Made by a program: the position numbers and the translations under genes | The notes under the pieces: model-generated | What the model was told of the DNA's origin: nothing | What the model saw: the letters and a program-made list of their open reading frames with translations, nothing else | The model's database searches: none | Assembly (NCBI GenBank): GCA_016787895.1 | Contig: JAEUTN010000020.1 | Coordinates: 186,001 to 250,000 of the forward strand | Direction: 5' to 3' | Length of the DNA: 64,000 nt | Source: Bacteroidia bacterium | Lineage (GTDB): Bacteria > Bacteroidota > Bacteroidia > B-17B0 > Aurantibacillaceae | Part shown: piece by piece, positions 1 through 64,000 of the stretch | How positions within the stretch are numbered: position 1 is the stretch's first letter | Layout of the letters: the number at the start of each line of letters is the position of its first letter

Positions 1-147
1 TACGTCGAGGGTTTTTCGTTCCGGCAATTGAATATCAAAAATCAAAACCAGGAAGGTAATGAGAAGTAGAACCAGTGAAATGGCAATGGTGTTGCTTAAC
101 TTAAACACTACCGAAGCGGTTCTTTCTATTTCTTCCTGCTCTTTCAT
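1..147 (-). CDS. Hypothetical membrane protein, N-terminal part (runs off window)
   Basis: An open frame starts with ATG at 147 on the minus strand and continues past the window edge, giving 49 residues. The start MKEQEEIERT is charged and is followed by one clear hydrophobic segment (about residues 22-38, rich in L, I, V), so it is probably a membrane-anchored protein. Its start lies only 6 bases after the stop of the DUF6691 gene, so it is likely the last visible member of the same sulfur-related operon. I do not recognise the family from this fragment. Confidence 0.55.
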   Translation of the reverse strand, partial: MKEQEEIERTASVVFKLSNTIAISLVLLLITFLVLIFDIQLPERKTLDV

Positions 148-153
148 GTCAAC

Positions 154-660
154 TTAATGCGGCAGTTTTTCTCTGAATTTTCCGTAAGTCCAGGTTCCTA
201 AAATCGCACTTAGTAATGTGATGATAACCACTGTTGAGCCGGAGCCGATTTGGGCAAAAAGCGGACCGGGACATGCGCCGGTGATGGCCCAGCCAATTCC
301 AAACATTAATCCTCCGTAAACATTGCCTTTGTTGAACGCTTTAGGATGGATTTCTACTTCTTCACCATAAATGGTTTTGATGTTGAATTTCCGGATAAGG
401 AAAACGCTGATTAATCCAACCACCACTGCCGAACCAATAATTCCGAACATGTGGAAAGATTGAAAGCGAAACATCTCCTGAATACGGAACCAGGAAATAA
501 TCTCGGCTTTAATAAAAATCAAGCCAAACAAAAGGCCCACTGCTGCGTATTTAAAATTATACCACCAGGGGTGGTTGAGCTCAGACTCGTTGACACACAT
601 GGTGTCGGTGGCCCTGATTTTAAACTCTTCTGATTCTTTTGTAATATCTTCTATTTTCAT
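154..660 (-). CDS. DUF6691 / YeeE-YedE family inner-membrane protein
   Basis: 168 residues with about four membrane segments after a cytosolic N-terminus of roughly 35 residues. The signature GACPGP (residues 128-133, Cys130) near the last two membrane segments is characteristic of the half-size YeeE/YedE-like (DUF6691) proteins that come in pairs and are proposed to move sulfur compounds such as thiosulfate. It follows the sister YeeE-type gene by 4 bases, consistent with a two-subunit transporter. The ATG at 660 is the first start of the frame and keeps this tight spacing. Substrate is inferred from family and neighbours, not shown by the sequence. Confidence 0.85.
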   Translation of the reverse strand: MKIEDITKESEEFKIRATDTMCVNESELNHPWWYNFKYAAVGLLFGLIFIKAEIISWFRIQEMFRFQSFHMFGIIGSAVVVGLISVFLIRKFNIKTIYGEEVEIHPKAFNKGNVYGGLMFGIGWAITGACPGPLFAQIGSGSTVVIITLLSAILGTWTYGKFREKLPH

Positions 661-664
661 ACGA

Positions 665-1225
665 TTAAAGACTTAAAATAAAGGGTAACACATAATTGGC
701 GAAGAGGATGCCTCCGGCCATAAAACAACAGGTGGCAACCAGCGATGGCCATTGCAAAGTGGACAAACCCATGATGGCGTGTCCGCTTGTACAGCCGCCG
801 GCGTAGCGGGTTCCAAAACCCACTAAAAAGCCACCTGCTACTATCATCAAAAATCCTTTTAATGTGAACAAGCTGGTCCAGTTAAAAAGGTCGGCAGGCA
901 CCAATCCTGAAAAATCAGCGATGCCATAGCTGTTTAATTCTGCTGCCAATTCAGGGTGTATTTCTACAGGACCGGCGTTGGGTATAAAAGCACTGGTGAG
1001 AACTCCACCCAATAAGATGCCTCCTACAAAAAACAAATTCCAGGTTTCTTTTTTCCAGTCGTATTTAAAAAACGGAATATTGGCTGGAATACAGGCGGCA
1101 CAAATGTGTCTTAAAGAAGAGCTGATGCCGAATGATTTATTGCCAATCAATAGCAGGATTGGAACAATTAATCCAATCAAAGGGCCGGCGACATACCAGG
1201 GCCAGGGTTCAAATATCCAATTCAT
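665..1225 (-). CDS. YeeE/YedE family thiosulfate-type transporter subunit
   Basis: 186 residues, about five hydrophobic segments. The motif GGCTSGH (residues 143-149, Cys145) is the conserved cysteine motif of YeeE/YedE proteins, which in characterised members carries the sulfur substrate across the inner membrane. The protein is half the size of full-length YeeE, and the DUF6691 gene 4 bases downstream would supply the other half. Upstream lie a -7-like element (TAACTTCG, 1249 to 1242) and the palindromic operator at 1272-1285, so expression is probably controlled together with the other sulfur genes here. Thiosulfate is the likely but unproven cargo. Confidence 0.88.
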
Positions 1226-1241
1226 AGTGTTTAGTTTATTG

Positions 1242-1285
1242 CGAAGTTATGACAAAAGTCATATGAGTTATGTCACTTTTGTAAC
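1242..1285 (-). promoter_or_regulatory. Promoter and operators of the YeeE/DUF6691 operon
   Basis: Read on the minus strand there is a 14-bp palindromic site at 1272-1285 (plus strand GTCACTTTTGTAAC), then a second palindrome at 1249-1262 (ATGACAAAAGTCAT), then TAACTTCG at 1249-1242, a one-mismatch version of the Bacteroidota -7 element TAnnTTTG. The centre of the first site is 36.5 bp upstream of the last base of the -7 element, exactly as at the two other promoters of this locus. The second palindrome overlaps the start region. Its half-site ATGAC fits the looser consensus RTNAC-N4-GTNAY, so it could be a second, possibly negative, site. Confidence 0.6.
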
Positions 1286-1333
1286 ACTGAAAGTTCTTTT
1301 TACAAAAGAGAGGACGATATCAGGGAGGAAAAC

Positions 1334-1363
1334 CCGGTTTAACGAATTAATTCGTTAAACCGG
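1334..1363. repeat. Perfect 30-bp palindrome
   Basis: Left arm CCGGTTTAACGAATT is followed directly by its exact reverse complement with no spacer. It sits in the 253-bp gap between the rhodanese lipoprotein gene and the YeeE gene. It could be a hairpin that ends transcription of the upstream gene, but no strong T-run follows on either strand. A binding site for a dimeric regulator is the other option. Apart from this and the operators described separately, the gap shows no convincing gene. Confidence 0.7.
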
Positions 1364-1478
1364 AAAGGTTATTATTGTTTTCAGAAGAGAGGAAAGACGC
1401 TTCCCTATATCGAATGCATCCTTGGCCTGATGCCGGATGATAAATAAAGGGAAGTTTAGATTTTTAATTTGGTTTTTC

Positions 1479-1841
1479 TTAATTGGCGCAGGACACGTTC
1501 TGCCAGGGACCAAGATTTTCTACATTCTTAATGCCTGCCGCTTCCAGCATGCGTTTGGCGCTACCTGCACGTCCGCCGCTTCTGCACACCAGCACAACAT
1601 GGTCGTAGGCTTTTAGTTCATTGATCTTATCCTGTAACTGATCGAGCGGGTAGTTTACTGAACATTCAGCATGTCCGTCGTATTGCCATTCTTCAGGTGT
1701 GCGAACATCTACTATGATTTCTTTACTCGTTTTCATTTCTTTGGTATTTGATGATGTTGGTTTTTGTGTTTGAGAGTTGCAAGCCCAGGTCATTGTTACG
1801 ATGACCAGGAGCATGACAAGTTTTAATCCTTTTTTTTGCAT
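1479..1841 (-). CDS. Rhodanese-domain lipoprotein
   Basis: 120 residues starting at ATG 1841, chosen because it is followed by a lipoprotein signal: hydrophobic run, then TWAC with the lipid-modified Cys21. A longer frame to 1973 would overlap the upstream gene and lacks a signal at its start. One rhodanese domain fills residues about 38-116. The active-site loop CRSGGRA carries Cys86, so persulfide transfer is plausible. The protein would sit in the periplasm, anchored to a membrane. It starts 1 base after the stop of the metallo-beta-lactamase/rhodanese gene, so the two are co-transcribed and probably act on the same sulfur species. Confidence 0.88.
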   Translation of the reverse strand: MQKKGLKLVMLLVIVTMTWACNSQTQKPTSSNTKEMKTSKEIIVDVRTPEEWQYDGHAECSVNYPLDQLQDKINELKAYDHVVLVCRSGGRAGSAKRMLEAAGIKNVENLGPWQNVSCAN

Positions 1842-1842
1842 G

Positions 1843-3258
1843 TTATGATTTCTGAAGTTTGCTTTGACAAACAAAATTGGTTTTAGGTACTTCAGTTGCG
1901 GAGATGGCTTTAAATCCTCCATCCACTTCTTTGAAGTTATGGATGCCTCTGGCCTTGAGTATACTTGCAGCAATCATGCTTCGGTAGCCACCGGCACAAT
2001 GCATGTAAAACGTTTTGTCGGAAGGAAGTTCTGCAAACCAATTGTTGATGACGTCCAGAGGTTTGTTATACGCCTCTTCAACATGTTCAGCCAGGTATTC
2101 GCTTTCTTTTCTCACGTCAACAACATAATCATTCTTCACATCCACTTCTTTTGAAAATTGTTCGGCGCTGATTCGGTTTACACTGTCGCTTTCCTTGCCT
2201 GCTTTCACCCAGCTTGGATAACCACCTTTGAGGTGACCGAGCACATTATCAAAACCAACGCGGCTTAAACGGGTTACGGCTTCTTCTTCTTTACCGGTTT
2301 CAGCAATCAACAAAATAGATTGTTTAACGTCTCTGATCATCGCGCCCACCCATGGTGCAAAATCCCCATTGATGCCAATGTTAATAGAGCTGGGAACAAA
2401 ACCTTTCGAAAACTCCGCTGCTGAACGCGTGTCGAGTACAAGCGCATCGGTGCTTTCGGCCAGCATTTCAAATTCGTTTACTTCCAGTGCGCGCATGCCT
2501 TTATTCAGCACCTGCTCAAAACTTTCGTACCCTTTTTTATTCATGGCAACATTGTGTGGGAAATAGGCGGGTGGAGGAAGCAAACCATCGGTAACGGCAG
2601 CCACAAAACTGGATTTATTGGGTTGATTTAAAGCGTAATTCATTTTTTTCTGATTACCCAGACTATCCACTGTTTCTTTCATCATGTTTTTACCACAGGC
2701 CGATCCGGCACCGTGTGCAGGGTAAACCGTGATGTCATCCGAAAGCGGGAGGATTTTTGTGTAGAGAGAATCGTACAATAATCCGGCCAGTTCTTCCTGT
2801 GTCATAGAGGCGGCTTTTTGCGCCAGGTCGGGCCGACCCACATCTCCTAAAAAGAGGGTGTCGCCGCTAAAGAGAGCATGATCCTTACCATTCTCATCTT
2901 TTAAAAGATAACACGAGCTTTCCATGGTGTGTCCCGGGGTATGCAACACTTTAATGGTGATGTTACCAATTTTAAATTCTTCTCCGTCTTTAGCAATTGT
3001 GGCTGTAAATTCAGGATTAGCCGTTGGTCCGTACACGATAGGCGCACCGGTTTTTTTGCTGAGGTCGAGGTGTCCGGATACAAAATCGGCGTGAAAGTGG
3101 GTTTCAAAAATATACTTGATTTTTACACCATCCTTTTGAGCACGGTCAATATAAGGTTGTACTTCGCGCAGCGGATCAATGATGGCGGCTTCTCCGTTGG
3201 AGGTAATGTAATAGGCACCTTGTGCCAAACATCCTGTATAAATTTGTTCTATTTTCAT
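1843..3258 (-). CDS. Persulfide dioxygenase-like MBL-fold protein with two rhodanese domains
   Basis: 471 residues. An N-terminal metallo-beta-lactamase domain (about 1-245) has the metal motif HFHADFVSGH (His54, His56, Asp58, His63) and the later TPGHT histidine, as in ETHE1/Blh-type persulfide dioxygenases, which oxidise glutathione-type persulfides to sulfite using Fe and O2. Two rhodanese domains follow (about 258-355 and 365-462). The second has an active loop HCAGGYRS with Cys421. The first reads AETGKEEEA at that place and has no catalytic Cys, so it is probably structural. No signal peptide: cytosolic. It leads an operon with the rhodanese lipoprotein and is preceded by operator sites. 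Confidence 0.9.
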   Translation of the reverse strand: MKIEQIYTGCLAQGAYYITSNGEAAIIDPLREVQPYIDRAQKDGVKIKYIFETHFHADFVSGHLDLSKKTGAPIVYGPTANPEFTATIAKDGEEFKIGNITIKVLHTPGHTMESSCYLLKDENGKDHALFSGDTLFLGDVGRPDLAQKAASMTQEELAGLLYDSLYTKILPLSDDITVYPAHGAGSACGKNMMKETVDSLGNQKKMNYALNQPNKSSFVAAVTDGLLPPPAYFPHNVAMNKKGYESFEQVLNKGMRALEVNEFEMLAESTDALVLDTRSAAEFSKGFVPSSINIGINGDFAPWVGAMIRDVKQSILLIAETGKEEEAVTRLSRVGFDNVLGHLKGGYPSWVKAGKESDSVNRISAEQFSKEVDVKNDYVVDVRKESEYLAEHVEEAYNKPLDVINNWFAELPSDKTFYMHCAGGYRSMIAASILKARGIHNFKEVDGGFKAISATEVPKTNFVCQSKLQKS

Positions 3259-3288
3259 ATGTTCTGTTTCTCTGTTTATTTAATGATT

Positions 3289-3371
3289 CAAAGTTAGTGA
3301 TTTGAAGCGCCCTGTTTGGTAACATTTATTACATCTCTGAGCATTCAGTTAAGCGGTGTAATCAAAGTTAC
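3289..3371 (-). promoter_or_regulatory. Promoter and two operator sites of the MBL-rhodanese operon
   Basis: On the minus strand a -7 element TAACTTTG lies at 3296-3289, 30 bases before the ATG. The palindromic site at 3319-3332 (plus strand GTAACATTTATTAC) is centred 36.5 bp upstream of the end of that element, and no TTTG -33 box is present at the usual place. This is the geometry expected of an activator bound around -42. A second related site (GTAATCAAAGTTAC, 3358-3371) is centred 39 bp further upstream, just past the stop of the TauE gene. Confidence 0.6.
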
Positions 3372-3375
3372 ACAA

Positions 3376-4173
3376 TCATTTAAATAGGGTTTCTTTTGCG
3401 ATGATATAAATTCCCATTACTAAAACGAACCAACCAAAGGCCGGTTTAAGTTTCGCGCCATCGATGCGTTTAGACAGCAGCATGCCAATAAAAATGCCTG
3501 CCGTAGCGAAAGCACTCACAACAGCCAGTAAATTCCAGTTAATGACGGTTTCGCTGCTCTCTCCAAAAAAACCGATGAGGGATTTCGACGCAATAATAAC
3601 CAGTGAAGTGCCTACAGCCTCTTTCATGGGCAGTTTGGATAACAACACCAAAGCCGGAATGATTAAAAAACCTCCACCGGCGCCTACCAGCCCGGTAACC
3701 AAACCAACCAATGCCCCCTCGAGCAAAATCATGGGATAATTAAACACCTGAGGACCCTGTTCTTCTTTTCCGTTCTTTTTGTCTTTTTTAATCATGCTGT
3801 AAGAGGCAGCAATCATAAGCACCGCAAAAAGTACCATCAGAAGCAAGCCTTTACTTACAACAAAACCTCCAAGGCTGAATACCTCTTTAGGGATGGCAGG
3901 TACAATAAACGCTCTGGTTAAAAATACCGCTACAATTGAAGGAATTCCAAAAACCAGTGCCGTTTTTACGTTCACAAGGCCTTTGCGGAAATAGGCCACG
4001 GAGCCGATTGCAGCCGTGAAGCCAACTATAAACAGGGAGTAGGCAGTGGCTGAAACGGCATCAACCGAAAACAAATACACCAGCACAGGTACAGTTAATA
4101 TACTGCCCCCACTACCAATTAAGCCAAGAGATATTCCAATAAGAACAGAAGCCAGGTAACCCAATATTTCCAT
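3376..4173 (-). CDS. TSUP family (TauE/SafE) sulfite/sulfonate exporter
   Basis: 265 residues with about eight hydrophobic segments in two similar halves, each starting with a glycine-rich stretch (GLIGSGGSILTVP near residue 18 and GLVGAGGGFLIIP near residue 162). This duplicated pattern is typical of TSUP permeases, whose characterised members export sulfite, sulfoacetate or related anions. A charged loop of lysines and glutamates separates the halves. Given the neighbouring persulfide dioxygenase-like gene, export of sulfite formed by sulfide oxidation is the likely job (inference). It has its own promoter with the shared operator at 4224-4237. Confidence 0.9.
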   Translation of the reverse strand: MEILGYLASVLIGISLGLIGSGGSILTVPVLVYLFSVDAVSATAYSLFIVGFTAAIGSVAYFRKGLVNVKTALVFGIPSIVAVFLTRAFIVPAIPKEVFSLGGFVVSKGLLLMVLFAVLMIAASYSMIKKDKKNGKEEQGPQVFNYPMILLEGALVGLVTGLVGAGGGFLIIPALVLLSKLPMKEAVGTSLVIIASKSLIGFFGESSETVINWNLLAVVSAFATAGIFIGMLLSKRIDGAKLKPAFGWFVLVMGIYIIAKETLFK

Positions 4174-4193
4174 GTCAAAAAGTAATTAAGGTA

Positions 4194-4237
4194 CAAAAAT
4201 CAGCATTTGGCTCCTCATTGCCGGTCACAAATGTTAC
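4194..4237 (-). promoter_or_regulatory. Promoter and operator of the TauE-type gene
   Basis: The palindromic site GTCACAAATGTTAC occupies 4224-4237. On the minus strand a -7-like element GATTTTTG lies at 4201-4194 (one mismatch to TAnnTTTG), 20 bases before the ATG. The site centre is again 36.5 bp from the last base of this element, identical to the two other promoters of the locus. Confidence 0.58.
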
Positions 4238-4306
4238 AATCGGGAAAACTTTAAAACTAAAACAATAAATCCAACACAATTCCTAATTCTTGCTAAAGAT
4301 CAGGAT

Positions 4307-5119
4307 TTAATATACTCTGTAGATGTTTTCGGAAGCATTGTAAGGTACAAGACGGTTCAGGGGTTTGGATTTAAGGAGGCTTTCGTTATGCCCTAATGCC
4401 AGAAACCCTCCGGGGTTAAGGCAATTACACAGTTTTTGAAGTACCCGTGCCTGAAGATCGGCATTAAAATAGATCATAACATTTCGGCAAAGTATCAAAT
4501 CAAATTTTGTATTGGAATGATCAAGCACCAGATCGAATATACTGAAACCGGTATGGCTTAAAAATTCGGGCTTAAACCTGAACTGTTTGTGTTCGTCGGT
4601 TTCAAAATACCCATCAAAATTTCCGCTTGCAATAACTTTAGAAAAATTGCTTTTATAATTCTGAAGTTTTCGCTCAGGGTAGCTGGCTTTTTCAGCCTTT
4701 TTTAAAAGTTGATCGCTAAGGTCGCTGCCCAACACACTGGTTTTAGCTTGAAGTCCGGCTTCCTGAAGCAGGATGTTCATGCTCACCACCTCTTCTCCGC
4801 TTGAACAGGCCTGGTGCCAGATGGAAACCCTGTCTTTTTCACCAAGAGTTTTAAGTACATCGTCCTTGAGGAAATTCCAAAAACTGTGGTCCCTGAACAA
4901 TTCGGTTGTGCTGACTGTAATTTTTTCAACGAGACTGTTCTTTGAAGTTTGTTTTTGTATGAAATCAAAAAGTTGGGGTTTGGTGGACAGTCCATTCAGT
5001 ACAGACAGGTGATGAAAGCGGCGTTGAAGGGAAGATCTGGCATAATCACTCAGGTCGATGCCGAACTGTTTTTTAATCAGCAGAATCAGTTCGCTCAGTT
5101 CGTGTGGGTCAAGTAACAT
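4307..5119 (-). CDS. cheR: CheR-type chemoreceptor glutamate methyltransferase
   Basis: 270 residues, close to the usual CheR length. An N-terminal helical domain (about 1-70) precedes the SAM-binding domain with ACSSGEEVVS (SAM loop, near residue 105) and DLILCRNVMIYFN (near residue 210), both diagnostic of CheR. Known CheR enzymes methylate glutamates of methyl-accepting chemotaxis proteins. Here no CheB, receptor or CheA is adjacent, so the target is unknown; in Bacteroidota such stand-alone CheR proteins are often tied to hybrid sensor systems, which is only inference here. Transcribed away from the tRNA-Leu gene that starts 63 bases upstream. Confidence 0.9.
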   Translation of the reverse strand: MLLDPHELSELILLIKKQFGIDLSDYARSSLQRRFHHLSVLNGLSTKPQLFDFIQKQTSKNSLVEKITVSTTELFRDHSFWNFLKDDVLKTLGEKDRVSIWHQACSSGEEVVSMNILLQEAGLQAKTSVLGSDLSDQLLKKAEKASYPERKLQNYKSNFSKVIASGNFDGYFETDEHKQFRFKPEFLSHTGFSIFDLVLDHSNTKFDLILCRNVMIYFNADLQARVLQKLCNCLNPGGFLALGHNESLLKSKPLNRLVPYNASENIYRVY

Positions 5120-5155
5120 AAAGTTTTGAAATTACAGAAAGATATTTAAAGTCAT

Positions 5156-5163
5156 TATATTTG
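5156..5163 (+). promoter_or_regulatory. Probable -7 element of the tRNA-Leu promoter
   Basis: TATATTTG fits the Bacteroidota -7 consensus TAnnTTTG and ends 19 bases before the mature tRNA 5' end. I see no TTTG at the normal distance upstream, so the -33 part is missing or degenerate. Confidence 0.45.
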
Positions 5164-5182
5164 CATTCTTTCATCACTATAC

Positions 5183-5267
5183 ACCTGGATGTTGAAATTG
5201 GTAGACAAGCACGACTCAGAATCGTGTGCCGCGAGGTGTGTGGGTTCGAATCCCATTCCAGGTACCA
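5183..5267 (+). tRNA. tRNA-Leu (anticodon CAG)
   Basis: An 85-base class II tRNA. The acceptor stem ACCTGGA pairs with TCCAGGT, followed by discriminator A and an encoded CCA. The anticodon stem CACGA/TCGTG encloses loop CTCAGAA, giving anticodon CAG. A long variable arm follows, as expected for leucine, and then the T arm with GGGTTCGAATCCC. Unlike the other two tRNAs of the window, it encodes its CCA end. Confidence 0.95.
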
Positions 5268-5272
5268 ATAAA

Positions 5273-5308
5273 TAAAAAAGGCTCCGCGCAGCGGGGCTTT
5301 TTTGTTTC
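5273..5308 (+). terminator. Rho-independent terminator of tRNA-Leu
   Basis: Six bases after the tRNA, the hairpin GCTCCGC-GCA-GCGGGGC (5281-5297) is followed by TTTTTTGTTTC. A second weak hairpin and the reverse-complement tract GAAACAAAAAAAA (5344-5356) follow. This is the same layout as behind the Phe and Pro tRNA genes. The remainder up to 5528 holds no gene that I can support. Confidence 0.85.
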
Positions 5309-5528
5309 GAAGGACTGCTCAAGCTTGCTTAAAGCAGGACAGAGAAACAAAAAAAACAGGACCCCGAGGGGGGACTGACTTTTTTATTTTGACTTTGACC
5401 GAAATTGGATCATGGAGGCGAAGCCGACATAATCCCTGAAAGAATTTTTCAAAAAAGGATCACAAAGATGGAACGGCCTTCAGAACGAGACCTGACCGCA
5501 TCGCACACATCATCGTAAAATAAAAATT

Positions 5529-8500
5529 TCAATGACTAAAGTCTTTTCTGTAAATAAACTCTCCCACAAAATACTTTTTGTTCTTTTTGTCGATATACCC
5601 ACCGGCTGAAGGAATGTAGGCATAACCGTTAATGAATTTTGGAAACTGTATAAACATGGAAGGATAACCTCCACCCAAAGATACTTCGTATTCGTAAGGA
5701 ATCACCAACTTTCCGGTTTTATCAATAAATCCGAATTTACCTTTACTGAGAACCGGAGCCAGACCATCACTAAAATACCCGGCAATGGAAACAGGAGAAA
5801 GTGTGAAAACCGTTTTGCCTTGTTGGTCGATATAATTGAAACAAAAGGTTTCCGATTCTTCCATTTCCATTTCGGGTTCCATTTCAGATTCCATTTCAGA
5901 ATCTGTTTCAGAGTATTGCTCATAGGCTGCTTTAGCCACATCACGTTCCCCTATCCACATTTTTCTGCTCTGAACGCCACTCACTGAGTCTACCTGATAG
6001 TCGCAGTACTCGGGTTCAAAACGCAAGCCTTCTTTAAAAGTGTAGGACTCACCAAGGAGCTGAAGCAGATCTATGGTTTCGGGATGAAGAGGGTAAGCCA
6101 CCGTGTTACCAACACTGTCAATCATTCCATACCTATGCAGAGAGTCCAGGAAAATCGCATAACCCTTTTCAAAACCGCTGAGTGATTGATAGCGGAATGG
6201 AACCACCACTTGACCTTTTCTGTCAATCGCACCATATTTTTTGGTCTTCAGGTCGGCAACAGTTAACTGCCCCGACTTTTTGAAATAATCTCCCCAAATG
6301 AGTCCTTCAGGAGCCCTATCCATACCATAGGGCTTTAATTGCCCTTTTACATCTATAAAACGAACACCAACTGAACCGGTGTAAAACCCATAAAAATCTG
6401 TACTTATCCAATAGGGGCCAACTATATTGGCATCTTTAATGGCAAACTTGTAAAGCACGTTGCCTTTCACATCGTAGCCTGTGTAGACAATCTTTTCATT
6501 TTCTACTGTTTGGTATACAAGTACATTATCGAAAATACCCATAAATACTTTTTTGGAATTTACTCTGAATTTTGTCCAGAGCTTTCCGCTTTTGCCGCGT
6601 ATGCTTATGCTTTTGCCATAACGGAAATAGGCAAGGGTATCCCCAAACTGAAAGGAGATTTGGTCGTGGGCTTTTTCAGAGAACATTAATTTGCCACTGC
6701 CGTTGTAGTAGGAGTTAGAGACATAAGGTGAAAGCTCTTCCGGCAGCGTGCTTTTTTCGTCGCGCAAAATGTTCACCCCATGGTACACGTCTCCTTCCTT
6801 AAACAGGTTTTGAAAACCTCCGTAAAGCAAGTCCCCATTGTTGTTCACAAAACCATATGCGTATTCGGATTTAACGATGGCCCCTTCCTTATAAACAGCA
6901 AATACTTTTTCGTAAATAGGTTTAACAATCACGCTTCCGTTTTCTTTGTTTACAAAACCAAAGCGTTGTTCCTCACGGAAGGGGATCATGCTTACAAGCT
7001 GTCCATCCAAAGGAATGTGAATTTCGTCCAATACCTTGGGCTCGAGTTCAGGATTGTAACGGTACCATTTGCTTAAGCTATCCGGAATGAAAGGGCCTTG
7101 TTCATCACCCTCTCCCGGTGTGTATTTAAACAACTCAGGGTAAGATTCATTTTCGTCCTTGAATACCTGTACTCTTCCATGATGTATTTGCGGTATTACC
7201 ATGTTAAAAGAAGCAGGCACCTCGTTGCCCCGCTGATCAAAATAGGTGAAGCCGGTATTATAACGCGTGTCGTATTGGGCATAGATGTTTCCAGAGCCCG
7301 TTGCGATTTCATCGTAAATTACCGGCACGATAATCTTGCCTCCGCTATCGATAACTCCAAACTTTTTTCCTTCCTGGCTTATTATGGCAAATCCCCTGTT
7401 GAAATAAGATGCATAGTCGTATTTGCCCTGCGCCTTTACACGATTCAGGTTGGTGTCTACCATAAAATACTGCTGTTTGTCATAAGCCAGCGCTTTTCCA
7501 TTGACATACTGCCCGAAAGAGAGGTAAGTGCCATTGTTGATGATCTTTCCGGCCGTGTTAACCCAGGCGTATTTGTATTCAAGTTCAGTACTGTCGCTTA
7601 CGTTTGTTCCTAAGTTGTCAAGCAACTTTCCTTTATAAAATGCAACAACACAAAGCGCTCTTCCATTGCTAAACTTTGAAACACCAAAGCAGGCAAAAGG
7701 AAAAGTGAATAAGGTTTTGCCGGAGGGACTGATGTATCCTGCTATGCCATCTTTCATAAAAAGCAAACTGTCCTTACTCAGGGGAATGAGGAAGTTGTAT
7801 GTAGGAGGGATCACCACTTTTCCTTCAATTTTAAATCCCGTTTTTTGGCTTAGGGGATGTTTGATAAAGTTTCCTTTTTTCGGATCAAGACCATCTACTA
7901 TATAGTACTCCGGACTAAAAATGGTATCTCCCTCAAGAGTAAAGGTCCAGGTGCTGTCTCCTTTTTCATTGCTCATGGAGTAAAGCTGTGCCTGACCATC
8001 AAATCTTAGAAAGTAACGGTATTTGAAAGGAACAATTATTTTCTGATCAAGCGTAATGATGCCGTATTTGCCGTTTTTACCGGCTGATACAGCGCCCGCA
8101 ACGGGGTGTTCGTTTAATTTGTAGAGAGCGGAGTAGCCTGCACTGAAGGGAATAACTTGTTTGAGATCGGTATCAAGTATGGCCTGTTTACCACAACGAA
8201 AAACGCCGGCGTAACCTTCTGTAAAATGGATGCCATGAAGAGAATCCAGCATCAGTTTTCCGCTCAAGTTATAGATGCAGCCATTGTTAGTGTAGAAAAA
8301 GGGCAGATCGCTTCGTTTTTCTCCCATCAGATTTTTATCTATAATTCGTTCTATCGAACCTCCATATTTTCTGAATACTTCTTTGCCCTTATTGTCGAAG
8401 ACCATTACAGAATCCGGTACCTTTTCACCTTGTCTATACATAAATGGATTGGGGTGCACACTAAAAAGGTTGACATCGGCATGGGAATTGATGGCACATT

Positions 8501-8891
8501 TTTTACACGTATAGATCATCTGGCCGTTCTGGTTGTATAGCTCCTGTGTGGTTTCAAAGGCCACGATGGCAAAACCCTTTCCCGCATTCTGGATGTAATT
8601 CAAACCAAAGGGCACAACGAGTTTCCCCTTGGAGTTGATGACGCCAGTTTGGTTACCGTTTTCGGAGCTTTTGTAAACAATGGCCAATCCATCTCTGAAG
8701 GGTTGTCCGCCATCAAAGACAAGGTTTCCAATTGGTTTTCCAAGAGAGTCAAGGTAAATGGCCTGGCCTGACTCCTTGTATTCCAGCTTCGGAAAACGAT
8801 CGGGTTGGGCAAGGCCGGAAAAAACAAACAACGAAAGGAGAAAACAAAAGCTTTTGATTTTTCCTGAGCGGGAAGGGAAGAGGTAGTGCAT
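5529..8891 (-). CDS. Large secreted WG-repeat protein
   Basis: 1120 residues with a signal peptide (KIKSFCFLLSLFVFSGLAQ). The rest consists of many WG-type repeats, recognisable by units such as KYGIITLDQKIIVPFKY, KFGVIDSGGKIIVPVIYDE, RFGFVNKENGSVIVKPIYE and KFGFIDKTGKLVIPYEYE spread from about residue 60 to 1100. WG repeats form beta-rich, probably propeller- or solenoid-like binding surfaces. Function is unknown in Bacteroidota. No T9SS sorting tail is seen, so it may stay periplasmic or be attached in another way. An odd acidic stretch of repeated E/S/M residues near position 985-1003 interrupts the repeats. It is a single-gene unit, transcribed on the minus strand. Confidence 0.85.
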   Translation of the reverse strand: MHYLFPSRSGKIKSFCFLLSLFVFSGLAQPDRFPKLEYKESGQAIYLDSLGKPIGNLVFDGGQPFRDGLAIVYKSSENGNQTGVINSKGKLVVPFGLNYIQNAGKGFAIVAFETTQELYNQNGQMIYTCKKCAINSHADVNLFSVHPNPFMYRQGEKVPDSVMVFDNKGKEVFRKYGGSIERIIDKNLMGEKRSDLPFFYTNNGCIYNLSGKLMLDSLHGIHFTEGYAGVFRCGKQAILDTDLKQVIPFSAGYSALYKLNEHPVAGAVSAGKNGKYGIITLDQKIIVPFKYRYFLRFDGQAQLYSMSNEKGDSTWTFTLEGDTIFSPEYYIVDGLDPKKGNFIKHPLSQKTGFKIEGKVVIPPTYNFLIPLSKDSLLFMKDGIAGYISPSGKTLFTFPFACFGVSKFSNGRALCVVAFYKGKLLDNLGTNVSDSTELEYKYAWVNTAGKIINNGTYLSFGQYVNGKALAYDKQQYFMVDTNLNRVKAQGKYDYASYFNRGFAIISQEGKKFGVIDSGGKIIVPVIYDEIATGSGNIYAQYDTRYNTGFTYFDQRGNEVPASFNMVIPQIHHGRVQVFKDENESYPELFKYTPGEGDEQGPFIPDSLSKWYRYNPELEPKVLDEIHIPLDGQLVSMIPFREEQRFGFVNKENGSVIVKPIYEKVFAVYKEGAIVKSEYAYGFVNNNGDLLYGGFQNLFKEGDVYHGVNILRDEKSTLPEELSPYVSNSYYNGSGKLMFSEKAHDQISFQFGDTLAYFRYGKSISIRGKSGKLWTKFRVNSKKVFMGIFDNVLVYQTVENEKIVYTGYDVKGNVLYKFAIKDANIVGPYWISTDFYGFYTGSVGVRFIDVKGQLKPYGMDRAPEGLIWGDYFKKSGQLTVADLKTKKYGAIDRKGQVVVPFRYQSLSGFEKGYAIFLDSLHRYGMIDSVGNTVAYPLHPETIDLLQLLGESYTFKEGLRFEPEYCDYQVDSVSGVQSRKMWIGERDVAKAAYEQYSETDSEMESEMEPEMEMEESETFCFNYIDQQGKTVFTLSPVSIAGYFSDGLAPVLSKGKFGFIDKTGKLVIPYEYEVSLGGGYPSMFIQFPKFINGYAYIPSAGGYIDKKNKKYFVGEFIYRKDFSH

Positions 8892-9057
8892 GGAGTAAAG
8901 TTAGATTTTGTTTGTGTCTTTCCGAATCTGGCTGCGACTTAATGATAGAAACGCACTCAAAACGGTCTGCACCCTTGCTCTTTACTTCCTCAAGTTGTTA
9001 TAGTGAATCGTTATTTTTTGCCAGGACTTGATTTATTCCTGACTGGTTATGAATTCT

Positions 9058-11199
9058 TCAGTTCGCAACAATTTTTTGCAAATTGCCGGCAGATTCCAGT
9101 TTACTCAGGGGTTTTAAAATGAAGCTGACCCTTTTGCCTTCTTTTGAGTTTACATAGGCTGCAAACTCCTGGGGGGTACAATAATAGCTTTTTTCATTGC
9201 GATCAACCGCAATTAGCATGGTTTCATCCAGTTTACCATAAACAAATCTATTTGGACCATAGTTCATGGAGCCGTTGTAATTAATTATTCCATTTAACCC
9301 TTTGATACTTATATAAACTGAAATGATTTTCAGAGGCTGATTAGCTTCAGTTTTGTATTCGGCAAAAATTTCCACCGGTTCGTTAATATTTTTAATCTGG
9401 TCGACATTGTATATGCCGTTAGCGTTGATACCAAATTCTGCAAACTTTTGTTGGGTTTTGCTTAGATTCAGTTTTCTTGCTGACAATACATTTGCTGCAA
9501 TGGAGTCTTTTCTGAAGAGGAGCCGATCAATATCTTTACAGGTAAACGGTGAAGGTAATGCGTTTAGTTTAGCGGCTAGTTTTGCCTTGTTCATATTAAA
9601 GTCATTGAGGCTTAATAGCGTTTTTTCATCTTCAGTAAATAAATAGTTTCTGTAAAAATTACCGAGACAGTCCATTGAGTCTTTTCCGTAATCTTTTCCT
9701 ATCATTCCGGTATAATTACCATCCAGATCTCTTAATTCACTTTCAAGCAGCGTTTCGTAATTATCGAACTCCTTTGAATGTGCAAGGTAATTTTTATAGT
9801 TTTTTCTGTTTAATTTCTTCAGTTTGCTTTCCATTGCTTTTTCCTTACCCCCATACATAAAGGCAAAAATTGGTTTTTTGCTGAGTTTCTTATCTCTGAA
9901 ATCGGCCGGCTCGCCTGTTACGGTTAAAGTTTCACTTTCTATGATTAATTTAAATTTGATACTGTTTCTATTTGTGATTTTAACAAAACTAGCACCTTGT
10001 TCGAAATTGTGTTTTAATGGTCGTTCAAGGTCCTTGGGATTGAATTTCCAGATGTAATTCGTAAAAGCATCTAGTCTATTGTGTTTGTTTTGAGGAACAA
10101 GTGTTAATGTGTTGTTTTCCTTGTTGAAGTTTATGGCATAGAATGGAGATTTAAAGTCGACCAGGTAATTTTTAATAAATTTATATGGGCAATTGTATCT
10201 GATGGGTTCCTCGTGTTTTAAATAATATTTAAGCTTGTTCAGCATGCTGAATACATATGAGCAGGTGTCTCCGGTTGGCACACATAGATTGAATTTCCAT
10301 GAGGCATCATCAGAGCTGTCGTTGCCCTGGCCCGCAAGGTTAAAAGGGGCTAACACATTGCCGTGTGAGTCGGAGATGGATGCGGTTTTGGTATTCCAGG
10401 TTCCTGCAACAGTATCGAACGTATAAAAATCCTGTTCCAGGATATTGCTTAATGGAAATTGAATACGGATTTTTTTATCATTTTCCTTTTTTAAGACCAG
10501 TGGTAAATCATTTTGAAATGCGGCTATGTTGAACATACCTCCTGAGTTAAAGTGTTTCAGCTGATCTCCGGATTGAATGGACATTGGGATTCCGCTTAAT
10601 AGAAAATCCGATGGTTTCCTGTATTCGGTATACACGAGATCAATTTCACCGCTAACTTCATTGCCGTTTTGATGCAGGAAAGAATTTGCAGCAATAACTA
10701 TTGTGGTGGAGTCGTAAGTGACAGTACCTCCTAAGTCTTCATTCAGTTTATAGCGCTTTGGCTTAAAATCATGAATGCCTAAAATTTTCACCATATCCAA
10801 TTTTCGAGCATATAAACATATCTCAACCCGTCTGTTCTTCCACAAATTGTCCTCTGAATTTGGTAACAGTGGTTGAGTATAAGCGTAAAATTTTATACTT
10901 GTATCGGAGGTCACAAAATGTTTGCTTTTCATATAACTTAAAACACTATAGGCTCTGTTTTTAGATAGCGTGGTGTTGTGGTCCAGTGAGCCCTTATTGT
11001 CAGTATGGCCTTTAATTTCAATGGCATATCCTTCAGGACGATTGGGAAGAGAATTAATAAAAGAATCAAGCGTTTGGGTGTGCGCCTGAGTCAATACGTA
11101 TGCGTTGGATTTAAAGTTCAGGGTAAATCGATTTAACAGCTGAGCGTTTAAAACACAGTATAGAAAAAGATTAGATACAAGTGCGAGATGCCTGATCAT
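9058..11199 (-). CDS. Secreted protein with N-terminal OmpA domain
   Basis: 713 residues. The signal peptide is residues 1-19 (ends CVLNAQ). An OmpA-like peptidoglycan-binding domain follows directly (about 28-132), with EIKGHTDNKGS and the NRRVEI motif, both conserved in the family. The remaining 580 residues are not recognised. They contain a stretch about residues 145-300 resembling a beta-rich domain seen in other Bacteroidota surface proteins (VTYDSTTIVIAANSF) and lysine-rich later parts. OmpA domains usually sit at the C-terminus of outer-membrane or lipoproteins, so an N-terminal position is unusual. Probably periplasmic and attached to the cell wall; role unknown. Confidence 0.8.
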   Translation of the reverse strand: MIRHLALVSNLFLYCVLNAQLLNRFTLNFKSNAYVLTQAHTQTLDSFINSLPNRPEGYAIEIKGHTDNKGSLDHNTTLSKNRAYSVLSYMKSKHFVTSDTSIKFYAYTQPLLPNSEDNLWKNRRVEICLYARKLDMVKILGIHDFKPKRYKLNEDLGGTVTYDSTTIVIAANSFLHQNGNEVSGEIDLVYTEYRKPSDFLLSGIPMSIQSGDQLKHFNSGGMFNIAAFQNDLPLVLKKENDKKIRIQFPLSNILEQDFYTFDTVAGTWNTKTASISDSHGNVLAPFNLAGQGNDSSDDASWKFNLCVPTGDTCSYVFSMLNKLKYYLKHEEPIRYNCPYKFIKNYLVDFKSPFYAINFNKENNTLTLVPQNKHNRLDAFTNYIWKFNPKDLERPLKHNFEQGASFVKITNRNSIKFKLIIESETLTVTGEPADFRDKKLSKKPIFAFMYGGKEKAMESKLKKLNRKNYKNYLAHSKEFDNYETLLESELRDLDGNYTGMIGKDYGKDSMDCLGNFYRNYLFTEDEKTLLSLNDFNMNKAKLAAKLNALPSPFTCKDIDRLLFRKDSIAANVLSARKLNLSKTQQKFAEFGINANGIYNVDQIKNINEPVEIFAEYKTEANQPLKIISVYISIKGLNGIINYNGSMNYGPNRFVYGKLDETMLIAVDRNEKSYYCTPQEFAAYVNSKEGKRVSFILKPLSKLESAGNLQKIVAN

Positions 11200-11524
11200 A
11201 CTGGTATAATGTTATAAAAGGAAAAAGTAACGTAAGGCGTAAAACTTTTTTGTATCATACATTATTTGGAATGCGAAGAGTTTTTTAAACTGTTTGGGTT
11301 CATTTATTGGTTTATGATTTGCTTAGGCTTTCTTGCTAAAAGAATCATAATATGTAAATAGCTAATCCAATACATTGGAACTCAACTTTACGATGGTTTG
11401 GTTTGTTTCAATTGTTTGGGAAAGTGAATATTCTGTCATACGAATATGAGGGAAAACTTCGTTGAAATTACTGTTATATGGGTCATATTTGTATTCCTCG
11501 ACGTAAATTCTCACTTCACTTCAC
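11200..11524. other. AT-rich intergenic stretch without recognisable gene
   Basis: I find no open frame, tRNA or strong hairpin here. It separates the OmpA-domain gene from the tRNA-Phe repeat array. The left boundary of the array at 11525 is abrupt: the sequence before it has no similarity to the sequence before the second copy. Confidence 0.5.
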
Positions 11525-11702
11525 TGGTGCCTCCAGGATTCGGCTACGCCAGTTCCTTTGACAAACCGCTCCTGCAAATAGAATAAACTTTTGCTTCGCA
11601 AAAGTAATTTTTGTTTTCCGCCGGCTTTGAAAGCATAGCTTTCACGCCTGCAGAAAACAAAAAGACCTTTCACCAACGGTGAAAGGTTTATTCTGCTTGA
11701 TG
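11525..11702 (-). repeat. 178-bp tandem unit 1: tRNA-Phe 3' end plus tail
   Basis: The unit begins (plus strand) with TGGTGCCTCCAGGA, the exact last 14 bases of tRNA-Phe including the discriminator, then diverges from the tRNA. It contains the hairpin CTTTTGC/GCAAAAG, a T-tract/A-tract inverted repeat and a terminator-like hairpin (11665-11687). It matches unit 2 base for base except for 5 positions, with no length change. Confidence 0.9.
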
Positions 11703-11880
11703 TGGTGCCTCCAGGATTCGGCTACGCCAGTTCCTTTGACAAACCGCTCCTGCAAATAGAATAAACTTTTGCCTCGCAAAAGTAATTTTTGTTTTCCGCC
11801 GGCTTTGAAAGCATAGCTTTCACGCCTGCAGAAAACAAAAAAACCTTTCACCGTTGGTGAAAGGTTTATTCTGCTTGATG
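11703..11880 (-). repeat. 178-bp tandem unit 2, abutting tRNA-Phe
   Basis: Second copy of the same unit, again starting with the tRNA 3' end and running exactly up to the discriminator base of the intact tRNA-Phe. Differences from unit 1 are two single substitutions and the three loop bases of the terminator hairpin (GTT here, AAC in unit 1, on the plus strand), which are reverse complements of each other. Confidence 0.9.
11831..11867 (-). terminator. Rho-independent terminator of tRNA-Phe
   Basis: On the minus strand, 14 bases after the tRNA, a 12-bp stem AAACCTTTCACC/GGTGAAAGGTTT with loop AAC is followed by a T-rich tract (TTTTGTTTTC). A copy with one substitution in the tract is present in unit 1 (11665-11687). 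Confidence 0.88.
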
Positions 11881-11953
11881 TGGTGCCTCCAGGAATCGAA
11901 CCAGGGACACAAGGATTTTCAGTCCTTTGCTCTACCGACTGAGCTAAGGCACC
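11881..11953 (-). tRNA. tRNA-Phe (anticodon GAA)
   Basis: 73 bases on the minus strand, no encoded CCA. The acceptor stem GGTGCCT pairs with AGGCACC, discriminator A at 11881. Anticodon stem AAGGA/TCCTT encloses CTGAAAA, giving anticodon GAA. The D arm is normal (GCTC/GAGC). The T arm reads CCTGG-TTCGATT-CCTGG, which leaves a central U-U mismatch in the T stem. Divergent from coaX. Confidence 0.93.
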
Positions 11954-11956
11954 GGA

Positions 11957-11977
11957 CAAATGTCCTGTGGACATTTG
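11957..11977. repeat. Inverted repeat in the tRNA-Phe leader
   Basis: CAAATGTCC and GGACATTTG are perfect reverse complements separated by TGT. The hairpin would lie 3 bases before the mature 5' end of tRNA-Phe in its precursor, and may affect processing or act as a binding site. Confidence 0.65.
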
Positions 11978-12025
11978 GGCCTGCAAGTGGGTGGGCATTG
12001 CTGCTTAATTCCACAAACAAGGCTG

Positions 12026-12055
12026 CAAAAATACAAATTTATCCAGTCCTGCAAA
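12026..12055 (-). promoter_or_regulatory. Promoter of tRNA-Phe
   Basis: On the minus strand TTTG (12055-12052) and TATTTTTG (12033-12026) are 18 bp apart, matching the Bacteroidota -33/-7 pattern TTTG-N18-TAnnTTTG. The transcript would start near 12020, giving a leader of about 65 bases that includes the inverted repeat. Confidence 0.6.
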
Positions 12056-12115
12056 ATTTTGATAAAAATTTATCCCCTCCTTTCCATGCGCTTTTATTCT
12101 CCTAACTTTATCCGG

Positions 12116-12841
12116 ATGAACCTGGTACTGGATTTTGGCAATACACGGATTAAAATGGCTTGTTTTGAAGGCCCCCGACTTTTGAAGGAAAAGGCCTTTG
12201 AAAATGCCGCTGAACTCTTAGCTTCCTCACACCTTCAGGAGAAATTTGAATACGGCCTCCTCTCTTCTGTTACTCAGGATCACCATAAGGTCGCGGAAGT
12301 TCTTAGTCCTAAATTAACGGTTAAGGTCTTCAACGCTCAAACCCCAATTCCCCTTAAAAACGCTTATAAAACCCCTGAAACATTGGGTTCCGACCGCATT
12401 TTATCTTCAATCGCTTCATTTTCCATTTTCCCGAACCAAAATGTTTTAACCATTGATGCCGGCACCTGCATCAAATACAACTTTGTAAACCAAAACAATG
12501 AATTTCTGGGAGGAGCTATTAGTCCGGGAATTCCCATGCGCCTCAAAGCCATGCACAATTTTACCTCAGCCTTGCCGTTGATAGAGCCTGAAAGCGGATT
12601 TCAGCAATGGCCCGGCAATGATACCAGAAGCTCCTTGCTTAGCGGAGCCCAGTTGGGTGCGGCTTTTGAGGTGGATGAAACCATTAATCGTTACAAAAGT
12701 CGCTACCCTGACCTTAAAGTTGTGCTTACCGGGGGCGACAGTCATTATTTGTCGGGGCAGCTTAAAAACGCTTTCTTTGCCAACCCCAATAGCCTGCTTT
12801 TGGGCCTTAACACTGTACTGCTTTACAACCTTGAAAACTAA
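12116..12841 (+). CDS. coaX: Type III pantothenate kinase
   Basis: 241 residues, typical length. ATG at 12116 is chosen because the conserved N-terminal phosphate-binding motif DFGNTRIK starts at residue 6; longer frames run into the tRNA-Phe leader. Other family motifs are GSDRI (91-95, Asp93), DAGT (114-117, Asp114) and GGAISPG (132-138). It phosphorylates pantothenate in the first step of coenzyme A synthesis and, as known for type III enzymes, needs a monovalent cation and is not feedback-inhibited by CoA. Cytosolic. The next gene starts inside its 3' end, so the two are translationally coupled. Confidence 0.95.
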   Translation: MNLVLDFGNTRIKMACFEGPRLLKEKAFENAAELLASSHLQEKFEYGLLSSVTQDHHKVAEVLSPKLTVKVFNAQTPIPLKNAYKTPETLGSDRILSSIASFSIFPNQNVLTIDAGTCIKYNFVNQNNEFLGGAISPGIPMRLKAMHNFTSALPLIEPESGFQQWPGNDTRSSLLSGAQLGAAFEVDETINRYKSRYPDLKVVLTGGDSHYLSGQLKNAFFANPNSLLLGLNTVLLYNLEN

Positions 12842-14264
12842 ACCAATACTTTTTATTTGTTTTTGCCTGTGTTTTGTGCTTAAGCAAAATGCTCAAAATA
12901 CCTTTAGCCCTTATTCCCGTTACGCCCTTGGAGAGCTGGCCCAGCCCACTTTCGCGCATAACACTGCCATGGGCGGCGCTTTTGTTGCCTTGAAGCAGGA
13001 TTCAACCATGCCTAATTTTATCAATGTGGGTAATCCCGCATCATATGCCTTAATCCGCCTTGCCACACTCGAATTAGGCATCAATACCACCTTTTCAGAA
13101 TTCAAAGGCCAAACGGCTTCCAGCTTTGAGAAAACCGCCAACTTTGCTTACGGTTCTTTGGGTTTTCCAATTGGTCGCAGAGGGGGTGGTTGTTTCGGCA
13201 TCATGCCATACACTTATGTGGGTTCCAGCACGACCAACTCTGTTGACGAAGCCGGCATTGGCGAAGTCAATTACCAGTACCAGGGTTCGGGAGGATTAAA
13301 CAAAATCTTTGTCGGCTACGGGCTGATGCCTTTTAATCAGCGCCTGATTAAATTCCGTCGTAAACAGTTAAGTTTGCCCGACTCATTAAAAACAGGCTAC
13401 ACAGGTAAATATAAATTCAAGGAAACCTTTGCAAAATTAGCGAGTGATCTGGCTCTCGGAGTCAATGGAAACTTCATTAAAGGTAATATCACCAACAATG
13501 CCCGTGTGGTGTATCCTGATAATTCCTTGTATTATAACACTTACCGCGACCGGATTTTTTCGGTGAGCGATGTCACTGCTAATTTTGGATTACAAACCGC
13601 CTATACGGTTGACAGCGTAAAAACGGCGACAGGTAAGCGAAGGGCACTTAACGATAAGGTAAAATTTACCTTTGGTTATACCTTTAATCTCAACAATTCT
13701 TTAAACACCGTGTACACGGCAATGGCCTATAATTACCGCATTTCCAGCGGAAACGAGTTTATTGTTGACACTGTTTTTTATAAGGAGGATGAACCCGCTT
13801 CGGTAACCCTTCCTTTTGAACAAGGCTTTGGTATTGGGTTTAAGAAAGGCGAGAAATTGAACATTGTTGCCGACTATGCTATTACAAAATGGCAAAACTT
13901 TCAATACCTCGATAATGTGTCCAACTTAAAACAAAACCAGCGCTTTGCCCTTGGTGCATACTTTGTTCCCGAAAAATACGCGGTAGGTTCAGGTTCTTTT
14001 TTCAGAAGAGTGAATTACCGCATAGGTGCCAATTATCAAACCGGATATGTGCAGGTAAACAACACCCTGATTAAAAGCTATAGTTTTTCAGCGGGCCTTG
14101 GTTTGCCGGTTGGTGTTGGACGGCTTTCTTCTATGGTTCACCTTGGTGCGACCTATGGAAAGATGGGCACTACCGAAAATGGTTTGATTATGGAAAATTT
14201 CTGGAGATTAAACATAGGTTTTACATTCTCCGACAAATGGTTCCAAAAATACCGCTACGATTAA
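12831..14264 (+). CDS. Putative outer-membrane beta-barrel protein
   Basis: 477 residues. The start is probably TTG at 12831, overlapping the end of coaX by 11 bases, because it is followed directly by a signal peptide (KPILFICFCLCFVLKQNAQ); no in-frame ATG stands nearby. After the signal come TFSPYSRYALGEL and TAMGGAFVALKQDSTMPNFINVGNPASY, resembling the start of FadL/PorV-like barrels of Bacteroidota, then alternating beta-strand patterns to an aromatic C-terminal region (FWRLNIGFTFSDKWF). It lies between coaX and lptC, a setting that suggests a general envelope role. Specific function not known to me. Confidence 0.78.
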   Translation: MKTKPILFICFCLCFVLKQNAQNTFSPYSRYALGELAQPTFAHNTAMGGAFVALKQDSTMPNFINVGNPASYALIRLATLELGINTTFSEFKGQTASSFEKTANFAYGSLGFPIGRRGGGCFGIMPYTYVGSSTTNSVDEAGIGEVNYQYQGSGGLNKIFVGYGLMPFNQRLIKFRRKQLSLPDSLKTGYTGKYKFKETFAKLASDLALGVNGNFIKGNITNNARVVYPDNSLYYNTYRDRIFSVSDVTANFGLQTAYTVDSVKTATGKRRALNDKVKFTFGYTFNLNNSLNTVYTAMAYNYRISSGNEFIVDTVFYKEDEPASVTLPFEQGFGIGFKKGEKLNIVADYAITKWQNFQYLDNVSNLKQNQRFALGAYFVPEKYAVGSGSFFRRVNYRIGANYQTGYVQVNNTLIKSYSFSAGLGLPVGVGRLSSMVHLGATYGKMGTTENGLIMENFWRLNIGFTFSDKWFQKYRYD

Positions 14265-14265
14265 T

Positions 14266-14817
14266 TTGTTTTTATTGCGTTGCATACTTGTCGTATTGCT
14301 GTATTCCGCAGTTAGCTCCTGTACCAACGACCTGCGTGATGTAATGGCTTTGCCAAAAACCAAACTCAGTCCAAATCAGGTAGGTGATACGGTAACCATG
14401 CTTTACACCGATAGTGCCAAATTAAAAATTATGGTGTCGGCCAACCGTATGCTCATTTTTACCGACAACGTGAGCGAACCTTTTACCATACTGCCCAAAG
14501 GTGTGTTTGTTACTTTTTTCGATGAGACTGAAAAAGTAAGCGCTACCCTAAAAGCAAATTACGGGGTGAGGTACGAAAACAGCAAACGCATGGAAGTAAA
14601 GTATGCTGTGGAGGTGATTAACGCGGAGGGCACCAAACTAGAAACAGAGCGTTTGGTTTGGGATGAATTGACCAAACGCATTTATACCGATGCTTTTGTC
14701 AGAATTACCACTGCCACCGAAATCATCATGGGTAAGGGGATGGAGAGCAACCAGGATTTTTCGAAATACGAGCTGAAACAAGTCACCGGTCAAATTCAAT
14801 TGAAAAATGATGAATAG
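14266..14817 (+). CDS. lptC: LPS export ABC transporter periplasmic protein LptC
   Basis: 183 residues. It starts 1 base after the preceding stop, with TTG at 14266 (other TTG codons follow at 14275). The N-terminal hydrophobic stretch ends in SSCTND, a lipoprotein-type cysteine. The conserved LptC features are KLIM/LIFTDNV-like strands, then VEVINAEGTKLETERLVWDELTKR region and IYTDAFVRI, and the near-C-terminal GKGMESNQDFSKY. In known systems LptC forms part of the periplasmic bridge that moves LPS from the inner-membrane LptBFG to the outer membrane. The next gene overlaps its end by 11 bases. Confidence 0.85.
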   Translation: MFLLRCILVVLLYSAVSSCTNDLRDVMALPKTKLSPNQVGDTVTMLYTDSAKLKIMVSANRMLIFTDNVSEPFTILPKGVFVTFFDETEKVSATLKANYGVRYENSKRMEVKYAVEVINAEGTKLETERLVWDELTKRIYTDAFVRITTATEIIMGKGMESNQDFSKYELKQVTGQIQLKNDE

Positions 14818-15046
14818 AGAAACACAACTTAAGATCTTTACTTTTCTGGAACGCCTTTGGCTGGTAGCCGCCATCCTGGGTGCTGCCTGCGTGGTTTTTT
14901 TCCTGATTATAAAAGACAATGACAGTGCTTTGTTTTTCTTTGGGTTTTTTATTCTCTCTTCTGTTTTGTATTTGCTCCGCAAACGGCAAAGAACCCGTTT
15001 TATGCAAGAAAACAAAACGCCCGTTCAGCCGTCTGAAAAAAAATAA
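14807..15046 (+). CDS. Small two-helix membrane protein
   Basis: 79 residues with two membrane segments (about 20-36 and 41-57) and a basic C-terminal tail (LRKRQRTRF). It overlaps lptC by 11 bases, so it is translated from the same mRNA. I do not recognise a family. The ATG ATG pair at 14807/14810 leaves a one-residue uncertainty in the start. Its setting between LPS export and an ABC-type permease suggests an envelope role, no more. Confidence 0.65.
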   Translation: MMNRETQLKIFTFLERLWLVAAILGAACVVFFLIIKDNDSALFFFGFFILSSVLYLLRKRQRTRFMQENKTPVQPSEKK

Positions 15047-15112
15047 ATCCCTGCCTTTCACCGTCTATCCCAAAACCGGGTTCAGGCATCAAACTATTGG
15101 TAACTTTAAACC

Positions 15113-16354
15113 ATGCTTTGGTTGCTTTTTAAAGAAAGTATTTTGTTTGCCTGGCAATCGCTGGTGTCCAATAAACTGCGGTCCACGCTCAGCCTTTTAG
15201 GCATAACCATTGGTATTTTTGCTATTATCCTGGTGTTTACCATCGTGGATAGTTTAGAAGGCAACATTCGCGGCAGTCTTCAATCCTTAGGCAACAATGT
15301 GGTGTACATTCAAAAATGGCCCTGGTCTTTCGGTGCCGATTACCCCTGGTGGAAATACATCAATCGCCCAACCCCGCAATACTTTGAATTGGATGAAATA
15401 GCAAAACGCAGCAAAAGTACCGAGGCTTTGGCCTATCGGCTTGGCGGAAGGCGAACACTTAAATACAAATCCAACGCCATCGAAAATGCTGTGGTGGCAG
15501 GTGTCTCCTATGATTTTTACAAAATCAAATCCTTTGATTTAAGCGCTGGACGCTATTTTACACGAAACGAAACAGAAGCGGGTTATCATGTAGCCATCAT
15601 CGGAACCGAAATTGCGAAGGGTTTGTTTCCCAATGAAGACCCTATTGGAAAAGAAATAAAAATAGCCGGGCAAAAAGCCGTGGTGATTGGGGTGATTAAA
15701 AAAGAAGGGGAAAGTATGCTCGGCGTGAGTTTTGATTATCAGGTAAACATCCCATTTAATTTTGCCCGTTACATTCTTGATCCGCGCTCCATGAATGCAG
15801 ATCCGGTAATTTATGCTAAAGCCAAACCACAGGTGTCCAATGCCGAAATGATAGATGAACTCACCGGCATACTGCGAAGCATACGAAAACTTAAACCTCT
15901 TGCCGAACCTAACTTTGCTTTGAACGAAATCTCACTGCTGAGTCAGGGCTTTGATGCTTTGTTTTCGGTGATTGGCATCGCGGGTTGGATCATCGGGGGA
16001 TTTTCGATTCTCGTTGGTGGTTTTGGAATCGCGAACATCATGTTTGTTTCGGTTCGCGAGCGCATTAACATTATCGGCATTCAAAAAAGTTTGGGGGCCA
16101 GAAACAGCTTTATCCTGTTTCAGTTTTTATGCGAAAGCAGTCTGCTCAGCCTGATTGGAGGGGGCTTTGGATTGATTCTGACCTATTTTATAACCTTACT
16201 GGCCAAAAGTGCCATGGAAATGGAGATTGTATTAAGCGGAGCCAATATTATTCTGGGCTTGAGCATTTCAGTGCTCATTGGCATTATCAGCGGCTTTGTG
16301 CCTGCCTATACGGCCTCTCAGCTCGACCCGGTTGAAGCCATCCGAAGCAATTGA
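15113..16354 (+). CDS. MacB/FtsX-type ABC transporter permease
   Basis: 413 residues. The layout is that of MacB-type permeases: one N-terminal membrane helix (about 22-45, in LRSTLSLLGITIGIFAIIL), a large periplasmic MacB_PCD domain (about 46-260), then three helices of the FtsX domain (about 285-310, 335-360, 375-400), ending with the conserved AYTASQLDPVEAIR. Such proteins act by mechanotransmission or lipoprotein/peptide export together with an ATPase; no ATPase gene is next to it, so its partner must be encoded elsewhere. The stop TGA overlaps the ATG of the next gene. Confidence 0.9.
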   Translation: MLWLLFKESILFAWQSLVSNKLRSTLSLLGITIGIFAIILVFTIVDSLEGNIRGSLQSLGNNVVYIQKWPWSFGADYPWWKYINRPTPQYFELDEIAKRSKSTEALAYRLGGRRTLKYKSNAIENAVVAGVSYDFYKIKSFDLSAGRYFTRNETEAGYHVAIIGTEIAKGLFPNEDPIGKEIKIAGQKAVVIGVIKKEGESMLGVSFDYQVNIPFNFARYILDPRSMNADPVIYAKAKPQVSNAEMIDELTGILRSIRKLKPLAEPNFALNEISLLSQGFDALFSVIGIAGWIIGGFSILVGGFGIANIMFVSVRERINIIGIQKSLGARNSFILFQFLCESSLLSLIGGGFGLILTYFITLLAKSAMEMEIVLSGANIILGLSISVLIGIISGFVPAYTASQLDPVEAIRSN

Positions 16355-16692
16355 TGAAACGACCGGGCCTCATATCAGTGCTGTGTGTACTGGGGTACAT
16401 CTCCATTGTGATTTCCTTTCCCCAGGTGTTTTCGCCCCAGGTAAAAAAACTGGGGGTATTTATGCCGGCCCTCTCGGGTTTATTGGTGGCGGCTAATTTT
16501 ATGGCCTATGTTGGAATCTGGTATATGAAACGCTGGGGCGCCGAGCTTTTTTTGAGCAGTTATTTTTTAAAGACAATTCTGGATTTGCTGCTGGCTCAGA
16601 TGGGCCTGATGTTCTATTCAGGACAAATCTTTTCCATTTTTTTCATCATCGTATTGCTTCGTCATTACCGGCGCTTCGACCTCAATCTTTGA
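16354..16692 (+). CDS. Small four-helix membrane protein
   Basis: 112 residues, mostly hydrophobic, with about four membrane segments and basic termini (MKRPG at the start, RHYRRFDLNL at the end). The ATG at 16354 overlaps the stop of the permease gene (TGATG), which indicates translational coupling. Family not recognised; it could be an accessory subunit of the permease or unrelated. Confidence 0.7.
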   Translation: MKRPGLISVLCVLGYISIVISFPQVFSPQVKKLGVFMPALSGLLVAANFMAYVGIWYMKRWGAELFLSSYFLKTILDLLLAQMGLMFYSGQIFSIFFIIVLLRHYRRFDLNL

Positions 16693-16855
16693 AATTTTAA
16701 CAGGCAGGGCTCCGCCACCTTTCCGTTGCACTAAAACTAAATTTTGAGAAATACTTGTCCGTTTCCTGATTTATTTTATATCTTTAAAAGGGATTAGGTT
16801 TTTGGGGTGAAAATCGATTCACTCAGCCAAACCCTTCATTTAATCAGTCAAAAGT

Positions 16856-19072
16856 ATGATTGCAGAGGTAGATAAAGCAGAATTGTTAAGCGCATTAAAA
16901 AATTTCTTTGGTTTTGATGGCTTTAAAGGAAGTCAGGAAAAAATCATTAAAAACCTGCTGAAAGGAGAAGACACGTTTGTAATTATGCCTACCGGTGGAG
17001 GCAAAAGTTTATGTTATCAATTACCGGCCATCATGAGTGAAGGAACCGCCATTGTAGTTTCACCGCTTATCGCCCTCATGAAAAACCAGGTGGACGCTAT
17101 AAGGGGGTTTAGCAATGAAAATGGCATCGCTCACTTTCTGAATTCTTCTCTGAACAAAAGTGATATCGCCCAGGTAAAAAAGGATGTGCTATCGGGTAAA
17201 ACCAAATTGCTTTACATCGCGCCCGAAACCCTTACCAAGGAAGAGAACATTCTCTTCTTTAAAGAGTTCAAAATTTCATTTTTTGCTATCGACGAAGCCC
17301 ACTGTATTTCGGAATGGGGTCACGATTTCCGCCCGGAGTACCGCCGACTGAGACCCATCATTGATGCTGTTGGAGGAGTGCCCGTGATTGCGCTGACTGC
17401 AACCGCTACACCGAAAGTGCAACAGGACATTCAAAAAAATCTGGGCATGATGGAAGCTCAGGTGTTTAAGTCTTCGTTTAACCGCGATAACCTGTATTAC
17501 GAAATTCGCCCAAAACAAAATGTGTTCAAGGAGATTGTGAAGTTCATCAAACAAAATCCCAACAAAAGCGGAATTGTGTATTGCCTGAGCCGCAAAAAAG
17601 TGGAAGAGTTGGCGGAAGCCCTCAAGGTAAATGGGGTGAAAGCCGCCCCTTACCATGCTGGACTCGATGCCAAAGAAAGAGCCAAAACACAGGATATGTT
17701 TTTGATGGAAGAACTTCAGGTGATTGTGGCCACCATTGCGTTTGGAATGGGGATTGACAAACCCGACGTGCGTTTTGTAGTGCACCACGACATTCCAAAA
17801 TCCCTGGAAGGGTATTACCAGGAAACGGGACGAGCAGGAAGAGACGGGGGAGAAGGCAATTGTTTAACCTTTTACAGCTACGACGATATTCTTAAACTCG
17901 AAAAGTTTATGAAGGACAAACCTGTTGCCGAACAGGAAATTGGTAAACAAATGCTTGCCGAAACCGCTTCCTTTGCTGAAACCAGCAGTTGCAGGCGTAA
18001 ATTTTTGTTGCATTATTTTGGAGAGGAATTTGAAGAAGCCAAATGCAACGCGATGTGCGACAATTGCCGCCATCCTAAAAAAAGATTTGAGGCCAAGGAA
18101 GATCTTGGCTTGGCATTGGAGTGTGTACTCGAAATAAAAGAAAAACACAAAATCAAGGATGTGCTGAATGTACTGATGGGCAACCTTACTGCCACATCAA
18201 AATCATACAAACACAACAAAACAGAGTCCTGGGCCAGGGGCCTTGAGGACGATAAGGACGATCGTCATTGGCAATCCGTTTTACGACAAGCCGTGGTGAA
18301 CGGTTATTTGTCGAAGGACATTGAAAATTACGGACTCATAAAAGTAACCGACAAAGGCAAGGCTTTTCTCAAAAAACCACATAGCATAAAGTTTACCAGA
18401 GATACGGATTACAGCAATCTGGATAAAGACAGCTCAGATGACGACATTGCTTATGGCGGAAAAGGCGGAAGTGAAGCTACCGATGAAGTGTTGTATGGTA
18501 TGCTTAAGGAATTGGTGAAAAAAACCGCGAAGGCGAAAAACCTGCCACCTTACGTGATTTTTCAGGAGCCCTCTCTTCAGGAAATGGCTATACAATACCC
18601 AATAAAAATTGATGAATTAACCAAGATAGGGGGGGTGGGTGCCGGTAAAGCGGCCAAATACGGAAAACCCTTTGTTGAACTCATTAAAAAGTATGTTGAA
18701 GAGAATGAGATTGAACGCCCGGTGGACATGGTTATCAAATCAGTGGTCAACAAGTCGGGATTAAAAGTGTACATCATTCAAAACATCGATCGCAAGATCA
18801 ATCTTCGTGATATGGCCCGCAGCAAAAGCCTCAGTATGCAGGATTTGTTGACGGAAATTGAAACCATTGTTGAATCGGGCACCCGCGTGAACATTGATTA
18901 TTTTATTCAGAATGAAATTGATGAGGAGAAACAGGAGGAGATCATTGAGTATTTCAGGGAAAGCGACACCGATAGTGTGAGTGCTGCCCTGAAAGAGTTG
19001 GGCGAGAACGATTACGAGGAAGAAGAAATACGAATCATGCGCATTAAGTTTTTATCCGATTTTGGAAATTAA
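16856..19072 (+). CDS. recQ: ATP-dependent DNA helicase RecQ
   Basis: 738 residues, slightly longer than E. coli RecQ. Walker A TGGGKS (Lys50), DEAH box in IDEAHCISEWGHDFR (about residue 146), and the superfamily 2 motifs V-VI ATIAFGMGIDKPDVR and QETGRAGRDG follow in order. The RecQ zinc-binding cysteines are in SSCRRKFLLHYFG and CNAMCDNC (about 380-405), then a winged helix and an HRDC domain (about 545-620, with GGVGAGKAAKYG). The last 100 residues form an extra helical extension common in Bacteroidota RecQ. The enzyme unwinds forked or recombination intermediates 3' to 5'. Single gene, start ATG 16856. Confidence 0.96.
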   Translation: MIAEVDKAELLSALKNFFGFDGFKGSQEKIIKNLLKGEDTFVIMPTGGGKSLCYQLPAIMSEGTAIVVSPLIALMKNQVDAIRGFSNENGIAHFLNSSLNKSDIAQVKKDVLSGKTKLLYIAPETLTKEENILFFKEFKISFFAIDEAHCISEWGHDFRPEYRRLRPIIDAVGGVPVIALTATATPKVQQDIQKNLGMMEAQVFKSSFNRDNLYYEIRPKQNVFKEIVKFIKQNPNKSGIVYCLSRKKVEELAEALKVNGVKAAPYHAGLDAKERAKTQDMFLMEELQVIVATIAFGMGIDKPDVRFVVHHDIPKSLEGYYQETGRAGRDGGEGNCLTFYSYDDILKLEKFMKDKPVAEQEIGKQMLAETASFAETSSCRRKFLLHYFGEEFEEAKCNAMCDNCRHPKKRFEAKEDLGLALECVLEIKEKHKIKDVLNVLMGNLTATSKSYKHNKTESWARGLEDDKDDRHWQSVLRQAVVNGYLSKDIENYGLIKVTDKGKAFLKKPHSIKFTRDTDYSNLDKDSSDDDIAYGGKGGSEATDEVLYGMLKELVKKTAKAKNLPPYVIFQEPSLQEMAIQYPIKIDELTKIGGVGAGKAAKYGKPFVELIKKYVEENEIERPVDMVIKSVVNKSGLKVYIIQNIDRKINLRDMARSKSLSMQDLLTEIETIVESGTRVNIDYFIQNEIDEEKQEEIIEYFRESDTDSVSAALKELGENDYEEEEIRIMRIKFLSDFGN

Positions 19073-19153
19073 CGATCTTGCTTTCATATGCCCCGCTTAT
19101 TATACAGGGAAATTCTCCTTCCATTTGTTCTTTATTAATTAAAAAATCAATCG

Positions 19154-20725
19154 ATGTTTTTTCCGGCCGGAGCGCACCGTTTCTTTTATCTATTCGGGGT
19201 GGTTTCATTGGGCTTTGGAATAATGCTGGGGGCTGTTCCAACCTCCGTGCCTCAGTTCATCTTACTCATCAATTGGTTGCTGGAAGGCGGGTTCACTGAA
19301 AAGTGGCGCCGACTCCGGTTTAACAAGGTGTTCTGGGCTCTGGAGGTGGTGTTTGCCATTCACCTGCTGGGTTTAGTGTATACGTCTGACCTCGATTCAG
19401 GTTTAAAAGATTTGCAAATCAAATTGCCGCTTCTGATTCTTCCATTGGTTTTGTTCAGTTCAAATCCATTAAGTAAAAAGGAGATTGTACTGGTGTTGCA
19501 GGCTTTTCTTTTGGGCTGCCTGGTAAACACTGCCTGGTGTTTGCTGTATAGTTTTGGTTTGCATGAAAATGAAATTGGACGCAACACCTCGCGGTTTATG
19601 AGTCACATTCGATTGGGATTGTACCTCAACCTAGGCATTTTGGTTTGTTCCCGTCTGTTTTTTGATGAACACAGCAAAAGCATTAGGTGGCTTTATCCTG
19701 CCCTCGCGGTGTATTTTGTTTTGGTAATTTTTCTGCTGGGTTTGGCCACTGGTGTGGTGATATTGTCTTTGCTGTTTATCATGGCCTGCATTTACGCGAT
19801 CAGTCGACTCAAATTGGTTTTAAAATCAGTCATACTTCTTTTGGCAATTGTTGCAGTATATTCAGGATTCCTTTTTGTGAAAGGAGTTTATGAACAGCAA
19901 CTGGTACCCCGTAAGGTTCCGAATAATCGGGTAATGGAACACTCTGCGGCTGGAAATACCTATATTCATTTCGACACTGCCGGTCAGAGGGAGAATGGTC
20001 ATTACATCCACATCAACATACAAATTGATGAATTGCAGCGAACCTGGAAATTGCGTTGTCCGGAGGATTCATTTTCGCAAAAAACCATGTACAACATGAA
20101 ACGTTACGAAGCCCTGATCAGGTATATGGCAGGACTTGGACTCAACAAGGATTCAGTGGGTGTGATGGCGTTGAGTGAGGAGGACATCAATAACATCAGA
20201 CACAATGTGCCCAACCATGAATTTAACGACTGGTCGTTTATGCACCAGAGGGTATACGAATTAGTGAACGAGTACGATGATTTTAAGGCGGAGCGAAACA
20301 TCAATGGCAACTCGGTCACCATGCGTTATTATTTTTGGAAGGCTGCCCTTTATTCCATACGCAACAACTTGTGGTTTGGAGCAGGTACGGGTGATGTTCA
20401 AAGCCAGATGGAAAAAAGTTACCTCAGTTCGGCATCACCTTTGCACAAGGAATGGCACAAGCGCCCGCATAACCAGTTTTTAACAATAACTGTGGCACTT
20501 GGCTTAATAGGATTGATGGCATTTCTTTATGGTTTGTTTTATCCGCCGTTTAAACTAAAGCGACGGTTATCGAACGTGTATTTTGGATTTATGCTTGTGT
20601 ATTTTGTTTCGTTTTTAGCCGAAGATACGGTTGAAACACAAGCGGGTGTCACGTTTTTTGCCTTCTTCAACACCTTTCTTTTAGCGGAAGCATATTTCAA
20701 AAGGTCACAAAATCCTGAGCATTAA
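19154..20725 (+). CDS. O-antigen ligase/polymerase-like membrane protein
   Basis: 523 residues with about ten membrane helices and one long periplasmic loop (about residues 245-410) before the last helices. Within the end of that loop lies YYFWKAALYSIRNNLWFGAGTGDVQ and then RPHNQFLTITVALGLIG, matching the Wzy_C (O-antigen ligase) pattern with its conserved histidine. Known relatives ligate O-antigen to lipid A-core or polymerise surface glycans. Its 3' end overlaps the convergent M23 peptidase gene by 29 bases. No LPS gene is next to it except lptC 4 kb upstream. Exact acceptor unknown. Confidence 0.85.
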   Translation: MFFPAGAHRFFYLFGVVSLGFGIMLGAVPTSVPQFILLINWLLEGGFTEKWRRLRFNKVFWALEVVFAIHLLGLVYTSDLDSGLKDLQIKLPLLILPLVLFSSNPLSKKEIVLVLQAFLLGCLVNTAWCLLYSFGLHENEIGRNTSRFMSHIRLGLYLNLGILVCSRLFFDEHSKSIRWLYPALAVYFVLVIFLLGLATGVVILSLLFIMACIYAISRLKLVLKSVILLLAIVAVYSGFLFVKGVYEQQLVPRKVPNNRVMEHSAAGNTYIHFDTAGQRENGHYIHINIQIDELQRTWKLRCPEDSFSQKTMYNMKRYEALIRYMAGLGLNKDSVGVMALSEEDINNIRHNVPNHEFNDWSFMHQRVYELVNEYDDFKAERNINGNSVTMRYYFWKAALYSIRNNLWFGAGTGDVQSQMEKSYLSSASPLHKEWHKRPHNQFLTITVALGLIGLMAFLYGLFYPPFKLKRRLSNVYFGFMLVYFVSFLAEDTVETQAGVTFFAFFNTFLLAEAYFKRSQNPEH

Positions 20726-21569
20726 CGGCAATGCCATTGAACCACAGTTCAAAATGCAAATGTGCTCCTTTGCTGTTTTCACCTGTGTTTCCAACAACAG
20801 CGATGGCTTCGCCCGACTTCACTTTTTCTCCCGCTGTTTTAAAAACGGTTGAGCAGTGTTTGTATATACTTACCACATTGTTGCTGTGTTGAATCTGAAG
20901 GATATTGCCGTCCTCCGCTGTAAATCCTCTGTAAATAACTGTACCATCGAGTGTGGCTTTAATAAGCTCATCTTCTTTTGTGGAAATATCGGTGCCGAAA
21001 TGAGAATGGGTGAAATCGAAAGAGCGCGTCACAATGCCTTTTACAGGTGAAAAGAAGAGGAGTTCCTGTAACTGCCCGCTGTGTGTTTGACTTTGGGCAA
21101 GTGTCTTTTCCTGTTTTTTCATTTCAAATTCCTGGCGGAACTCAATGTCAGCTTTGGACGGTTCGGTGTTTAATTTAACGTATTTACCTGAACTGTCTCT
21201 GGCCGGTCGTTTGCTGGCTTCCCCACCGGTTTCGGTAAGAGCGGTGAGCAAGCCTTGAAGATATGCATCGCGGGCCTGCACTTTTTTTTCCAGAGAGTCG
21301 GCCTTGTAGCTGAGTTTCAACATTTGCCGGCGCTCTTCGGTTGTTCCGTAACCCGGAATGTACTCGCGCAAACCGGTGAAAGCAATCAGGCCGATTACCA
21401 GGCTGGTCATAATAATTGTTAAGGCCAAAATACCAATAAGGATGTTAAGCGGAGAAAGTCGCAGGGAGAATTTTTCGTCTAATGATGTGTCGTTCAGTAA
21501 GATAAGACGGTATTTGCGCCTTAAAAGAACGCCAAGCCGTTTTAATTTTCCCTGCTTTGCCTGCACCAT
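20697..21569 (-). CDS. M23 family peptidoglycan endopeptidase (LytM-like)
   Basis: 290 residues from ATG 21569; the upstream in-frame extension is dropped because the basic stretch KQGKLKRLGVLLRRKYR plus one membrane helix (about 50-75) is a complete type II anchor. A short coiled-coil region (about 80-125) precedes the peptidase domain. Zinc ligands are visible in HFGTDIST and HLHFELWFNG near the C-terminus, so the enzyme looks catalytically intact. It would cut peptide cross-links in the periplasm during growth or division. Ends inside the convergent O-antigen ligase gene. The TetR gene diverges 78 bp upstream. Confidence 0.9.
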   Translation of the reverse strand: MVQAKQGKLKRLGVLLRRKYRLILLNDTSLDEKFSLRLSPLNILIGILALTIIMTSLVIGLIAFTGLREYIPGYGTTEERRQMLKLSYKADSLEKKVQARDAYLQGLLTALTETGGEASKRPARDSSGKYVKLNTEPSKADIEFRQEFEMKKQEKTLAQSQTHSGQLQELLFFSPVKGIVTRSFDFTHSHFGTDISTKEDELIKATLDGTVIYRGFTAEDGNILQIQHSNNVVSIYKHCSTVFKTAGEKVKSGEAIAVVGNTGENSKGAHLHFELWFNGIAVNAQDFVTF

Positions 21570-21647
21570 TATGTAAAGATGCGAAATATTTTTTTGGCAC
21601 GGAAACTTGTAAGCCATTTATAGTTTCCATAGTTTTGCGCCGGAATT

Positions 21648-22262
21648 ATGGAAGCGAACGAAAAAATACTGCAGACATCTTTACACATGTTTTTCAGGTT
21701 CGGCATTAAACATGTCACCATGGATGATATTGCGAAGGAGCTGGGGATGTCGAAAAAAACCATTTACCAGTATTTCAAAGAAAAGGACGATCTGGTAAAT
21801 CAGCTGTGTTCAAGTGAAGTAAAACAACATGAAAAGGATTTTAATGAATTGGGGCGTATAGCCAAGGACCCCATTCATGAGATCATGCTGATTTCGGATA
21901 AAATGAGGGAAATGATGCAGCACATCAATCCTTTGTTTTTTATTGACCTGCAAAAACATTACCCCGAAGCCTACAATGAATTTCAAAAATTCAAGGAAAC
22001 CTGCGCATTTAAAAACATTTTGGAAAACATCAATAAGGGTATAGCCATGGGTTTGTACCGTGAAGATTTGGATGTGGAATTCGCCGCCAAGTACCGCCTT
22101 TCACAAATTGAGATGCTCATGTTTGGCAATTATTTCACTTTTGAAAAAATTTCCCTGGTGCAATCGAGCCAGAATTTACTTGAACTTTTTGTTTATGGCA
22201 TCACTACACAAAAGGGCCATAAACTATTGGATCATTACAAAAAAATCAACGAAAAAGATTAA
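21648..22262 (+). CDS. TetR family transcriptional regulator
   Basis: 204 residues. The N-terminal helix-turn-helix is clear: FGIKHVTMDDIAKELGMSKK followed by TIYQYFKEKDDLV (about residues 18-52). The C-terminal part is a helical ligand-binding domain without a recognisable ligand signature. It lies 18 bases upstream of a TolC gene and heads a tripartite efflux operon, so it probably represses that operon and is released by a transported compound (inference from arrangement; no operator palindrome was identified with confidence). Start ATG 21648. Confidence 0.93.
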   Translation: MEANEKILQTSLHMFFRFGIKHVTMDDIAKELGMSKKTIYQYFKEKDDLVNQLCSSEVKQHEKDFNELGRIAKDPIHEIMLISDKMREMMQHINPLFFIDLQKHYPEAYNEFQKFKETCAFKNILENINKGIAMGLYREDLDVEFAAKYRLSQIEMLMFGNYFTFEKISLVQSSQNLLELFVYGITTQKGHKLLDHYKKINEKD

Positions 22263-22280
22263 CAGTATAATTTCTAATTT

Positions 22281-23645
22281 ATGAATACTACCAGATTAAA
22301 CCTTACGTCTTTTGTGTTTGCTTTCGCTGTTTTTTTAACAGCAGGCCTTAAGGCACAAGAAAAAGAACGAAAAACAAGCTTTTCACTTCAAGAGGCCATT
22401 GATTTTGCTTTGGTACACAATCAAAATTACCTGAACGCCGAACTCGATGTTAAATCGGCCGAATACCGCAACAAAGAATTTATTGGAATCGGCTTGCCGC
22501 AAATTAGCGCCAGTGCTGATTTAAAAGATTACCTGAGTATCCCAACCTCTCTGATACCCGCAGAGTTTTTTGGAGGTGCACCGGGTACATTTATTCCGGT
22601 AAAATTCGGTACCAAATTCAATGCCTCCTACGGTGTTTCCATCTCGCAAATTGTGTTCAACAGCGATTACATTGTTGGATTAGATGCCGCAAAAGAACTC
22701 GTGCTTTTGTCAGAGAAAAATCTGCAACGCAACAAAGTGGAAACGCATGCAGTCATCACCAAAGCCTATTACGGATCGATTATCAGTAAAGAGCGCCTGC
22801 AGATTATTGATGCGAATATAGAGAGAATTAAAAAGTTATTTGATGACACCAAAGCCTTAAACGCAACCGGATTTGCCGAGAAATTGGATGTGGACAGAAT
22901 CGAACTCACTTACAATAATTTGCTGGCAGAAAAGGAAAAACTCGAAAGAATAGTGGGTTTGGCAGAAACCCTGTTGAAGTACCAAATGGGCTACGACTTG
23001 CAGAGTCCGATTCTTTTAACAGACAAAATAAATGCGGATTTAATGATCGATATGCAAACACTCGAACAGGAAAAAATCAATTACGAATTGCGTCCCGAAT
23101 ATGGCATTCTGCAGTCGCAGAGAAACATCAATGCGATTGAGCTGAGAAGTAAGAAAGGCCAGTATTTACCTACTCTTATGGCATATGGGTCCTTTCAAAA
23201 TCAGGCCCAGCGAACTCAATTTGATATTTTTGACATAGATCAACCCTGGTTTCGAATCGGATTGATTGGTGCTACTTTAAATGTGCCTATTTTTAATGGA
23301 GGATCGAAACACTACCGGATACAACAGTCCAAACTTAATCTTCAAAAATCCACTAATTCTCTCACTTTTCTTGAACGTTCTATCGATGTGGAAGTAGCCA
23401 ACGCCAACATGCAGTTCAAAAATGCATTTGTGGCTCTCGAAACCCAAAGAAAAAACAAAGATCTGGCTAAAAGCATTTACGACACTTCAAAAATTAAATA
23501 TGAAACAGGTGTGGGCTCTAACCTCGATGTTATTTATGCGCAGGCTGCTTACCGTGAAGCAGAGATTAATTTCTTAAGCGCGGTATATGACCTCCTTGTG
23601 GCTCAGGTGGATTATCTGAAAGCCAAAGGCACACTTGTAAAATAA
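22281..23645 (+). CDS. TolC family outer-membrane efflux protein
   Basis: 454 residues with a signal peptide (FVFAFAVFLTAGLKAQ). The mature protein is dominated by long coiled helices in two repeats, as in TolC, e.g. KELVLLSEKNLQRNKVETHAVITK and the C-terminal half with ALETQRKNKDLAKSIYD and YETGVGSNLDVIYAQAAYREAE. It forms the outer-membrane exit duct of the RND pump encoded by the next two genes. Spacing is 18 bases to the TetR gene and 31 to the adaptor gene, so all four are probably one transcript. Confidence 0.93.
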   Translation: MNTTRLNLTSFVFAFAVFLTAGLKAQEKERKTSFSLQEAIDFALVHNQNYLNAELDVKSAEYRNKEFIGIGLPQISASADLKDYLSIPTSLIPAEFFGGAPGTFIPVKFGTKFNASYGVSISQIVFNSDYIVGLDAAKELVLLSEKNLQRNKVETHAVITKAYYGSIISKERLQIIDANIERIKKLFDDTKALNATGFAEKLDVDRIELTYNNLLAEKEKLERIVGLAETLLKYQMGYDLQSPILLTDKINADLMIDMQTLEQEKINYELRPEYGILQSQRNINAIELRSKKGQYLPTLMAYGSFQNQAQRTQFDIFDIDQPWFRIGLIGATLNVPIFNGGSKHYRIQQSKLNLQKSTNSLTFLERSIDVEVANANMQFKNAFVALETQRKNKDLAKSIYDTSKIKYETGVGSNLDVIYAQAAYREAEINFLSAVYDLLVAQVDYLKAKGTLVK

Positions 23646-23676
23646 TTTCAAACCAAACACAACCAACAACTTAGAT

Positions 23677-24801
23677 ATGAAAACAGTTTTTAAAAGCATG
23701 AAATCATTCGCAGTACTTTTACTCAGCGTAGCCCTGACGTCTTGTTCCGCCCCGGATCAGAAAGCCGAGCTTGAGCAATTAAAAAAGCAACGTCAGGAAC
23801 TGGATACACGTATTTCCGAACTGGAGGAGTTACTCGCAAAATCCGACTCTTCCCTGAAGTACCAAAAAACTACTGAAGTTGCCGTTAGCAAATTGCAGAG
23901 CAGAATTTTTAAAACATATATTGAGGTGCAAGCGCGGGTGGATGCAGACCAGAATGTGTTTCTTTCCAGCGGCATGCCAGGAACCGTGACTAAAATTAAC
24001 GTAAAGGTTGGTGATAAGGTATCACAAGGCCAGGTGCTTGCAGAAACGGATTCGCGGATTATACAACAACAGATGTCTGATCTGCAGACCAATTATGAAC
24101 TGGCAAAACAGGTATACGAAAAACAAGAGGAACTGTGGAAACAAAAGATTGGTACTGAGATTCAATACCTTCAGGCCAAAAGCAACAAAGAAAGTCTTGA
24201 AAAAAAGATGGCTGCGCTCGAGGAACAACTCCGTATGAGTAAAATAGTTTCTCCGATTGAAGGCACTGTAGATGGTTTAAACATTAAGATAGGCCAAACA
24301 GTTGCACCCGGCATGAACGCCATAACAGTAGTGAATTTTTCCAATCTTAAAGTGAAAGCCGATGTGGCAGAAAGTTATTCATCGCGTATTAAAACCGGTG
24401 ATGAGGTACTGATCTATTTTCCTGATAAAAACGATTCCATTGTGTCAAAAATTAATTATGCCTCCCGCACGATTAATTTACTGAATCGAACTTTCGCCGT
24501 TGAAGCTCTTTTAAACACCAAAGAGGAACTACATCCCAACATGGTGGCCAAACTGAAAATCAACGATTACACTTCACAGAAACCGGTGCTGGTACTTCCG
24601 GTGAAGTTCATCCAAAAATCTTCTTCAGCAAATTACGTGTTGGTAGCTGAGAACGGTAAGGCAGTGAAAAAAACAGTTACCATCGGTAAGGAGTACAGCG
24701 GATTGGCTGAAATAACAGGTGGTTTAAAGGAGGGCGAAGAACTAATTACCAAAGGATACGACCTGGTGATTGAAGGAGATTCGATAACCGTTCAAAAATA
24801 A
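23677..24801 (+). CDS. RND efflux periplasmic adaptor (membrane fusion protein), lipoprotein
   Basis: 374 residues with a lipoprotein signal, SVALTSCSAP (Cys23). A coiled coil at residues about 28-60 precedes the standard MFP order: half lipoyl domain (PGTVTKINVKVGDKVSQGQV), helical hairpin (about 130-190), second half lipoyl (SPIEGTVDGLNIKIGQTVAPG) and beta-barrel. It couples the RND pump to TolC. It sits 31 bases after the TolC gene and 27 bases before the pump gene. Confidence 0.94.
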   Translation: MKTVFKSMKSFAVLLLSVALTSCSAPDQKAELEQLKKQRQELDTRISELEELLAKSDSSLKYQKTTEVAVSKLQSRIFKTYIEVQARVDADQNVFLSSGMPGTVTKINVKVGDKVSQGQVLAETDSRIIQQQMSDLQTNYELAKQVYEKQEELWKQKIGTEIQYLQAKSNKESLEKKMAALEEQLRMSKIVSPIEGTVDGLNIKIGQTVAPGMNAITVVNFSNLKVKADVAESYSSRIKTGDEVLIYFPDKNDSIVSKINYASRTINLLNRTFAVEALLNTKEELHPNMVAKLKINDYTSQKPVLVLPVKFIQKSSSANYVLVAENGKAVKKTVTIGKEYSGLAEITGGLKEGEELITKGYDLVIEGDSITVQK

Positions 24802-24828
24802 ATTGACGAAAACCTAAAAGCGGATACC

Positions 24829-27800
24829 ATGTTAGAAAAGTTCAAAGAATTTAAACCCTCCAGTTGGGCGATAGAAAATAAAATAACGGTTTACCTGCTC
24901 ACCTTATTTATCACGATAGCGGGTATCATGGCTTACAATTCTCTTCCAAAGGAGAACTTCCCTGATATTACTGTGCCTACTATTTTCATAAATACAGTGA
25001 ATGGTGGCAACTCCCCGACAAATATTGAGAATACCATTACCAAACCCATTGAAAAAAGATTAAAATCAATCTCAGGAGTAAAGAAGTTTACAAGCAATTC
25101 TCTTCAGGATGTTTCGGTGATTGTGGTTGAATTTCACACCAACGTGAAAGTGGATGTGGCCAAACAGAAAGTGAAAGACGCCGTTGACGAAGCCCGTACC
25201 GATATGCCGCAGGTGCTAACCCGCGAACCGGCAATAAAGGAAATTGCATTTTCTGAAATTCCGATCATGTATGTAAATGTGGCAGGAAATTTCGAACTTA
25301 AACAACTCAAAAAATACGCAGAAGATCTTCAGGACCGGATTGAAAGTCTAAAAGAGATTAATGAAGCTAAATTGGTTGGTGCACTGGATCGTGAAATTCA
25401 GGTGAACCTCGATGCCTACAAAATGCAGGCGGCCCAGTTGACCTTAACTGATGTACAGCGCGCAATAGGTCAGGAAAACCTATCCATAACAGGTGGAAAC
25501 GTTCCGCTGAACGGAATGAAACCTACTTTAAGCATTAAAAGTGAATTTAAAGATCCGGCTGAAATTGGCAATATATTGGTTTCATCCGCATCCGGTGCCA
25601 AATTGTTCTTAAAGGATTTTGCAGAGGTAAAGGATGGATTTAAGGAGAAGGAAAGTTATTCCAGTTCAAAAGGGAAAAACGTAATTACACTGAATGTGAT
25701 TAAGCGATCGGGAGAAAATCTCATCGATGCAGCAGATAAAATTAAGGCTCTGATTGCCGATATGCAGGAGAATCACTTTCCTGAAGGTTTGGAGGTAACG
25801 ATTAGCGGAGACCAAAGTGCGAAAACCAAAAGTACCTTGCACGAGTTGATTAATACCATCATCATTGGATTCATTCTTGTAACCCTGGTACTGATGTTTT
25901 TTATGGGTGTCACGAATGCGTTGTTTGTGGCTCTTTCTGTGCCTTTATCGATGTTTATCGCTTTTATGATTATGCCAAGCATAGGTTTTAGTTTTAATAT
26001 GATTGTACTCTTTGCTTTTCTGCTAGCACTGGGAATTGTGGTTGACGACGCCATTGTGGTGATAGAAAATACCCATCGTCTTTTTGCAAATGGTAAGCGC
26101 GACATTAAAACGGCTGCGAAGATGGCGGCAGGTGAAGTGTTTATGCCCGTCCTATCCGGAACCATTACAACACTCGCGCCTTTTATACCATTGGCATTCT
26201 GGACCGGCATTATTGGTAAGTTCATGTATTTTCTTCCCATTACACTGATCATTTCCTTGTTGGCTTCACTGGCCGTGGCCTATATTATTAACCCGGTATT
26301 TGCTGTCGACTTCATGAAAACCCATGAGGAGGAAGCCAAGGGCTATGGTAAACTCACAAGAAAGTCAAAGATGCAGTTGATACTTTATGCTTTGGTTGCC
26401 TTGATTGCATATGTGAGCGGGCATGTTGGAGTAGGAAATTTTATTGTGTTTTTAGCTCTCTTTTTGGTCCTGAACAGGTTGTGGCTATACAAAGCAATAG
26501 AAGCCTGGCAGTTTAAAGTTTGGCCGGCCTTTGTGAACGTTTATGTTAGGGCTTTGGAATGGTGTTTGAAAAAACCATGGAAGGTATTGTTTTATGTGTT
26601 ATTGTTATTCATTGGTTCGCTTGTGTTTTTCACGATTCGTTCTCCTAAAGTGGTGTTTTTCCCGCAGGGCGATCCTAACAATGTTTACGTTTACCTGAAA
26701 TTACCTGAGGGAACTGACCCAATGGTTACGGATAGTGTGATGCGATTGGTTGAAAAGAAGGTGTATACTGTGATTGGAGAAAACAACCCGATTGTCGAAT
26801 CCATGATCAGTAACGTTACGATTGGAGTAACGGATCCTGCTGATGGTGACCAAAACTCCTATCCGAACAAAGGAAAGATTGCCATCAACTTTGTAAAGTT
26901 TGAGGATCGGAAAGGCGAATCAACTTCGGAGTACCTTAGCAAACTTCAATCGTTGAAATGGGATTTGCCCGGTGCTGAAATAAACGTGAACAAGGAACAA
27001 AATGGTCCTCCACAGGCGAAGCCCATCAGTATAGAAATAAGCGGAGACAATTTTGAAGATCTGGTTGCAAATGCTGCTGAATTAAAAAAGTTTCTGAATG
27101 AGGCAAATGTGGAAGGCGTAGATAATTTGAAGTCTGACTTTGTAAGCAACAAACCGGAAATTGTTTTTGATATCGACCGCCAAAGAGCCTTAATGGAAGG
27201 CATTTCAACCTATCAGTTAGCCATGGAAATCAGGGGCGCGGTGTATGGTGTTGAAGCCACCAAGTTCAGAGATGTGGATGATGAATACCCTGTTCAGTTA
27301 CGATACCAGTATAATCAACGCGTGGATATTGAAACCATCCGAAATTTAAGAATTACTTACCGCGACATGAATATGGGTGGGCTGGTAAGAAGCGTTCCGC
27401 TTTCAGCGGTTTGCAACATCCGTTACGATTATACGTACGCCGGCATTAAACGCAAAAATAACGAAAGGGTGATCACCTTATCATCAGATGTAAAGGAAGG
27501 TTATAACCCGAATGAAGTCGTTGCCAAACTTCAAAAAGTAATGAAACAGTACACACCAAACGGTAATGTCAACGTGAAGTTTGCCGGACAGGAAGAAGAA
27601 CAAAAGGAAACCATGGCATTTCTGGGAAGAGCCATGCTAATCGCCATTGCCTTAATGATGCTGGTGTTGCTGGGTTTATTTAACTCTTTAGGAAAAACAG
27701 TAATTATTTTATCTGAAATAGTTTTGAGTGTTATCGGAGTGCTGATTGGTGTGGCTACTTTTAAAATGGACATGAGTATTGTAATGACCGGAGTAGGTAT

Positions 27801-28293
27801 CATTGCTTTAGGCGGAATTGTTGTCAGAAACGGAATATTGCTGGTAGAATTTGCCGAATACGCCAGGGCTGGAGGAATGAGTCTTTACAAAGCCACTGTT
27901 GAAGCCGGACGCACCAGAATGACGCCGGTGATATTAACGGCAACAGCGGCTATACTCGGTTTAATTCCTTTGGCTGTGGGTTTGAACATTAATTTCGAAA
28001 CTTTGTTCACAGAGCTAAATCCCCACATTTTCTTCGGGGGTGATAATGTTGTGTTTTGGGGCCCCTTGAGCTGGACCATGATATTTGGATTAATTTTCGC
28101 AACAGTATTAACCTTACTGGTTGTTCCTGCGATGTACCTGATTGCAGAGCGGTTAAAGCGAAAATCAAATGTGATTTTGGAACACTTTGATCTGCCAAAA
28201 GTGGCCATGTACATTCCGTTTTTCATCTTAATTCTTCGTTTGCTGATGGCAATCAAAAAAACCAAGCTGGATTACGGCGATCTGGACCGCTAG
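24829..28293 (+). CDS. RND family efflux pump, inner-membrane permease
   Basis: 1154 residues, about 100 more than AcrB. It has the RND layout: helix 1, large periplasmic loop, helices 2-6, helix 7, second loop, helices 8-12. Helix 4 has the charged proton-relay motif ALGIVVDDAIVVIEN (the paired aspartates, about residue 405). The extra length is partly a hydrophobic insertion between helices 6 and 7 (about residues 510-560, LILYALVALIAYVSG and NFIVFLALFLVLNRLW), probably two more helices, and partly a C-terminal insertion (about 1045-1075). Substrate is unknown; the TetR control suggests a drug or small-toxicant pump. Followed by a strong terminator. Confidence 0.94.
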   Translation: MLEKFKEFKPSSWAIENKITVYLLTLFITIAGIMAYNSLPKENFPDITVPTIFINTVNGGNSPTNIENTITKPIEKRLKSISGVKKFTSNSLQDVSVIVVEFHTNVKVDVAKQKVKDAVDEARTDMPQVLTREPAIKEIAFSEIPIMYVNVAGNFELKQLKKYAEDLQDRIESLKEINEAKLVGALDREIQVNLDAYKMQAAQLTLTDVQRAIGQENLSITGGNVPLNGMKPTLSIKSEFKDPAEIGNILVSSASGAKLFLKDFAEVKDGFKEKESYSSSKGKNVITLNVIKRSGENLIDAADKIKALIADMQENHFPEGLEVTISGDQSAKTKSTLHELINTIIIGFILVTLVLMFFMGVTNALFVALSVPLSMFIAFMIMPSIGFSFNMIVLFAFLLALGIVVDDAIVVIENTHRLFANGKRDIKTAAKMAAGEVFMPVLSGTITTLAPFIPLAFWTGIIGKFMYFLPITLIISLLASLAVAYIINPVFAVDFMKTHEEEAKGYGKLTRKSKMQLILYALVALIAYVSGHVGVGNFIVFLALFLVLNRLWLYKAIEAWQFKVWPAFVNVYVRALEWCLKKPWKVLFYVLLLFIGSLVFFTIRSPKVVFFPQGDPNNVYVYLKLPEGTDPMVTDSVMRLVEKKVYTVIGENNPIVESMISNVTIGVTDPADGDQNSYPNKGKIAINFVKFEDRKGESTSEYLSKLQSLKWDLPGAEINVNKEQNGPPQAKPISIEISGDNFEDLVANAAELKKFLNEANVEGVDNLKSDFVSNKPEIVFDIDRQRALMEGISTYQLAMEIRGAVYGVEATKFRDVDDEYPVQLRYQYNQRVDIETIRNLRITYRDMNMGGLVRSVPLSAVCNIRYDYTYAGIKRKNNERVITLSSDVKEGYNPNEVVAKLQKVMKQYTPNGNVNVKFAGQEEEQKETMAFLGRAMLIAIALMMLVLLGLFNSLGKTVIILSEIVLSVIGVLIGVATFKMDMSIVMTGVGIIALGGIVVRNGILLVEFAEYARAGGMSLYKATVEAGRTRMTPVILTATAAILGLIPLAVGLNINFETLFTELNPHIFFGGDNVVFWGPLSWTMIFGLIFATVLTLLVVPAMYLIAERLKRKSNVILEHFDLPKVAMYIPFFILILRLLMAIKKTKLDYGDLDR

Positions 28294-28306
28294 AAGATCA
28301 TTGAGA

Positions 28307-28339
28307 AAAGCCTTTCTGTATTTCGGAAAGGCTTTTTTG
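28307..28339 (+). terminator. Rho-independent terminator of the efflux operon
   Basis: Stem AAGCCTTTC/GAAAGGCTT with a short loop, followed by a run of six T, 13 bases after the pump stop codon. Confidence 0.88.
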
Positions 28340-28363
28340 TTGCCATGCATTAATGGTTTTTCC

Positions 28364-28561
28364 TTTTCGCTTCGAAAGAGCAAGCTCCTTCTCCGCTTAA
28401 AACAAGTTTTTTTGATTGGTTTTCGATGAATTCTATGCCAGATTAGCTACGCTGATCTGGGTATAGGATGTTGCGAATAGCAAAAGCCTTATTTGCTTCG
28501 CAAATCAGGTTTTTTTGTTTTTTCGCTTCGAAAGAGCAAGCTCCTTCTCCGCTTAAAACAA
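28364..28561. repeat. Two 42-bp direct repeats inside tRNA-Pro tail copy A
   Basis: A 42-bp sequence (it starts TTTTCGCTTCGAAAGAGCAA and ends CGCTTAAAACAA) occurs identically at 28364-28405 and 28520-28561, 156 bp apart. Each contains the hairpin GAGC-AA-GCTC. A diverged version of the first one also stands ahead of copy B, so the duplication inside the unit is older than the duplication of the whole unit. Confidence 0.85.
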
Positions 28562-28609
28562 AAAAACCTTTCACTTTCGTGAAAGGTTTTTGTCGTTCGT
28601 CGGGGTGGC
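28396..28609 (-). repeat. tRNA-Pro 3'-flank duplication, copy A
   Basis: 214 bp that match 29079-29292 with 9 substitutions and no insertion or deletion. Its last ten bases (28600-28609, TCGGGGTGGC on the plus strand) are the 3' end of tRNA-Pro; beyond them the match to the tRNA stops. It holds a terminator-like hairpin (28567-28586), a 14-bp inverted repeat GGTTTTTTTGTTTT/AAAACAAAAAAACC (28508-28521 and 28555-28568) and the hairpin ATTTGC/GCAAAT. No protein-coding gene is visible between 28294 and 28679. Confidence 0.9.
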
Positions 28610-28610
28610 T

Positions 28611-28637
28611 GCTGACGAAGCGCTCGCGCTTGTCAGC
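28611..28637. repeat. Imperfect hairpin next to the tRNA-Pro stub
   Basis: GCTGACGAAGCGC and GCGCTTGTCAGC pair with one bulged base, loop TC. It directly follows the tRNA 3'-end stub of copy A. Confidence 0.75.
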
Positions 28638-28639
28638 AT

Positions 28640-28673
28640 CGAGACAATTTTCCTGGCAGGAAAATTCGTCTCG
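28640..28673 (-). repeat. Strong hairpin behind the GIY-YIG gene
   Basis: CGAGACAATTTTCCTG pairs with CAGGAAAATTCGTCTCG with one bulged C and a one-base loop. It lies 6 bases after the stop of the GIY-YIG gene on the minus strand; it may act as a terminator or protect the mRNA 3' end, although no T-run follows. Confidence 0.8.
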
Positions 28674-28679
28674 ACAGAT

Positions 28680-28934
28680 TCAAGTCTTAGACTTGTATTT
28701 TTTTACAAATTCTGTTAACCTGGTCTTTGATAGATTTTTCAGTTTTTTCTCCAGTTCCATACTTTCGGATCGACTGGTTTTTTGAATCACCAATATTAGT
28801 TCCCAGGGTTTGTAAAGATTAGTGAACCCTTTGTGATTTGAGTTATGGTGTTTAAAACGAGCTTCTAAATCATTTGTTTGCCCAACATAATATTTATCGG
28901 CAGAAATGGAATATAACACATAGACAAAAAACAA
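28680..28934 (-). CDS. Solitary GIY-YIG endonuclease (URI family)
   Basis: 84 residues, the normal size of stand-alone GIY-YIG domains. VYVLYS (4-9) and YYVGQT (15-20) are the GIY and YIG strands. Arg26, His29/His30 and the glutamate in MELEKKLK (Glu60/Glu62) fit the catalytic Arg, His and metal-binding Glu. The start is taken as TTG 28934, because the only nearby ATG is in another frame and is followed at once by a stop. Related proteins cut DNA, but no partner domain is present. The gene lies exactly between two copies of the tRNA-Pro 3' flank, which suggests a link to that duplication. No operon partner. Confidence 0.85.
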   Translation of the reverse strand: MFFVYVLYSISADKYYVGQTNDLEARFKHHNSNHKGFTNLYKPWELILVIQKTSRSESMELEKKLKNLSKTRLTEFVKKYKSKT

Positions 28935-29078
28935 GGCTTCACATAGATTTAATAGTTAAACCAAAATAGCAAAAAATTCTTCTACAGAAATGGAAAATGA
29001 AGTGTACTGCAATCCTTTTTGGCTGATCAATTCATGGTTTTTTCGTCTTTTTCATCGAAAGTGCAGGTTCTATATCCA

Positions 29079-29292
29079 CTTAAAACAAGTTTTTTTGATT
29101 GGCTATCGATGAATTCTATGCCAGATTAGCTGCGCTGATCTGGATATAGGATGTTGCGAATAACAAAAGCCTTATTTGCTTCGCAAATCAGGTTTTTTTG
29201 TTTTTTCGCTTCGAAAGAGCGGGCTCTTTCTCCGCTTAAAACAAAAAAACCTTTCACTTTCGTGAAAGGCTTTTGTCGTTCGTCGGGGTGGC
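29079..29292 (-). repeat. tRNA-Pro 3'-flank duplication, copy B (includes tRNA 3' end)
   Basis: Partner of 28396-28609: 205 of 214 positions identical, no length change. It carries the functional tRNA-Pro terminator, a 14-bp inverted repeat (29191-29204 and 29238-29251) and a perfect hairpin AAAGAGC-GG-GCTCTTT between its arms, where copy A has one mismatch. The stretch from the GIY-YIG start to this copy (28935-29078) contains no further gene. Confidence 0.9.
29237..29271 (-). terminator. Rho-independent terminator of tRNA-Pro
   Basis: On the minus strand the stem CCTTTCAC/GTGAAAGG with a GAAA tetraloop (29250-29269) is followed by TTTTTTTGTTTT, 13 bases after the tRNA. Confidence 0.88.
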
Positions 29293-29356
29293 CAGATTCG
29301 AACTGACGACCTCCACATCCCAAATGTGGCGCGATACCGGGCTACGCTACACCCCG
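29283..29356 (-). tRNA. tRNA-Pro (anticodon TGG)
   Basis: 74 bases on the minus strand. The acceptor stem CGGGGTG pairs with CACCCCG, discriminator A at 29283, CCA not encoded. Anticodon stem CCACA/TGTGG encloses TTTGGGA, giving TGG. The T arm GTCAG-TTCGAAT-CTGGC is normal. Confidence 0.95.
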
Positions 29357-29378
29357 AACTCCTCAATTTTTGAGAGTG

Positions 29379-29408
29379 CAAATATACACATTTTTCCTAC
29401 CCACCAAA
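29379..29408 (-). promoter_or_regulatory. Promoter of tRNA-Pro
   Basis: On the minus strand TTTG (29408-29405) and TATATTTG (29386-29379) are 18 bp apart, the same spacing as at tRNA-Phe. The -7 element ends 22 bases before the mature tRNA. Confidence 0.7.
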
Positions 29409-29485
29409 AAAATGCGATTCATAAAATTGTCTAAGCCGGCAAACAGCCCCGTCTCAAGCGAAATTTAATCGTATTTTTGTCCCCT

Positions 29486-31015
29486 ATGCAGGAGCAAATC
29501 TTAATTCTGGACTTTGGTTCCCAGTATACTCAGTTGATTGCGCGAAGGTTAAGAGAACTGAATGTTTATTGCGAAATCCATCCTTACAATAAAGTACCGG
29601 CTATTACCCCTGAAATTAAGGGGGTGATTTTATCGGGTAGCCCCCACAGCGTGCGGGAAGAAAATCCGCCTAAACCGGAGTTAAATGACATCAAAGGCAA
29701 ATTGCCTCTTTTAGGAGTTTGCTACGGGGCCCAATTTCTTGCACACTTTTTCGGTGGAGAGGTCGGAAAATCCAACTCCAGGGAATACGGCAGGGCGCAT
29801 CTCGAAATTAAGGACAAAACTTGCCCCCTATTTAATGACGTCGTTAATGATTCTCAGGTGTGGATGAGCCACGCCGATACCATTTTAAGTATACCTGCCA
29901 GTTACAAAATTACTGCAAGTACACACGATGTAAAAGTAGCCGCTTTCAGCATTGAAGGAGAAACAAGTTTTGGCATACAATTTCACCCTGAAGTATTTCA
30001 CAGCACCGAGGGAACTAAAATCCTGAAGAATTTTGTGTATGGTGTATGCAAATGCACCGGTGATTGGACACCTTCTTCTTTTATAGAAACAACGGTTGCT
30101 GAGCTGAAAACAAAACTCGGCGATGACCGTGTAATACTCGGTTTAAGCGGGGGAGTTGACAGTACGGTTGCTGCCATGTTGCTTCACAAAGCCATAGGAA
30201 AAAATCTGCACTGTATTTTTGTTGACAACGGCCTTTTGCGTAAAAACGAATTTCAAAAAGTACTGGACTCCTATCAGCACCTTGGTTTAAATGTAAAAGG
30301 GGTGGATGCCAGTGCAAAATTTTATAAAGAACTTCATGGGGTGTCTGACCCTGAGAAAAAACGCAAGGCCATTGGAAAAGTATTCATCGACGTTTTTGAT
30401 GAAGAATCCAAACTGGTAAAAGCCGCTAAATGGCTGGCCCAGGGCACCATTTACCCGGATGTCATCGAAAGCATCAGTGTAAAGGGACCATCAGCCACCA
30501 TTAAATCCCACCACAATGTTGGGGGCTTGCCCGACTACATGAAACTGAAGGTCGTGGAACCTCTCAGAAGTTTGTTTAAAGATGAAGTGAGAAGAGTGGG
30601 GGCCGCGCTTGGATTGGATCCGGCCTTGTTAAACCGCCATCCCTTCCCTGGTCCGGGATTAGCCATTCGCATCCTCGGGGAGGTGACAGCCGAAAAGGTT
30701 CGTATCATACAGGAGGTTGACGCAATTTTTATCGATGGTCTCAAAACCCACGATTTATACAATACCGTTTGGCAAGCAGGTGCTATATTTTTGCCCATAC
30801 AAAGCGTAGGAGTAATGGGCGATGAAAGAACCTATGAATACGTGGTGGCCCTGAGAGCAGTAAGCAGTACGGATGGTATGACTGCGGATTGGTGCCATTT
30901 GCCTTATGAGTTCCTCGCAAAAATCAGCAACGAGATTATCAATAAAGTAAAAGGTGTGAACCGTGTGGTATACGACATCAGTTCCAAACCCCCGGCTACC
31001 ATAGAGTGGGAATAA
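29486..31015 (+). CDS. guaA: GMP synthase (glutamine-hydrolysing)
   Basis: 509 residues, standard length. ATG 29486 is chosen since the conserved [17 protein letters not shown] begins at residue 5. The class I glutamine amidotransferase domain (1-195) has Cys79 in GVCYGAQFL and the His-Glu pair in QFHPEVFHS. The ATP-pyrophosphatase domain has the P-loop GLSGGVDST (about 220), and the C-terminal dimerisation domain contains [12 protein letters not shown]-type and KPPATIEWE motifs. It converts XMP to GMP with glutamine. TATTTTTG at 29472-29479 could be a -7 element, which would give a very short leader. Confidence 0.97.
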
Positions 31016-31042
31016 TTGGTGTATCACACACAAACGTAAAGA

Positions 31043-32719
31043 ATGCCCAGAGTAAAATCCCTGACATATTTTTTTCTTCTTCCCTTTTTGTTGCAGCTAA
31101 ATCTTGTTTTAGCCCAAAACAAATCCACCAACATTCAGGTTCAGGAGAACCGAAAATTTTACATCCATAAAATTGAGAAAGGCCAAAGTTTGTACGCCAT
31201 TTCAAAGTTGTATGGAGTGAGTGTGGAAGATCTTTACAATTATAATCCTGAGCTTAAACAAGCCGTAAAAGCAGGGCAGGAGATCCGTATTCCTTTTCAA
31301 ACTGTTAATGCTGAGAAAACACCCGGCGTTTCCACGCAAATGGATACGGCCAAATACATCACCCATAAACTGCTGAAAGGCGAAACCATTTATTCCATCT
31401 GCAGAAAGTACAACATCACCGAACGTCAGCTGGCAGCGTATAATCCGGGTTTATCGCAGGGTTTAAAAGAAGGTCAGGTGATTGTGGTTGGAGAAAAAGT
31501 GAAGCCAAAACCGGCGGTAAAATCAGGTGCAGCTTCAAAGGCAGCCCCTGCTCCTAAAAACACCATGGTGGACTCTTCTTTGTTTAAACCTGTTTCAAAA
31601 ACCCGAAAAGAAACGTACAATGTAGCCCTGGCTTTGCCTTTTAAGCTCGATCAAACTTTGAATTTAGATCTCAATGCCATACTTCGCTCAGGTGCAGCAT
31701 TCCCGGCGGTACCTGCATTGGCCACTGACTTTTACCTGGGTTTTCGTTTGGCCATAGACTCACTGGCGGCTAAAGATTTTAATGTCAACCTTGAACTTTA
31801 TGATATTGATGATAAAGACTCTGCTGGATTGATGCGGTTTACCAACGAAGCTAAATTTAAGGACCACGATTTTATATTCGGACCTTTGTATGCCAACGGG
31901 TTTAAATCTATTGCCAAAAAGGCCAAAGAATTTCACATCCCCATTGTTTCGCCCATCACACAACAAAACAAAATTCTCTACAATAACATTTACATTTCTA
32001 AAACCAATCCTTCTCAATTTACCTTGTTGGAGGGCCTTGCCGATTACTGCATGGATTCATTGATGAAGGAGAAATGCAATGTGCTGCTAGTAGCTTCTTC
32101 CGATAAGGACAAAAAGGACGCGAACTTTGTTAGTGCCTATCGTAAATATTTTACGGAGCGAATGAAAGGACTTGACCGCCCTAACAAGGATACACTTCGA
32201 TTGGTGAAAGGCATTGAAGGTGTGAAAGCAGCTTATGTGCCCAATGTCAAAAATATCGTTATTCATTTAAGCACCAATCAGGTTTTAATTTCTGACTTTA
32301 TTACCCAGCTGGCTTTGTTTAAAAAAGATAAGGACCTTGTTTTTTGCGGCTGGGAAAGCAACAGCACCAACGATAACATTGATCAGGAATATCTCAATGA
32401 CTTGAACTACACTTTCCCCTATCAATTTAACCTCATTGACAGTTGTAATGCGGAAGCATTGGTAAAAAGGTATTTGTATTTACAGGGCACCAGTCCCGGA
32501 GAGTACTTTTTTATGGGCTTTGAGGTGGCCTATTATTACCTGAAGAATTTAAAAGAACACGGTCCTGAGTTCGCTCACAAACTGGATCAGTATCCAATGG
32601 ATATGAAACACATGCGGTTTAAATTTTCTCGTCCTGACTTAAGCACTGGCTTTGATAACAGGGGGCTTTACATCTATAAATACAATAACTACCAACTCCA
32701 TAAAACCGGATGGAGATAA
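31043..32719 (+). CDS. LysM-domain protein with periplasmic-binding-protein-like domain
   Basis: 558 residues. Signal peptide residues 1-27 (ends LNLVLAQ). Two LysM peptidoglycan-binding domains follow: about 38-84 (HKIEKGQSLYAISKLYGV) and 108-153 (HKLLKGETIYSICRKYNI). After a Lys/Ala/Pro-rich linker, residues about 190-555 resemble type 1 periplasmic ligand-binding proteins, with VALALPF at the start, DFYLGFRLAIDSL and the FIFGPLYANGFKSIAKKAKEFHIPIVSPIT segment. It probably sits on the cell wall in the periplasm; ligand unknown. It begins 27 bases after guaA and overlaps hemF by 10 bases. Confidence 0.85.
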   Translation: MPRVKSLTYFFLLPFLLQLNLVLAQNKSTNIQVQENRKFYIHKIEKGQSLYAISKLYGVSVEDLYNYNPELKQAVKAGQEIRIPFQTVNAEKTPGVSTQMDTAKYITHKLLKGETIYSICRKYNITERQLAAYNPGLSQGLKEGQVIVVGEKVKPKPAVKSGAASKAAPAPKNTMVDSSLFKPVSKTRKETYNVALALPFKLDQTLNLDLNAILRSGAAFPAVPALATDFYLGFRLAIDSLAAKDFNVNLELYDIDDKDSAGLMRFTNEAKFKDHDFIFGPLYANGFKSIAKKAKEFHIPIVSPITQQNKILYNNIYISKTNPSQFTLLEGLADYCMDSLMKEKCNVLLVASSDKDKKDANFVSAYRKYFTERMKGLDRPNKDTLRLVKGIEGVKAAYVPNVKNIVIHLSTNQVLISDFITQLALFKKDKDLVFCGWESNSTNDNIDQEYLNDLNYTFPYQFNLIDSCNAEALVKRYLYLQGTSPGEYFFMGFEVAYYYLKNLKEHGPEFAHKLDQYPMDMKHMRFKFSRPDLSTGFDNRGLYIYKYNNYQLHKTGWR

Positions 32720-33633
32720 GCAAGGAGAATATTTCTTCCTGGCTTATGGATTTGCAGGACAGCATTTGCTCGGCCCTGGAGATGGCCGACGGAAAATCTG
32801 AATTTATCGAAGAAAACTGGACACGTGATGAGGGCGGCGGCGGAAGAACCCGTGTAATAAAGGATGGCGCAGTACTTGAAAAAGGAGGAGTTAATTACAG
32901 CGCCGTTTTCGGTGAGGCCCCGGAGTTTTTGTTCAGAGAAAAGGAACACAGCGGCGAAAAGGGTATTGCCACATCTTCCAAACCAGGATTTTATGCGAGC
33001 GGAGTATCCATTGTACTGCATCCATTCAATCCTTTTGTGCCCATCATTCACATGAACGTAAGGTATTTTGAAATGGACAATGGCACCCGTTGGTTAGGCG
33101 GAGGAATTGATTTGAGTCCGCATTACATTTTTGAAGAGGATGCGCGTTTCTTTCACGAAACACTAAAGGCGGTTTGCGATAAACACCAGCCGGAATACTA
33201 TTCTAAATTTAAACTTTGGGCCGATGATTACTTTTACATCCCTCATCGCAAAGAAACCAGAGGAATTGGCGGCATATTTTTCGATCGGTTAAATGAAAGT
33301 GCGGAGATGAGTTTTGAAAAAAATATGGCTTTTTGGAAAGAGGTAGGTCTTGCTTTTGCCCCATTGTATACTGAACTCATCAATAGAAACAAACACAAAA
33401 GCTTTACCGAAAGCAACAAACACTGGCAATTGCTGCGCCGCGGACGTTATGCCGAATTTAATCTGGTGTACGATAAGGGTACAAAATTTGGACTAGAAAC
33501 CAACGGAAGAATAGAATCTATTTTGATGAGCCTGCCGAAAACCGCAGGTTGGGAATACAATTTTGTGCCTGAAAAAGATTCTTTGGAAGAAACCACCCAG
33601 AGCCTCTTGCGCAAAGGCATCAGTTGGGCTTAA
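32710..33633 (+). CDS. hemF: Oxygen-dependent coproporphyrinogen III oxidase
   Basis: 307 residues, typical. Family motifs in order: ENWTRDEGGGGRTRVI, GGVNYSAVFG, the metal/substrate segment with MNVRYFE and WLGGGIDLSPHY (near 115-140), RKETRGIGGIFFD, and the C-terminal RYAEFNLVYDKGTKFGLETNGR region. It decarboxylates coproporphyrinogen III to protoporphyrinogen IX with O2 during haem synthesis, so it points to growth with oxygen. Cytosolic. Its ATG lies inside the end of the LysM gene (coupled translation), and its 3' end overlaps a convergent small gene by 14 bases. Confidence 0.96.
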   Translation: MEISKENISSWLMDLQDSICSALEMADGKSEFIEENWTRDEGGGGRTRVIKDGAVLEKGGVNYSAVFGEAPEFLFREKEHSGEKGIATSSKPGFYASGVSIVLHPFNPFVPIIHMNVRYFEMDNGTRWLGGGIDLSPHYIFEEDARFFHETLKAVCDKHQPEYYSKFKLWADDYFYIPHRKETRGIGGIFFDRLNESAEMSFEKNMAFWKEVGLAFAPLYTELINRNKHKSFTESNKHWQLLRRGRYAEFNLVYDKGTKFGLETNGRIESILMSLPKTAGWEYNFVPEKDSLEETTQSLLRKGISWA

Positions 33634-33898
33634 ACTTAAAAATCATCACCATTAGGAATATAACGGGCAGGGAACTCAGGAACATGCCCAGGTAACCTTT
33701 TGCAAATTTACCGGGCTCAAATTCGTGTTTGGTTTGAAGAAAGATGTTGATGCCTGAAAAAATAAAACCAACAAAGGCAATAGGAATGCCATAGTATAAC
33801 AAAGTCATTTTGTAAACACTGGCCGAGGCCAGAACACCGAACACCAAAGAAAGGTAGCCGCTAAGCTGATACCAGCGCTCAGGACTCATTCTCGGCAT
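33620..33898 (-). CDS. Small membrane protein, unknown
   Basis: 92 residues with three likely membrane segments (about 12-30, 32-50 and 70-88) separated by a charged loop KHEFEPGKFAKGY. It overlaps the upstream helicase gene by 20 bases and the convergent hemF by 14 bases, so it is probably translated from the helicase transcript. I do not recognise the family. The ATG at 33898 (MPRMSPERWYQ) has an alternative start at the second Met, residue 4. Confidence 0.68.
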   Translation of the reverse strand: MPRMSPERWYQLSGYLSLVFGVLASASVYKMTLLYYGIPIAFVGFIFSGINIFLQTKHEFEPGKFAKGYLGMFLSSLPVIFLMVMIFKFKPN

Positions 33899-35396
33899 AA
33901 TAAGTCATCAAACGTCTTCTGAGTTTACTGGCGTAGGTTTGGGCTTGCCAGTCAGTATGGTTGGAGCTGGCATTGATGCATTTACCCAATTGTTTCATCC
34001 GGTATTTCATTTCTTCACCCAGCAATTCAAACAATTCAATGGCTTCTTCAAAGTCAGATGCATTGTCTTTGATGCGGGCAAAGTGATCTTCGAGACTCTC
34101 CTCCACCACCGTTTGTGGTTTTTTGCCTTTGCGGATGGCCATCAGGTAACGGTCGCGAACGATGAATGCTTCAGCACTGGAATTCAGGAAACGTTCCTTG
34201 ATATCAGGAGGCATTTCGTAATCGTTGGCCAGTTCGTAGTCCCACTCGTCCTTATAACGTTGTTCAAGGTAGAGGTGCGGTGAAGCAAACACGTGGTTCC
34301 AATCGATAGGGTATTGCCACAAATTAAAGCGTCGTGAATTATTACCCAGATCAACAATATTAAAAGTGCGTTTTTCCGGCAACACGCGGCTGCCCCGTCC
34401 AATCATTTGATGATAGAGGGTCAGTGATTTGGTAGCGCGGTTCAGAATGATGTTTTCTACTTCCGGTTCATCGAACCCGGTAGTGAGGATACTTACCGAA
34501 GTTAAAATACCGTCTTTGGTATTTCTGAACCACTCCAGGGTCTCCACCCGGTCGCGATCACTGAACGTAGAGTCGAGGTGACGGATAGGATACCCTTTGC
34601 TTTTAAAGGTTTCGTAAACAGCGCGGCTGGTTAAAATGCCCGCGTTGAAGATGAGTGTTTTTTTGCGGTTGGCCACTTCGTCATACGCTTCAATCAGTTT
34701 GCTTTGCATGATAGCCTGAGTATACAAGAGCTCGTGTGAGCCTACTGTAAATTCACCATTGTTACCCACGCGCAATGAACTCAGATTAACATCGTATGAA
34801 AAAGTTTGTCCTTCACAAAGGTAGCCTTGTTCTATAAGGTTGGAGATGCTTTCCCCTACAATCAGTTTTTGATAGGTTTGGTAGAGCGGTAATTTTTTAT
34901 TGCTGCTCAAAGGAGTAGCGGTTACGCCGAGGATATTGACATCCTGGAAGTAGTGAAATATTTTTCGGAAGGAGTTATTGTGTGCCTCGTCTACAATCAC
35001 CAAACCAATGTCTTCCACAAACTGATCGTTTTCCTGCAATCGGTTGTTAAGCGTTTCCACCAAGGCAATAAAACTTTGGTAATGACTCTGATGAGGAAGT
35101 TGTTTAACTTCACTGGTAATGACTTTGTTGATTATTCCGGCTTCGGTGAGAACGGCGGAGGTTTGTTTTCCCAATTCGATGCGATGCGTAAGGATAAGCA
35201 CTTTGCGTCCGAATTTTTCAATGTACCGTTTGGCAATCTCACTGAAAATGATTGTTTTTCCACCACCGGTAGGTAATTGAAAAAGCAGGTTGGCGTTCGG
35301 GGGAAGTTCGAGTAACTCCCTGAAGATGTTGTTAACGGCACCCTCCTGATAAGGGTATAATTTGCGGGATTCGAGGGTTACAGAAGGTTCTTCCAT
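33879..35396 (-). CDS. DEAD/DEAH-box superfamily 2 helicase
   Basis: 505 residues from ATG 35396; the four extra residues further upstream would need a TTG start. Walker A TGGGKT (Lys47), DEAH in LVIVDEAHNN (about residue 137), SAT-like motif GVTATPL, and the C-terminal helicase motifs with TTGFDEPEV and QMIGRGSR (about 345). Fold and order match SSL2/RadD-like type III helicases. The C-terminal 110 residues are charged and not recognised. The substrate (DNA repair or RNA) cannot be told from sequence. It diverges from lnt. Confidence 0.9.
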   Translation of the reverse strand: MEEPSVTLESRKLYPYQEGAVNNIFRELLELPPNANLLFQLPTGGGKTIIFSEIAKRYIEKFGRKVLILTHRIELGKQTSAVLTEAGIINKVITSEVKQLPHQSHYQSFIALVETLNNRLQENDQFVEDIGLVIVDEAHNNSFRKIFHYFQDVNILGVTATPLSSNKKLPLYQTYQKLIVGESISNLIEQGYLCEGQTFSYDVNLSSLRVGNNGEFTVGSHELLYTQAIMQSKLIEAYDEVANRKKTLIFNAGILTSRAVYETFKSKGYPIRHLDSTFSDRDRVETLEWFRNTKDGILTSVSILTTGFDEPEVENIILNRATKSLTLYHQMIGRGSRVLPEKRTFNIVDLGNNSRRFNLWQYPIDWNHVFASPHLYLEQRYKDEWDYELANDYEMPPDIKERFLNSSAEAFIVRDRYLMAIRKGKKPQTVVEESLEDHFARIKDNASDFEEAIELFELLGEEMKYRMKQLGKCINASSNHTDWQAQTYASKLRRRLMTYYAENES

Positions 35397-35534
35397 AGAA
35401 AAAGGCAATTTGCAAATATACTCCTAAAGCCACATAAATGCTCAGAATTTCTTCAATAATTCATTAAGATTTAAACAATATTGGGGTTTTTATACCAAAA
35501 ATCCATAATATTAAGCCTTTGCGAACCCTTCCTT

Positions 35535-37133
35535 ATGCGTAAACTCCTTCTGAGTATTTCTTCCGGATTAGTACTGGCTGTCTCCTGGTATTGGCACCTG
35601 GGGTTTTTAATATTTCTGGCCTGGCTTCCCTTGCTGATTCTTGAACAAAAAACCAACGAAGAGGGAAAAACACCCTACGCTAAACTAAAACTTTGGGCCC
35701 TTAGTTACCTCACTTTTTTTATCTGGAATCTGCTGGTTACCTGGTGGATTGTTTATGCTTCTTTCGGTGGGGCCTGTATGGCCATCCTAGCCAATTCACT
35801 CCTGATGAGCTGGGTGTTTATGCTGTATTCTACCCTTCGCCGGCGTTTTCATGGCTTGTGGTCGCATTGGCTGTTGTTGCCATTGTGGCTCGCATGGGAA
35901 CACGCCCATAGTCTTTGGGATCTGAGCTGGACCTGGCTCAATCTTGGCAATGTGTTTGCCTTTCACCACCGCTGGATACAATGGTACGAGTTTACAGGAA
36001 GTTCAGGAGGTACCGCCTGGGTGTTGATTGTGAACCTATTGTTTTTTCAGGCCATGCGACACACCAAACCTCTGGTGGTGTTCAGAAACGCCATGTTTAA
36101 AATCGGACTCGTGATTGTACTTCCCATTCTGCTTTCCTATGGTTTAATGTTGTCACGAACCCCCCTATCCAAACTTGCCAAACCTTTCAACTGCGTTGTT
36201 GTTCAACCAAATGTAGATCCATACAATTTCAAATTTGTGATGGAATACAGGCAACAATTTTTGAAAGCCATACAATTGGCAAAACCAACATTAAACGCTC
36301 AAACCCATTACCTGGTATTGCCTGAAACCTTTATCACCAATAACATCAATGAAAAATTTATCAACGAAAGTGAAGAACTGGCCTGGTTCAGGGATAGCCT
36401 GATTAAAACAATACCCAATTTAAAAATCATCACCGGAGGAAATACCTATGAGTTTTATGAAGATCCCTCCAAAGTAACGTCTACTGCGCGTTTTGATAAG
36501 AATTCAGGTTTACACTACGATGTGTATAATAGTGCCATTTATATCGATGCAACTTCGTCGCAAGTGTATCACAAATCCAAACTGGTGCCGGGAGTAGAAA
36601 AAATGCCGTTTCCGGCTTTGTTTAAACCACTCGAAAATCTGGCCCTTGACCTCGGTGGTACGGTTGGAAGTTTGGGTTTGCAGAAGGAAAGAGCCGTGTT
36701 TAAAGATGAGGCCAATCAAACGGCCATTGCCCCTGTGATTTGTTATGAAAGTGTTTATTCCGATTACGTGGCAGAGTATGTCAGAAATGGTGCCTCGCTG
36801 ATTTTTATTGTAACCAACGATGGTTGGTGGGAGGACACCCCCGGCTATAAACAACATTTGAATTATGCCCGTTTACGCGCCATTGAAAACCGCAGGCAAA
36901 TGGCCCGTTCAGCTAATACCGGCATAAGTTGTTTTTTGGATGAATTCGGGAACATATACCAGCCATGCAACTGGTGGCAGGAAGCGGTGATTGAACAATC
37001 CATTTACCCTAACACCGAATTAACTTTTTTCAGCCGGTTTGGCGATCTGATCTCGTATTCAGCCCTGCTGTTCTCAAGTTTACTGCTGGTGTTTTACCTT
37101 TTCAGACGATTTTTTTCCAAGGCCGGAAACTAA
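35535..37133 (+). CDS. lnt: Apolipoprotein N-acyltransferase
   Basis: 532 residues from ATG 35535, placed directly before the first membrane helix; a longer frame adds 18 residues without support. About six N-terminal helices are followed by a periplasmic nitrilase-like domain (about 225-500). The catalytic triad is visible as Glu in VLPETFI, Lys in YHKSKLVPGVEKMPF and Cys in PVICYESVYSDY. A last helix near 505-525 closes the protein. It adds the third acyl chain to lipoproteins in the inner membrane, the step before Lol-type sorting; the window encodes several lipoproteins it could serve. Confidence 0.95.
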   Translation: MRKLLLSISSGLVLAVSWYWHLGFLIFLAWLPLLILEQKTNEEGKTPYAKLKLWALSYLTFFIWNLLVTWWIVYASFGGACMAILANSLLMSWVFMLYSTLRRRFHGLWSHWLLLPLWLAWEHAHSLWDLSWTWLNLGNVFAFHHRWIQWYEFTGSSGGTAWVLIVNLLFFQAMRHTKPLVVFRNAMFKIGLVIVLPILLSYGLMLSRTPLSKLAKPFNCVVVQPNVDPYNFKFVMEYRQQFLKAIQLAKPTLNAQTHYLVLPETFITNNINEKFINESEELAWFRDSLIKTIPNLKIITGGNTYEFYEDPSKVTSTARFDKNSGLHYDVYNSAIYIDATSSQVYHKSKLVPGVEKMPFPALFKPLENLALDLGGTVGSLGLQKERAVFKDEANQTAIAPVICYESVYSDYVAEYVRNGASLIFIVTNDGWWEDTPGYKQHLNYARLRAIENRRQMARSANTGISCFLDEFGNIYQPCNWWQEAVIEQSIYPNTELTFFSRFGDLISYSALLFSSLLLVFYLFRRFFSKAGN

Positions 37134-37196
37134 AATCCATTGTAAAATAAAGCGTAAATTAGGGCTTGATTTTTTTATTGAAAAACACCTGTGATT

Positions 37197-38603
37197 ATGG
37201 AGAAATTTGATGTAACAGTTATTGGTTCAGGACCCGGGGGCTATGTTGCCGCCATACGTTGCGCGCAATTAGGAATGAAAACCGCCCTGATCGAAAAATA
37301 CCCCACCTTAGGCGGAACCTGTTTAAACGTAGGTTGTATTCCATCGAAAGCCATGCTCGATTCCAGCGAACATTATTTTAACGCCGTGCATACCTTTGAA
37401 GAACACGGTATTGAAATCAAAGCACCCAAGGTGAATCTCAAACAAATGGTGGAACGCAAGCGCGGGGTGGTAAAAATGACCTGCGATGGCATCAACTTTT
37501 TAATGAAAAAAAATAAAATCACCGTATTTCAGGGACATGGTTCTTATCTGGAAAAGAACAAAATACAGATTGCAAAGCAAGATGGAAGTAAAGAAGTGAT
37601 TGAAACCTCAAAAAGTATTATTGCCACCGGCTCCAAACCGGCCAGTTTACCAGGCATTGAAATTGATAAAAAACGCATCATTACTTCTACCGAAGCGTTG
37701 GAAATGACTGAAATTCCGAAACACCTGATTATTATTGGCGGTGGTGTAATTGGTTTGGAACTGGGCAGTGTTTACGGCCGTCTGGGCAGTAAAGTCAGTG
37801 TAATCGAATTTATGGACCGCATCATTCCGGGTATGGATGGAGCACTGAGCAAAGAACTGCAAAGGGTTCTCAAAAAAAATCTGGGCTTTGAATTTTATCT
37901 CAAACACAAAGTCACCGGCGTAAAATCAAGCGCCAAGGAAGTCACCGTTTCAGTCTTAAATGCTAAAGATGAAAAAGTAGAATTCAAAGGCGATTATTGT
38001 TTGATGTCGGTTGGGCGTAAACCGTACACTGAGAATCTTGGTTTGGAAAAAATAGGACTTAAAGTTGATAACCGCGGAAGAATTGAAACAGATGATCACC
38101 TGCGCACCAACGTGGAAGGTATTTACGCTATCGGCGATGTGGTGAAAGGGGCTATGCTGGCGCACAAAGCTGAGGAAGAGGGTGTGTATGTGGCTGAAAC
38201 CATGGCCGGACAAAAACCACACATCAATTACAATTTAATTCCGGGCGTGGTGTACACCTGGCCGGAAGTAGCTGCTGTTGGCTACACCGAAGAACAGTTA
38301 AAAGAACAAGGCAAAAAATACAAAGTGGGCAATTTCCCCTTTAAAGCGAGCGGGCGTGCAAGAGCAAGCATGGATACCGATGGTTTTGTAAAAGTATTGT
38401 CCGACGAAGCAACAGACGAAATCCTGGGTGTACACATGATAGGTCCGCGCACGGCCGACATGATTGCTGAAGCCGTTGTGGCCATGGAGTACAGGGCAAG
38501 TGCAGAAGACATTTCCCGCATGAGTCATGCCCACCCCACCTTTACCGAAAGCATGAAAGAAGCCTGTTTGGACGCTACAGCAAAACGGGCCTTACACATT
38601 TAA
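37197..38603 (+). CDS. lpdA: Dihydrolipoyl dehydrogenase
   Basis: 468 residues. ATG 37197 is preferred over GTG 37191, since the FAD-binding FDVTVIGSGPGGY begins at residue 4. The redox disulfide is GGTCLNVGCIPSK (Cys42, Cys47). The NAD-binding segment is LIIIGGGVIGLELGSVYGRLG, and the C-terminal interface has HMIGPRTADMI and the catalytic His-Glu in SHAHPTFTES. It reoxidises lipoamide in 2-oxoacid dehydrogenase and glycine cleavage complexes. No E1 or E2 gene is adjacent. purE follows after 10 bases and may be co-transcribed. Confidence 0.97.
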   Translation: MEKFDVTVIGSGPGGYVAAIRCAQLGMKTALIEKYPTLGGTCLNVGCIPSKAMLDSSEHYFNAVHTFEEHGIEIKAPKVNLKQMVERKRGVVKMTCDGINFLMKKNKITVFQGHGSYLEKNKIQIAKQDGSKEVIETSKSIIATGSKPASLPGIEIDKKRIITSTEALEMTEIPKHLIIIGGGVIGLELGSVYGRLGSKVSVIEFMDRIIPGMDGALSKELQRVLKKNLGFEFYLKHKVTGVKSSAKEVTVSVLNAKDEKVEFKGDYCLMSVGRKPYTENLGLEKIGLKVDNRGRIETDDHLRTNVEGIYAIGDVVKGAMLAHKAEEEGVYVAETMAGQKPHINYNLIPGVVYTWPEVAAVGYTEEQLKEQGKKYKVGNFPFKASGRARASMDTDGFVKVLSDEATDEILGVHMIGPRTADMIAEAVVAMEYRASAEDISRMSHAHPTFTESMKEACLDATAKRALHI

Positions 38604-38613
38604 AACAAACACT

Positions 38614-39126
38614 ATGGCAGCACCTAAAATTGGCATCATAATGGGAAGCGCTTCTGATTTGCAGGTGATGCAGGCAGCAGCGGAGATCGTGAAGGAATTT
38701 GGAATTCCTTATGAGATGGACATTGTGTCGGCGCACCGAACTCCCGAAAAAATGATGGACTACGCCAAAACGGCTCATGAAAGAGGTTTGCAGGTGATTA
38801 TTGCCGGAGCTGGTGGTGCGGCGCATTTGCCGGGCATGGTGGCTTCCATGACACCACTTCCTGTAATCGGAGTGCCGGTTAAAAGCAGCAACAGCATTGA
38901 TGGTTGGGACAGTTTATTGAGCATTGTACAAATGCCCAATGGGGTTCCTGTTGCTACTGTGGCTGTTAACGCCGCACAAAACGCAGGCATCCTAGCGGCA
39001 CAAATCATAGGGGCTTCCGACAAAGAGGTATTGAAAAAAATGATCGCGTTTAAAGCAGGCTTAAAAGACAAAGTGATAGATGCATCAGAGAACTTAAAGA
39101 ATCCAGGTCCAAAAAAGTATTTATAA
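38614..39126 (+). CDS. purE: N5-carboxyaminoimidazole ribonucleotide mutase
   Basis: 170 residues, class I PurE length. Conserved IGIIMGSASD at the N-terminus, the SAHRTP loop (about 41-46) and GAGGAAHLPGM (about 67-77), which line the nucleotide-binding pocket. It rearranges N5-CAIR to CAIR in purine synthesis; in bacteria it normally works with PurK, which is not in this window. It follows lpdA by 10 bases and precedes the DUF721 gene by 6 bases. Confidence 0.97.
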   Translation: MAAPKIGIIMGSASDLQVMQAAAEIVKEFGIPYEMDIVSAHRTPEKMMDYAKTAHERGLQVIIAGAGGAAHLPGMVASMTPLPVIGVPVKSSNSIDGWDSLLSIVQMPNGVPVATVAVNAAQNAGILAAQIIGASDKEVLKKMIAFKAGLKDKVIDASENLKNPGPKKYL

Positions 39127-39132
39127 GCGGGT

Positions 39133-39426
39133 TTGGCAAAAAAATCAAATCTCATCAAGTTGGGCGATGCCATCTCCCAAATTCTCAGGGAGGAGCACCT
39201 GGATGTAAAAATCTCACGATTTACAGTGAGAAACAGCTGGAAGGAAATTGCCGGAGAGATGATCGCCAAAAACACCACCGAAATTTCCTTCAGAGAAAAA
39301 ACCATTTTTATTACCCTCTCATCGGCTGCCTTAAAACAAGAGTTGTTGTACCGTAAAGAAGAGCTGATGGGCAATATCAATAAGTTTTGTGGGTATAAAC
39401 TCATCGATACTTTGGTCATTAAATAA
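39133..39426 (+). CDS. DUF721 (DciA-like) protein
   Basis: 97 residues starting with TTG 39133 (MAKKSNLIKLGDAISQIL), 6 bases after purE. The pattern LGDAI near the N-terminus, then WKEIAGEMIAKNT and the strand pair FREKTIFITLSSAALKQELLYRKEEL, is that of the DUF721 family, which contains DciA, the helicase operator of most bacteria. This short form covers just the KH-like core. Its role in Bacteroidota replication start is inferred from the family. Confidence 0.85.
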   Translation: MAKKSNLIKLGDAISQILREEHLDVKISRFTVRNSWKEIAGEMIAKNTTEISFREKTIFITLSSAALKQELLYRKEELMGNINKFCGYKLIDTLVIK

Positions 39427-39737
39427 AATGAAAGGAATAATTTTTTGCTTTTTTTGGGCGCCTTAACGGGCCACTCCGGGCTTCACTGCTTGCGCACTTG
39501 CCCGCTCAAAAGTGTACTACACTTTTGTCGCAGTTTTTTCGGGCGGAAAACGCCCGAAAAGAACCAAGCCCTTCGTGTCCCCGCCCGAACGACTGAAAAA
39601 AGTTTAGCATGTTCGGTCGGGCGGGCCTGGCGCAGCCCTCAGTATTTTAATACTCCGTCTCACACAAGATTTTAGATAACATTCAAATACCGATAAATTC
39701 AGTCAAAGAAGATAAACTTCAAAAAAGCAAACAATAA
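39427..39737. other. GC-rich structured intergenic region
   Basis: 311 bases with no credible gene. From about 39455 to 39660 it is much richer in G and C than its surroundings and full of inverted repeats: 39507-39527 (CAAAAGTGTA-C-TACACTTTTG), 39536-39560 (stem with CGGGCG/CGCCCG and A/T flanks, a two-way terminator-like hairpin), a larger pairing of CCCGCCCGA (about 39579) with TCGGGCGGG (about 39617), and 39641-39654 (AGTATT/AATACT). It looks like a member of a dispersed intergenic repeat family, which only a genome search can show. Confidence 0.6.
39536..39560. terminator. Bidirectional terminator-like hairpin
   Basis: TTTTCGGGCG and CGCCCGAAAA pair perfectly around a GAAAA loop. T-runs on both sides make it plausible as a terminator in either direction. 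It is about 110 bases after the DUF721 stop. Confidence 0.6.
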
Positions 39738-41147
39738 ATGAATACGTATTCTCATAAATTAGGTGCTGCGCTCACATTTAATAAACAACTGTTACTAAGT
39801 ATTATTTTATTGGTAGTTGGCTTTTCAAAAGCCCAAAACGCGGACTCACTTCAACTAAGAAAACTTTACGACTATTATTTGAGCCAAAGCAAGTGTTACG
39901 GTAATTTGCAGCACCTGTGTAAAAAAGTTGGTGGACGGATCAGCGGAAGTCCGCAAGCCGGACAAGCTGTGCAATGGGCTAAAACGGCCATGTACGCAGC
40001 CGGAGCAGATACGGTGATTCTTCAACCCTGTATGGTACCACATTGGGTGAGAGGCAAAAAAGAAAAGTGCCAGTATGAAGTGGGTGGGAAAATCATGTCT
40101 GTTTCTTGTGTGGCCCTGGGCAGTTCGGTGGGCACAGGACCAAAAGGTTTGAAAGCGAAAGTGCTTGAGGTAAAAAGTTTTGAGGAACTCGAGCGCTTAA
40201 GTGAAAAAGAAGTGAAGGGTAAGATTGTATTTTACAATGTGTTTTTTGAACAGAAACATGTCCGCACCGGACAGGCTTATGGAGAAGCGGTAAAATACCG
40301 TGGACGTGGTGCCTCTTATGCTGCAAAGTACGGAGCAGTAGCCGTGCTGGTGAGAAGTATGACGTCTGTGGCCGACGATGAGCCCCATACAGGTAATATG
40401 AATTACGACACCAGTATTTCAAAAACCAAAATTCCGGCACTGGCTATTGGTTATATCTCTGCGGATAATTTGCTCAGGGATTTGAACCAAAACAAACAGC
40501 TTGAAGTGTATCTCGAAATGCATTGCGAAACTTTACCCGATGTGCTTTCTTACAATGTGATTGGTCAAATCAACGGGACTGAAAAACCAAATGAGTTTAT
40601 CATTACCGGTGGTCACCTCGATAGTTGGGACAACGGAGAAGGTGCGCACGACGATGGCGCGGGTGTGGTGCAGAGCATTGAAGTGCTGGCGGCTTTTAAA
40701 GCCCTTGGAATAAAACCCAAACACAGCATACGGGCGGTGGCCTTTATGAACGAGGAAAATGGCCTGGCGGGCGGGAAAGCCTATGCCAAGGCGGCGAAAG
40801 AGAAAGGTGAGATTCACCTGGCTGCACTTGAAACCGATGCGGGTGGTTATACACCAAGAGGATTTGGCGTGGATACAACAAATGGCCTTTATAAAAAAGT
40901 ACTGAGCTGGAAACCCTTGTTTACGCCCTATTACGTGGACAGAATTTCAGAAGGCGGGGGCGGAGCCGATATATCGGAGCTGGATAAGGCCGGGGTGCCC
41001 TGCATAGGTTTTGAACCCGATACCCAACGGTATTTTGACATTCACCACACCGCAGAAGATACGTTTGATAAAATCAACAAACGCGAGCTGGAATTAGGTG
41101 CGGGGGGGATAGGCGCGCTTTTGTATTTGATTGATAGGTATTATTAA
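39738..41147 (+). CDS. M28 family zinc aminopeptidase, secreted
   Basis: 469 residues. Signal peptide residues about 1-32 (ends FSKAQ). A protease-associated (PA) domain is inserted at about 125-255. The M28 catalytic domain has the zinc ligands in GGHLDSWDNGEGAHDDGAG (about 290-308), the catalytic glutamates in MNEENG and a further ligand in LETDAGG, and the final His in DIHHTAEDT. The enzyme should trim amino acids from peptides in the periplasm or outside; similar proteins are called carboxypeptidase Q-like. No T9SS tail is present, so it is likely periplasmic. Stands alone. Confidence 0.92.
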   Translation: MNTYSHKLGAALTFNKQLLLSIILLVVGFSKAQNADSLQLRKLYDYYLSQSKCYGNLQHLCKKVGGRISGSPQAGQAVQWAKTAMYAAGADTVILQPCMVPHWVRGKKEKCQYEVGGKIMSVSCVALGSSVGTGPKGLKAKVLEVKSFEELERLSEKEVKGKIVFYNVFFEQKHVRTGQAYGEAVKYRGRGASYAAKYGAVAVLVRSMTSVADDEPHTGNMNYDTSISKTKIPALAIGYISADNLLRDLNQNKQLEVYLEMHCETLPDVLSYNVIGQINGTEKPNEFIITGGHLDSWDNGEGAHDDGAGVVQSIEVLAAFKALGIKPKHSIRAVAFMNEENGLAGGKAYAKAAKEKGEIHLAALETDAGGYTPRGFGVDTTNGLYKKVLSWKPLFTPYYVDRISEGGGGADISELDKAGVPCIGFEPDTQRYFDIHHTAEDTFDKINKRELELGAGGIGALLYLIDRYY

Positions 41148-41271
41148 GTAGAAGCATTTCTTCATAGAGTTTTAAGCCGTTTTAGCAAAGCTGTGCTATA
41201 CTTTGGTGACCCTCAACTCAAACACGCTCTCAGCTTTTTCCCGTATATTTACTGCATTAAAGCCCATTGCC

Positions 41272-42501
41272 ATGACCGAGACCAGCACCCGCAGCCAATA
41301 CTTAATTGATCTGGAAGACCAATTCGGAGCACACAATTACCATCCCATACCTGTTGTGCTCGAAAAAGGAGAGGGTGTTTACGTTTGGGACGTGGAAGGC
41401 AAACGGTATTTCGATTTTCTGGCTGCATACAGTGCCGTTAATCAAGGGCATTGTCATCCCCGCATCATTAAAGCCTTAACCGAGCAGGCTAAAAAACTGA
41501 CCCTTACTTCACGCGCGTTTTACAATTCCGTTTTAGGGGAATATGAAAAATACATCACGTCTTATTTTGGTTACGATAAGGTGTTGCCAATGAACACCGG
41601 TGTTGAAGGTGGTGAAACAGCCTTAAAACTGGCCAGGCGATGGGCATACGATGTAAAAGGTGTGCCTGAAAACAAAGCCAAACTGGTGTTTGCCAAAGGT
41701 AATTTTTGGGGAAGAACATTAGCCGCTATTTCTTCGAGCAATGATCCAAGTTCCTATAAAGGTTTTGGTCCGTTTATGACCGGCTACGAATTAGTAGACT
41801 ATAACGATTTAAAAGCGCTGGAAGCAGCCATAAAAGATCCGAACACAGCGGCTTTCATGGTAGAGCCCATTCAGGGTGAAGCGGGTGTGGTGGTGCCTGA
41901 TGAAGGATATTTAAAAGGCGTGAGGGATTTGTGTACCAAATACAATGTGTTGTTTATTGCCGATGAGGTGCAAACCGGGTTGGCCCGCACCGGCAAAATG
42001 CTGGCCTGCGATCACGAACAGGTTAAGCCCGATATTTTAATTTTAGGAAAAGCCCTGAGTGGAGGTACCATGCCGGTGAGCGCGGTGTTAGCCAACGATG
42101 AGGTGATGCTCACCATAAAACCCGGCGAACACGGCAGTACCTATGGCGGCAATCCACTGGCTTGTGCGGTGTCTATTGAAGCATTAAAAGTACTGAAAGA
42201 GGAAAAGCTGGCAGAGAACGCCGAAGAACTGGGGCAGTATTTCAGAGCAGAAATGAAAAAATTACAAAGTGAATGCGATGTGATTTCCGCGGTGCGTGGC
42301 AAAGGATTGTTGAATGCCATTGTAATTAAAGAAAAAAACGGCAAAAGTGCCTGGGAGGTGTGTGTGCAATTTGCTGCTGAGGGCTTACTGGCCAAACCTA
42401 CCCATGGTGATATCATTCGTTTCGCTCCACCTCTGGTTATAACTAAAGAGCAGTTGAAGGAATGCATCAACATCATTCGCAAAGTCATTCTGACCTTTTA
42501 G
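41272..42501 (+). CDS. rocD: Ornithine--oxo-acid aminotransferase
   Basis: 409 residues from ATG 41272; a longer frame starting at 41203 would add 23 residues without family support. Conserved class III aminotransferase features: [20 protein letters not shown] at the N-terminus, [29 protein letters not shown] and the PLP lysine in ILGKALSGG, then [13 protein letters not shown]. It turns ornithine plus 2-oxoglutarate into glutamate semialdehyde, linking arginine and proline metabolism. The bestrophin gene follows after 21 bases, maybe as one transcript without obvious functional link. Confidence 0.95.
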
Positions 42502-42522
42502 CAAATACACGTTTAAGAATAA

Positions 42523-43398
42523 ATGGTAACCTATAATCCCAAGGACTGGATCAAACTCATTCTGCATTTCCACAAATCGGATACCATGCGGATTTTGTTT
42601 CCGGCCATGTTTTTGCTGGGAGGCATTACATTTTTGGTATCCTACGTGGAGCAACATTACCTCAGGAATTTATTACCTCCGAATTTAAGTGTGTTTCATC
42701 AAATTTCAGGCTTTATCATTTCCCTGGTGCTGGTGTTTCGTATCAATTCCGCTTACGACCGTTGGTGGGAAGGAAGGAAATTGTGGGGCTCATTGATTAA
42801 CAACTCCAGAAATCTGGCACTTAAACTGAATGCCCTCTTTCCCAGAGAAGACGTTTACTCCCGTAAAAAGGCGCAGCTGCTCATCAGCAATTATGCCTTG
42901 TGTTTAAAGGAACATTTGCGCGGAAACTCCGCTGAACAAATTTTGCAATTTGATGAAAGCTTCACCCGCGAAGCTTATCTGAATGCCGAACACAAACCCA
43001 ATTTTATTGCCCGTGAACTTACGGCTTTTGTGATGGAGCAGTTCAGCTCGCGCAACCAGCATGCGGTGGATTATCTAGTATATAACCAAAACATTAATGA
43101 ACTCACCGATATTTGCGGTGCCTGTGAACGCATTAGGAGTACACCCATCCCTTATTCTTACAGCATCTTTATTAAAAAGATCATCTTTATTTATGTCATC
43201 ACCATGCCCTTTACCTTTGGTCTGAGTGTGGGCTACTGGAGCATTTTTATTGTGATGCTGATGTTTTACGCCTTTGCTTCCATGGAGCTGATTTCTGAGG
43301 AAATTGAGGACCCGTTCGGGGCAGACGATAACGATTTGCCTACCGACGACATTGCCGAAAAAATAAAAATCAACACCAACGAAATATTATTCTCTTGA
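42523..43398 (+). CDS. Bestrophin family (UPF0187) anion channel
   Basis: 291 residues. Two N-terminal membrane helices (about 24-45 and 60-80) are followed by the conserved RINSAYDRWWEGRKLWGSLINNSRNLA region, where bestrophins form the pore neck and cytosolic part. Two C-terminal helices (about 210-250) and the motif EEIEDPFGADDNDLP complete the family pattern. Bacterial members form pentameric ion channels; selectivity cannot be read here. The stop overlaps the TTG start of the next gene. Confidence 0.92.
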   Translation: MVTYNPKDWIKLILHFHKSDTMRILFPAMFLLGGITFLVSYVEQHYLRNLLPPNLSVFHQISGFIISLVLVFRINSAYDRWWEGRKLWGSLINNSRNLALKLNALFPREDVYSRKKAQLLISNYALCLKEHLRGNSAEQILQFDESFTREAYLNAEHKPNFIARELTAFVMEQFSSRNQHAVDYLVYNQNINELTDICGACERIRSTPIPYSYSIFIKKIIFIYVITMPFTFGLSVGYWSIFIVMLMFYAFASMELISEEIEDPFGADDNDLPTDDIAEKIKINTNEILFS

Positions 43399-44594
43399 AA
43401 TTTTTATACACCTATACTCAGAAAGAAGATTTTGAAATCAAGTTCACCACGTTTTTTGGATTGGAAGAAGTGCTGGCCAATGAACTCAAAAAACTGGGCG
43501 GCAAGGATGTGACTCCTTTTAAACGCGGGGTTTCGGCGGTAGGGGACATCGGATTTTTGTACAAATGCAATTTGAACTTGCACACGGCACTAAAGGTGCT
43601 GATTCCAATTGCGAAGTTTAAGGCTGAAAATGAACAGGACTTGTACGATGCCATTAAAAGCCTGGAATGGGAGCAGTTTTTAACTTTCGACGACACACTC
43701 ATGATTGAAAGTGTGGCTAATTCTGAGGCTTTTACCCACAGTTTATTTATTTCGCAAAAGGTGAAGGATGCCCTGGTGGATCGTTTCCGTGAAAAATTTG
43801 GCAAACGACCAAGCGTGGATTTGGTGCATCCCGGTTTGCGGCTTTACGTTCATATTTATAAAAACGAAGTCACCGTTAATTTAGACAGCAGCGGGGAACC
43901 TTTGTACAAAAGAGGGTACCGGGCACACATTGGGGAGGCTCCCATGAAAGAGGTTCTGGCATCGGGCCTTGTGAAACTGAGTGGCTGGGAGCCGCATCAA
44001 TTGCTGATTGATAGTATGACCGGCTCAGGCACCATTGCCATTGAAGCGGCCATTTGGGCGGCTGGTATACCGCCGGGCTATTACCGGGATGAATTTGGGT
44101 TTAAACGCTGGAAAAATTTTGATGAAAAATTATACGATACCATTTTTGACAGCAGTATCGGGAAAATAAGCGATAAAGCAGTGGATATTCTAGCGACGGA
44201 TTCCGATTCACAGATGACTCAAAAGGCACTCACCAACGTAAAGAAGGCGAAAGTGGAAGATTCAGTAAAAGTGCTACACCAATCCTTTTTTGATATTCAA
44301 CCTTCACGAAGCAGTGGGGTGATTATCTTAAATCCACCTTATGGCGAACGCTTACCGGTGAAGGAGATTGAAGCAATGGCCAAAGAAATTGGAAGCAAAC
44401 TGAAGAAAGACTTTAAAGGATTCACCGCCTGGATCATCACCAGCAGTCCGGAATTTATTAAAAACATTGGGCTCAGGCCCACCCGTAAAATTCAAGTTTA
44501 CAATGGTTCGTTGGAATGCCGCTACCTGAAATATGAGATGTACGAGGGCAGCAAAAAGGCGGTAAAAAACAACAGAGAAAATCCGGAGCTTTGA
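43395..44594 (+). CDS. THUMP-domain class I RNA methyltransferase (RlmL N-terminal type)
   Basis: 399 residues starting at TTG 43395, overlapping the bestrophin stop by 4 bases. The N-terminal ferredoxin-like/THUMP part (1-155) contains FFGLEEVLANELKKLG and LVDRFREKFGKRPSVD, the methyltransferase part has DSMTGSGTIAIEAA (SAM loop, about 205-218) and the catalytic NPPYGERL (about 315). These are the marks of the RlmL/TrmN family that methylates N2 of guanine in 23S rRNA or tRNA. Size and order match the 23S m2G2445-type enzyme without the second RlmK domain. Confidence 0.92.
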   Translation: MKFLYTYTQKEDFEIKFTTFFGLEEVLANELKKLGGKDVTPFKRGVSAVGDIGFLYKCNLNLHTALKVLIPIAKFKAENEQDLYDAIKSLEWEQFLTFDDTLMIESVANSEAFTHSLFISQKVKDALVDRFREKFGKRPSVDLVHPGLRLYVHIYKNEVTVNLDSSGEPLYKRGYRAHIGEAPMKEVLASGLVKLSGWEPHQLLIDSMTGSGTIAIEAAIWAAGIPPGYYRDEFGFKRWKNFDEKLYDTIFDSSIGKISDKAVDILATDSDSQMTQKALTNVKKAKVEDSVKVLHQSFFDIQPSRSSGVIILNPPYGERLPVKEIEAMAKEIGSKLKKDFKGFTAWIITSSPEFIKNIGLRPTRKIQVYNGSLECRYLKYEMYEGSKKAVKNNRENPEL

Positions 44595-44603
44595 GCAGCC
44601 CGA

Positions 44604-44657
44604 CCCCATGAAGCGAAAAACTTCCAGTGTGATTTTTTGTTTTTCTACTTCATGGGG
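44604..44657. terminator. Inverted repeat between convergent genes
   Basis: CCCCATGAAG (44604-44613) and CTTCATGGGG (44648-44657) are exact reverse complements, with a 34-base T-rich loop. Placed in the gap between the methyltransferase and comB, it could end transcription from either side, although the long loop makes it an unusual terminator. Confidence 0.45.
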
Positions 44658-44691
44658 ACACGCCCTAACAACAGAAGTAAACTTCGAAAAC

Positions 44692-45399
44692 CTAGCCCTT
44701 CACAATAAACTTTCCCTCCAACACAGGGATTACCGGGCATTGATTGGGCGTAAGGCAGTATTTCACATCCCTCTCCAGATCGAGTTTTGCCAGGCGTTTG
44801 CGGTGGGATGAATTGGCCAGAAAACCTTCCAGATCGTGTTTGGCAAGTTTGTACAGTTCAATAGCAGCAATTGTAGAATCACAGATAGTGGCAAAGTCGT
44901 GTTTGTTTACCAGTTCGTTGGCCACAGCTCCGGCGAACAAACTGTCTTCAAGATTAAATTTATTTTTCCAGCCGGCGCACAAAAAAAGCACGTCTTTTTT
45001 CTCCTTTTTCAGGTAATCCACCACAGCGTCAAGATTTAAAAAACTGCCAATGATAATACGTTTGGCTTTGCGTGCCACCTCAATAGCATGGGTGCCATTG
45101 GTAGTGGTGATAGCGATGGTTTTGCCTTTCACTTTTTTGTTCATGTACCCAAAGGGGCTGTTGCCCAGATCAAAACCGTCCACAATTTCACCATTACGTT
45201 CGGCTGCCACCATAAAACCGTTTTTTTTGTATTCGTCGGCCTCAATCATGGTGGCAATGGGAATCATTTTGGATACCCCGTGAAAAATGGCCGTGGTGAT
45301 GGCGGAAGTGGCCCTCAGGACGTCAATTACCACCACTATGGCTTCGGGTTTATGAAAAAGATGATAACTTTGGGGGCTATAACATACTTCAATATTCAT
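44692..45399 (-). CDS. comB: 2-phosphosulfolactate phosphatase
   Basis: 235 residues. The N-terminal IVVVIDVLRATSAITTA (about 21-37) with the conserved DVLRATS motif, ERNGEIVDGFDLGNSP (about 66-82) and TTTNGTHAI (about 97-105) are characteristic of ComB. In the known pathway it removes phosphate from (2R)-phospho-3-sulfolactate to give sulfolactate. Its upstream partner ComA is encoded 13 kb away in this window, in a different operon. Diverges from the heptose operon. Confidence 0.92.
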   Translation of the reverse strand: MNIEVCYSPQSYHLFHKPEAIVVVIDVLRATSAITTAIFHGVSKMIPIATMIEADEYKKNGFMVAAERNGEIVDGFDLGNSPFGYMNKKVKGKTIAITTTNGTHAIEVARKAKRIIIGSFLNLDAVVDYLKKEKKDVLFLCAGWKNKFNLEDSLFAGAVANELVNKHDFATICDSTIAAIELYKLAKHDLEGFLANSSHRKRLAKLDLERDVKYCLTPNQCPVIPVLEGKFIVKG

Positions 45400-45499
45400 C
45401 AGCTACACGGTATTGATTTTAACAAACATAATATTTTAAATCAAATTCAAAAAATCCTCATATTTTACAAGGCACCGAAGACCGATAAAACCAGTTAAT

Positions 45500-46081
45500 A
45501 TGATAAATCTCATACAATCCAGGTTAAAAGCATCCATAGACTTAAAAACGGCAGTGATGAACAGTGCTGAGCTTATGAATACCATGCAGGGTATTACAGA
45601 GAATGTGGTGCAAACCTATAAAAGCGGGGGAAAAGTGTTGTGGTGCGGAAATGGCGGAAGTGCTGCCGATGCCCAGCATTTAGCGGCGGAACTTAGCGGA
45701 AGGTTTTATTACGATCGTCCCCCCTTGTTTTCAGAAGCATTACACGTTAACACCAGTTACACGACCGCAGTAGCGAATGACTATAGTTACGATGTCATTT
45801 ATTCGCGATTGGTGGAAGCCATGGGGCGCAAAGGAGATGTGTTGATAGGCTTAAGCACCAGCGGAAACAGCAAAAACGTAGTAAACGCCATAAAAAAGGC
45901 GAACGAAATGGGGCTTATCACAGTGGGTTTCACGGGCGAAAGCGGAGGTGAGATGAAAAGCATTTGCAAACACATCATCCGTATCCCAAGTAATGATACA
46001 CCCAGAATACAGGAGTGCCACATGAACCTGGGGCATTCCATTTGTGAGTTGGTTGAAATGCAACTCTTCCCTAAAAAATAA
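45500..46081 (+). CDS. gmhA: Sedoheptulose 7-phosphate isomerase
   Basis: 193 residues, standard GmhA length. SIS-fold motifs: WCGNGGSAADAQHLAAELSGRF (about 50-71, split here by the substrate loop) and GLSTSGNSKNVVNAI (about 115-129); His and Glu of the active site are present in AQHLAAEL and QECHMNLGHSICELVE. It makes D-glycero-D-manno-heptose 7-phosphate from sedoheptulose 7-phosphate. First gene of a four-gene operon with a heptose guanylyltransferase, a phosphatase and a glycosyltransferase. Confidence 0.95.
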   Translation: MINLIQSRLKASIDLKTAVMNSAELMNTMQGITENVVQTYKSGGKVLWCGNGGSAADAQHLAAELSGRFYYDRPPLFSEALHVNTSYTTAVANDYSYDVIYSRLVEAMGRKGDVLIGLSTSGNSKNVVNAIKKANEMGLITVGFTGESGGEMKSICKHIIRIPSNDTPRIQECHMNLGHSICELVEMQLFPKK

Positions 46082-46082
46082 A

Positions 46083-46793
46083 GTGCTGAGTTCTGCAATA
46101 ATACTTGCCGGAGGTTTCGGAACACGTTTAAAATCGGTGGTGCCCGACCTGCCAAAACCCATGGCACCGGTGAATGCACGTCCTTTTTTGGAGTATCAGC
46201 TGGATTATCTCAGTCGTTCAGGTATTAAAGTTGTGTGCATTTCTCTTGGTTATATGGCTGATGCCATTCGCGGCCATTTTGGAACTTCTTACAAAGGTCT
46301 GCAACTCAGCTATGCGATTGAAACTGAAGCCTTGGGCACGGGCGGTGGCATTCGTTTAGCCCTGGAAGGAGTGAATCAAAATGAAGTATTGGTGCTGAAC
46401 GGGGATTCTTTTTTTGAGATTGACATTCAACACTTTTATGCTCAGCACCTCAAGTCTCAGGCGCAGTATTCTCTGGCTTTAAGAAGGGTAGAGGACGCTT
46501 CCCGTTACGGAGCCATTACAATCGATGAGAACTGCCGCCTTGTTGCGTTCAAAGAAAAAAGCAGCTCTAAAACTCCGGGTTTAATTAATGGAGGCGTGTA
46601 TTTGCTGAACCGCGATTTGTATTTGAAGGAAACCATAGCAGGGAAAAATTTTTCAATTGAGAAGGATGTGTTCGAAAAACGAATGGAAGACCTGAGAATG
46701 TTTGGTTTTGTTTTTGAAAATTATTTTATTGATATCGGCGTACCCGAGGATTACCAAAAGGCACAGGATGATTTTAAGAGATTTAAATATTAA
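46083..46793 (+). CDS. Heptose-1-phosphate nucleotidyltransferase (HddC-like)
   Basis: 236 residues with GTG start at 46083, chosen because the nucleotide-binding signature AIILAGGFGTRL begins at residue 5 and the frame further upstream lies inside gmhA. Other sugar nucleotidyltransferase motifs are PKPMAPVNARPFLEYQLDYL, LGTGGGIRLAL and VLNGDSFFEID. Between gmhA and gmhB it most likely makes GDP-D-glycero-alpha-D-manno-heptose (HddC) rather than the ADP-beta sugar. The kinase needed before it (HddA) is not in the window. It overlaps gmhB by 26 bases. Confidence 0.85.
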   Translation: MLSSAIILAGGFGTRLKSVVPDLPKPMAPVNARPFLEYQLDYLSRSGIKVVCISLGYMADAIRGHFGTSYKGLQLSYAIETEALGTGGGIRLALEGVNQNEVLVLNGDSFFEIDIQHFYAQHLKSQAQYSLALRRVEDASRYGAITIDENCRLVAFKEKSSSKTPGLINGGVYLLNRDLYLKETIAGKNFSIEKDVFEKRMEDLRMFGFVFENYFIDIGVPEDYQKAQDDFKRFKY

Positions 46794-47319
46794 TAAAAAC
46801 TGGACCTTGTTTTTAGATCGGGATGGCGTTATTAATAAACGTTTGGTGGACGAGTATGTAAAAAACTGGGTGGAGTTTGAATTTATTGAGGGTGTGTTTG
46901 GCGCTTTAAAGTATTTTTCCGGTGTTTTTGGTAGAGTGCTTGTGGTTACCAACCAACAGGGCATAGGAAAAGGATTGTACAGGGTGGAGGACCTGGAATT
47001 GATACACAGCAACATGCTATACGAAATTAAGTACCACGGTGGAAGAATAGACAAGGTGTATTTTTCGCCATATCTGGCGGCGGAACAACACCCCACACGA
47101 AAACCCGGCATAGGAATGGCTTTACAGGCCCAAAAAGATTTTCCTGAAATTGATTTTTCAAAAAGTCTGATGATAGGCGACAGCATGAGCGACATGCAAT
47201 TTGGCAAAACCGCAGGAATGAAAACAGTCTTTATCAGCGAAACGCCAAAACAAGAGGCTCTGATTGATTTTAATTTTGTTTCACTGGCGCAAGTGGCCGA
47301 ACACCTGCAAAATTCCTGA
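46768..47319 (+). CDS. gmhB: Heptose-1,7-bisphosphate 7-phosphatase, HAD family
   Basis: 183 residues from ATG 46768, inside the end of the previous gene. LFLDRDGVINKR (about 13-24) is the HAD nucleophile motif with the extra R of the GmhB group, then VVTNQQGIGKG (about 72), the zinc-binding-region remnant and MIGDSMSDMQFGKTAGMKTVFI (about 140-161). It removes the 7-phosphate from heptose bisphosphate. The usual four-cysteine zinc loop of GmhB is not seen here, so it may belong to a zinc-free variant. The stop overlaps the next start (TGATG). Confidence 0.88.
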   Translation: MILRDLNINKNWTLFLDRDGVINKRLVDEYVKNWVEFEFIEGVFGALKYFSGVFGRVLVVTNQQGIGKGLYRVEDLELIHSNMLYEIKYHGGRIDKVYFSPYLAAEQHPTRKPGIGMALQAQKDFPEIDFSKSLMIGDSMSDMQFGKTAGMKTVFISETPKQEALIDFNFVSLAQVAEHLQNS

Positions 47320-48062
47320 TGAAGTTTTCCATCATAACCGTAAGTTATAATGCTGTGGCCAGCATTGAAGCCTGTGTGTTATCGGTGCTGAACCAGGATT
47401 ACTCCAATGTGGAGTATATAGTGGTGGATGGAGCTTCAAACGATGGTACCCTGGATGTATTGGAAAAATACAAACACCGTTTTGCCAACTATCTTTCGGA
47501 AAAGGATGAGGGTTTGTACCATGCCCTGAACAAGGGAATAGCCCTGGCTACCGGTGATGTGATTGGTATATTGCACGCCGATGATTTCTACACGTCTTCC
47601 TCGGTGCTTTCGAAGTACGCGAAGGTATTTGAAAACGAAAAATGCGATGCGGTGTACAGCGATTTGTATTATGTAGATACCATTGACACCACTAAAATTG
47701 TACGCAAATGGAAAAGCGGGCACTATACCCCGGGCGCTTTTTTAAACGGCTGGATGCCACCTCACCCAACATTTTTTGTGAAGCGGGAGGTGTATCAGCG
47801 TTTGGGAAATTTTAATCGTGCATTTAAAACCGCCGCTGATTACGAATTAATGCTGAGGTTTATTCACAAACACCACATCAAATTGACTTACCTGCCAGAG
47901 TACACCATTAAAATGAGAACAGGAGGTCAAAGCAATTCGAGTTGGAAGAACCGAATCAACGCCAACCGTGAAGACCGTAAAGCCTGGGAAGTTAACGGAT
48001 TAAAGCCAAGGTGGTACACGCTTTTCTTTAAGCCCCTTCGTAAGATTCTGCAGTTTTTTTGA
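47319..48062 (+). CDS. Family 2 glycosyltransferase
   Basis: 247 residues. GT-A fold motifs: FSIITVSYNAVASIEACVLSVLNQ at the start, YIVVDGASNDGT, the DXD-type HADDFY (about 87-91) and TAADYELMLRF (about 170). No membrane helix, so cytosolic and inverting by family. As the last gene of the heptose operon it may transfer a heptose or other sugar to a surface glycan (inference). It ends 1 base before the stop of the convergent M4 peptidase gene. Confidence 0.92.
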   Translation: MKFSIITVSYNAVASIEACVLSVLNQDYSNVEYIVVDGASNDGTLDVLEKYKHRFANYLSEKDEGLYHALNKGIALATGDVIGILHADDFYTSSSVLSKYAKVFENEKCDAVYSDLYYVDTIDTTKIVRKWKSGHYTPGAFLNGWMPPHPTFFVKREVYQRLGNFNRAFKTAADYELMLRFIHKHHIKLTYLPEYTIKMRTGGQSNSSWKNRINANREDRKAWEVNGLKPRWYTLFFKPLRKILQFF

Positions 48063-48063
48063 A

Positions 48064-51000
48064 CTACTCTTTAATCAGTTTTATCGCCTTCTCTGTTTTT
48101 CCCATTTCATTTTTCAATAAAACAAGATAAATACCATTGGAAAATTGGCTCATGTCAATGGTTTCTTTAGCGGATTGAAGCTGTTTATTCAACAGAATTC
48201 TTCCGCTGGCATCGCTAATGCTGAGGTTTATCATTCCCGCAGCCGATTTCACAAGTGTAATGCTTTCTTGAGCAGGGTTAGGATAAAGTTGGATTTCAGA
48301 AGCGTTCAATGAAATTGGGCTTATTCCAACACATTCACTGATCATAAAATTGATGGTATCGCTACCCACACAGGCATTGGCATCACTGTAGGTGTAGTAC
48401 ACGGCGTAAGTTCCGGTGCCGGTTGGGGGAACAAAGCTGTTTCCGCTTACCCCACTGCCACTGAAGGTGCCGCCTGAAGGGGAAGCAGTGAGTTGAATTT
48501 CATCGTTCATACAAACTACTGTAGAAGAGTTGGTGATGTTAACCTGAGGGGCGGGCAACACTGTGGCAGTAACTGCTACCGCAGGACTCATACAATCGGC
48601 TTCGGTTACTTTCCAGTTGTAAAACCAATAATAAAAAGCACTGCCCGCGCTGGAGTTGGTGATGTTTACCAGGCCGGCAATGTTGTAGGGATAGGAAACG
48701 CCTGAATTGCTGCGGTACAAATTGGAGCTTGAACCATTGGCCAAACCAAGCTGGTAATTGGTGCCGGGTGACATATAAAAATTTAATTGAACCGTATTGG
48801 CTCCAATGCTTAAACTGGAGGTTTGAGTATAGATGACAGCGTTGGAAGAATTTCTCATTTCAATGATGCGGTTACCCGCGGATTGGGCATATACCACAAC
48901 TGAATTCAAGGTGCAATTGGTGTTAACATCAAATACCAGCCATTGCGCGGCATTGTTTAAGTTGCCACCGCCAACATTCGAAAGAATGCCTCCAAATACC
49001 GGAGGATTGGTGATGGTGTTGGCCGCATAATAGGTGGTGGTGGTGCTGAGGTTAGGTGTGGTGAAGGCCGTTCCGCTTGCAATCGGAACCGTGGAATTGG
49101 AGCCCGGGTACCAATTGATAACATTGTTGCCACCGGCACTAAGTACCGCTGAGCCATTCATACAGGTGGTGGCTCCTGTTGCGGTGGGCGCTGCCGGAGC
49201 ATTCACAACAATGTAAGCAGGTTTAACAATACTGTCGTTACCATTGTTGCATCCTGTAGCTTTGAGTTTCACATTAAAACTTCCATTCGAGGTATACGTA
49301 TGGGCCACGTTGGTGCCGCTCACAATAGCGGAACCATCGCCAAAATCCCAGGTGTAGGTGATGCCGTTTACCGTGGTGTTGTTAAAATTGACATTGGCCG
49401 GTAAACTGCAGTAATTGGTTTTGCCGGCTGCAAAATTAGCGCCTATTAAACCCGGCACATAAGCCGCGCCAACGCCAACGGCATGCCAGGCATTGGTGGT
49501 TTGTATCACCTGATTGCTGCAATCGCCAAACAGATCTTTTGCCGCCTGAATGGAAAGGGTTCTTGCATTGGCGTAATTGGTGTTTGGAGTGTAATACAAC
49601 GTGAGGGCCCTGAACGCGATTTGAGCGGCCTGATTCAGCCCAAGTCCATTAACAGTGTATGCTTGAGCTAAATCGTTGGTGCCACTACCGCCCATGCTGA
49701 GCAAATAGAACCAGAAGTTGCTGACCCCGCTGTTGGTGTGAACGCCGCCATTATCGGCAGTTCCGGTGTACCAGAATTGTCCCCCGTAAGTATCCGGATC
49801 GGAAAATAGTGCAGGATTTTGCATGTTACGAATGCCATTGCCATTAGCCGTCATGTCTTCACCTATTTTCCAGTTCCAGTTATTTGGTCTTCCATAATTT
49901 TCAATGAGTATGCCAAAAATATCCGAGTAGCTTTCATTCAGTGCACCCGATTCTCCATTGTAAACCAGGTTGGAGGAATTGGAAGTGAGGCCATGTGTAA
50001 TTTCATGTCCGCAAATATCAATGGTGGTGAAAATATAAGTGCTGGTGCCGTTTCCATCCCCATAGGTCATTTTTGTGCCATCCCAAAAAGCATTGGCGTA
50101 ATTGCTGTTGTAATGCACATAGCTCATGAGTTTAAACCCATTGCCATCAATGCTGTTGCGGTTGTGTTGATTAAAATAGTAGTCGTAGGTTTTTTCAGCG
50201 CCCCAATGCGCGTCTCTTGCCCCCTGGTCTGCCCCGGTGCCGGTCCATGTGGCGCTGGCATTTGTAAAATTGGTAGCCGAACCATAGTTAGCCGTGTAAT
50301 TGAGGTTGTAGGTTTCTATGCCGTTTCCCCTTTGTGTTTCTTTTAAGGAATACACCGCGCCATTTTGATCGCAGGTAATGCTTTGTGTTCCGCTGAATTT
50401 GGTTTGGGCAGTACCCGGAACATCGGCGGAACAAATAAGGTTTTCTTCATTCAAAACGGCTCCGCTTGTGGCATCCACCACCACTTTGGCCCTGTAAAGC
50501 GGTTCTTCGGCATAAATGGTAAACACGTACGCAGGGGTGTTGGTCTTGTCTTTCTCAAATAAAATTTTGGTGCCTTTTGGCGCGTAACTAAAGTCCGGTT
50601 GGTTTAATGCCTTACGCAGTTGAGCTTCCTCTTCTTTATTTTCCCACTTGTATTTGCGGGCATTGATTTTTTTAAGCGCAAAACCCAGGGCTTGTTTTTC
50701 ACTAAGAGCAAATCCACCATTGGTTTTGGTAATTGGGCTGAGGTCTCCGTTGAGGGAGATCAGTTTTCCGTTGGCGCCATGACTAACAATTACCTTATTG
50801 TAAAGTTCCGCGTTGTTGACGTAAATCTTAAATCGACGGTGGGTAAAGCCCATGGCGTCGGTTTCTTTTCGGAATTCTTCGATGCGCAAGGTTTCGCCAG
50901 GAGCAAAATGCCGTTGTATAAATTCGGCTGCGTTTTTTTCGGAGAGCCCCGCTCCCGCTTTAAATTTTATAAAAACAGGTTGTTTTTCGGCGTTGTAAAC

Positions 51001-51093
51001 CACTTCTTCACTAAGGGATAAAAGCTGAGGACTCAGCTGAGCTTGCAACTGTACAATTTGTAGGACGAACAGAACAGTAAGGATTCTTTTCAT
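48064..51093 (-). CDS. T9SS-secreted M4 (thermolysin-like) metallopeptidase
   Basis: 1009 residues. Signal peptide 1-18; propeptide with FTP-like region (about 55-215); M4 domain (about 235-550) with zinc motif HEITH (363-367), third ligand Glu387 in GALNESYSD and the catalytic His region DNGGVHTNSGVSNFWFY. All residues for activity are present. A PKD-like domain (about 570-640, ITYTWDFGDGS), further beta domains, and a T9SS type A sorting tail (about 935-1009, LYPNPAQESITL to KAIKLIKE) follow. It should be exported across the outer membrane and digest proteins outside the cell. Confidence 0.95.
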   Translation of the reverse strand: MKRILTVLFVLQIVQLQAQLSPQLLSLSEEVVYNAEKQPVFIKFKAGAGLSEKNAAEFIQRHFAPGETLRIEEFRKETDAMGFTHRRFKIYVNNAELYNKVIVSHGANGKLISLNGDLSPITKTNGGFALSEKQALGFALKKINARKYKWENKEEEAQLRKALNQPDFSYAPKGTKILFEKDKTNTPAYVFTIYAEEPLYRAKVVVDATSGAVLNEENLICSADVPGTAQTKFSGTQSITCDQNGAVYSLKETQRGNGIETYNLNYTANYGSATNFTNASATWTGTGADQGARDAHWGAEKTYDYYFNQHNRNSIDGNGFKLMSYVHYNSNYANAFWDGTKMTYGDGNGTSTYIFTTIDICGHEITHGLTSNSSNLVYNGESGALNESYSDIFGILIENYGRPNNWNWKIGEDMTANGNGIRNMQNPALFSDPDTYGGQFWYTGTADNGGVHTNSGVSNFWFYLLSMGGSGTNDLAQAYTVNGLGLNQAAQIAFRALTLYYTPNTNYANARTLSIQAAKDLFGDCSNQVIQTTNAWHAVGVGAAYVPGLIGANFAAGKTNYCSLPANVNFNNTTVNGITYTWDFGDGSAIVSGTNVAHTYTSNGSFNVKLKATGCNNGNDSIVKPAYIVVNAPAAPTATGATTCMNGSAVLSAGGNNVINWYPGSNSTVPIASGTAFTTPNLSTTTTYYAANTITNPPVFGGILSNVGGGNLNNAAQWLVFDVNTNCTLNSVVVYAQSAGNRIIEMRNSSNAVIYTQTSSLSIGANTVQLNFYMSPGTNYQLGLANGSSSNLYRSNSGVSYPYNIAGLVNITNSSAGSAFYYWFYNWKVTEADCMSPAVAVTATVLPAPQVNITNSSTVVCMNDEIQLTASPSGGTFSGSGVSGNSFVPPTGTGTYAVYYTYSDANACVGSDTINFMISECVGISPISLNASEIQLYPNPAQESITLVKSAAGMINLSISDASGRILLNKQLQSAKETIDMSQFSNGIYLVLLKNEMGKTEKAIKLIKE

Positions 51094-51195
51094 GGGTTTT
51101 ATTTTACAGCAGACAATATACCCATTTCATAACGCTTTTTTTACCATGACCCAATCGGCCCTTGAAATTTAACAACATTCTTTTAATAAATTGGG

Positions 51196-51242
51196 TTTGG
51201 AAATAACTACAAATAATAGTAACTTTAAACTATAAATTATAG
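51196..51242 (+). promoter_or_regulatory. Promoter with paired operators of the XRE-S24 gene
   Basis: TTTG (51196-51199) and TAACTTTA (51220-51227) are 20 bp apart, a near-consensus promoter. Two related 13-bp sites lie at 51207-51219 (CTACAAATAATAG) and 51230-51242 (CTATAAATTATAG, a perfect palindrome). Their starts are 23 bp apart, about two helix turns, so one lies inside the promoter and the other on the start site. This is the classic arrangement for a self-repressing regulator. Confidence 0.6.
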
Positions 51243-51244
51243 CA

Positions 51245-52012
51245 ATGAGTAAAATCGCAACCAACATCCGTTTTCTCAGGCAGCTGAAAGGCCTTTCGCA
51301 GGAGCAGCTGGCCGATGAATTAAAAATTACCCGTTCACGCATCGGGGGGTATGAAGAAGCCAGAAATGAACCGCCCATTGACCTGCTTATACGGCTGTCC
51401 GAATTTTTTCACATTGCCATTGACGCCCTGGTGCGTGGCGATATGCGGAAAACAAACATAGATGGTTTGATGAAGATTGGAAAGAACCGGATTTTATTTC
51501 CCATACTTTTGGATAACGATGGCAACGACATGGTGGAACTGGTGCCGGTAAAGGCATCGGCCGGTTACACCCGTGGATACGCCGATCCGGATTACATCGA
51601 AAAATTACCACAAATGAAATTACCCTTTTTACCCACCGGCAAACACCGCGCTTTTCCTATTAAAGGGGATAGCATGCCGCCAATTAAGGAGGGTTCGTTT
51701 GTGATCGCAAAATTTATTGAGCGTTTGGAAGATGTTCGGCTGGGGCACACCTATATTGTGGTGACCAAAGAAGACGGACTCACGTACAAACGGGTGATGG
51801 CTTACCACAAAAAGGAAGGTACTTACGAGCTGCACTCCGATAATAAAATCTACCAGCCGTTTAAGGTGAAGGTGTCCGACATCCTTGAAATATGGGAATA
51901 CACCTGCAGCATCAACATGAACGAGTACCAGCAGGACGAGCTGAACCTGGACAGCATCATGAACATGCTGAGGGGTTTGAAGGTGGAAATCGCTGAAATT
52001 AAAAAACGCTAA
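51245..52012 (+). CDS. XRE-family regulator with LexA-like S24 peptidase domain
   Basis: 255 residues. The helix-turn-helix is at about 7-62 (LSQEQLADELKITRSRIGGYE). The S24 domain (about 98-210) has the nucleophile Ser143 in KGDSMPP, the general base Lys182 in LTYKRVM, and an Ala106-Gly107 bond in KASAGYTRGY like the LexA/CI self-cleavage site. A 40-residue tail with possible coiled-coil follows. Such repressors are released when RecA or misfit conditions trigger cleavage; what this one controls beyond itself is unknown. No phage genes are nearby. Two 13-bp operators precede the ATG. Confidence 0.9.
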   Translation: MSKIATNIRFLRQLKGLSQEQLADELKITRSRIGGYEEARNEPPIDLLIRLSEFFHIAIDALVRGDMRKTNIDGLMKIGKNRILFPILLDNDGNDMVELVPVKASAGYTRGYADPDYIEKLPQMKLPFLPTGKHRAFPIKGDSMPPIKEGSFVIAKFIERLEDVRLGHTYIVVTKEDGLTYKRVMAYHKKEGTYELHSDNKIYQPFKVKVSDILEIWEYTCSINMNEYQQDELNLDSIMNMLRGLKVEIAEIKKR

Positions 52013-52154
52013 GTGGCTGTTGAAAATGTACTGCTTTTGAAAAACTTCATGGTATAAAAACAAGGGAAAAACAGAACATTTAAATGTTTGGTCGATACGA
52101 ATCCCGCATTGGTCTAATTGAACATAAAGCCTTGAATATAAATTGTTTGACTTC

Positions 52155-52184
52155 TTGTGTGTGATAAATTTTGGAATAACTTTG
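52155..52184 (+). promoter_or_regulatory. Promoter of the large T9SS protein gene
   Basis: TTG (52155-52157), 19 bp spacing and TAACTTTG (52177-52184), which matches TAnnTTTG exactly. The leader to the ATG would be about 68 bases. The rest of the 52013-52257 gap shows nothing notable. Confidence 0.55.
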
Positions 52185-52257
52185 GTGGGATTTAAATTTC
52201 AGAAATAAAGCTCTGCTTGGTTTTTTGGGAATTTAGCTTAAACCATAAAAAATTCAG

Positions 52258-55200
52258 ATGGCATTCAAATTCAGGAAGCAGTTGTTTGTACTGCTTGTGT
52301 TGTTTACTATAAAACTGCAATCGCAATCTTGCGCCAATTATTCAGTTACAAGAACCACGGGCATTACCTATACTTCAATTGCAGGCGCTGGAGCCAACAA
52401 CTTTGTATGGAGAACGCTAACGGGTGGAGCCACCAATGATGATAACCGTTCCATTTTCACCCCAATAGGATTTGATTTCTGGTACCTTGGTGTGCGGTAC
52501 ACTCATTTTTGTGCAAGTACGAATGGGTTTATTGATTTCTCAAATTCAGCAAACAATGGTTCAACAGGCGCAGCTTATGGCCCACTAAACGCGAATGAAT
52601 TTTCAGTAGGTGGAACCGGGGGCACCATGTTGGCTTTGGCTCCGCTGTATGATGACCTCTGGCCTAGCGGACAAGGAACAACCCCATTGGCAAACAGTAT
52701 GTATTATTTGACTTCCGGATCGGCACCAAACAGGGTATTGACGGTAGAATGGGTTGGTCAGGAGAAATACAAAGGAGCACCCTACTGGACCACACCATCC
52801 TCATTAAATTTTCAGGTGAAGGTTTATGAAACAAGCGGATTGATTGAATTTGTATATGGGAACATGTCCCAGGGCACAACCACATTTGATTATGCCTGTG
52901 GGATAAATAATTTCTGGACACCTGCAGCTGCCCCAACCGCAAGCCAGTTGTTAACCCAACAAACTGCCAACACCACAACGTTTAGCAACACAGCACAAAA
53001 TTTATTAAACACTGTTCCGGCCACAAGCACCATGGTACAATTTACACCGCCTGCACCAAGCGCTTCACCATCAGCACTAAGTTTTAGTGCGGTAGCTCAA
53101 ACCAGCATGCAATTGTTTTGGAACGACAATGCCAGCAATGAGTTAGGATACGTTATCCTGAATTCTACCGACAATCTCAGTTTTTATTTTGTGAATCAAG
53201 TGGCAGCAGGTTCTACCTCAGCAGCGGTAAGTAATTTGAATTCCGGTACAACCTACTATTGGAGGGTGCACGCGGTTACAGAAGGAGATTTAGGAGCAGC
53301 ACTTACCGGTACTCAGGCTACACTTGGAACAGGGGCCATTGTGTCGATAGCCACGGGGAATTGGAATACCCCTTCCACCTGGAACTGTACCTGTGTGCCA
53401 ACCGCTGGAGACAATGTGACCATTGCCAATACTCACATTGTTACTTTGGATGTAAACGGCACCTGCTTGAACCTTACTGTTGGTCAAGGAACAAGTGGAC
53501 AACTTACGCTTGGCAATAACGCAACAGCCCGAAATCTGGTTATAAACAGGAATCTAACGATTCAAAATGGTGCAACGGTGATCAATGGCGCGGCAAATGC
53601 TACTCATCAAATGACCGTTACAGGAAACATCGTGAACAATGGTACACTCAATTTATCAGCCTCAGCGAATCGAATCTGCAATCTCACTTTGAACCGGGAT
53701 GGTAACCAAACTATTTCCGGATCAGGAGCCACTACTTTTTTTAACCGCATTACCATGAACATGGGTACTAGTAGTGCCAATGTTCTGGAAATAAGCACCA
53801 GTACTTTTGCGGTAAGGCCCACCAATTTTCTGACCTTAAACAATGGCACATTTAAATTGTCAGCGCCGAGCGGCAGCATTACCCCTTTCACGGCTGCAAC
53901 AACTTTATCCACCTCCACGGCCATATGGTTGAACAATGCTTCCTCAACTCTTTTATTTGGTAACGCCATTACCTTATTTAGTTTCATAAGAGTGAGTGCA
54001 GGAACTATAAATGTTGGTGATGCTGCAAATGAGAATTTGATCGTGAATGGAGGCACAGTTACTGTTGATGGAGGAAATCTGAATGTGGCTGGTCGATTGG
54101 CAAGAAATGGATTAACCTCACTCCTTGATTTTGAACTCAGTTCAGGTAATGTGGTATTGGGCACTTCGGGCTCAACCACAGGTGGAGAAGCCATGTTCCG
54201 ATCGGATGAGCAGGGCTCGGTATTCAACATGTCGGGTGGCAGCTTAACGCTGAGACGATCAGGTGCAAGCAACCTGGGTATTGTGAACACCAGCACCACC
54301 AATGTTACAGTGAGTGGGGGAACTGTTTTTCTTGGGGATGCATCAAGTCCGGCTTCTCAAACCATTACTTTAAATTCCAGGGCCCCATTGCACAATTTAT
54401 CGATAGGCACTGGTGTTGCCGTTACCGCCTCCCTGCTCACCAATTCACTTACCGTGAATAATAATCTGAGCATAGTATCGGGCTCTCTGATCTCCAATAA
54501 CCTTTCCACGGCCTTGGGGGGTAACTGGCTTAACGACGGGGCTTACACAGCCGGAACTGCATCGGTGGTGTTTAATGGAAATAACGCGCAAACCATTTCG
54601 GGAATTACTCCCACCACATTTAATCATCTTACCATTAGTAACACAGGAACAATGGGTGTTATCTGTTCTACTTCGGTAAATGTAACCGGGTCATTAACCT
54701 TAAATTCCGGAAGACTAAATACAGGGCCTTTTACCTTATTGTCACTCAGCTCCACAGCAGGCTCAACTTCCGGCAACCCAACTTCCTTTGTGAATGGCCC
54801 TATGCTTAAAACCGGAAATACCGCTTTTATTTTCCCTACGGGCTGTAACTCCAAATGGGCCCGCATTGGCATCAGTGCTCCCACAAGCGTAAACACCTTT
54901 TACGCCGAGTACCACGATACGCCTTTTATGAGCACTACCATGATGGCGGCTACACCAACGCCGGTTTTAAACAATGTGAGTAAAATCGAATACTGGAACC
55001 TCGATCGCTGGGTAGGTACTGGAAATTGTCAGGTGACCTTGTACTGGGAAGATGCCGCATTCAGTGACATTAATGATTGTACCGGTTCCGATTTGCGTAT
55101 CGCGCATTGGAGCACACCCTTATCAAGATGGGAGAACAACAACAATTCGGTTACAACGGCAGGTACCTGCACCGGTAGTTCAGCCGGCTCCATCACCACC

Positions 55201-55836
55201 AGTGCGCCTGTAACCGCGTTTAGTCCCTTCACCTTCGGTTCCTTGTCCTCATTAGTGAATCCACTGCCCATTGAACTTCTTCACTTTACAGCTGTCCTCA
55301 ACGAAGCAGGAGAAACAGAACTGGAATGGGAAACCGCGAGCGAAAGAAACAACGACTACTTTACCCTTGAGCGTTCACAAAACGGCCGGGATTTTGAGCG
55401 TATTGCGGAAGTGGATGCTGCCGGCAACAGCTATCAGTTAAAAACCTACAAACACAAGGACTCGTTGCCTTATCCCGGCACGAATTATTACCGTTTAAAA
55501 CAAACTGATTTTGACAAATCGTTTACGTATTCAAAAATTGTAAAAGTGGACTTGCTGGTGGAAGCTGAATTCAGAGTATATCCAAATCCAACGGAAAATA
55601 AATCTATTTTCATTTCAACACGTGGTTCTGCAGATGAAGAAGTGGAAGTCACGCTTCATGATGCCAGTGGACGTATGGTGCATCAACAAAAAATACTAAA
55701 TAAGGTTCCTTCCGGCCAATTTATTTACAATCTAAATCTGGGAGAGAATGTTTTGCCGGGAGTTTATTCCATAGAAATTAGAAGCGGGAACAGCAGCTAC
55801 ACCACTAAATTGATTATAACTGCAGGGAATCAATAA
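52258..55836 (+). CDS. Large T9SS-secreted surface protein with FN3 domain
   Basis: 1192 residues. Signal peptide 1-24 (ends KLQSQS). Residues about 25-262 form a beta-rich domain with NGFIDFSNSANNG and LAPLYDDLWP, as in nidogen-like surface modules. An FN3 domain follows (about 270-360), then GNWNTPSTWNCTCVPTAGDNV introducing a long, repetitive, Asn/Thr/Ser-rich region (about 370-860), probably a parallel beta-helix. The C-terminal T9SS type A domain (about 1105-1192) begins near FRVYPNPTENKSIFIS. Likely a cell-surface adhesin or matrix protein; no enzyme motif seen. Stands alone with its own promoter. Confidence 0.88.
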   Translation: MAFKFRKQLFVLLVLFTIKLQSQSCANYSVTRTTGITYTSIAGAGANNFVWRTLTGGATNDDNRSIFTPIGFDFWYLGVRYTHFCASTNGFIDFSNSANNGSTGAAYGPLNANEFSVGGTGGTMLALAPLYDDLWPSGQGTTPLANSMYYLTSGSAPNRVLTVEWVGQEKYKGAPYWTTPSSLNFQVKVYETSGLIEFVYGNMSQGTTTFDYACGINNFWTPAAAPTASQLLTQQTANTTTFSNTAQNLLNTVPATSTMVQFTPPAPSASPSALSFSAVAQTSMQLFWNDNASNELGYVILNSTDNLSFYFVNQVAAGSTSAAVSNLNSGTTYYWRVHAVTEGDLGAALTGTQATLGTGAIVSIATGNWNTPSTWNCTCVPTAGDNVTIANTHIVTLDVNGTCLNLTVGQGTSGQLTLGNNATARNLVINRNLTIQNGATVINGAANATHQMTVTGNIVNNGTLNLSASANRICNLTLNRDGNQTISGSGATTFFNRITMNMGTSSANVLEISTSTFAVRPTNFLTLNNGTFKLSAPSGSITPFTAATTLSTSTAIWLNNASSTLLFGNAITLFSFIRVSAGTINVGDAANENLIVNGGTVTVDGGNLNVAGRLARNGLTSLLDFELSSGNVVLGTSGSTTGGEAMFRSDEQGSVFNMSGGSLTLRRSGASNLGIVNTSTTNVTVSGGTVFLGDASSPASQTITLNSRAPLHNLSIGTGVAVTASLLTNSLTVNNNLSIVSGSLISNNLSTALGGNWLNDGAYTAGTASVVFNGNNAQTISGITPTTFNHLTISNTGTMGVICSTSVNVTGSLTLNSGRLNTGPFTLLSLSSTAGSTSGNPTSFVNGPMLKTGNTAFIFPTGCNSKWARIGISAPTSVNTFYAEYHDTPFMSTTMMAATPTPVLNNVSKIEYWNLDRWVGTGNCQVTLYWEDAAFSDINDCTGSDLRIAHWSTPLSRWENNNNSVTTAGTCTGSSAGSITTSAPVTAFSPFTFGSLSSLVNPLPIELLHFTAVLNEAGETELEWETASERNNDYFTLERSQNGRDFERIAEVDAAGNSYQLKTYKHKDSLPYPGTNYYRLKQTDFDKSFTYSKIVKVDLLVEAEFRVYPNPTENKSIFISTRGSADEEVEVTLHDASGRMVHQQKILNKVPSGQFIYNLNLGENVLPGVYSIEIRSGNSSYTTKLIITAGNQ

Positions 55837-55880
55837 ATTTCAAAAACACTTCGGAGCGTCATTTCAAGGTTAATCCGATC

Positions 55881-57455
55881 TTATTGAATTTCAAAGTTTT
55901 TTAGTTCCAACACAACCTTCGATGTGGGTCTGTAATAGCGCAGTAACAGGGCGCATCCTTGCTTTGCCCTTCGAACCTCAATAAGCGAAGCATCATTCCT
56001 GACATTAAGCTTGCTGGTGACAACAGGAGCGGAATCTGTTTGTTTGATTTTTCCCAAAACGTAATTGTTCGGATCACTTTTTCCATTCTCCCGGTTAAGA
56101 AAAACACATTCAAATACTGCACCTGATGCAAATTGATTAAGAAAACGGTAATCGAATTTTCCTTGCCTTTTAATTATGGAGCCAAGTAAATTGGAATCGT
56201 ACAAACCTATTTTTTGTGAATAGTGCACATCTGTTTCGTCCTTTTCAATCCGGCTGATGTTTGTGAGGTGTGTCAAACTATCCAATTCGAATACAAAAAG
56301 GTCATTGAGTACTATTTTTGAGAGTGATTTGGTGGTACCGTGGTATGGCCCACTCAATAAATAGTTAGTGACCGCCTTCTCGTTCAGCTTTTTTCTATAG
56401 GCTTCCCCAATAACGAATACCCTACCATCAAGAGTTTTAATCATTTTATGGGCATAGATTTTGGTATTCTTTTTGAACTCAACATGACTTAAGCTATTCA
56501 ACCTGGGTTCGATGTCTTCCACCCTGCTGATAAAACTTTCTTTCAAGAATTTACCTTTTACATCCATTTCGTGAATAAAAAAGCCATCAGGATCGGCTGT
56601 TACGATATTTTTTTCTGAAGTAAAGTAGTTTCCATAGAGAAAATAGCTGTCTTTTCCGGTGTTTGGTGCGCAGCCGAGAGGAATTAGTTTTTTACCATTA
56701 AATAAGATGGGAAGCTTTACTTTAAATGCCCCTGTTTTTGAATTGAGAATAAGTGTCGAGAATTTTACATTTTCAGATTCAAGACTTTCGTACTCTGTCA
56801 GAAATAACACCAGGATGTTTTTATCAGCATAGATTGGTAAAAACGTTTCGAAACTGCTGTTATAGGTAGTGACAGATGTGTATTCCCATACCCGTTTCCC
56901 GCTATTGTCAAAGGCTTCGGCCTGAAACGACTGACCTTCACCGAATTCAATGCCGTATCTGACAAACAGGTTAGAGTCAATGGCTATCAAATTATTGTCT
57001 TTGGCTTCCATTTCCTCAGGTAACATTTCTGTATAATAATTTAACTCAAGTTTATTCAATGATTTAAGGTAAGTCCCGGTGAGGCGACCTGAAGCATCCA
57101 GCAGTTGATATTCCAGGCTGTTTTGTTTAGGGTCCAGAAATGAAAAGCAAAAACTGGTCCCGTTCCAGGCACTTTCGAGTAAGCGGGTGTTTTTTGACTT
57201 CTGAAAAGTGCCTTTGTGTAATAAATTCAGATTAGAATCCAGTATACAAAGTTCATAGTTTATGTTTTTAGTGCCGGGAACGGCTGAGGTGTTGAGACTG
57301 TAATAACCTATTACGTTTTGGTTTTCAGTTATGGCATCAAAGTGCCGGGGATTAAATGCATTAACGTTTCTGATCGTATAACTTTGAGCATTTGTCAAAA
57401 ATGGGACACTTAACAGAATACGTAAAAGGATAAATAAGTGAGTACGGACTACCAT
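55881..57455 (-). CDS. Secreted protein of unknown function
   Basis: 524 residues with an N-terminal signal peptide (LFILLRILLSVPFLTNAQ). The rest shows beta-strand-like blocks and recurring phrases such as LDSNLNLLHKG and VMDVKGKFLKE-type turns, which suggests a beta-propeller-like fold. No catalytic motif and no T9SS tail are visible, so the protein probably ends in the periplasm or outer membrane. It converges with the large T9SS gene, 44 bases apart and with no clear hairpin between them. Confidence 0.7.
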   Translation of the reverse strand: MVVRTHLFILLRILLSVPFLTNAQSYTIRNVNAFNPRHFDAITENQNVIGYYSLNTSAVPGTKNINYELCILDSNLNLLHKGTFQKSKNTRLLESAWNGTSFCFSFLDPKQNSLEYQLLDASGRLTGTYLKSLNKLELNYYTEMLPEEMEAKDNNLIAIDSNLFVRYGIEFGEGQSFQAEAFDNSGKRVWEYTSVTTYNSSFETFLPIYADKNILVLFLTEYESLESENVKFSTLILNSKTGAFKVKLPILFNGKKLIPLGCAPNTGKDSYFLYGNYFTSEKNIVTADPDGFFIHEMDVKGKFLKESFISRVEDIEPRLNSLSHVEFKKNTKIYAHKMIKTLDGRVFVIGEAYRKKLNEKAVTNYLLSGPYHGTTKSLSKIVLNDLFVFELDSLTHLTNISRIEKDETDVHYSQKIGLYDSNLLGSIIKRQGKFDYRFLNQFASGAVFECVFLNRENGKSDPNNYVLGKIKQTDSAPVVTSKLNVRNDASLIEVRRAKQGCALLLRYYRPTSKVVLELKNFEIQ

Positions 57456-57542
57456 TGTTCAATTGCCTTCTTGAATTCAAATTTGTAAAAGCGTGATGGT
57501 TCAAAAACCACACGCTCCTTACGAAAATTTACAAAGATTGAA

Positions 57543-58181
57543 TTACGCCGATTTTTTACCCATTCTGGCTTTTAATGCCGAAAAGATAATCGGTAACACC
57601 GAGAGAAGAATGATTCCAAGACACACCAAATCAATGTGTTTGCGTATGAACTCCACTTCTCCCAGTAAATAGCCCGCAATGGTTAAAGAACCAATCCACA
57701 AGGCACCACCTAAAATATCAAAGCTCAGAAACTTTCTGTAGGTCATTTCACCCACACCGGCTGCGAAAGGAGCGAAGGTGCGTACAAAAGGAACAAAACG
57801 CGCCATGATAATGGCTTTGGTGCCGTGTTTTTCATAAAACTCATGGGTTTTATCGAGGTATTCTTTTTTAACCAGGGGTTTACCTCTGAATTTGAGTGTA
57901 AATACTTTCAAGCCGATTTTTCTTCCTATCCAGTAATTACAATTATCACCCAACACTGCGGCTATAAAAAGCAGGATGAGCAGGTACGATAAATTAAGAT
58001 GACCGGTTCTAGCAAATAAACCGGCTGTAAAGAGCAGGGAGTCTCCCGGAAGAAAGGGCATGGCCACCAGACCGGTTTCAATAAAAATCACCAGAAACAA
58101 CACCGTATAAACAAAGGTGCCGTAGTTGGCGAACAGCCAGTCGAAATCAAGGTGAAGAATGTGTTTAAAAAGTTCAATCAT
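57543..58181 (-). CDS. DedA family membrane protein
   Basis: 212 residues with about five hydrophobic segments. The family marks are FLPGDSLLFTAGLFA (about 43-57), GDNCNYWIGRKIG (about 78-90) and the conserved RFVPFVRTFAPFAAGVGEM (about 127-145) with its arginines. DedA proteins are linked to membrane potential and to flipping of lipid carriers such as undecaprenyl phosphate; the exact substrate here is unknown. It is the last gene of the TPR-comA-rhodanese-DedA operon (12 bases after the rhodanese). Confidence 0.92.
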   Translation of the reverse strand: MIELFKHILHLDFDWLFANYGTFVYTVLFLVIFIETGLVAMPFLPGDSLLFTAGLFARTGHLNLSYLLILLFIAAVLGDNCNYWIGRKIGLKVFTLKFRGKPLVKKEYLDKTHEFYEKHGTKAIIMARFVPFVRTFAPFAAGVGEMTYRKFLSFDILGGALWIGSLTIAGYLLGEVEFIRKHIDLVCLGIILLSVLPIIFSALKARMGKKSA

Positions 58182-58193
58182 AAGAATGGAAAA

Positions 58194-58490
58194 TTAAGGT
58201 TGTGCGAGGTAAGCCAGAATGCCCCCGCTTAAATTATACAAATTGGTAAAGCCGTGTTGGGCTTCAAGGGCTTTGATAACGGTTTCGCTGCGTTTTCCGC
58301 TGCGGCAATGTACAATCACTTTTTTATCACGTGAAATTTCATTCACCCGGTCCATCACTTCTCCCATGGGAATAAGGGTGCCGTTGATGTTGGCTTCATC
58401 GTATTCGTAATCCTCACGCACATCAATAATCTGAATGTCGCTTTTGGATGCGATAAGTTGTTTGAGTTCAGCAGGAGAAATCTCTTTCAT
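58194..58490 (-). CDS. Single-domain cytosolic rhodanese
   Basis: 98 residues, one complete rhodanese domain. The active loop VHCRSGKRSE contains Cys62, and the typical IIDVREDYEYDEANINGTLIP stretch opens the domain. No signal peptide: cytosolic, unlike the lipoprotein rhodanese at the start of the window. It starts 3 bases after comA, which makes a joint role in sulfur handling plausible, e.g. supplying or removing reduced sulfur (inference). Confidence 0.93.
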   Translation of the reverse strand: MKEISPAELKQLIASKSDIQIIDVREDYEYDEANINGTLIPMGEVMDRVNEISRDKKVIVHCRSGKRSETVIKALEAQHGFTNLYNLSGGILAYLAQP

Positions 58491-58493
58491 GCA

Positions 58494-59291
58494 TCAGGTA
58501 TTTAGGGGTTCTTTCATGGATTCAGGCAAAAAGGTAAAAAAAGTATCTCCTCTCAAACCCAAACGAAGTGTTTCCAAAGGTATCACATCATCTATGCCGA
58601 TATTGCCAACGTTTACATTGCTCCCAAACATCTTAAGAAAGTACACTTGCTGGCTTTTTTGAGGAGTTTCCCAAATGATGTTTTCCAGTTTTACTTTATT
58701 TACGATGCGGTTGATAAGCATGGTGTGTGCGGCCCCGTTTTTGTGAAAAATCCCTACTGTACCGCTTTCCCGCGCTTCGGCAATCACCTGGCTTGAACCG
58801 GCGCTCAATTCGCTTTGCATCATGTTGATCCATCTGGCAGGGTGTATAATCACGCCTTCTTCTTTACTTCCCACTTCGCTGAGTACGGTAAAATCTTTTG
58901 ACAAGGTGTTAATGTACTCGCACTTTTTATCGTGGTCGAGGTTAATGCTGCCATCGCTAACCTCCGCACAATCCAAACCAAAATCGCTGATGTATTTGAT
59001 GTATTCCTTAAATTGATTCCTGATTACAAAAGCCTCGAATAAGGTGCCCCCTACATACACTTTCATGCCTGCTGATTTGTACAGCTTCACTTTCTCTCTC
59101 ACATTTTTCGAAATGAGAGAGGTGCCAAAGCCCAACTTCACATAATCCACATATTCTGAAGAGGTTTCCACAAAATCCTGTGCCTGCCTTAAACTAATGC
59201 CTTTGTCCATCACCATGGTTAGGCCTTTTTGCCTTGGTTTCACTGCCCGTTCAGGCAGATGCGAAAGCTGGAAGTTGTAGTTGTTGCTCAT
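58494..59291 (-). CDS. comA: Phosphosulfolactate synthase
   Basis: 265 residues, usual length. The motif KPRQKGLTMVMDKG (18-31), then VDYVKLGFGTSL, MKVYVGGTLFEAF and GLDCAEVSDGSI are the conserved TIM-barrel elements of ComA. The enzyme adds sulfite to phosphoenolpyruvate, giving (2R)-phospho-3-sulfolactate, the substrate of ComB, also encoded here. The start ATG 59291 is 1 base past the TPR gene stop and the rhodanese follows after 3 bases, a tight operon. Product use in Bacteroidota could be sulfolactate or sulfonolipid precursors; not decidable from sequence. Confidence 0.93.
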   Translation of the reverse strand: MSNNYNFQLSHLPERAVKPRQKGLTMVMDKGISLRQAQDFVETSSEYVDYVKLGFGTSLISKNVREKVKLYKSAGMKVYVGGTLFEAFVIRNQFKEYIKYISDFGLDCAEVSDGSINLDHDKKCEYINTLSKDFTVLSEVGSKEEGVIIHPARWINMMQSELSAGSSQVIAEARESGTVGIFHKNGAAHTMLINRIVNKVKLENIIWETPQKSQQVYFLKMFGSNVNVGNIGIDDVIPLETLRLGLRGDTFFTFLPESMKEPLNT

Positions 59292-59292
59292 G

Positions 59293-60711
59293 TTATTTTT
59301 TGTAAGCGGTAATCAAAGATAGAATTTCCTTGTCATTTAAAAGGACCGGAGCATAATCAAAGATGTCCTGGTGTTTGGAATAGTCCATTTCAAGCGCTTT
59401 GGAGAGCCATTCAAAAGCTTCCTTTCGAAGGTTTTTTTCCATAAAAAGAACGCCCATGCGGTAATACAGTTCAGCCACGGTGGGGAAACGTTTAATACCT
59501 TCCATGATGTTTTCCATGGCTTCATCGGCGTACCCTTCCTGCTGTAACAATTTCGAATAATCCAGCCAAATGTCAAAGTCAGGGTATTCCAGTTCAATCA
59601 CCCGTTGAAAGGCCATGATGGCTTCCTCAATAAACCCTAGCTTTTGCTGTATTTCTGCAAATACATACCAGTATTCAGGGTCGTTGGGATTGATTTCAAT
59701 GGCTTTTTTAATGTAGTGTATGCCCTCCGACAAACGGTTCAGCGCATCGAGTACGACTCCAATGCCCAGCCAGGCATCAGCATTGGCGGGATCCAATTTT
59801 ACACACTTGTTGTAGTTTACAAGGGCTTCTTCATAGCGCTCAAGATTTTCGTAACATTCGCCGATGTAATAATAGGTAGTGGATTCGTGTTCCTCGTATT
59901 TGAACGTTTCCTTGTATATGTCAATGGCTTCTTCAAAACGTTCCAACTGCGCCAGGGAATTGGCCTTGTTAAAATAAGCCGAACTGAATTGTTCGTTGAT
60001 AGCTATGGCGTAATCATAAGCCTGTATGGCTTTTTCAAACAAACCCAAACGGCTGTAGGCCAAGCCCAGGTTGAACCAGGCGAGATAACTGTATGGATGA
60101 TGGTCGATGTATTTCTCAAAATAGGCAATGGCTTCTTCCGATTTTCCGGTGAGATCAAAACACATGCTTACCTCATTAAGGGCCATTTCGTTTTTGGGAT
60201 TCAGGTGCACCGCTTTTTTCAGATAATACAGCGCGTCATCCGGTTTATCATCGTTCAAAAATTCTATTCCCAGTGCCACGTACACTTCATCCTTTTGTTC
60301 GGCCAGGGGCAGGGCTTTTTTAAAATTCTCAATGGCTTGTTCACCCAAACCCATCTGACTGTAAATAAAACCACGGGCCATGTAGAGGTCGAAGTTGTTT
60401 TGTTCAATTTGCTCTACTTCGTTTAAAATGGAAAGTGCCTCGTGGGTGTAATGTTGGCTGGAAAGGTATTGAGCCTGACGAATTTTAATGATGCTGGAAA
60501 ACGGAAAACGTTCGAGACCATAGTCAATGGCTTTTTTGGCCATCTCGTAATTCACCCATTGCAGGTAATAATCAATGATTTCTTCTATATCATCAGCGTC
60601 GAAAAAATGCACCGTCCCGGTGGAGAGCATATCTTCAAACAACCTCAAATTTTCCTCAAATTCCCTTTCGTTCAGCCCCTCGTCATCGTCGTCAAAAGCA
60701 CTCATACGCAA
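59293..60711 (-). CDS. Tetratricopeptide-repeat protein
   Basis: 472 residues of tandem TPR units from about residue 55 to 455 (roughly eleven), for example AYSRLGLFEKAIQAYDYAIAI and CYENLERYEEALVNYNKCVKLDP. The N-terminus is strongly acidic (SAFDDDDEGLNEREFEENL). No signal peptide or membrane helix: cytosolic scaffold. First gene of the comA operon. TPR proteins bind partners, which are unknown here. The ATG at 60711 is followed by a second Met two residues later. Confidence 0.9.
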   Translation of the reverse strand: MRMSAFDDDDEGLNEREFEENLRLFEDMLSTGTVHFFDADDIEEIIDYYLQWVNYEMAKKAIDYGLERFPFSSIIKIRQAQYLSSQHYTHEALSILNEVEQIEQNNFDLYMARGFIYSQMGLGEQAIENFKKALPLAEQKDEVYVALGIEFLNDDKPDDALYYLKKAVHLNPKNEMALNEVSMCFDLTGKSEEAIAYFEKYIDHHPYSYLAWFNLGLAYSRLGLFEKAIQAYDYAIAINEQFSSAYFNKANSLAQLERFEEAIDIYKETFKYEEHESTTYYYIGECYENLERYEEALVNYNKCVKLDPANADAWLGIGVVLDALNRLSEGIHYIKKAIEINPNDPEYWYVFAEIQQKLGFIEEAIMAFQRVIELEYPDFDIWLDYSKLLQQEGYADEAMENIMEGIKRFPTVAELYYRMGVLFMEKNLRKEAFEWLSKALEMDYSKHQDIFDYAPVLLNDKEILSLITAYKK

Positions 60712-60827
60712 TTTCTAATTCCCTAAAATTAAGGCAATAATTTCTCGGATTCGGGTTGATTTTATTAAAAGTTTTTATACAAATTCACGGGCCTTTTTCT
60801 GAAAAAATTCAGAAGCGCATCAGAGTA

Positions 60828-61676
60828 TCAATGGCTTAGGATAATCTTCTCGGTTTTTACCACCTTGTCATCAATTACCAAGGAATACAGGTACAATCCG
60901 CTGTTGTAATTGGAAGGAAGGTAAATGAAGTCGAAGTCATTGGTTATGGTCATTTGTTCCAATAATTTACCCTGTATGTCGTAAATTTTTATTTCCGCTT
61001 TTTGGGTTCCTTCAGGCAAGGTGTATTTTAGCTTCAGTTGGTCGTTTGCCGGATTGGGGAAAAAACGAGCTTTTTCGTTCTGGTTTTCTGAAACCGGCTG
61101 AACACCCACAATGCCCATACTGCCTTCAATGCATTCAGTGCAGGGGATAGTACCGGGCAATGCATATATTTCATGATAAAGGGCAGGATTGCCAATGCCC
61201 AATTTTAGTTTAGTGCCGTTTCCTGTTGAATAGATGGGGTCGTAATTAATCATAGGATTCGTGCCAGACATGGTTTGTACAATAGTTGCTGAATCGCGTT
61301 GAAACAAAAGCGTTCCATTCTCGTCAAAAACAAAAAAAGTATATGTTATACTCACATTTGGGGGTTGCGTTTGGGTAACACATGACAAGCCGAACTCGAT
61401 GAGGGAGTTGGTATTGTACAATTGATCCGTGACCGCGTACACTTGTTTGTTGGTGCAGATTATGCCGGGAATTGTGATTGTTTTGTAAAGGCTGTGGTTG
61501 GTGTTGTACAGTTTCATTTGTGAACCCGGCACGTCCACCATAAGGTATTTGTAACCTGCCTGGTGCAATTTAATGACACCAAAGTTGGTGATTACAGGAT
61601 AATGGTGTTCCAAAGCAATTTGTGCTTTGATGGAAAACGATGCGATCAGAACAAATAGAAAAGCGATTTTTTTCAT
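60828..61676 (-). CDS. Small T9SS-secreted protein
   Basis: 282 residues. Signal peptide 1-18 (ends FSIKAQ). Residues about 20-190 are an unrecognised beta-rich domain with YKYLMVDVPGSQMKLYNTNH and four cysteines (CTNK, CVTQ, and CTEC near 175) that may form disulfides or bind metal. The C-terminal T9SS type A domain (about 203-282) starts at RFFPNPANDQLKLKYTL and ends KTEKIILSH. It will be secreted or placed on the cell surface. Function unknown. Confidence 0.85.
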   Translation of the reverse strand: MKKIAFLFVLIASFSIKAQIALEHHYPVITNFGVIKLHQAGYKYLMVDVPGSQMKLYNTNHSLYKTITIPGIICTNKQVYAVTDQLYNTNSLIEFGLSCVTQTQPPNVSITYTFFVFDENGTLLFQRDSATIVQTMSGTNPMINYDPIYSTGNGTKLKLGIGNPALYHEIYALPGTIPCTECIEGSMGIVGVQPVSENQNEKARFFPNPANDQLKLKYTLPEGTQKAEIKIYDIQGKLLEQMTITNDFDFIYLPSNYNSGLYLYSLVIDDKVVKTEKIILSH

Positions 61677-61782
61677 GGCTCAGTGTTTTTGAAGGCTGCT
61701 GTTTATACCTGTTATTTGATATAAAAGGCTAGCCTGGTTAATGTTAAACGAATATACTTTATAATTTTTTAAAAGTCTGAAC

Positions 61783-61817
61783 AAAAAAAAACTCCGTTTG
61801 CTTTAACAAACGGAGTT
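61783..61817 (-). terminator. Rho-independent terminator of the acyl-CoA dehydrogenase gene
   Basis: On the minus strand the 11-bp stem AACTCCGTTTG/CAAACGGAGTT with a six-base loop is followed by eight T. It begins 18 bases after the stop codon. Confidence 0.92.
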
Positions 61818-61835
61818 CCAAATCATCTTCATGTG

Positions 61836-62975
61836 TTATGCTAAAAGCGCCCGTGAGATTACAATTCTCTGCACTTCACTTGTGCCTTCATAAATCTGGG
61901 TAATCTTGGCATCACGCATCAAACGCTCCACATGGTATTCTTTCACGTAGCCGTAGCCACCGTGCACCTGAACTGCCTCTGTGGTGGTCCACATGGCTGT
62001 TTCGCTGGCATACACTTTGGCCATGGCGCTCTCTTTATCCAATGGCAAATGCTGGTCCTTTAACCAGGCAGCTCTGAAAATCAACAAACGAGAGGCTTCA
62101 ATGCGAGTGGCCATATCGGCCAGTTTAAACTGTATGGCCTGGTGTTTTGAAATTTCTTTTCCAAAGGCTTTGCGTTCTTTAGAGTACGCAAGGGCCAATT
62201 CGTAAGCACCGCTTGCAATACCCAATGCTTGAGAAGCGATACCAATGCGGCCTCCGCTTAGGGTTTTCATGGCGAACTTAAATCCAAAACCATCTTCTCC
62301 AATGCGATTGGCCTTAGGCACTTTTACATTGTCAAACATCAGGGAGTGCGTGTCGCTGGCGCGTATGCCCATTTTGTTTTCTTTAGGACCAACAGTAAAA
62401 CCGGGCATGCCTTTTTCTACAATCAGGGCGTTAATGCCACGGTGACCGGCTTCCACATTGGTTTGCGCGATCACTAAATAGGTAGAAGCGCTGTTGCCAT
62501 TGGTGATCCAGTTTTTGGTACCGTTTAGCAAGTAATGGTCACCTTTGTCAATGGCTGTGGTTCTTTGTGAGGTAGCATCGCTGCCGGCCTCGGGTTCACT
62601 CAGGCAAAAGGCACCAATTTTTTCGCCTTTAGCCAAAGGCACCAGATATTTTTGTTTTTGTTCTTCGGTTCCGAATTGTTCCAGGCCCCAGCACACCAGA
62701 GAGTTGTTCACACTCATGATTACCGAACAGGAAGCATCTACTTTTGAAATTTCTTCCATCGCCAGCACATAAGAAATCGTGTCCATGCCACCCCCGCCGT
62801 ATTTGGGATCCACCATCATGCCCAGGAACCCGAGCTCTCCCATTTTTTTCACCTGTTCGGTTGGAAATTTTTGAAGTTCATCGCGCTCAATCACACCGGG
62901 TTTTAACTCGTTTTGAGCAAACTCACGGGCCGCTTTTTGTATCATTAAATGTTCTTCAGATAACTCGAAATGCAT
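61836..62975 (-). CDS. Acyl-CoA dehydrogenase
   Basis: 379 residues, standard length. Conserved features: AFCLSEPEAGSDA (FAD/substrate binding, about 122-134), GTKNWITNG (about 152-160), and the C-terminal QVHGGYGYVKEYHVERLMRDAKITQIYEGTSE, which carries the catalytic glutamate in YEGTSE (about 364). It most resembles short-chain (butyryl-type) dehydrogenases and makes the trans-2 double bond of acyl-CoA, passing electrons to ETF. No beta-oxidation partner is adjacent. Divergent from anmK and followed by a strong terminator. Confidence 0.95.
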   Translation of the reverse strand: MHFELSEEHLMIQKAAREFAQNELKPGVIERDELQKFPTEQVKKMGELGFLGMMVDPKYGGGGMDTISYVLAMEEISKVDASCSVIMSVNNSLVCWGLEQFGTEEQKQKYLVPLAKGEKIGAFCLSEPEAGSDATSQRTTAIDKGDHYLLNGTKNWITNGNSASTYLVIAQTNVEAGHRGINALIVEKGMPGFTVGPKENKMGIRASDTHSLMFDNVKVPKANRIGEDGFGFKFAMKTLSGGRIGIASQALGIASGAYELALAYSKERKAFGKEISKHQAIQFKLADMATRIEASRLLIFRAAWLKDQHLPLDKESAMAKVYASETAMWTTTEAVQVHGGYGYVKEYHVERLMRDAKITQIYEGTSEVQRIVISRALLA

Positions 62976-63016
62976 GGGTCTTCTTTTTGGGGTTTATACT
63001 ATTTTTTATAACCTTG

Positions 63017-63047
63017 CAAATATAATGTTCAGGCGGTATTGCCACAA
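63017..63047 (-). promoter_or_regulatory. Promoter of the acyl-CoA dehydrogenase gene
   Basis: On the minus strand TTG (63047-63045), 20 bp, then TATATTTG (63024-63017), an exact TAnnTTTG match, 41 bases before the ATG. Confidence 0.6.
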
Positions 63048-63065
63048 TTTTAATTCCAAGATTCT

Positions 63066-64000
63066 TTGAGTAAAAACACGCCAAACGGCACTTTTGTTCT
63101 GGGTTTGATGAGCGGCACCTCGCTCGACGGACTGGATCTGGCACTTTGCGAATTTGAGCCGGGAGGAAATGGCTATAGCTTCAGGATTCACAAGGCTTTA
63201 ACCGTACCCTACAGCCTGGAGTGGAGGACCAGATTATCAGAAGCCCCCGGTTTAAGTGCCCAGGCCTACTTTGAACTGCACGCCGAATACGGGCGTTTTA
63301 TGGCCCTGGAAGTGCAGCATTTTCTGAAGGGGGTTTCGCAAGTGCCGGCTTTGTTATGCAGCCATGGGCATACTGTGTTTCATCAGCCACAAAAAGGTTT
63401 TAGCACACAATTGGGTTGTGGAGCCACCTTGGCGGCAATTACGGGCATCTCAACGGTTTGTGATTTCAGAAACGGAGATGTTGCCCTCGGTGGACAAGGC
63501 GCCCCTTTGGTACCGATAGGAGATAAACTTCTTTTTTCGCAGTACCAGGCCTGTGTTAACCTGGGCGGAATCGCTAACATATCCTTTGATAACAGCCTTG
63601 GGGAACGTGTAGCCTTTGACATTTGTGAGGTCAATCTGCTATTAAACCATTTGAGCGAAAAAGCAGGGAAACCGTATGATGAAAATGGTAACATGGCACG
63701 ATCGGGTCAAATTGAACCGGGTTTGTTGAGCGCTTTGAATGAACTCGGATTTTACAAAATTCAGGGAGCCAAATCACTGGGCAGAGAATGGTTTGAGGCC
63801 ACCGTTTTGCCTTTGATCAACTCCAGCAAAGCCGCTAATGCCGATAAATTACGCAGCTCCCTTGAACACATTGCAATCATTATTGCTGAGACACTGAACA
63901 AACATCAGATTAAAAAGGCTTTGTTCTCCGGCGGAGGCGCATTTAACCGCTTTTTGATGGAAAGAATTCAACACCACAGCACAGCACAATGTGAAATGGG
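63066..64000 (+). CDS. anmK: Anhydro-N-acetylmuramic acid kinase, 3' end outside window
   Basis: An open frame from TTG 63066 reaches the window end: 311 complete codons of an expected 350-390. The N-terminal VLGLMSGTSLDGLDLAL (about 11-27) is the ATP-binding signature of AnmK; GDVALGGQGAPLVPIGDKLLF (about 138-158) and LFSGGGAFNRFLMERI near the end are also family marks. It phosphorylates and opens anhydroMurNAc so that cell-wall fragments can be recycled. No ATG is available before the signature other than the Met inside it, so TTG is the likely start. Confidence 0.93.
   Translation, partial: MSKNTPNGTFVLGLMSGTSLDGLDLALCEFEPGGNGYSFRIHKALTVPYSLEWRTRLSEAPGLSAQAYFELHAEYGRFMALEVQHFLKGVSQVPALLCSHGHTVFHQPQKGFSTQLGCGATLAAITGISTVCDFRNGDVALGGQGAPLVPIGDKLLFSQYQACVNLGGIANISFDNSLGERVAFDICEVNLLLNHLSEKAGKPYDENGNMARSGQIEPGLLSALNELGFYKIQGAKSLGREWFEATVLPLINSSKAANADKLRSSLEHIAIIIAETLNKHQIKKALFSGGGAFNRFLMERIQHHSTAQCEM

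Follow-up and report, generated by a model that had tools for sequence, protein, structure and literature searches.

Three sulfur-gene promoters in the window (the whole 64,000-nucleotide stretch of Bacteroidia DNA that was analysed) carry a palindromic site at one and the same distance from a -7-like element. Sequence comparison makes it very probable that these sites are the operators of a Crp/Fnr protein encoded nearby, which would act as a class II activator of a sulfide, persulfide, and thiosulfate regulon. Computation established the fixed spacing and its conservation, the kinds of target genes, the presence of the nearby regulator gene, and the association between regulator and operator.

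On re-reading, all five sites proposed in the first-pass annotation proved to have the sequence and position stated there. The promoter features are as follows:
1242..1249, minus strand: -7-like element of the yeeE operon, TAACTTCG, 5/6 defined bases of TAnnTTTG, gap of 22 bp to the operator
1249..1262, minus strand: weak site-like palindrome touching the yeeE -7 element, ATGACTTTTGTCAT, 6/8, role doubtful
1272..1285, minus strand: yeeE-operon operator, read on this strand as GTTACAAAAGTGAC, 8/8 of GTNAC-N4-GTNAC, part of a composite with 1 mismatch in the genome scan
3289..3296, minus strand: -7 element of the persulfide dioxygenase gene, TAACTTTG, 6/6 of TAnnTTTG
3319..3332, minus strand: operator of the operon for persulfide dioxygenase and rhodanese, read on this strand as GTAATAAATGTTAC, 7/8, gap 22
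3358..3371, minus strand: candidate weaker second site for the dioxygenase promoter, lying 39 bp upstream of its operator, GTAACTTTGATTAC, 7/8
4194..4201, minus strand: -7-like element of tauE, GATTTTTG, 5/6 of TAnnTTTG
4224..4237, minus strand: tauE operator, read on this strand as GTAACATTTGTGAC, 8/8, gap 22

The centres of the three main sites (1278.5, 3325.5, and 4230.5) lie exactly 36.5 bp from positions 1242, 3289, and 4194, respectively, and the identical placement relative to the -7-like elements that had been claimed proved exact in all three promoters. In the 64-kb window, GTNAC-N4-RTNAC occurs at four distinct places (1272, 3319, 3358, and 4224), all within these promoters. The claim of two extra sites held in part: 3358-3371 stood as a 7/8 match, but 1249-1262 is weaker, at 6/8, and runs into the -7 element. 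Extra sites of at least 7/8 located 10-70 bp upstream are rare in relatives (9 around 167 composites), yet denser than further upstream, and the two extra sites were rejected as a general feature. Two close relatives (L213 and L217) nevertheless have some second upstream sites, so in this lineage the match at 3358 may be genuine.

The gene calls YeeE, persulfide dioxygenase, and TauE were upheld by Pfam, NCBIfam, and PDB sequence matches:
1..147, minus strand: SoxA/TsdA-like cytochrome c gene, 5' end, third gene of the yeeE operon (Pfam/NCBIfam)
154..660, minus strand: YeeE/YedE half-transporter 2 (DUF6691/Sulf_transp), Pfam PF04143 1.9e-12 and PF20398 4.3e-9
665..1225, minus strand: YeeE/YedE half-transporter 1 (thiosulfate-type, Sulf_transp), Pfam PF04143 1.3e-15; NCBIfam TsuA 1.5e-7, far below the TsuA cut-off
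1479..1841, minus strand: rhodanese, gene 2 of the dioxygenase operon, Pfam PF00581 2.3e-13
1843..3258, minus strand: persulfide dioxygenase with two rhodanese domains (MBL-Rhod-Rhod; Pfam), PDB 3tp9 9.1e-69 and 3r2u 1.9e-58, nearly full length
3376..4173, minus strand: TauE/SafE sulfite exporter, Pfam PF01925 1.3e-44
G000:C2:180751-181383: Crp/Fnr gene (protein P0001, 210 aa), last gene of the yeeE operon, Crp domains

PDB 3r2u is presumably CstB. To the left of the window, the yeeE operon continues with DsrE, OprD-type porin, and SoxB-like genes, followed by the Crp/Fnr gene (ORFs, Pfam/NCBIfam). The regulator gene that had been predicted just left of the window was thus found 4.6 kb away, at the end of an operon started by one of the three promoters.

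The bare motif GTNAC-N4-RTNAC is not specific, since it gave 112 strand-matches in the 3.6-Mb genome and the backward-read control gave more (509), and the 14-mer alone was rejected as evidence. The composite of operator, N22, and TAnnTTTG with up to 2 mismatches likewise gave noise (28 matches versus 72 backward-read). With 0-1 mismatch, five matches were obtained, four of which are the three window promoters and a new one. The new promoter (GTCACTTTTGTTAC with TACCTTTG) has exactly the same spacing, is the sole match without mismatch, and adjoins a second dioxygenase gene. The remaining 1-mismatch match, C9:25820, lies antisense within a permease gene and was rejected as a target. A gap of 23 bp separates operator and -7 element at the likely fifth target, DUF6132-DUF983; the genome search at this gap gave 2 matches versus 7 in the backward control. 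Another gap-23 match, C4:179973, was rejected, being inside a gene that reads as peptidase-like from its sequence. A Pfam search with a 133-aa protein found no match.

Across Bacteroidia the spacing is nearly invariant. Among 102 strand-counted 8/8 sites at 81 regulator loci, a perfect -7 element was found 16 times at gap 22 and 4 times at gap 23, whereas each of the remaining gaps between 5 and 37 had it once at most; two dinucleotide shuffles of these loci contained no operator/-7 pair at any gap. A second set of 77 further named loci repeated the peak (60/216 at gap 22, with 2 at gap 23 and no more than 1 at any other gap), and at the loosest thresholds gap 24 was also raised (23 versus 133 at gap 22). 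Searching 149 Bacteroidia genomes with the strict composite returned 89 matches in 58 genomes at gap 22, compared with 15 in the backward-read control and 1 at the control gap of 27. The arrangement recurs before sulfur genes in many related genomes, and its fixed position in both locus sets, together with the gap-27 control, supports the earlier reading of the site as a Crp/Fnr-type operator placed for class II activation. A fixed place for the operator, here 22 and rarely 23 bp from TAnnTTTG, is what a class II promoter displays; in such promoters the activator contacts polymerase from a site centred about -41.5 relative to the mapped start. The consensus, TGTAACatatGTTACt, was derived from 167 composites and has the two 5-bp half-sites with 4-bp spacing of Crp/Fnr operators, the composites themselves having been preselected by the 5-4-5 pattern. 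Between operator and -7 no strong conservation was detected in the composites. From its distance to the -7 element, we infer that the operator overlaps the -33 element.

Composite and regulator occur together. The regulator family is present in 93/149 Bacteroidia genomes, and relatives of the dioxygenase in 125/149. Strict composites are carried by 53/93 genomes with the regulator and by 5/56 without it (Fisher 1e-9); when only dioxygenase-bearing genomes are compared, the figures are 52/89 and 2/36 (Fisher 1e-8). The strict composite is missing from 40/93 regulator-bearing genomes, and a looser version from 19/81 and 16/77 regulator loci of the first and second sets. Among the genomes without the regulator, the composite precedes a dioxygenase in G104, the site in G096 is near a 129-aa frame resembling the end of a surface protein, and in G128 no frame reaching 60 aa lies within 250 bp of the site.

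P0001 combines an N-terminal cNMP-type sensor domain (PF00027, 6.1e-10) with a C-terminal HTH_Crp domain (PF13545, 2.6e-7), both over the cut-off, which is the domain arrangement of the Crp/Fnr superfamily. Its structure model (mean pLDDT 91.7) gave Foldseek matches to CRP, NtcA, and FNR. With 53.7 bits against a cut-off of 266, the protein falls outside the cAMP-responsive CRP equivalog. FNR, a 4Fe-4S oxygen sensor, is marked by an N-terminal Cys cluster, which P0001 lacks: its single Cys before residue 76 is Cys24, outside the conserved columns. In the recognition helix, Arg181 and Arg186 are invariant (81/81 regulator loci). Cys76 was found at all 81 loci and at 77/77 of the second set, with no variation in 158; it is often accompanied by Cys82/Cys83 (Cys82 is absent from 22/81 loci), and this stretch is the counterpart of the ligand-binding region of the cNMP-type domain. 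At the position of Crp Glu181, P0001 has Val, and the family has Val in 108/158 and Glu in 50/158. When residue 182 is compared with the third base of the GTNAC half-sites, Glu goes with G in 25/53 and Val in 4/84 of the first set, and in 11/17 and 16/234, respectively, of the second. The locus permutation (p = 5e-5) ignores relatedness; only 4 switches of residue 182 are inferred, and a sign test on the 4 pairs that are independent in the tree, with 3 in agreement and 1 tie, gives p = 0.125, so this covariation was rejected as proof.

Among 188 composites (up to 1 mismatch of 14) at loci chosen for carrying the regulator, 46 precede a dioxygenase, 22 TauE, 14 rhodanese, and 13 YeeE; the rest precede the Crp gene (4), a porin (1), or other genes (82), or lack an ORF (6). 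These four sulfur genes lead the list (95/188), which extends the original assignment of sulfur genes as targets to the class. Putative targets that read as TolC, cytochrome bd, ferritin, and Dps are not sulfur-specific, and thioredoxin- and peroxiredoxin-like ones were also seen elsewhere by sequence reading.

Binding of the regulator, activation rather than repression, and the signal are inferred from this evidence. A homodimer of the Crp/Fnr protein would recognize TGTAAC-N4-GTTAC-like palindromes that stand in for the -33 element, some 41 bp upstream of the transcription start, and would contact RNA polymerase from there. It would thereby switch on the persulfide dioxygenase-rhodanese pair, the sulfite exporter TauE, YeeE thiosulfate-type uptake, and the TsdA/SoxB-like genes, along with its own gene, a small protein gene beside the second dioxygenase, and the DUF6132-DUF983 operon. 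Persulfide or polysulfide would be the likeliest input, a sulfur signal received by Cys76, often together with Cys82/Cys83.

Chance or base composition, to which the unspecific 14-mer and the 2-mismatch composite would point, is practically negligible as an explanation given the gap-27 control, the empty shuffles, and the repeated gap-22 peak. It is unlikely that the operators belong to another Crp/Fnr protein, such as an HcpR2-type nitrosative-stress regulator, with the nearby gene incidental. In two genomes without the regulator (L176 and L177), the composite does precede genes that read as Hcp-like and DUF2492-like, and, in Rodionov et al. 2005 (PMC1274295), the HcpR2 operator is predicted as GTAACnnnnGTTAC. 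In the present genome, by contrast, a Prismane (Hcp) search gave no match (a control search was positive in 5/14 named genomes), and HcpR was rejected as the regulator. Of the three other HTH_Crp matches in the genome, two read AKETLVR and ATESLIR instead of the SRVVISR of P0001, and the third is short and below the cut-off. The composite also tracks the family of the nearby regulator among dioxygenase-bearing genomes, and the half-site base varies with residue 182 of that regulator, with the few switches given above.

Slightly less likely still is that the protein blocks the promoter and is released by sulfur species, like CstR, SqrR, and BigR. Several studied sulfide/persulfide regulators are repressors, CstR and SqrR among them, and the weak palindrome at 1249-1262 extends to the -7 element. 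Repressor sites are normally variable in position, whereas the distance here is held at 22, rarely 23, and the region from operator to -7 is not strongly conserved; polymerase contact would require such fixed spacing, which argues for activation. A more serious possibility, though the less probable one, is that regulator and activation are as proposed and the protein responds to oxygen or to the redox state, to nitric oxide, or to a metabolite or cyclic nucleotide. The fold matches would be consistent with this, as would the thioredoxin-, peroxiredoxin-, cytochrome bd-, and Dps-like targets; the predominance of sulfur genes among the targets and the constancy of Cys76 speak for a sulfur signal.

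We tentatively propose, at somewhat below an even chance, that a widespread Bacteroidota subfamily of Crp/Fnr proteins is a cysteine persulfide sensor and, as a class II activator, the master regulator of sulfide, persulfide, and thiosulfate oxidation, which in other phyla is controlled by CsoR-, ArsR-, and sigma-54-type regulators. If this is true, the ligand-binding region of a cNMP-type domain was converted to a persulfide sensor at Cys76, often with Cys82/Cys83. Membership in the regulon would place DUF983 and DUF6132, families of unknown function, in sulfur or thiol metabolism and give them a testable context. Dioxygenase relatives are common in Bacteroidia, and a readable operator-to-promoter rule would allow sulfur-response genes in uncultured genomes to be listed from sequence alone. 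The regulator family and regulon look new within a limited literature search, which found no Crp/Fnr-type regulator of sulfide/persulfide oxidation; as far as that search goes, this would be the first.

The operator letters are not new, since they match the 2005 prediction for HcpR2, so the protein cannot be named from the motif alone. According to the same paper (PMC1274295), HcpR2, found in Bacteroides among others, belongs to the same superfamily, has hcp genes as core targets, and at the Crp Glu181 position carries Pro, replaced by Ser or Gln in three species; the family described here has Val or Glu, with sulfide/persulfide genes as its most frequent targets. The best family-profile match among solved sequences is a putative Crp/Fnr regulator from Eubacterium rectale (PDB 3dv8, 1.8e-36), which has a Cys aligned with Cys76 at low identity and in another phylum.

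The Staphylococcus aureus cst system (CstR, CstA, CstB, SQR, and TauE) shares the enzyme logic of MBL-Rhod-Rhod persulfide dioxygenase, TauE, and SQR, the last present here in some relatives. CstR is a CsoR-family repressor, whereas here a Crp/Fnr protein would act from an activator position. BigR, SqrR, YgaV, and SoxR (ArsR-type) and FisR (sigma-54) control dioxygenase, rhodanese, or sulfur-oxidation genes through cysteine-based sensing; their target genes are similar, but their protein families and operators differ. With the class II activators CRP, NtcA, and FNR, whose sites lie near -41, the regulator has the fold, domains, and site position in common; operator letters and signals are different, and the conserved Cys in the ligand-binding region belongs to the present family.

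The first-pass annotation had proposed that three sulfur-gene promoters share one operator at an identical position. That interpretation was correct, and the promoter architecture is real, class-wide and conserved. The five site sequences it named were found at their positions in the window, and each of the three main sites is centred exactly 36.5 bp from the final base of a -7-like element (TAACTTCG, TAACTTTG and GATTTTTG for the yeeE, dioxygenase-rhodanese and tauE promoters, respectively). The sites, with those found elsewhere in this genome (G000; C2 and C24 are contigs), are as follows.

1272-1285, minus strand: operator of the yeeE operon
3319-3332, minus strand: operator of the dioxygenase-rhodanese operon
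4224-4237, minus strand: operator of tauE
1249-1262 and 3358-3371: two extra sites
G000:C24:129216-129259 (locus L031:17216-17259): fourth composite, GTCACTTTTGTTAC-N22-TACCTTTG, directly upstream of a 133-aa ORF
G000:C2:168210-168254 (L293): gap-23 site, GTAACATTTGTTTC-N23-TATCTTTG, immediately before a DUF6132 gene, then DUF983

In the direction of transcription the promoters read GTNAC-N4-GTNAC, 22 bp and TAnnTTTG, the last of which is the Bacteroidetes -7 element. Within the 64-kb window, matches to the looser form GTNAC-N4-RTNAC were confined to these promoters, and the 3.6-Mb genome held 112 strand-places compared with 509 for a backward-read control. When operator and -7 element were searched as a composite with a 22-bp gap and up to two mismatches, 28 matches were obtained, against 72 in the backward control. 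Five had at most one mismatch: the three promoters, the C24 site, which is the sole perfect composite in the genome, and a fifth that was rejected as antisense within a permease gene. By eye, a perfect 30-bp inverted repeat (1334-1363, CCGGTTTAACGAATTAATTCGTTAAACCGG), perhaps a terminator hairpin, was spotted in the interval that separates the rhodanese gene from the yeeE promoter, and the stretch at ~5180-5266, directly right of cheR, resembles a tRNA-Leu gene.

The fourth composite adjoins a second, divergently oriented persulfide dioxygenase gene, and the start codon of the 133-aa ORF lies 4 nt downstream of its -7 element. A Pfam search with the 133-aa protein gave no match; a homologue in a relative (L216) carries the same operator at gap 23, again divergent to a dioxygenase gene. 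Searching this genome for gap-23 composites with one mismatch allowed returned two places (seven in the backward control), one located within a gene and rejected, the other preceding the DUF6132 and DUF983 genes, whose identities were confirmed by Pfam. Genes read as DUF983- or DUF6132-like also lie downstream of the operator in L114, L180, L198, L201, L208 and L263; neither family has a known function, and the copies inspected contain Cys-rich stretches.

A Crp/Fnr regulator, which the annotation had placed nearby, is encoded left of the window (210 aa, G000:C2:180751-181383). The yeeE run starts at 1225 and extends leftward beyond the window in the order YeeE, YeeE, SoxA/TsdA-like cytochrome c, DsrE, OprD-type porin, SoxB-like protein and Crp/Fnr; because it ends in the regulator gene, one of the three operators precedes the regulator's own operon. 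The gene order down to the regulator is identical in L065 and L213, and in L065 the run is followed by a second dioxygenase that has an operator of its own. Another gene on this contig (G000:C2:172549-173607, L030:2549-3607), adjoining one read as a PAS histidine kinase, encodes a protein that combines a receiver domain, a cNMP-type domain and a Crp HTH in a single chain.

Spacing was compared across Bacteroidia, where regulator homologues occur in 93 of 149 genomes (E 1e-20). Among 102 strand-counted 8/8 sites in a first set of 80 homologue loci plus our own (81), a perfect -7 element stood at gap 22 in 16 and gap 23 in 4, and none of the remaining gaps between 5 and 37 had more than one; two dinucleotide shuffles yielded 14 and 20 sites, all of them lacking a perfect -7 element whatever the gap. 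A second set of 77 loci (80 minus three overlapping or duplicate ones) placed 60/216 sites at gap 22 and 2 at gap 23, with no other gap exceeding one; under the loosest thresholds (7/8 and 5/6) the counts were 133 at gap 22, 23 at gap 24, 17 at gap 23 and 4-14 elsewhere. The strict composite occurred by list count at 89 places in 58 of the 149 genomes, compared with 15 for the backward-read control and one place when the gap was moved to 27 bp. It was present in 53/93 genomes with the regulator versus 5/56 without (Fisher 1e-9) and, among the 125 genomes bearing a dioxygenase relative (E 1e-60), in 52/89 versus 2/36.

In the recognition helix of the regulator, Arg181 and Arg186 are invariant in 81 proteins, and residue 182 is Val in 108/158 and Glu in 50/158. 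G as third half-site base was found near Glu proteins in 25/53 cases and near Val proteins in 4/84 (first set), and in 11/17 and 16/234, respectively, in the second. This covariation supports assigning the operator to the Crp/Fnr regulator rather than to another protein of the cell; since the residue-182 tree needs only four switches, with three of four independent pairs agreeing and one tied, it counts as support and not as proof.

For the downstream genes, 188 composites (0 or 1 mismatches over 14 positions) from L030, L031 and the 80 and 77 loci were examined; the next ORF encoded a dioxygenase in 46, TauE in 22, rhodanese in 14, YeeE in 13, the Crp protein in 4, a porin in 1 and others in 82, with none in 6, shares in which neighbouring genes are inflated by clustering because the loci were chosen for carrying the regulator. 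BLAST grouping of the others gave YgaP-like (22), SulP (7) and sulfide:quinone oxidoreductase-like proteins (6) and a single molybdopterin oxidoreductase, each name checked on one member (by Pfam, or for the quinone oxidoreductase against PDB, 1e-101); peroxiredoxin-like (5), DUF983-like (5), TolC-like (4) and OsmC-like (3 and 2) groups were named by reading only. Forty regions fetched from the genome-wide strict list, mostly outside regulator loci, added genes read as thioredoxin, thioredoxin reductase and DsbD, a Pfam-confirmed DUF302, and some genes without evident sulfur role. Genes read as TolC-type outer-membrane efflux proteins follow the operator in L089, L197, L202, L211, L219, L223 and L291, a hint that a sulfur compound or a metal is exported.

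The operator presumably covers the -33 position, and nothing is strongly conserved between it and the -7 element. A fixed distance, this position and an interval without strong conservation together form the layout of class II activation, so the regulator would act as an activator; were it a repressor, a single fixed distance to the -7 element would be odd. In the structure model of the regulator (mean pLDDT 91.7), Cys76 immediately precedes helix 77-84, within the region of the sensor domain to which the cAMP phosphate binds in CRP. Cys76 is present in 158/158 loci and Cys82 in 59/81 (first set) and 76/77 (second set); persulfide may be sensed in the Cys76 region.

A 2005 study (PMC1274295) had already predicted these operator letters for HcpR2. 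Two features set the regulator apart from HcpR2: this genome has no Hcp match, and the specificity position holds Val or Glu instead of Pro. In two regulator-less genomes the composite precedes genes read as Hcp-like and DUF2492-like, which would fit HcpR2 using the same letters. No report of a Crp/Fnr regulator of Bacteroidota sulfide oxidation was found among the open-licence papers listed by searches that were mostly narrow in phrasing, a weak negative. The sites probably define a new Crp/Fnr regulon for sulfur oxidation, with a predicted activation and a predicted signal, whose enzyme set resembles the cst system of S. aureus.

Follow-up and report, generated by a model that had tools for sequence, protein, structure and literature searches.

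A tRNA-Pro gene in the window, the 64,000-nucleotide stretch of a Bacteroidia genome analyzed here, hosts a small unit that carries its own GIY-YIG nuclease gene. We think it fairly probable that this unit and its relatives are selfish, free-standing elements of the homing-endonuclease type that live in tRNA genes, bring a part of the tRNA along, and leave one functional copy in place. The initial annotation had proposed a small element in which a GIY-YIG nuclease is joined to repeats of tRNA tails, and the existence of such an element, with hairpins and with repeats that derive from tRNA, is supported; the general arrangement recurs in more than 100 loci. The arrangement in the window exceeds chance: its double hairpin recurs in a related genome (G330) and its general layout throughout the wider set of loci.

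The host gene of the window element is an intact, uninterrupted tRNA-Pro(tgg) at positions 29282–29356 of the minus strand (ARAGORN; Rfam RF00005, 63.2 bits), and all the features that follow lie on the same strand. Its final 11 nt, together with a 203-bp tail that includes the terminator hairpin, form the first copy of a 214-bp repeat (29079–29292). A spacer apparent from the sequence (28935–29078) leads from the tail to the nuclease gene (28680–28934), which encodes 84 amino acids from a TTG start. Behind the gene stands a double hairpin, each half of which folds with one bulged base. The stem and bulge of the first hairpin (28638–28676; −19.9 kcal/mol) are kept at another locus (L236), where the second (28610–28638; −16.4 kcal/mol) is conserved as well. 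The second hairpin abuts a displaced 11-nt stub of the tRNA-Pro 3′ end (tRNA positions 65–75; 28599–28609), which with its own tail makes up the second repeat copy (28396–28609), and an additional partial tail repeat of 42 bp (28364–28405) matches the tail at 100%. The initial annotation had described a duplication containing the tRNA 3′ end and, between its copies, a GIY-YIG gene with two strong hairpins, and both descriptions were confirmed. The two copies differ at exactly nine positions without a gap, similarity stops at both edges, and, given the position of the tRNA, each copy opens with its last 11 nt. The encoded protein matches PF01541 with an E value of 9.5e-16 and 58.3 bits against a gathering cut-off of 22.6, which places it in the GIY-YIG superfamily, and its catalytic residues are intact in a 19-member alignment.

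Across the family, units of approximately 300–700 bp combine one minimal GIY-YIG gene with one or two short palindromes and with a fragment of the target tRNA, which brings along its promoter or terminator flank. Alignment of the tRNAs to their loci reveals two layouts, each of which leaves one intact tRNA. Layout A runs from promoter, intact tRNA, and terminator to the nuclease gene, a palindrome, the 3′ part of the same tRNA, and a terminator; its mirror image, layout B, runs from promoter and tRNA 5′ part with palindrome to the nuclease gene, a promoter, and the intact tRNA. The gene in layout A usually starts right behind the tRNA (median distance from tRNA end to domain, 48 nt), and its end often overlaps the D-arm remnant. 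The window element follows layout A, but its stub is short (11 nt), its tail is long, and its double hairpin is of another kind. The nuclease gene is free-standing in the sense that it lies outside any intron or intein, at its presumed target tRNA. Units also occur in tandem arrays of up to five that are 94–100% identical, such as five 315-bp units at tRNA-Asp in G314 (99.6–100% identical), five 365-bp units at tRNA-Met, and four 322-bp units at tRNA-Pro; what the arrays multiply is the defective rather than the intact tRNA copy. At one further locus (L065, G019:C38), a GIY-YIG gene has a tRNA-Pro(cgg) gene on either side, and the two tRNA genes, although they differ in their 5′ parts, are both scored as intact.

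The placement of these genes is far from random, a check that the initial annotation had called for. PF01541 matches 13 places in the source genome, two of them inside long UvrC- or DnaQ-like genes, and seven of the 11 short GIY-YIG genes lie less than 400 bp from a tRNA in a genome with 38 tRNAs in 3.6 Mb. When the relatives are included, 38 of 83 short genes fall within 500 bp of a tRNA, every one on the tRNA's strand (38/38). A five-row alignment served as the profile for the contig scan; among 296 Bacteroidota genomes, 194 contain matches to the profile built from the linked proteins, with at most 18 copies per genome. Among 155 domains in 110 loci chosen by protein similarity alone, 123 are located within 500 bp of a tRNA gene, again all on its strand (123/123), and many of the domains that are not tRNA-linked sit at contig ends or are later members of arrays. 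In the complete genomes G314 and G208, a hand count that includes array members finds 22 of 34 short genes linked to a tRNA, where rough arithmetic puts the chance expectation at about 1–2%. Linked loci also occur in contigs labeled Chlorobiota, Ignavibacteria, Cloacimonadota, Acidobacteria, WOR-3, candidate phyla, and others, most of these loci outside Bacteroidota being on contigs of metagenome-assembled genomes. Three loci (L276, L277, and L194) carry linked-type genes for which the stretch examined contains neither a tRNA nor any other Rfam RNA, and a search for other RNA genes beside unlinked copies returned none except one tRNA (L186).

The points at which the tRNA copies break off are similarly constrained. 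Of 82 junctions at which an insert is bounded by tRNA fragments, 78 fall in one of three arms (anticodon, 38; T, 21; D, 19) and four elsewhere. At 12 of the 82, the loss amounts to exactly 17 nt, which corresponds to the length of the anticodon arm; the T arm loses 8 nt at six junctions, all in tRNA-Asp; and nine are clean insertions into the D loop. The preferred arm depends on the isoacceptor, with Arg almost always entered in the D loop, Val and Pro mostly in the anticodon arm, and Asp mostly in the T arm. These observations do not support one part of the initial annotation, in which the duplication was read as tail copying anchored at the tRNA 3′ end: in general, the copied segment is a tRNA half with its junction in the anticodon, T, or D arm, and 5′ halves are copied too. 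In the defective copy, one arm of the cloverleaf is swapped for or broken by a palindrome, often of the form TCCCG..CGGGA. The inserts are mostly short palindromes and have a C-rich start in 71 of 82 cases, and TCCC..GGGA occurs at 50 of 84 stub junctions compared with 23 of 1680 random control windows from the same loci. We considered whether TCCCG palindromes might be confined to tRNA loci and dismissed this, as they are strongly enriched and dispersed genome-wide, many of them far from tRNAs. Counts of TCCCG-N4-10-CGGGA against backward controls are 75 versus 1 in G314, 51 versus 16 in G000 (the window genome), and 34 versus 7 in G001.

Comparison of the same site among relatives reveals occupied, empty, and decayed states. 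The guaA neighborhood is present in 35 of 40 genomes of the genus, and among the tRNA-Pro/guaA loci examined there, only the window genome and G330 have a GIY-YIG gene beside tRNA-Pro. The empty site that the initial annotation had suggested seeking exists in G332, a near relative (≈89% identical) in which the same tRNA-Pro is followed by a short tail only, and in other members of the genus. At the G330 site, tRNA-Pro is followed by a tail, the gene, the double hairpin, a tRNA 3′ stub from the T loop onward, another tail, and a truncated second gene. The nuclease proteins of the window and G330 are 57.5% identical, and both hairpin stems and both bulges, including the bulged bases, are kept between the two; because the double hairpin is preserved at this level of protein identity, the gene and the hairpins seem to be a linked pair. 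A decayed site is seen in G316, where a remnant encoding VYILYS follows tRNA-Ala.

The GIY-YIG catalytic residues (Y, YxG, R, H, and E) are invariant across 19 diverse members, and the linked nucleases are under strong purifying selection, with a median dN/dS of 0.08 over 40 pairs drawn from different loci, which are not independent of one another. Unlike I-TevI, the proteins are only 80–100 amino acids long and have no DNA-binding extension. Their closest solved folds are those of UPF0213/YhbQ and SLX1 (1zg2, E value 2e-13; 1ywl). The short GIY-YIG genes of the same genomes that are UPF0213-like by eye are not tRNA-linked and form a separate clade, and the unlinked subfamilies as a whole branch apart from the tRNA-linked proteins in the tree. 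Taking one row per locus, the linked proteins require 61 changes of isoacceptor on the tree compared with 95 when labels are shuffled (shuffle minimum, 87), and in 56 of 147 cases, the protein most similar to a given one outside its own taxonomic family sits at the same isoacceptor (shuffled mean, 9; maximum, 21). Because protein clades track the isoacceptor across families, the protein, or something inherited together with it, specifies the tRNA, and part of this link may come from old vertical descent. We considered a phage origin for the window gene and dropped it: the 84-amino acid protein has no match at an E value of 1e-3 among 50,697 phage records, and the viral contigs searched yielded only six remote relatives. 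A few members of the alignment weakly match phage homing-endonuclease families.

Partial tRNA copies also occur where no nuclease gene is present. In the source genome, they accompany five of the seven tRNAs with a GIY-YIG neighbor and six of the 31 without one (one-sided hypergeometric p ≈ 0.014). The initial annotation had asked whether duplications are equally common without the gene; they are commoner with it but present without it as well. Its example of tRNA-Phe in the window holds as a duplication, since two 3′-end stubs with tails, 178 bp apart, follow the tRNA-Phe at 11880–11953 (whole array, 11500–11953), but no GIY-YIG gene is located there. The Phe tail array and the six gene-less tRNAs with partial copies indicate that a duplication can persist without the gene. 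Several of the gene-less copies carry TCCCG palindromes, and such copies may be remnants or gene-less derivatives, a possible origin for the tRNA-Phe stubs as well. The tail of tRNA-Pro (29079–29281) resembles that of tRNA-Phe (11600–11880) in its terminator, second, and third hairpins, and tails of a similar kind follow tRNA-Pro in many members of the genus (L221, L230, L237, and L243–L245); the two may represent a separate tail family. At another locus (L102; G001:C1:2144797-2155366), approximately eleven 89-bp tandem repeats lie upstream of an intact tRNA-Val without a nuclease gene. Each repeat unit contains a promoter, tRNA-Val positions 1–28, the palindrome TCCCGACTAACGTCGGGA, and a few bases of the T side, and further on stands a chimeric tRNA that ARAGORN calls Cys(aca).

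Gene-less copies such as the partial ones at six of the 31 tRNAs, the Phe array among them, and the 11-copy array at tRNA-Val in G001 are what would be expected if tRNA genes were simply hotspots of tandem duplication, with a structure-specific GIY-YIG gene carried along as a by-product of recombination rather than acting as its agent. We regard this explanation as unlikely, given that hitchhiking hardly yields the same strand in 123 of 123 cases, that the junctions are confined to three tRNA arms and come with palindromes, and that the protein clades are isoacceptor-specific with a dN/dS of ≈0.08.

The homing-type explanation that we prefer builds on features observed directly, namely the architecture, the junctions, the shared strand, the specificity of protein clades for tRNAs, purifying selection, and the gene-less and decayed sites. 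From the sequences, we infer cleavage, the exact position of the cut, spread driven by repair, and a role for the hairpins. In an empty allele of its tRNA gene, the nuclease would cut within a single arm, be it the anticodon, T, or D arm, and the chromosome that carries the element would serve as the template for repair of the break. The incoming unit would supply the missing part of the tRNA so that one intact tRNA remains, and the displaced part would stay beyond the nuclease gene in a defective state, its arm now a palindrome. Tandem arrays could result from repeated rounds or unequal crossing-over and might also arise by recutting and repair off a neighboring copy. The nuclease gene is probably expressed from the tRNA promoter, which fits its invariable location on the tRNA's strand.

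Self-protection is the weak point of the homing model. The arm is destroyed in the pseudo-tRNA of occupied loci, yet the intact tRNA is the same at occupied and unoccupied sites: tRNA-Pro is identical between the window and G332, as is tRNA-Ala between G001 and the decayed site in G316, and neither comparison reveals a resistance mutation. Because the tRNA is unchanged, the restored gene might be recut. The distribution of the elements, moreover, may stem from horizontal spread or from ancient vertical descent followed by loss. A more far-reaching proposal, which we put forward tentatively and consider doubtful, is that the nuclease recognizes the hairpin arm of the tRNA gene, either as a folded single strand or through the arm sequence, with the palindrome as a substitute for the arm. 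The family would then comprise isoacceptor-specific lineages that coexist with essential tRNA genes across several phyla, as well as gene-less derivatives of tRNA fragment and palindrome amplified in trans, and would constitute a new class of mobile element.

The missing arm can also be interpreted at the RNA level. In a system resembling a toxin-antitoxin pair, the GIY-YIG protein would cut an arm of the cognate tRNA, and the transcript of the arm-swapped pseudo-tRNA would restrain it as an uncleavable decoy; the pseudo-tRNA does lack exactly the arm of the cognate tRNA and lies on the same strand, sometimes in tandem copies. We find this quite improbable. The nearest solved folds are those of UPF0213 and DNA nucleases such as SLX1, and to our knowledge, no GIY-YIG domain has RNase activity. 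In addition, the layout A pseudo-tRNA is missing its 5′ acceptor strand and shares sequence with the reading frame of the nuclease, and it therefore cannot fold as a full tRNA. About as improbable is a domesticated function, in which the host would keep the nuclease for amplification or repair of tRNA genes. Strong purifying selection agrees with such a role, as does SegB, which is reported to amplify tRNA genes to the benefit of its carrier (PMC13096335). The same site, however, is patchily occupied within one genus and includes decayed copies, and what multiplies in the arrays is the defective tRNA, not the intact one.

Within tRNA genes, the anticodon and T loops are established target sites of integrases, and layout A resembles an attL/attR pair, with the 3′ part of the tRNA restored and a displaced fragment left, as in tyrosine-integrase elements. 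A satellite mobilized in trans by a tyrosine integrase at such sites, with the GIY-YIG gene as cargo, is nonetheless very improbable, because the 300–700-bp unit has no integrase and a palindrome at its junction, D-loop junctions, the mirror 5′-part layout B, and many isoacceptors occur, and the supposed cargo protein itself tracks the target tRNA. No site-specific recombinase is encoded within the units, which hold the GIY-YIG gene only.

If the homing-type explanation is true, these units are a common selfish element of bacterial chromosomes that inhabits highly conserved, essential genes, and they use a non-splicing route of invasion, which is to bring part of the gene along. The family would account for the abundance of small GIY-YIG genes and of incomplete tRNA genes in many Bacteroidota genomes, supply annotators with a rule for pseudo-tRNAs, and make available dozens of natural nucleases that appear specific for tRNA genes. 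Judged from the literature searched, it has apparently not been described so far. On tRNA-linked GIY-YIG genes of bacterial chromosomes, a search that mostly covered papers outside subscription returned only work on phage SegB, and the tRNA and Bacteroidetes passages of a 2006 survey of GIY-YIG proteins mention no tRNA-gene neighbors.

Several known systems share features with these elements. In REP/RAYT systems and the Ssn GIY-YIG proteins of Neisseria, a small transposase or nuclease is associated with short palindromes. The analogy to REP-type repeats drawn in the initial annotation stands as a loose one of logic, a homing endonuclease such as SegB being the better parallel. The elements do not belong to the RAYT/REP class, as their protein is a GIY-YIG nuclease rather than an HUH tyrosine transposase and their palindromes lie inside tRNA copies. 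Similar to mobile group I introns with homing genes in tRNA anticodon loops, they invade a tRNA gene at or near the anticodon and carry a homing-type nuclease. Unlike in these introns, the working tRNA is uninterrupted, and its function is kept by duplication of a tRNA part instead of splicing. A group I intron at the window locus was rejected, because no intron model matched the tRNA-Pro region and the tRNA is intact.

The closest known case is SegB of T-even phages, a free-standing GIY-YIG homing endonuclease that cuts in tRNA genes (PMC13096335, PMC2330249); under selection, 718-bp repeats of tRNA-Tyr and segB arise (PMC13096335). A search of phage records with the window protein at an E value of 1e-3 revealed no sequence relationship to the SegB family. 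In contrast to SegB, a phage gene whose cleavage has been demonstrated, the elements described here are chromosomal, and their cleavage is a prediction. They also differ in that they duplicate a part of the tRNA, swap an arm for a palindrome, and build arrays of defective tRNA copies, and the passages of the SegB literature consulted mention neither a layout with a tRNA part nor an arm swap. What they share with SegB is a free-standing GIY-YIG gene that adjoins tRNA genes of many isotypes and is amplified in tandem with them, and the SegB motif RAWTSGAAC, on the other strand, resembles the T loop. The chromosomal elements resemble SegB in logic, a parallel that would tie them to the recently reported amplification of phage tRNA genes by SegB.
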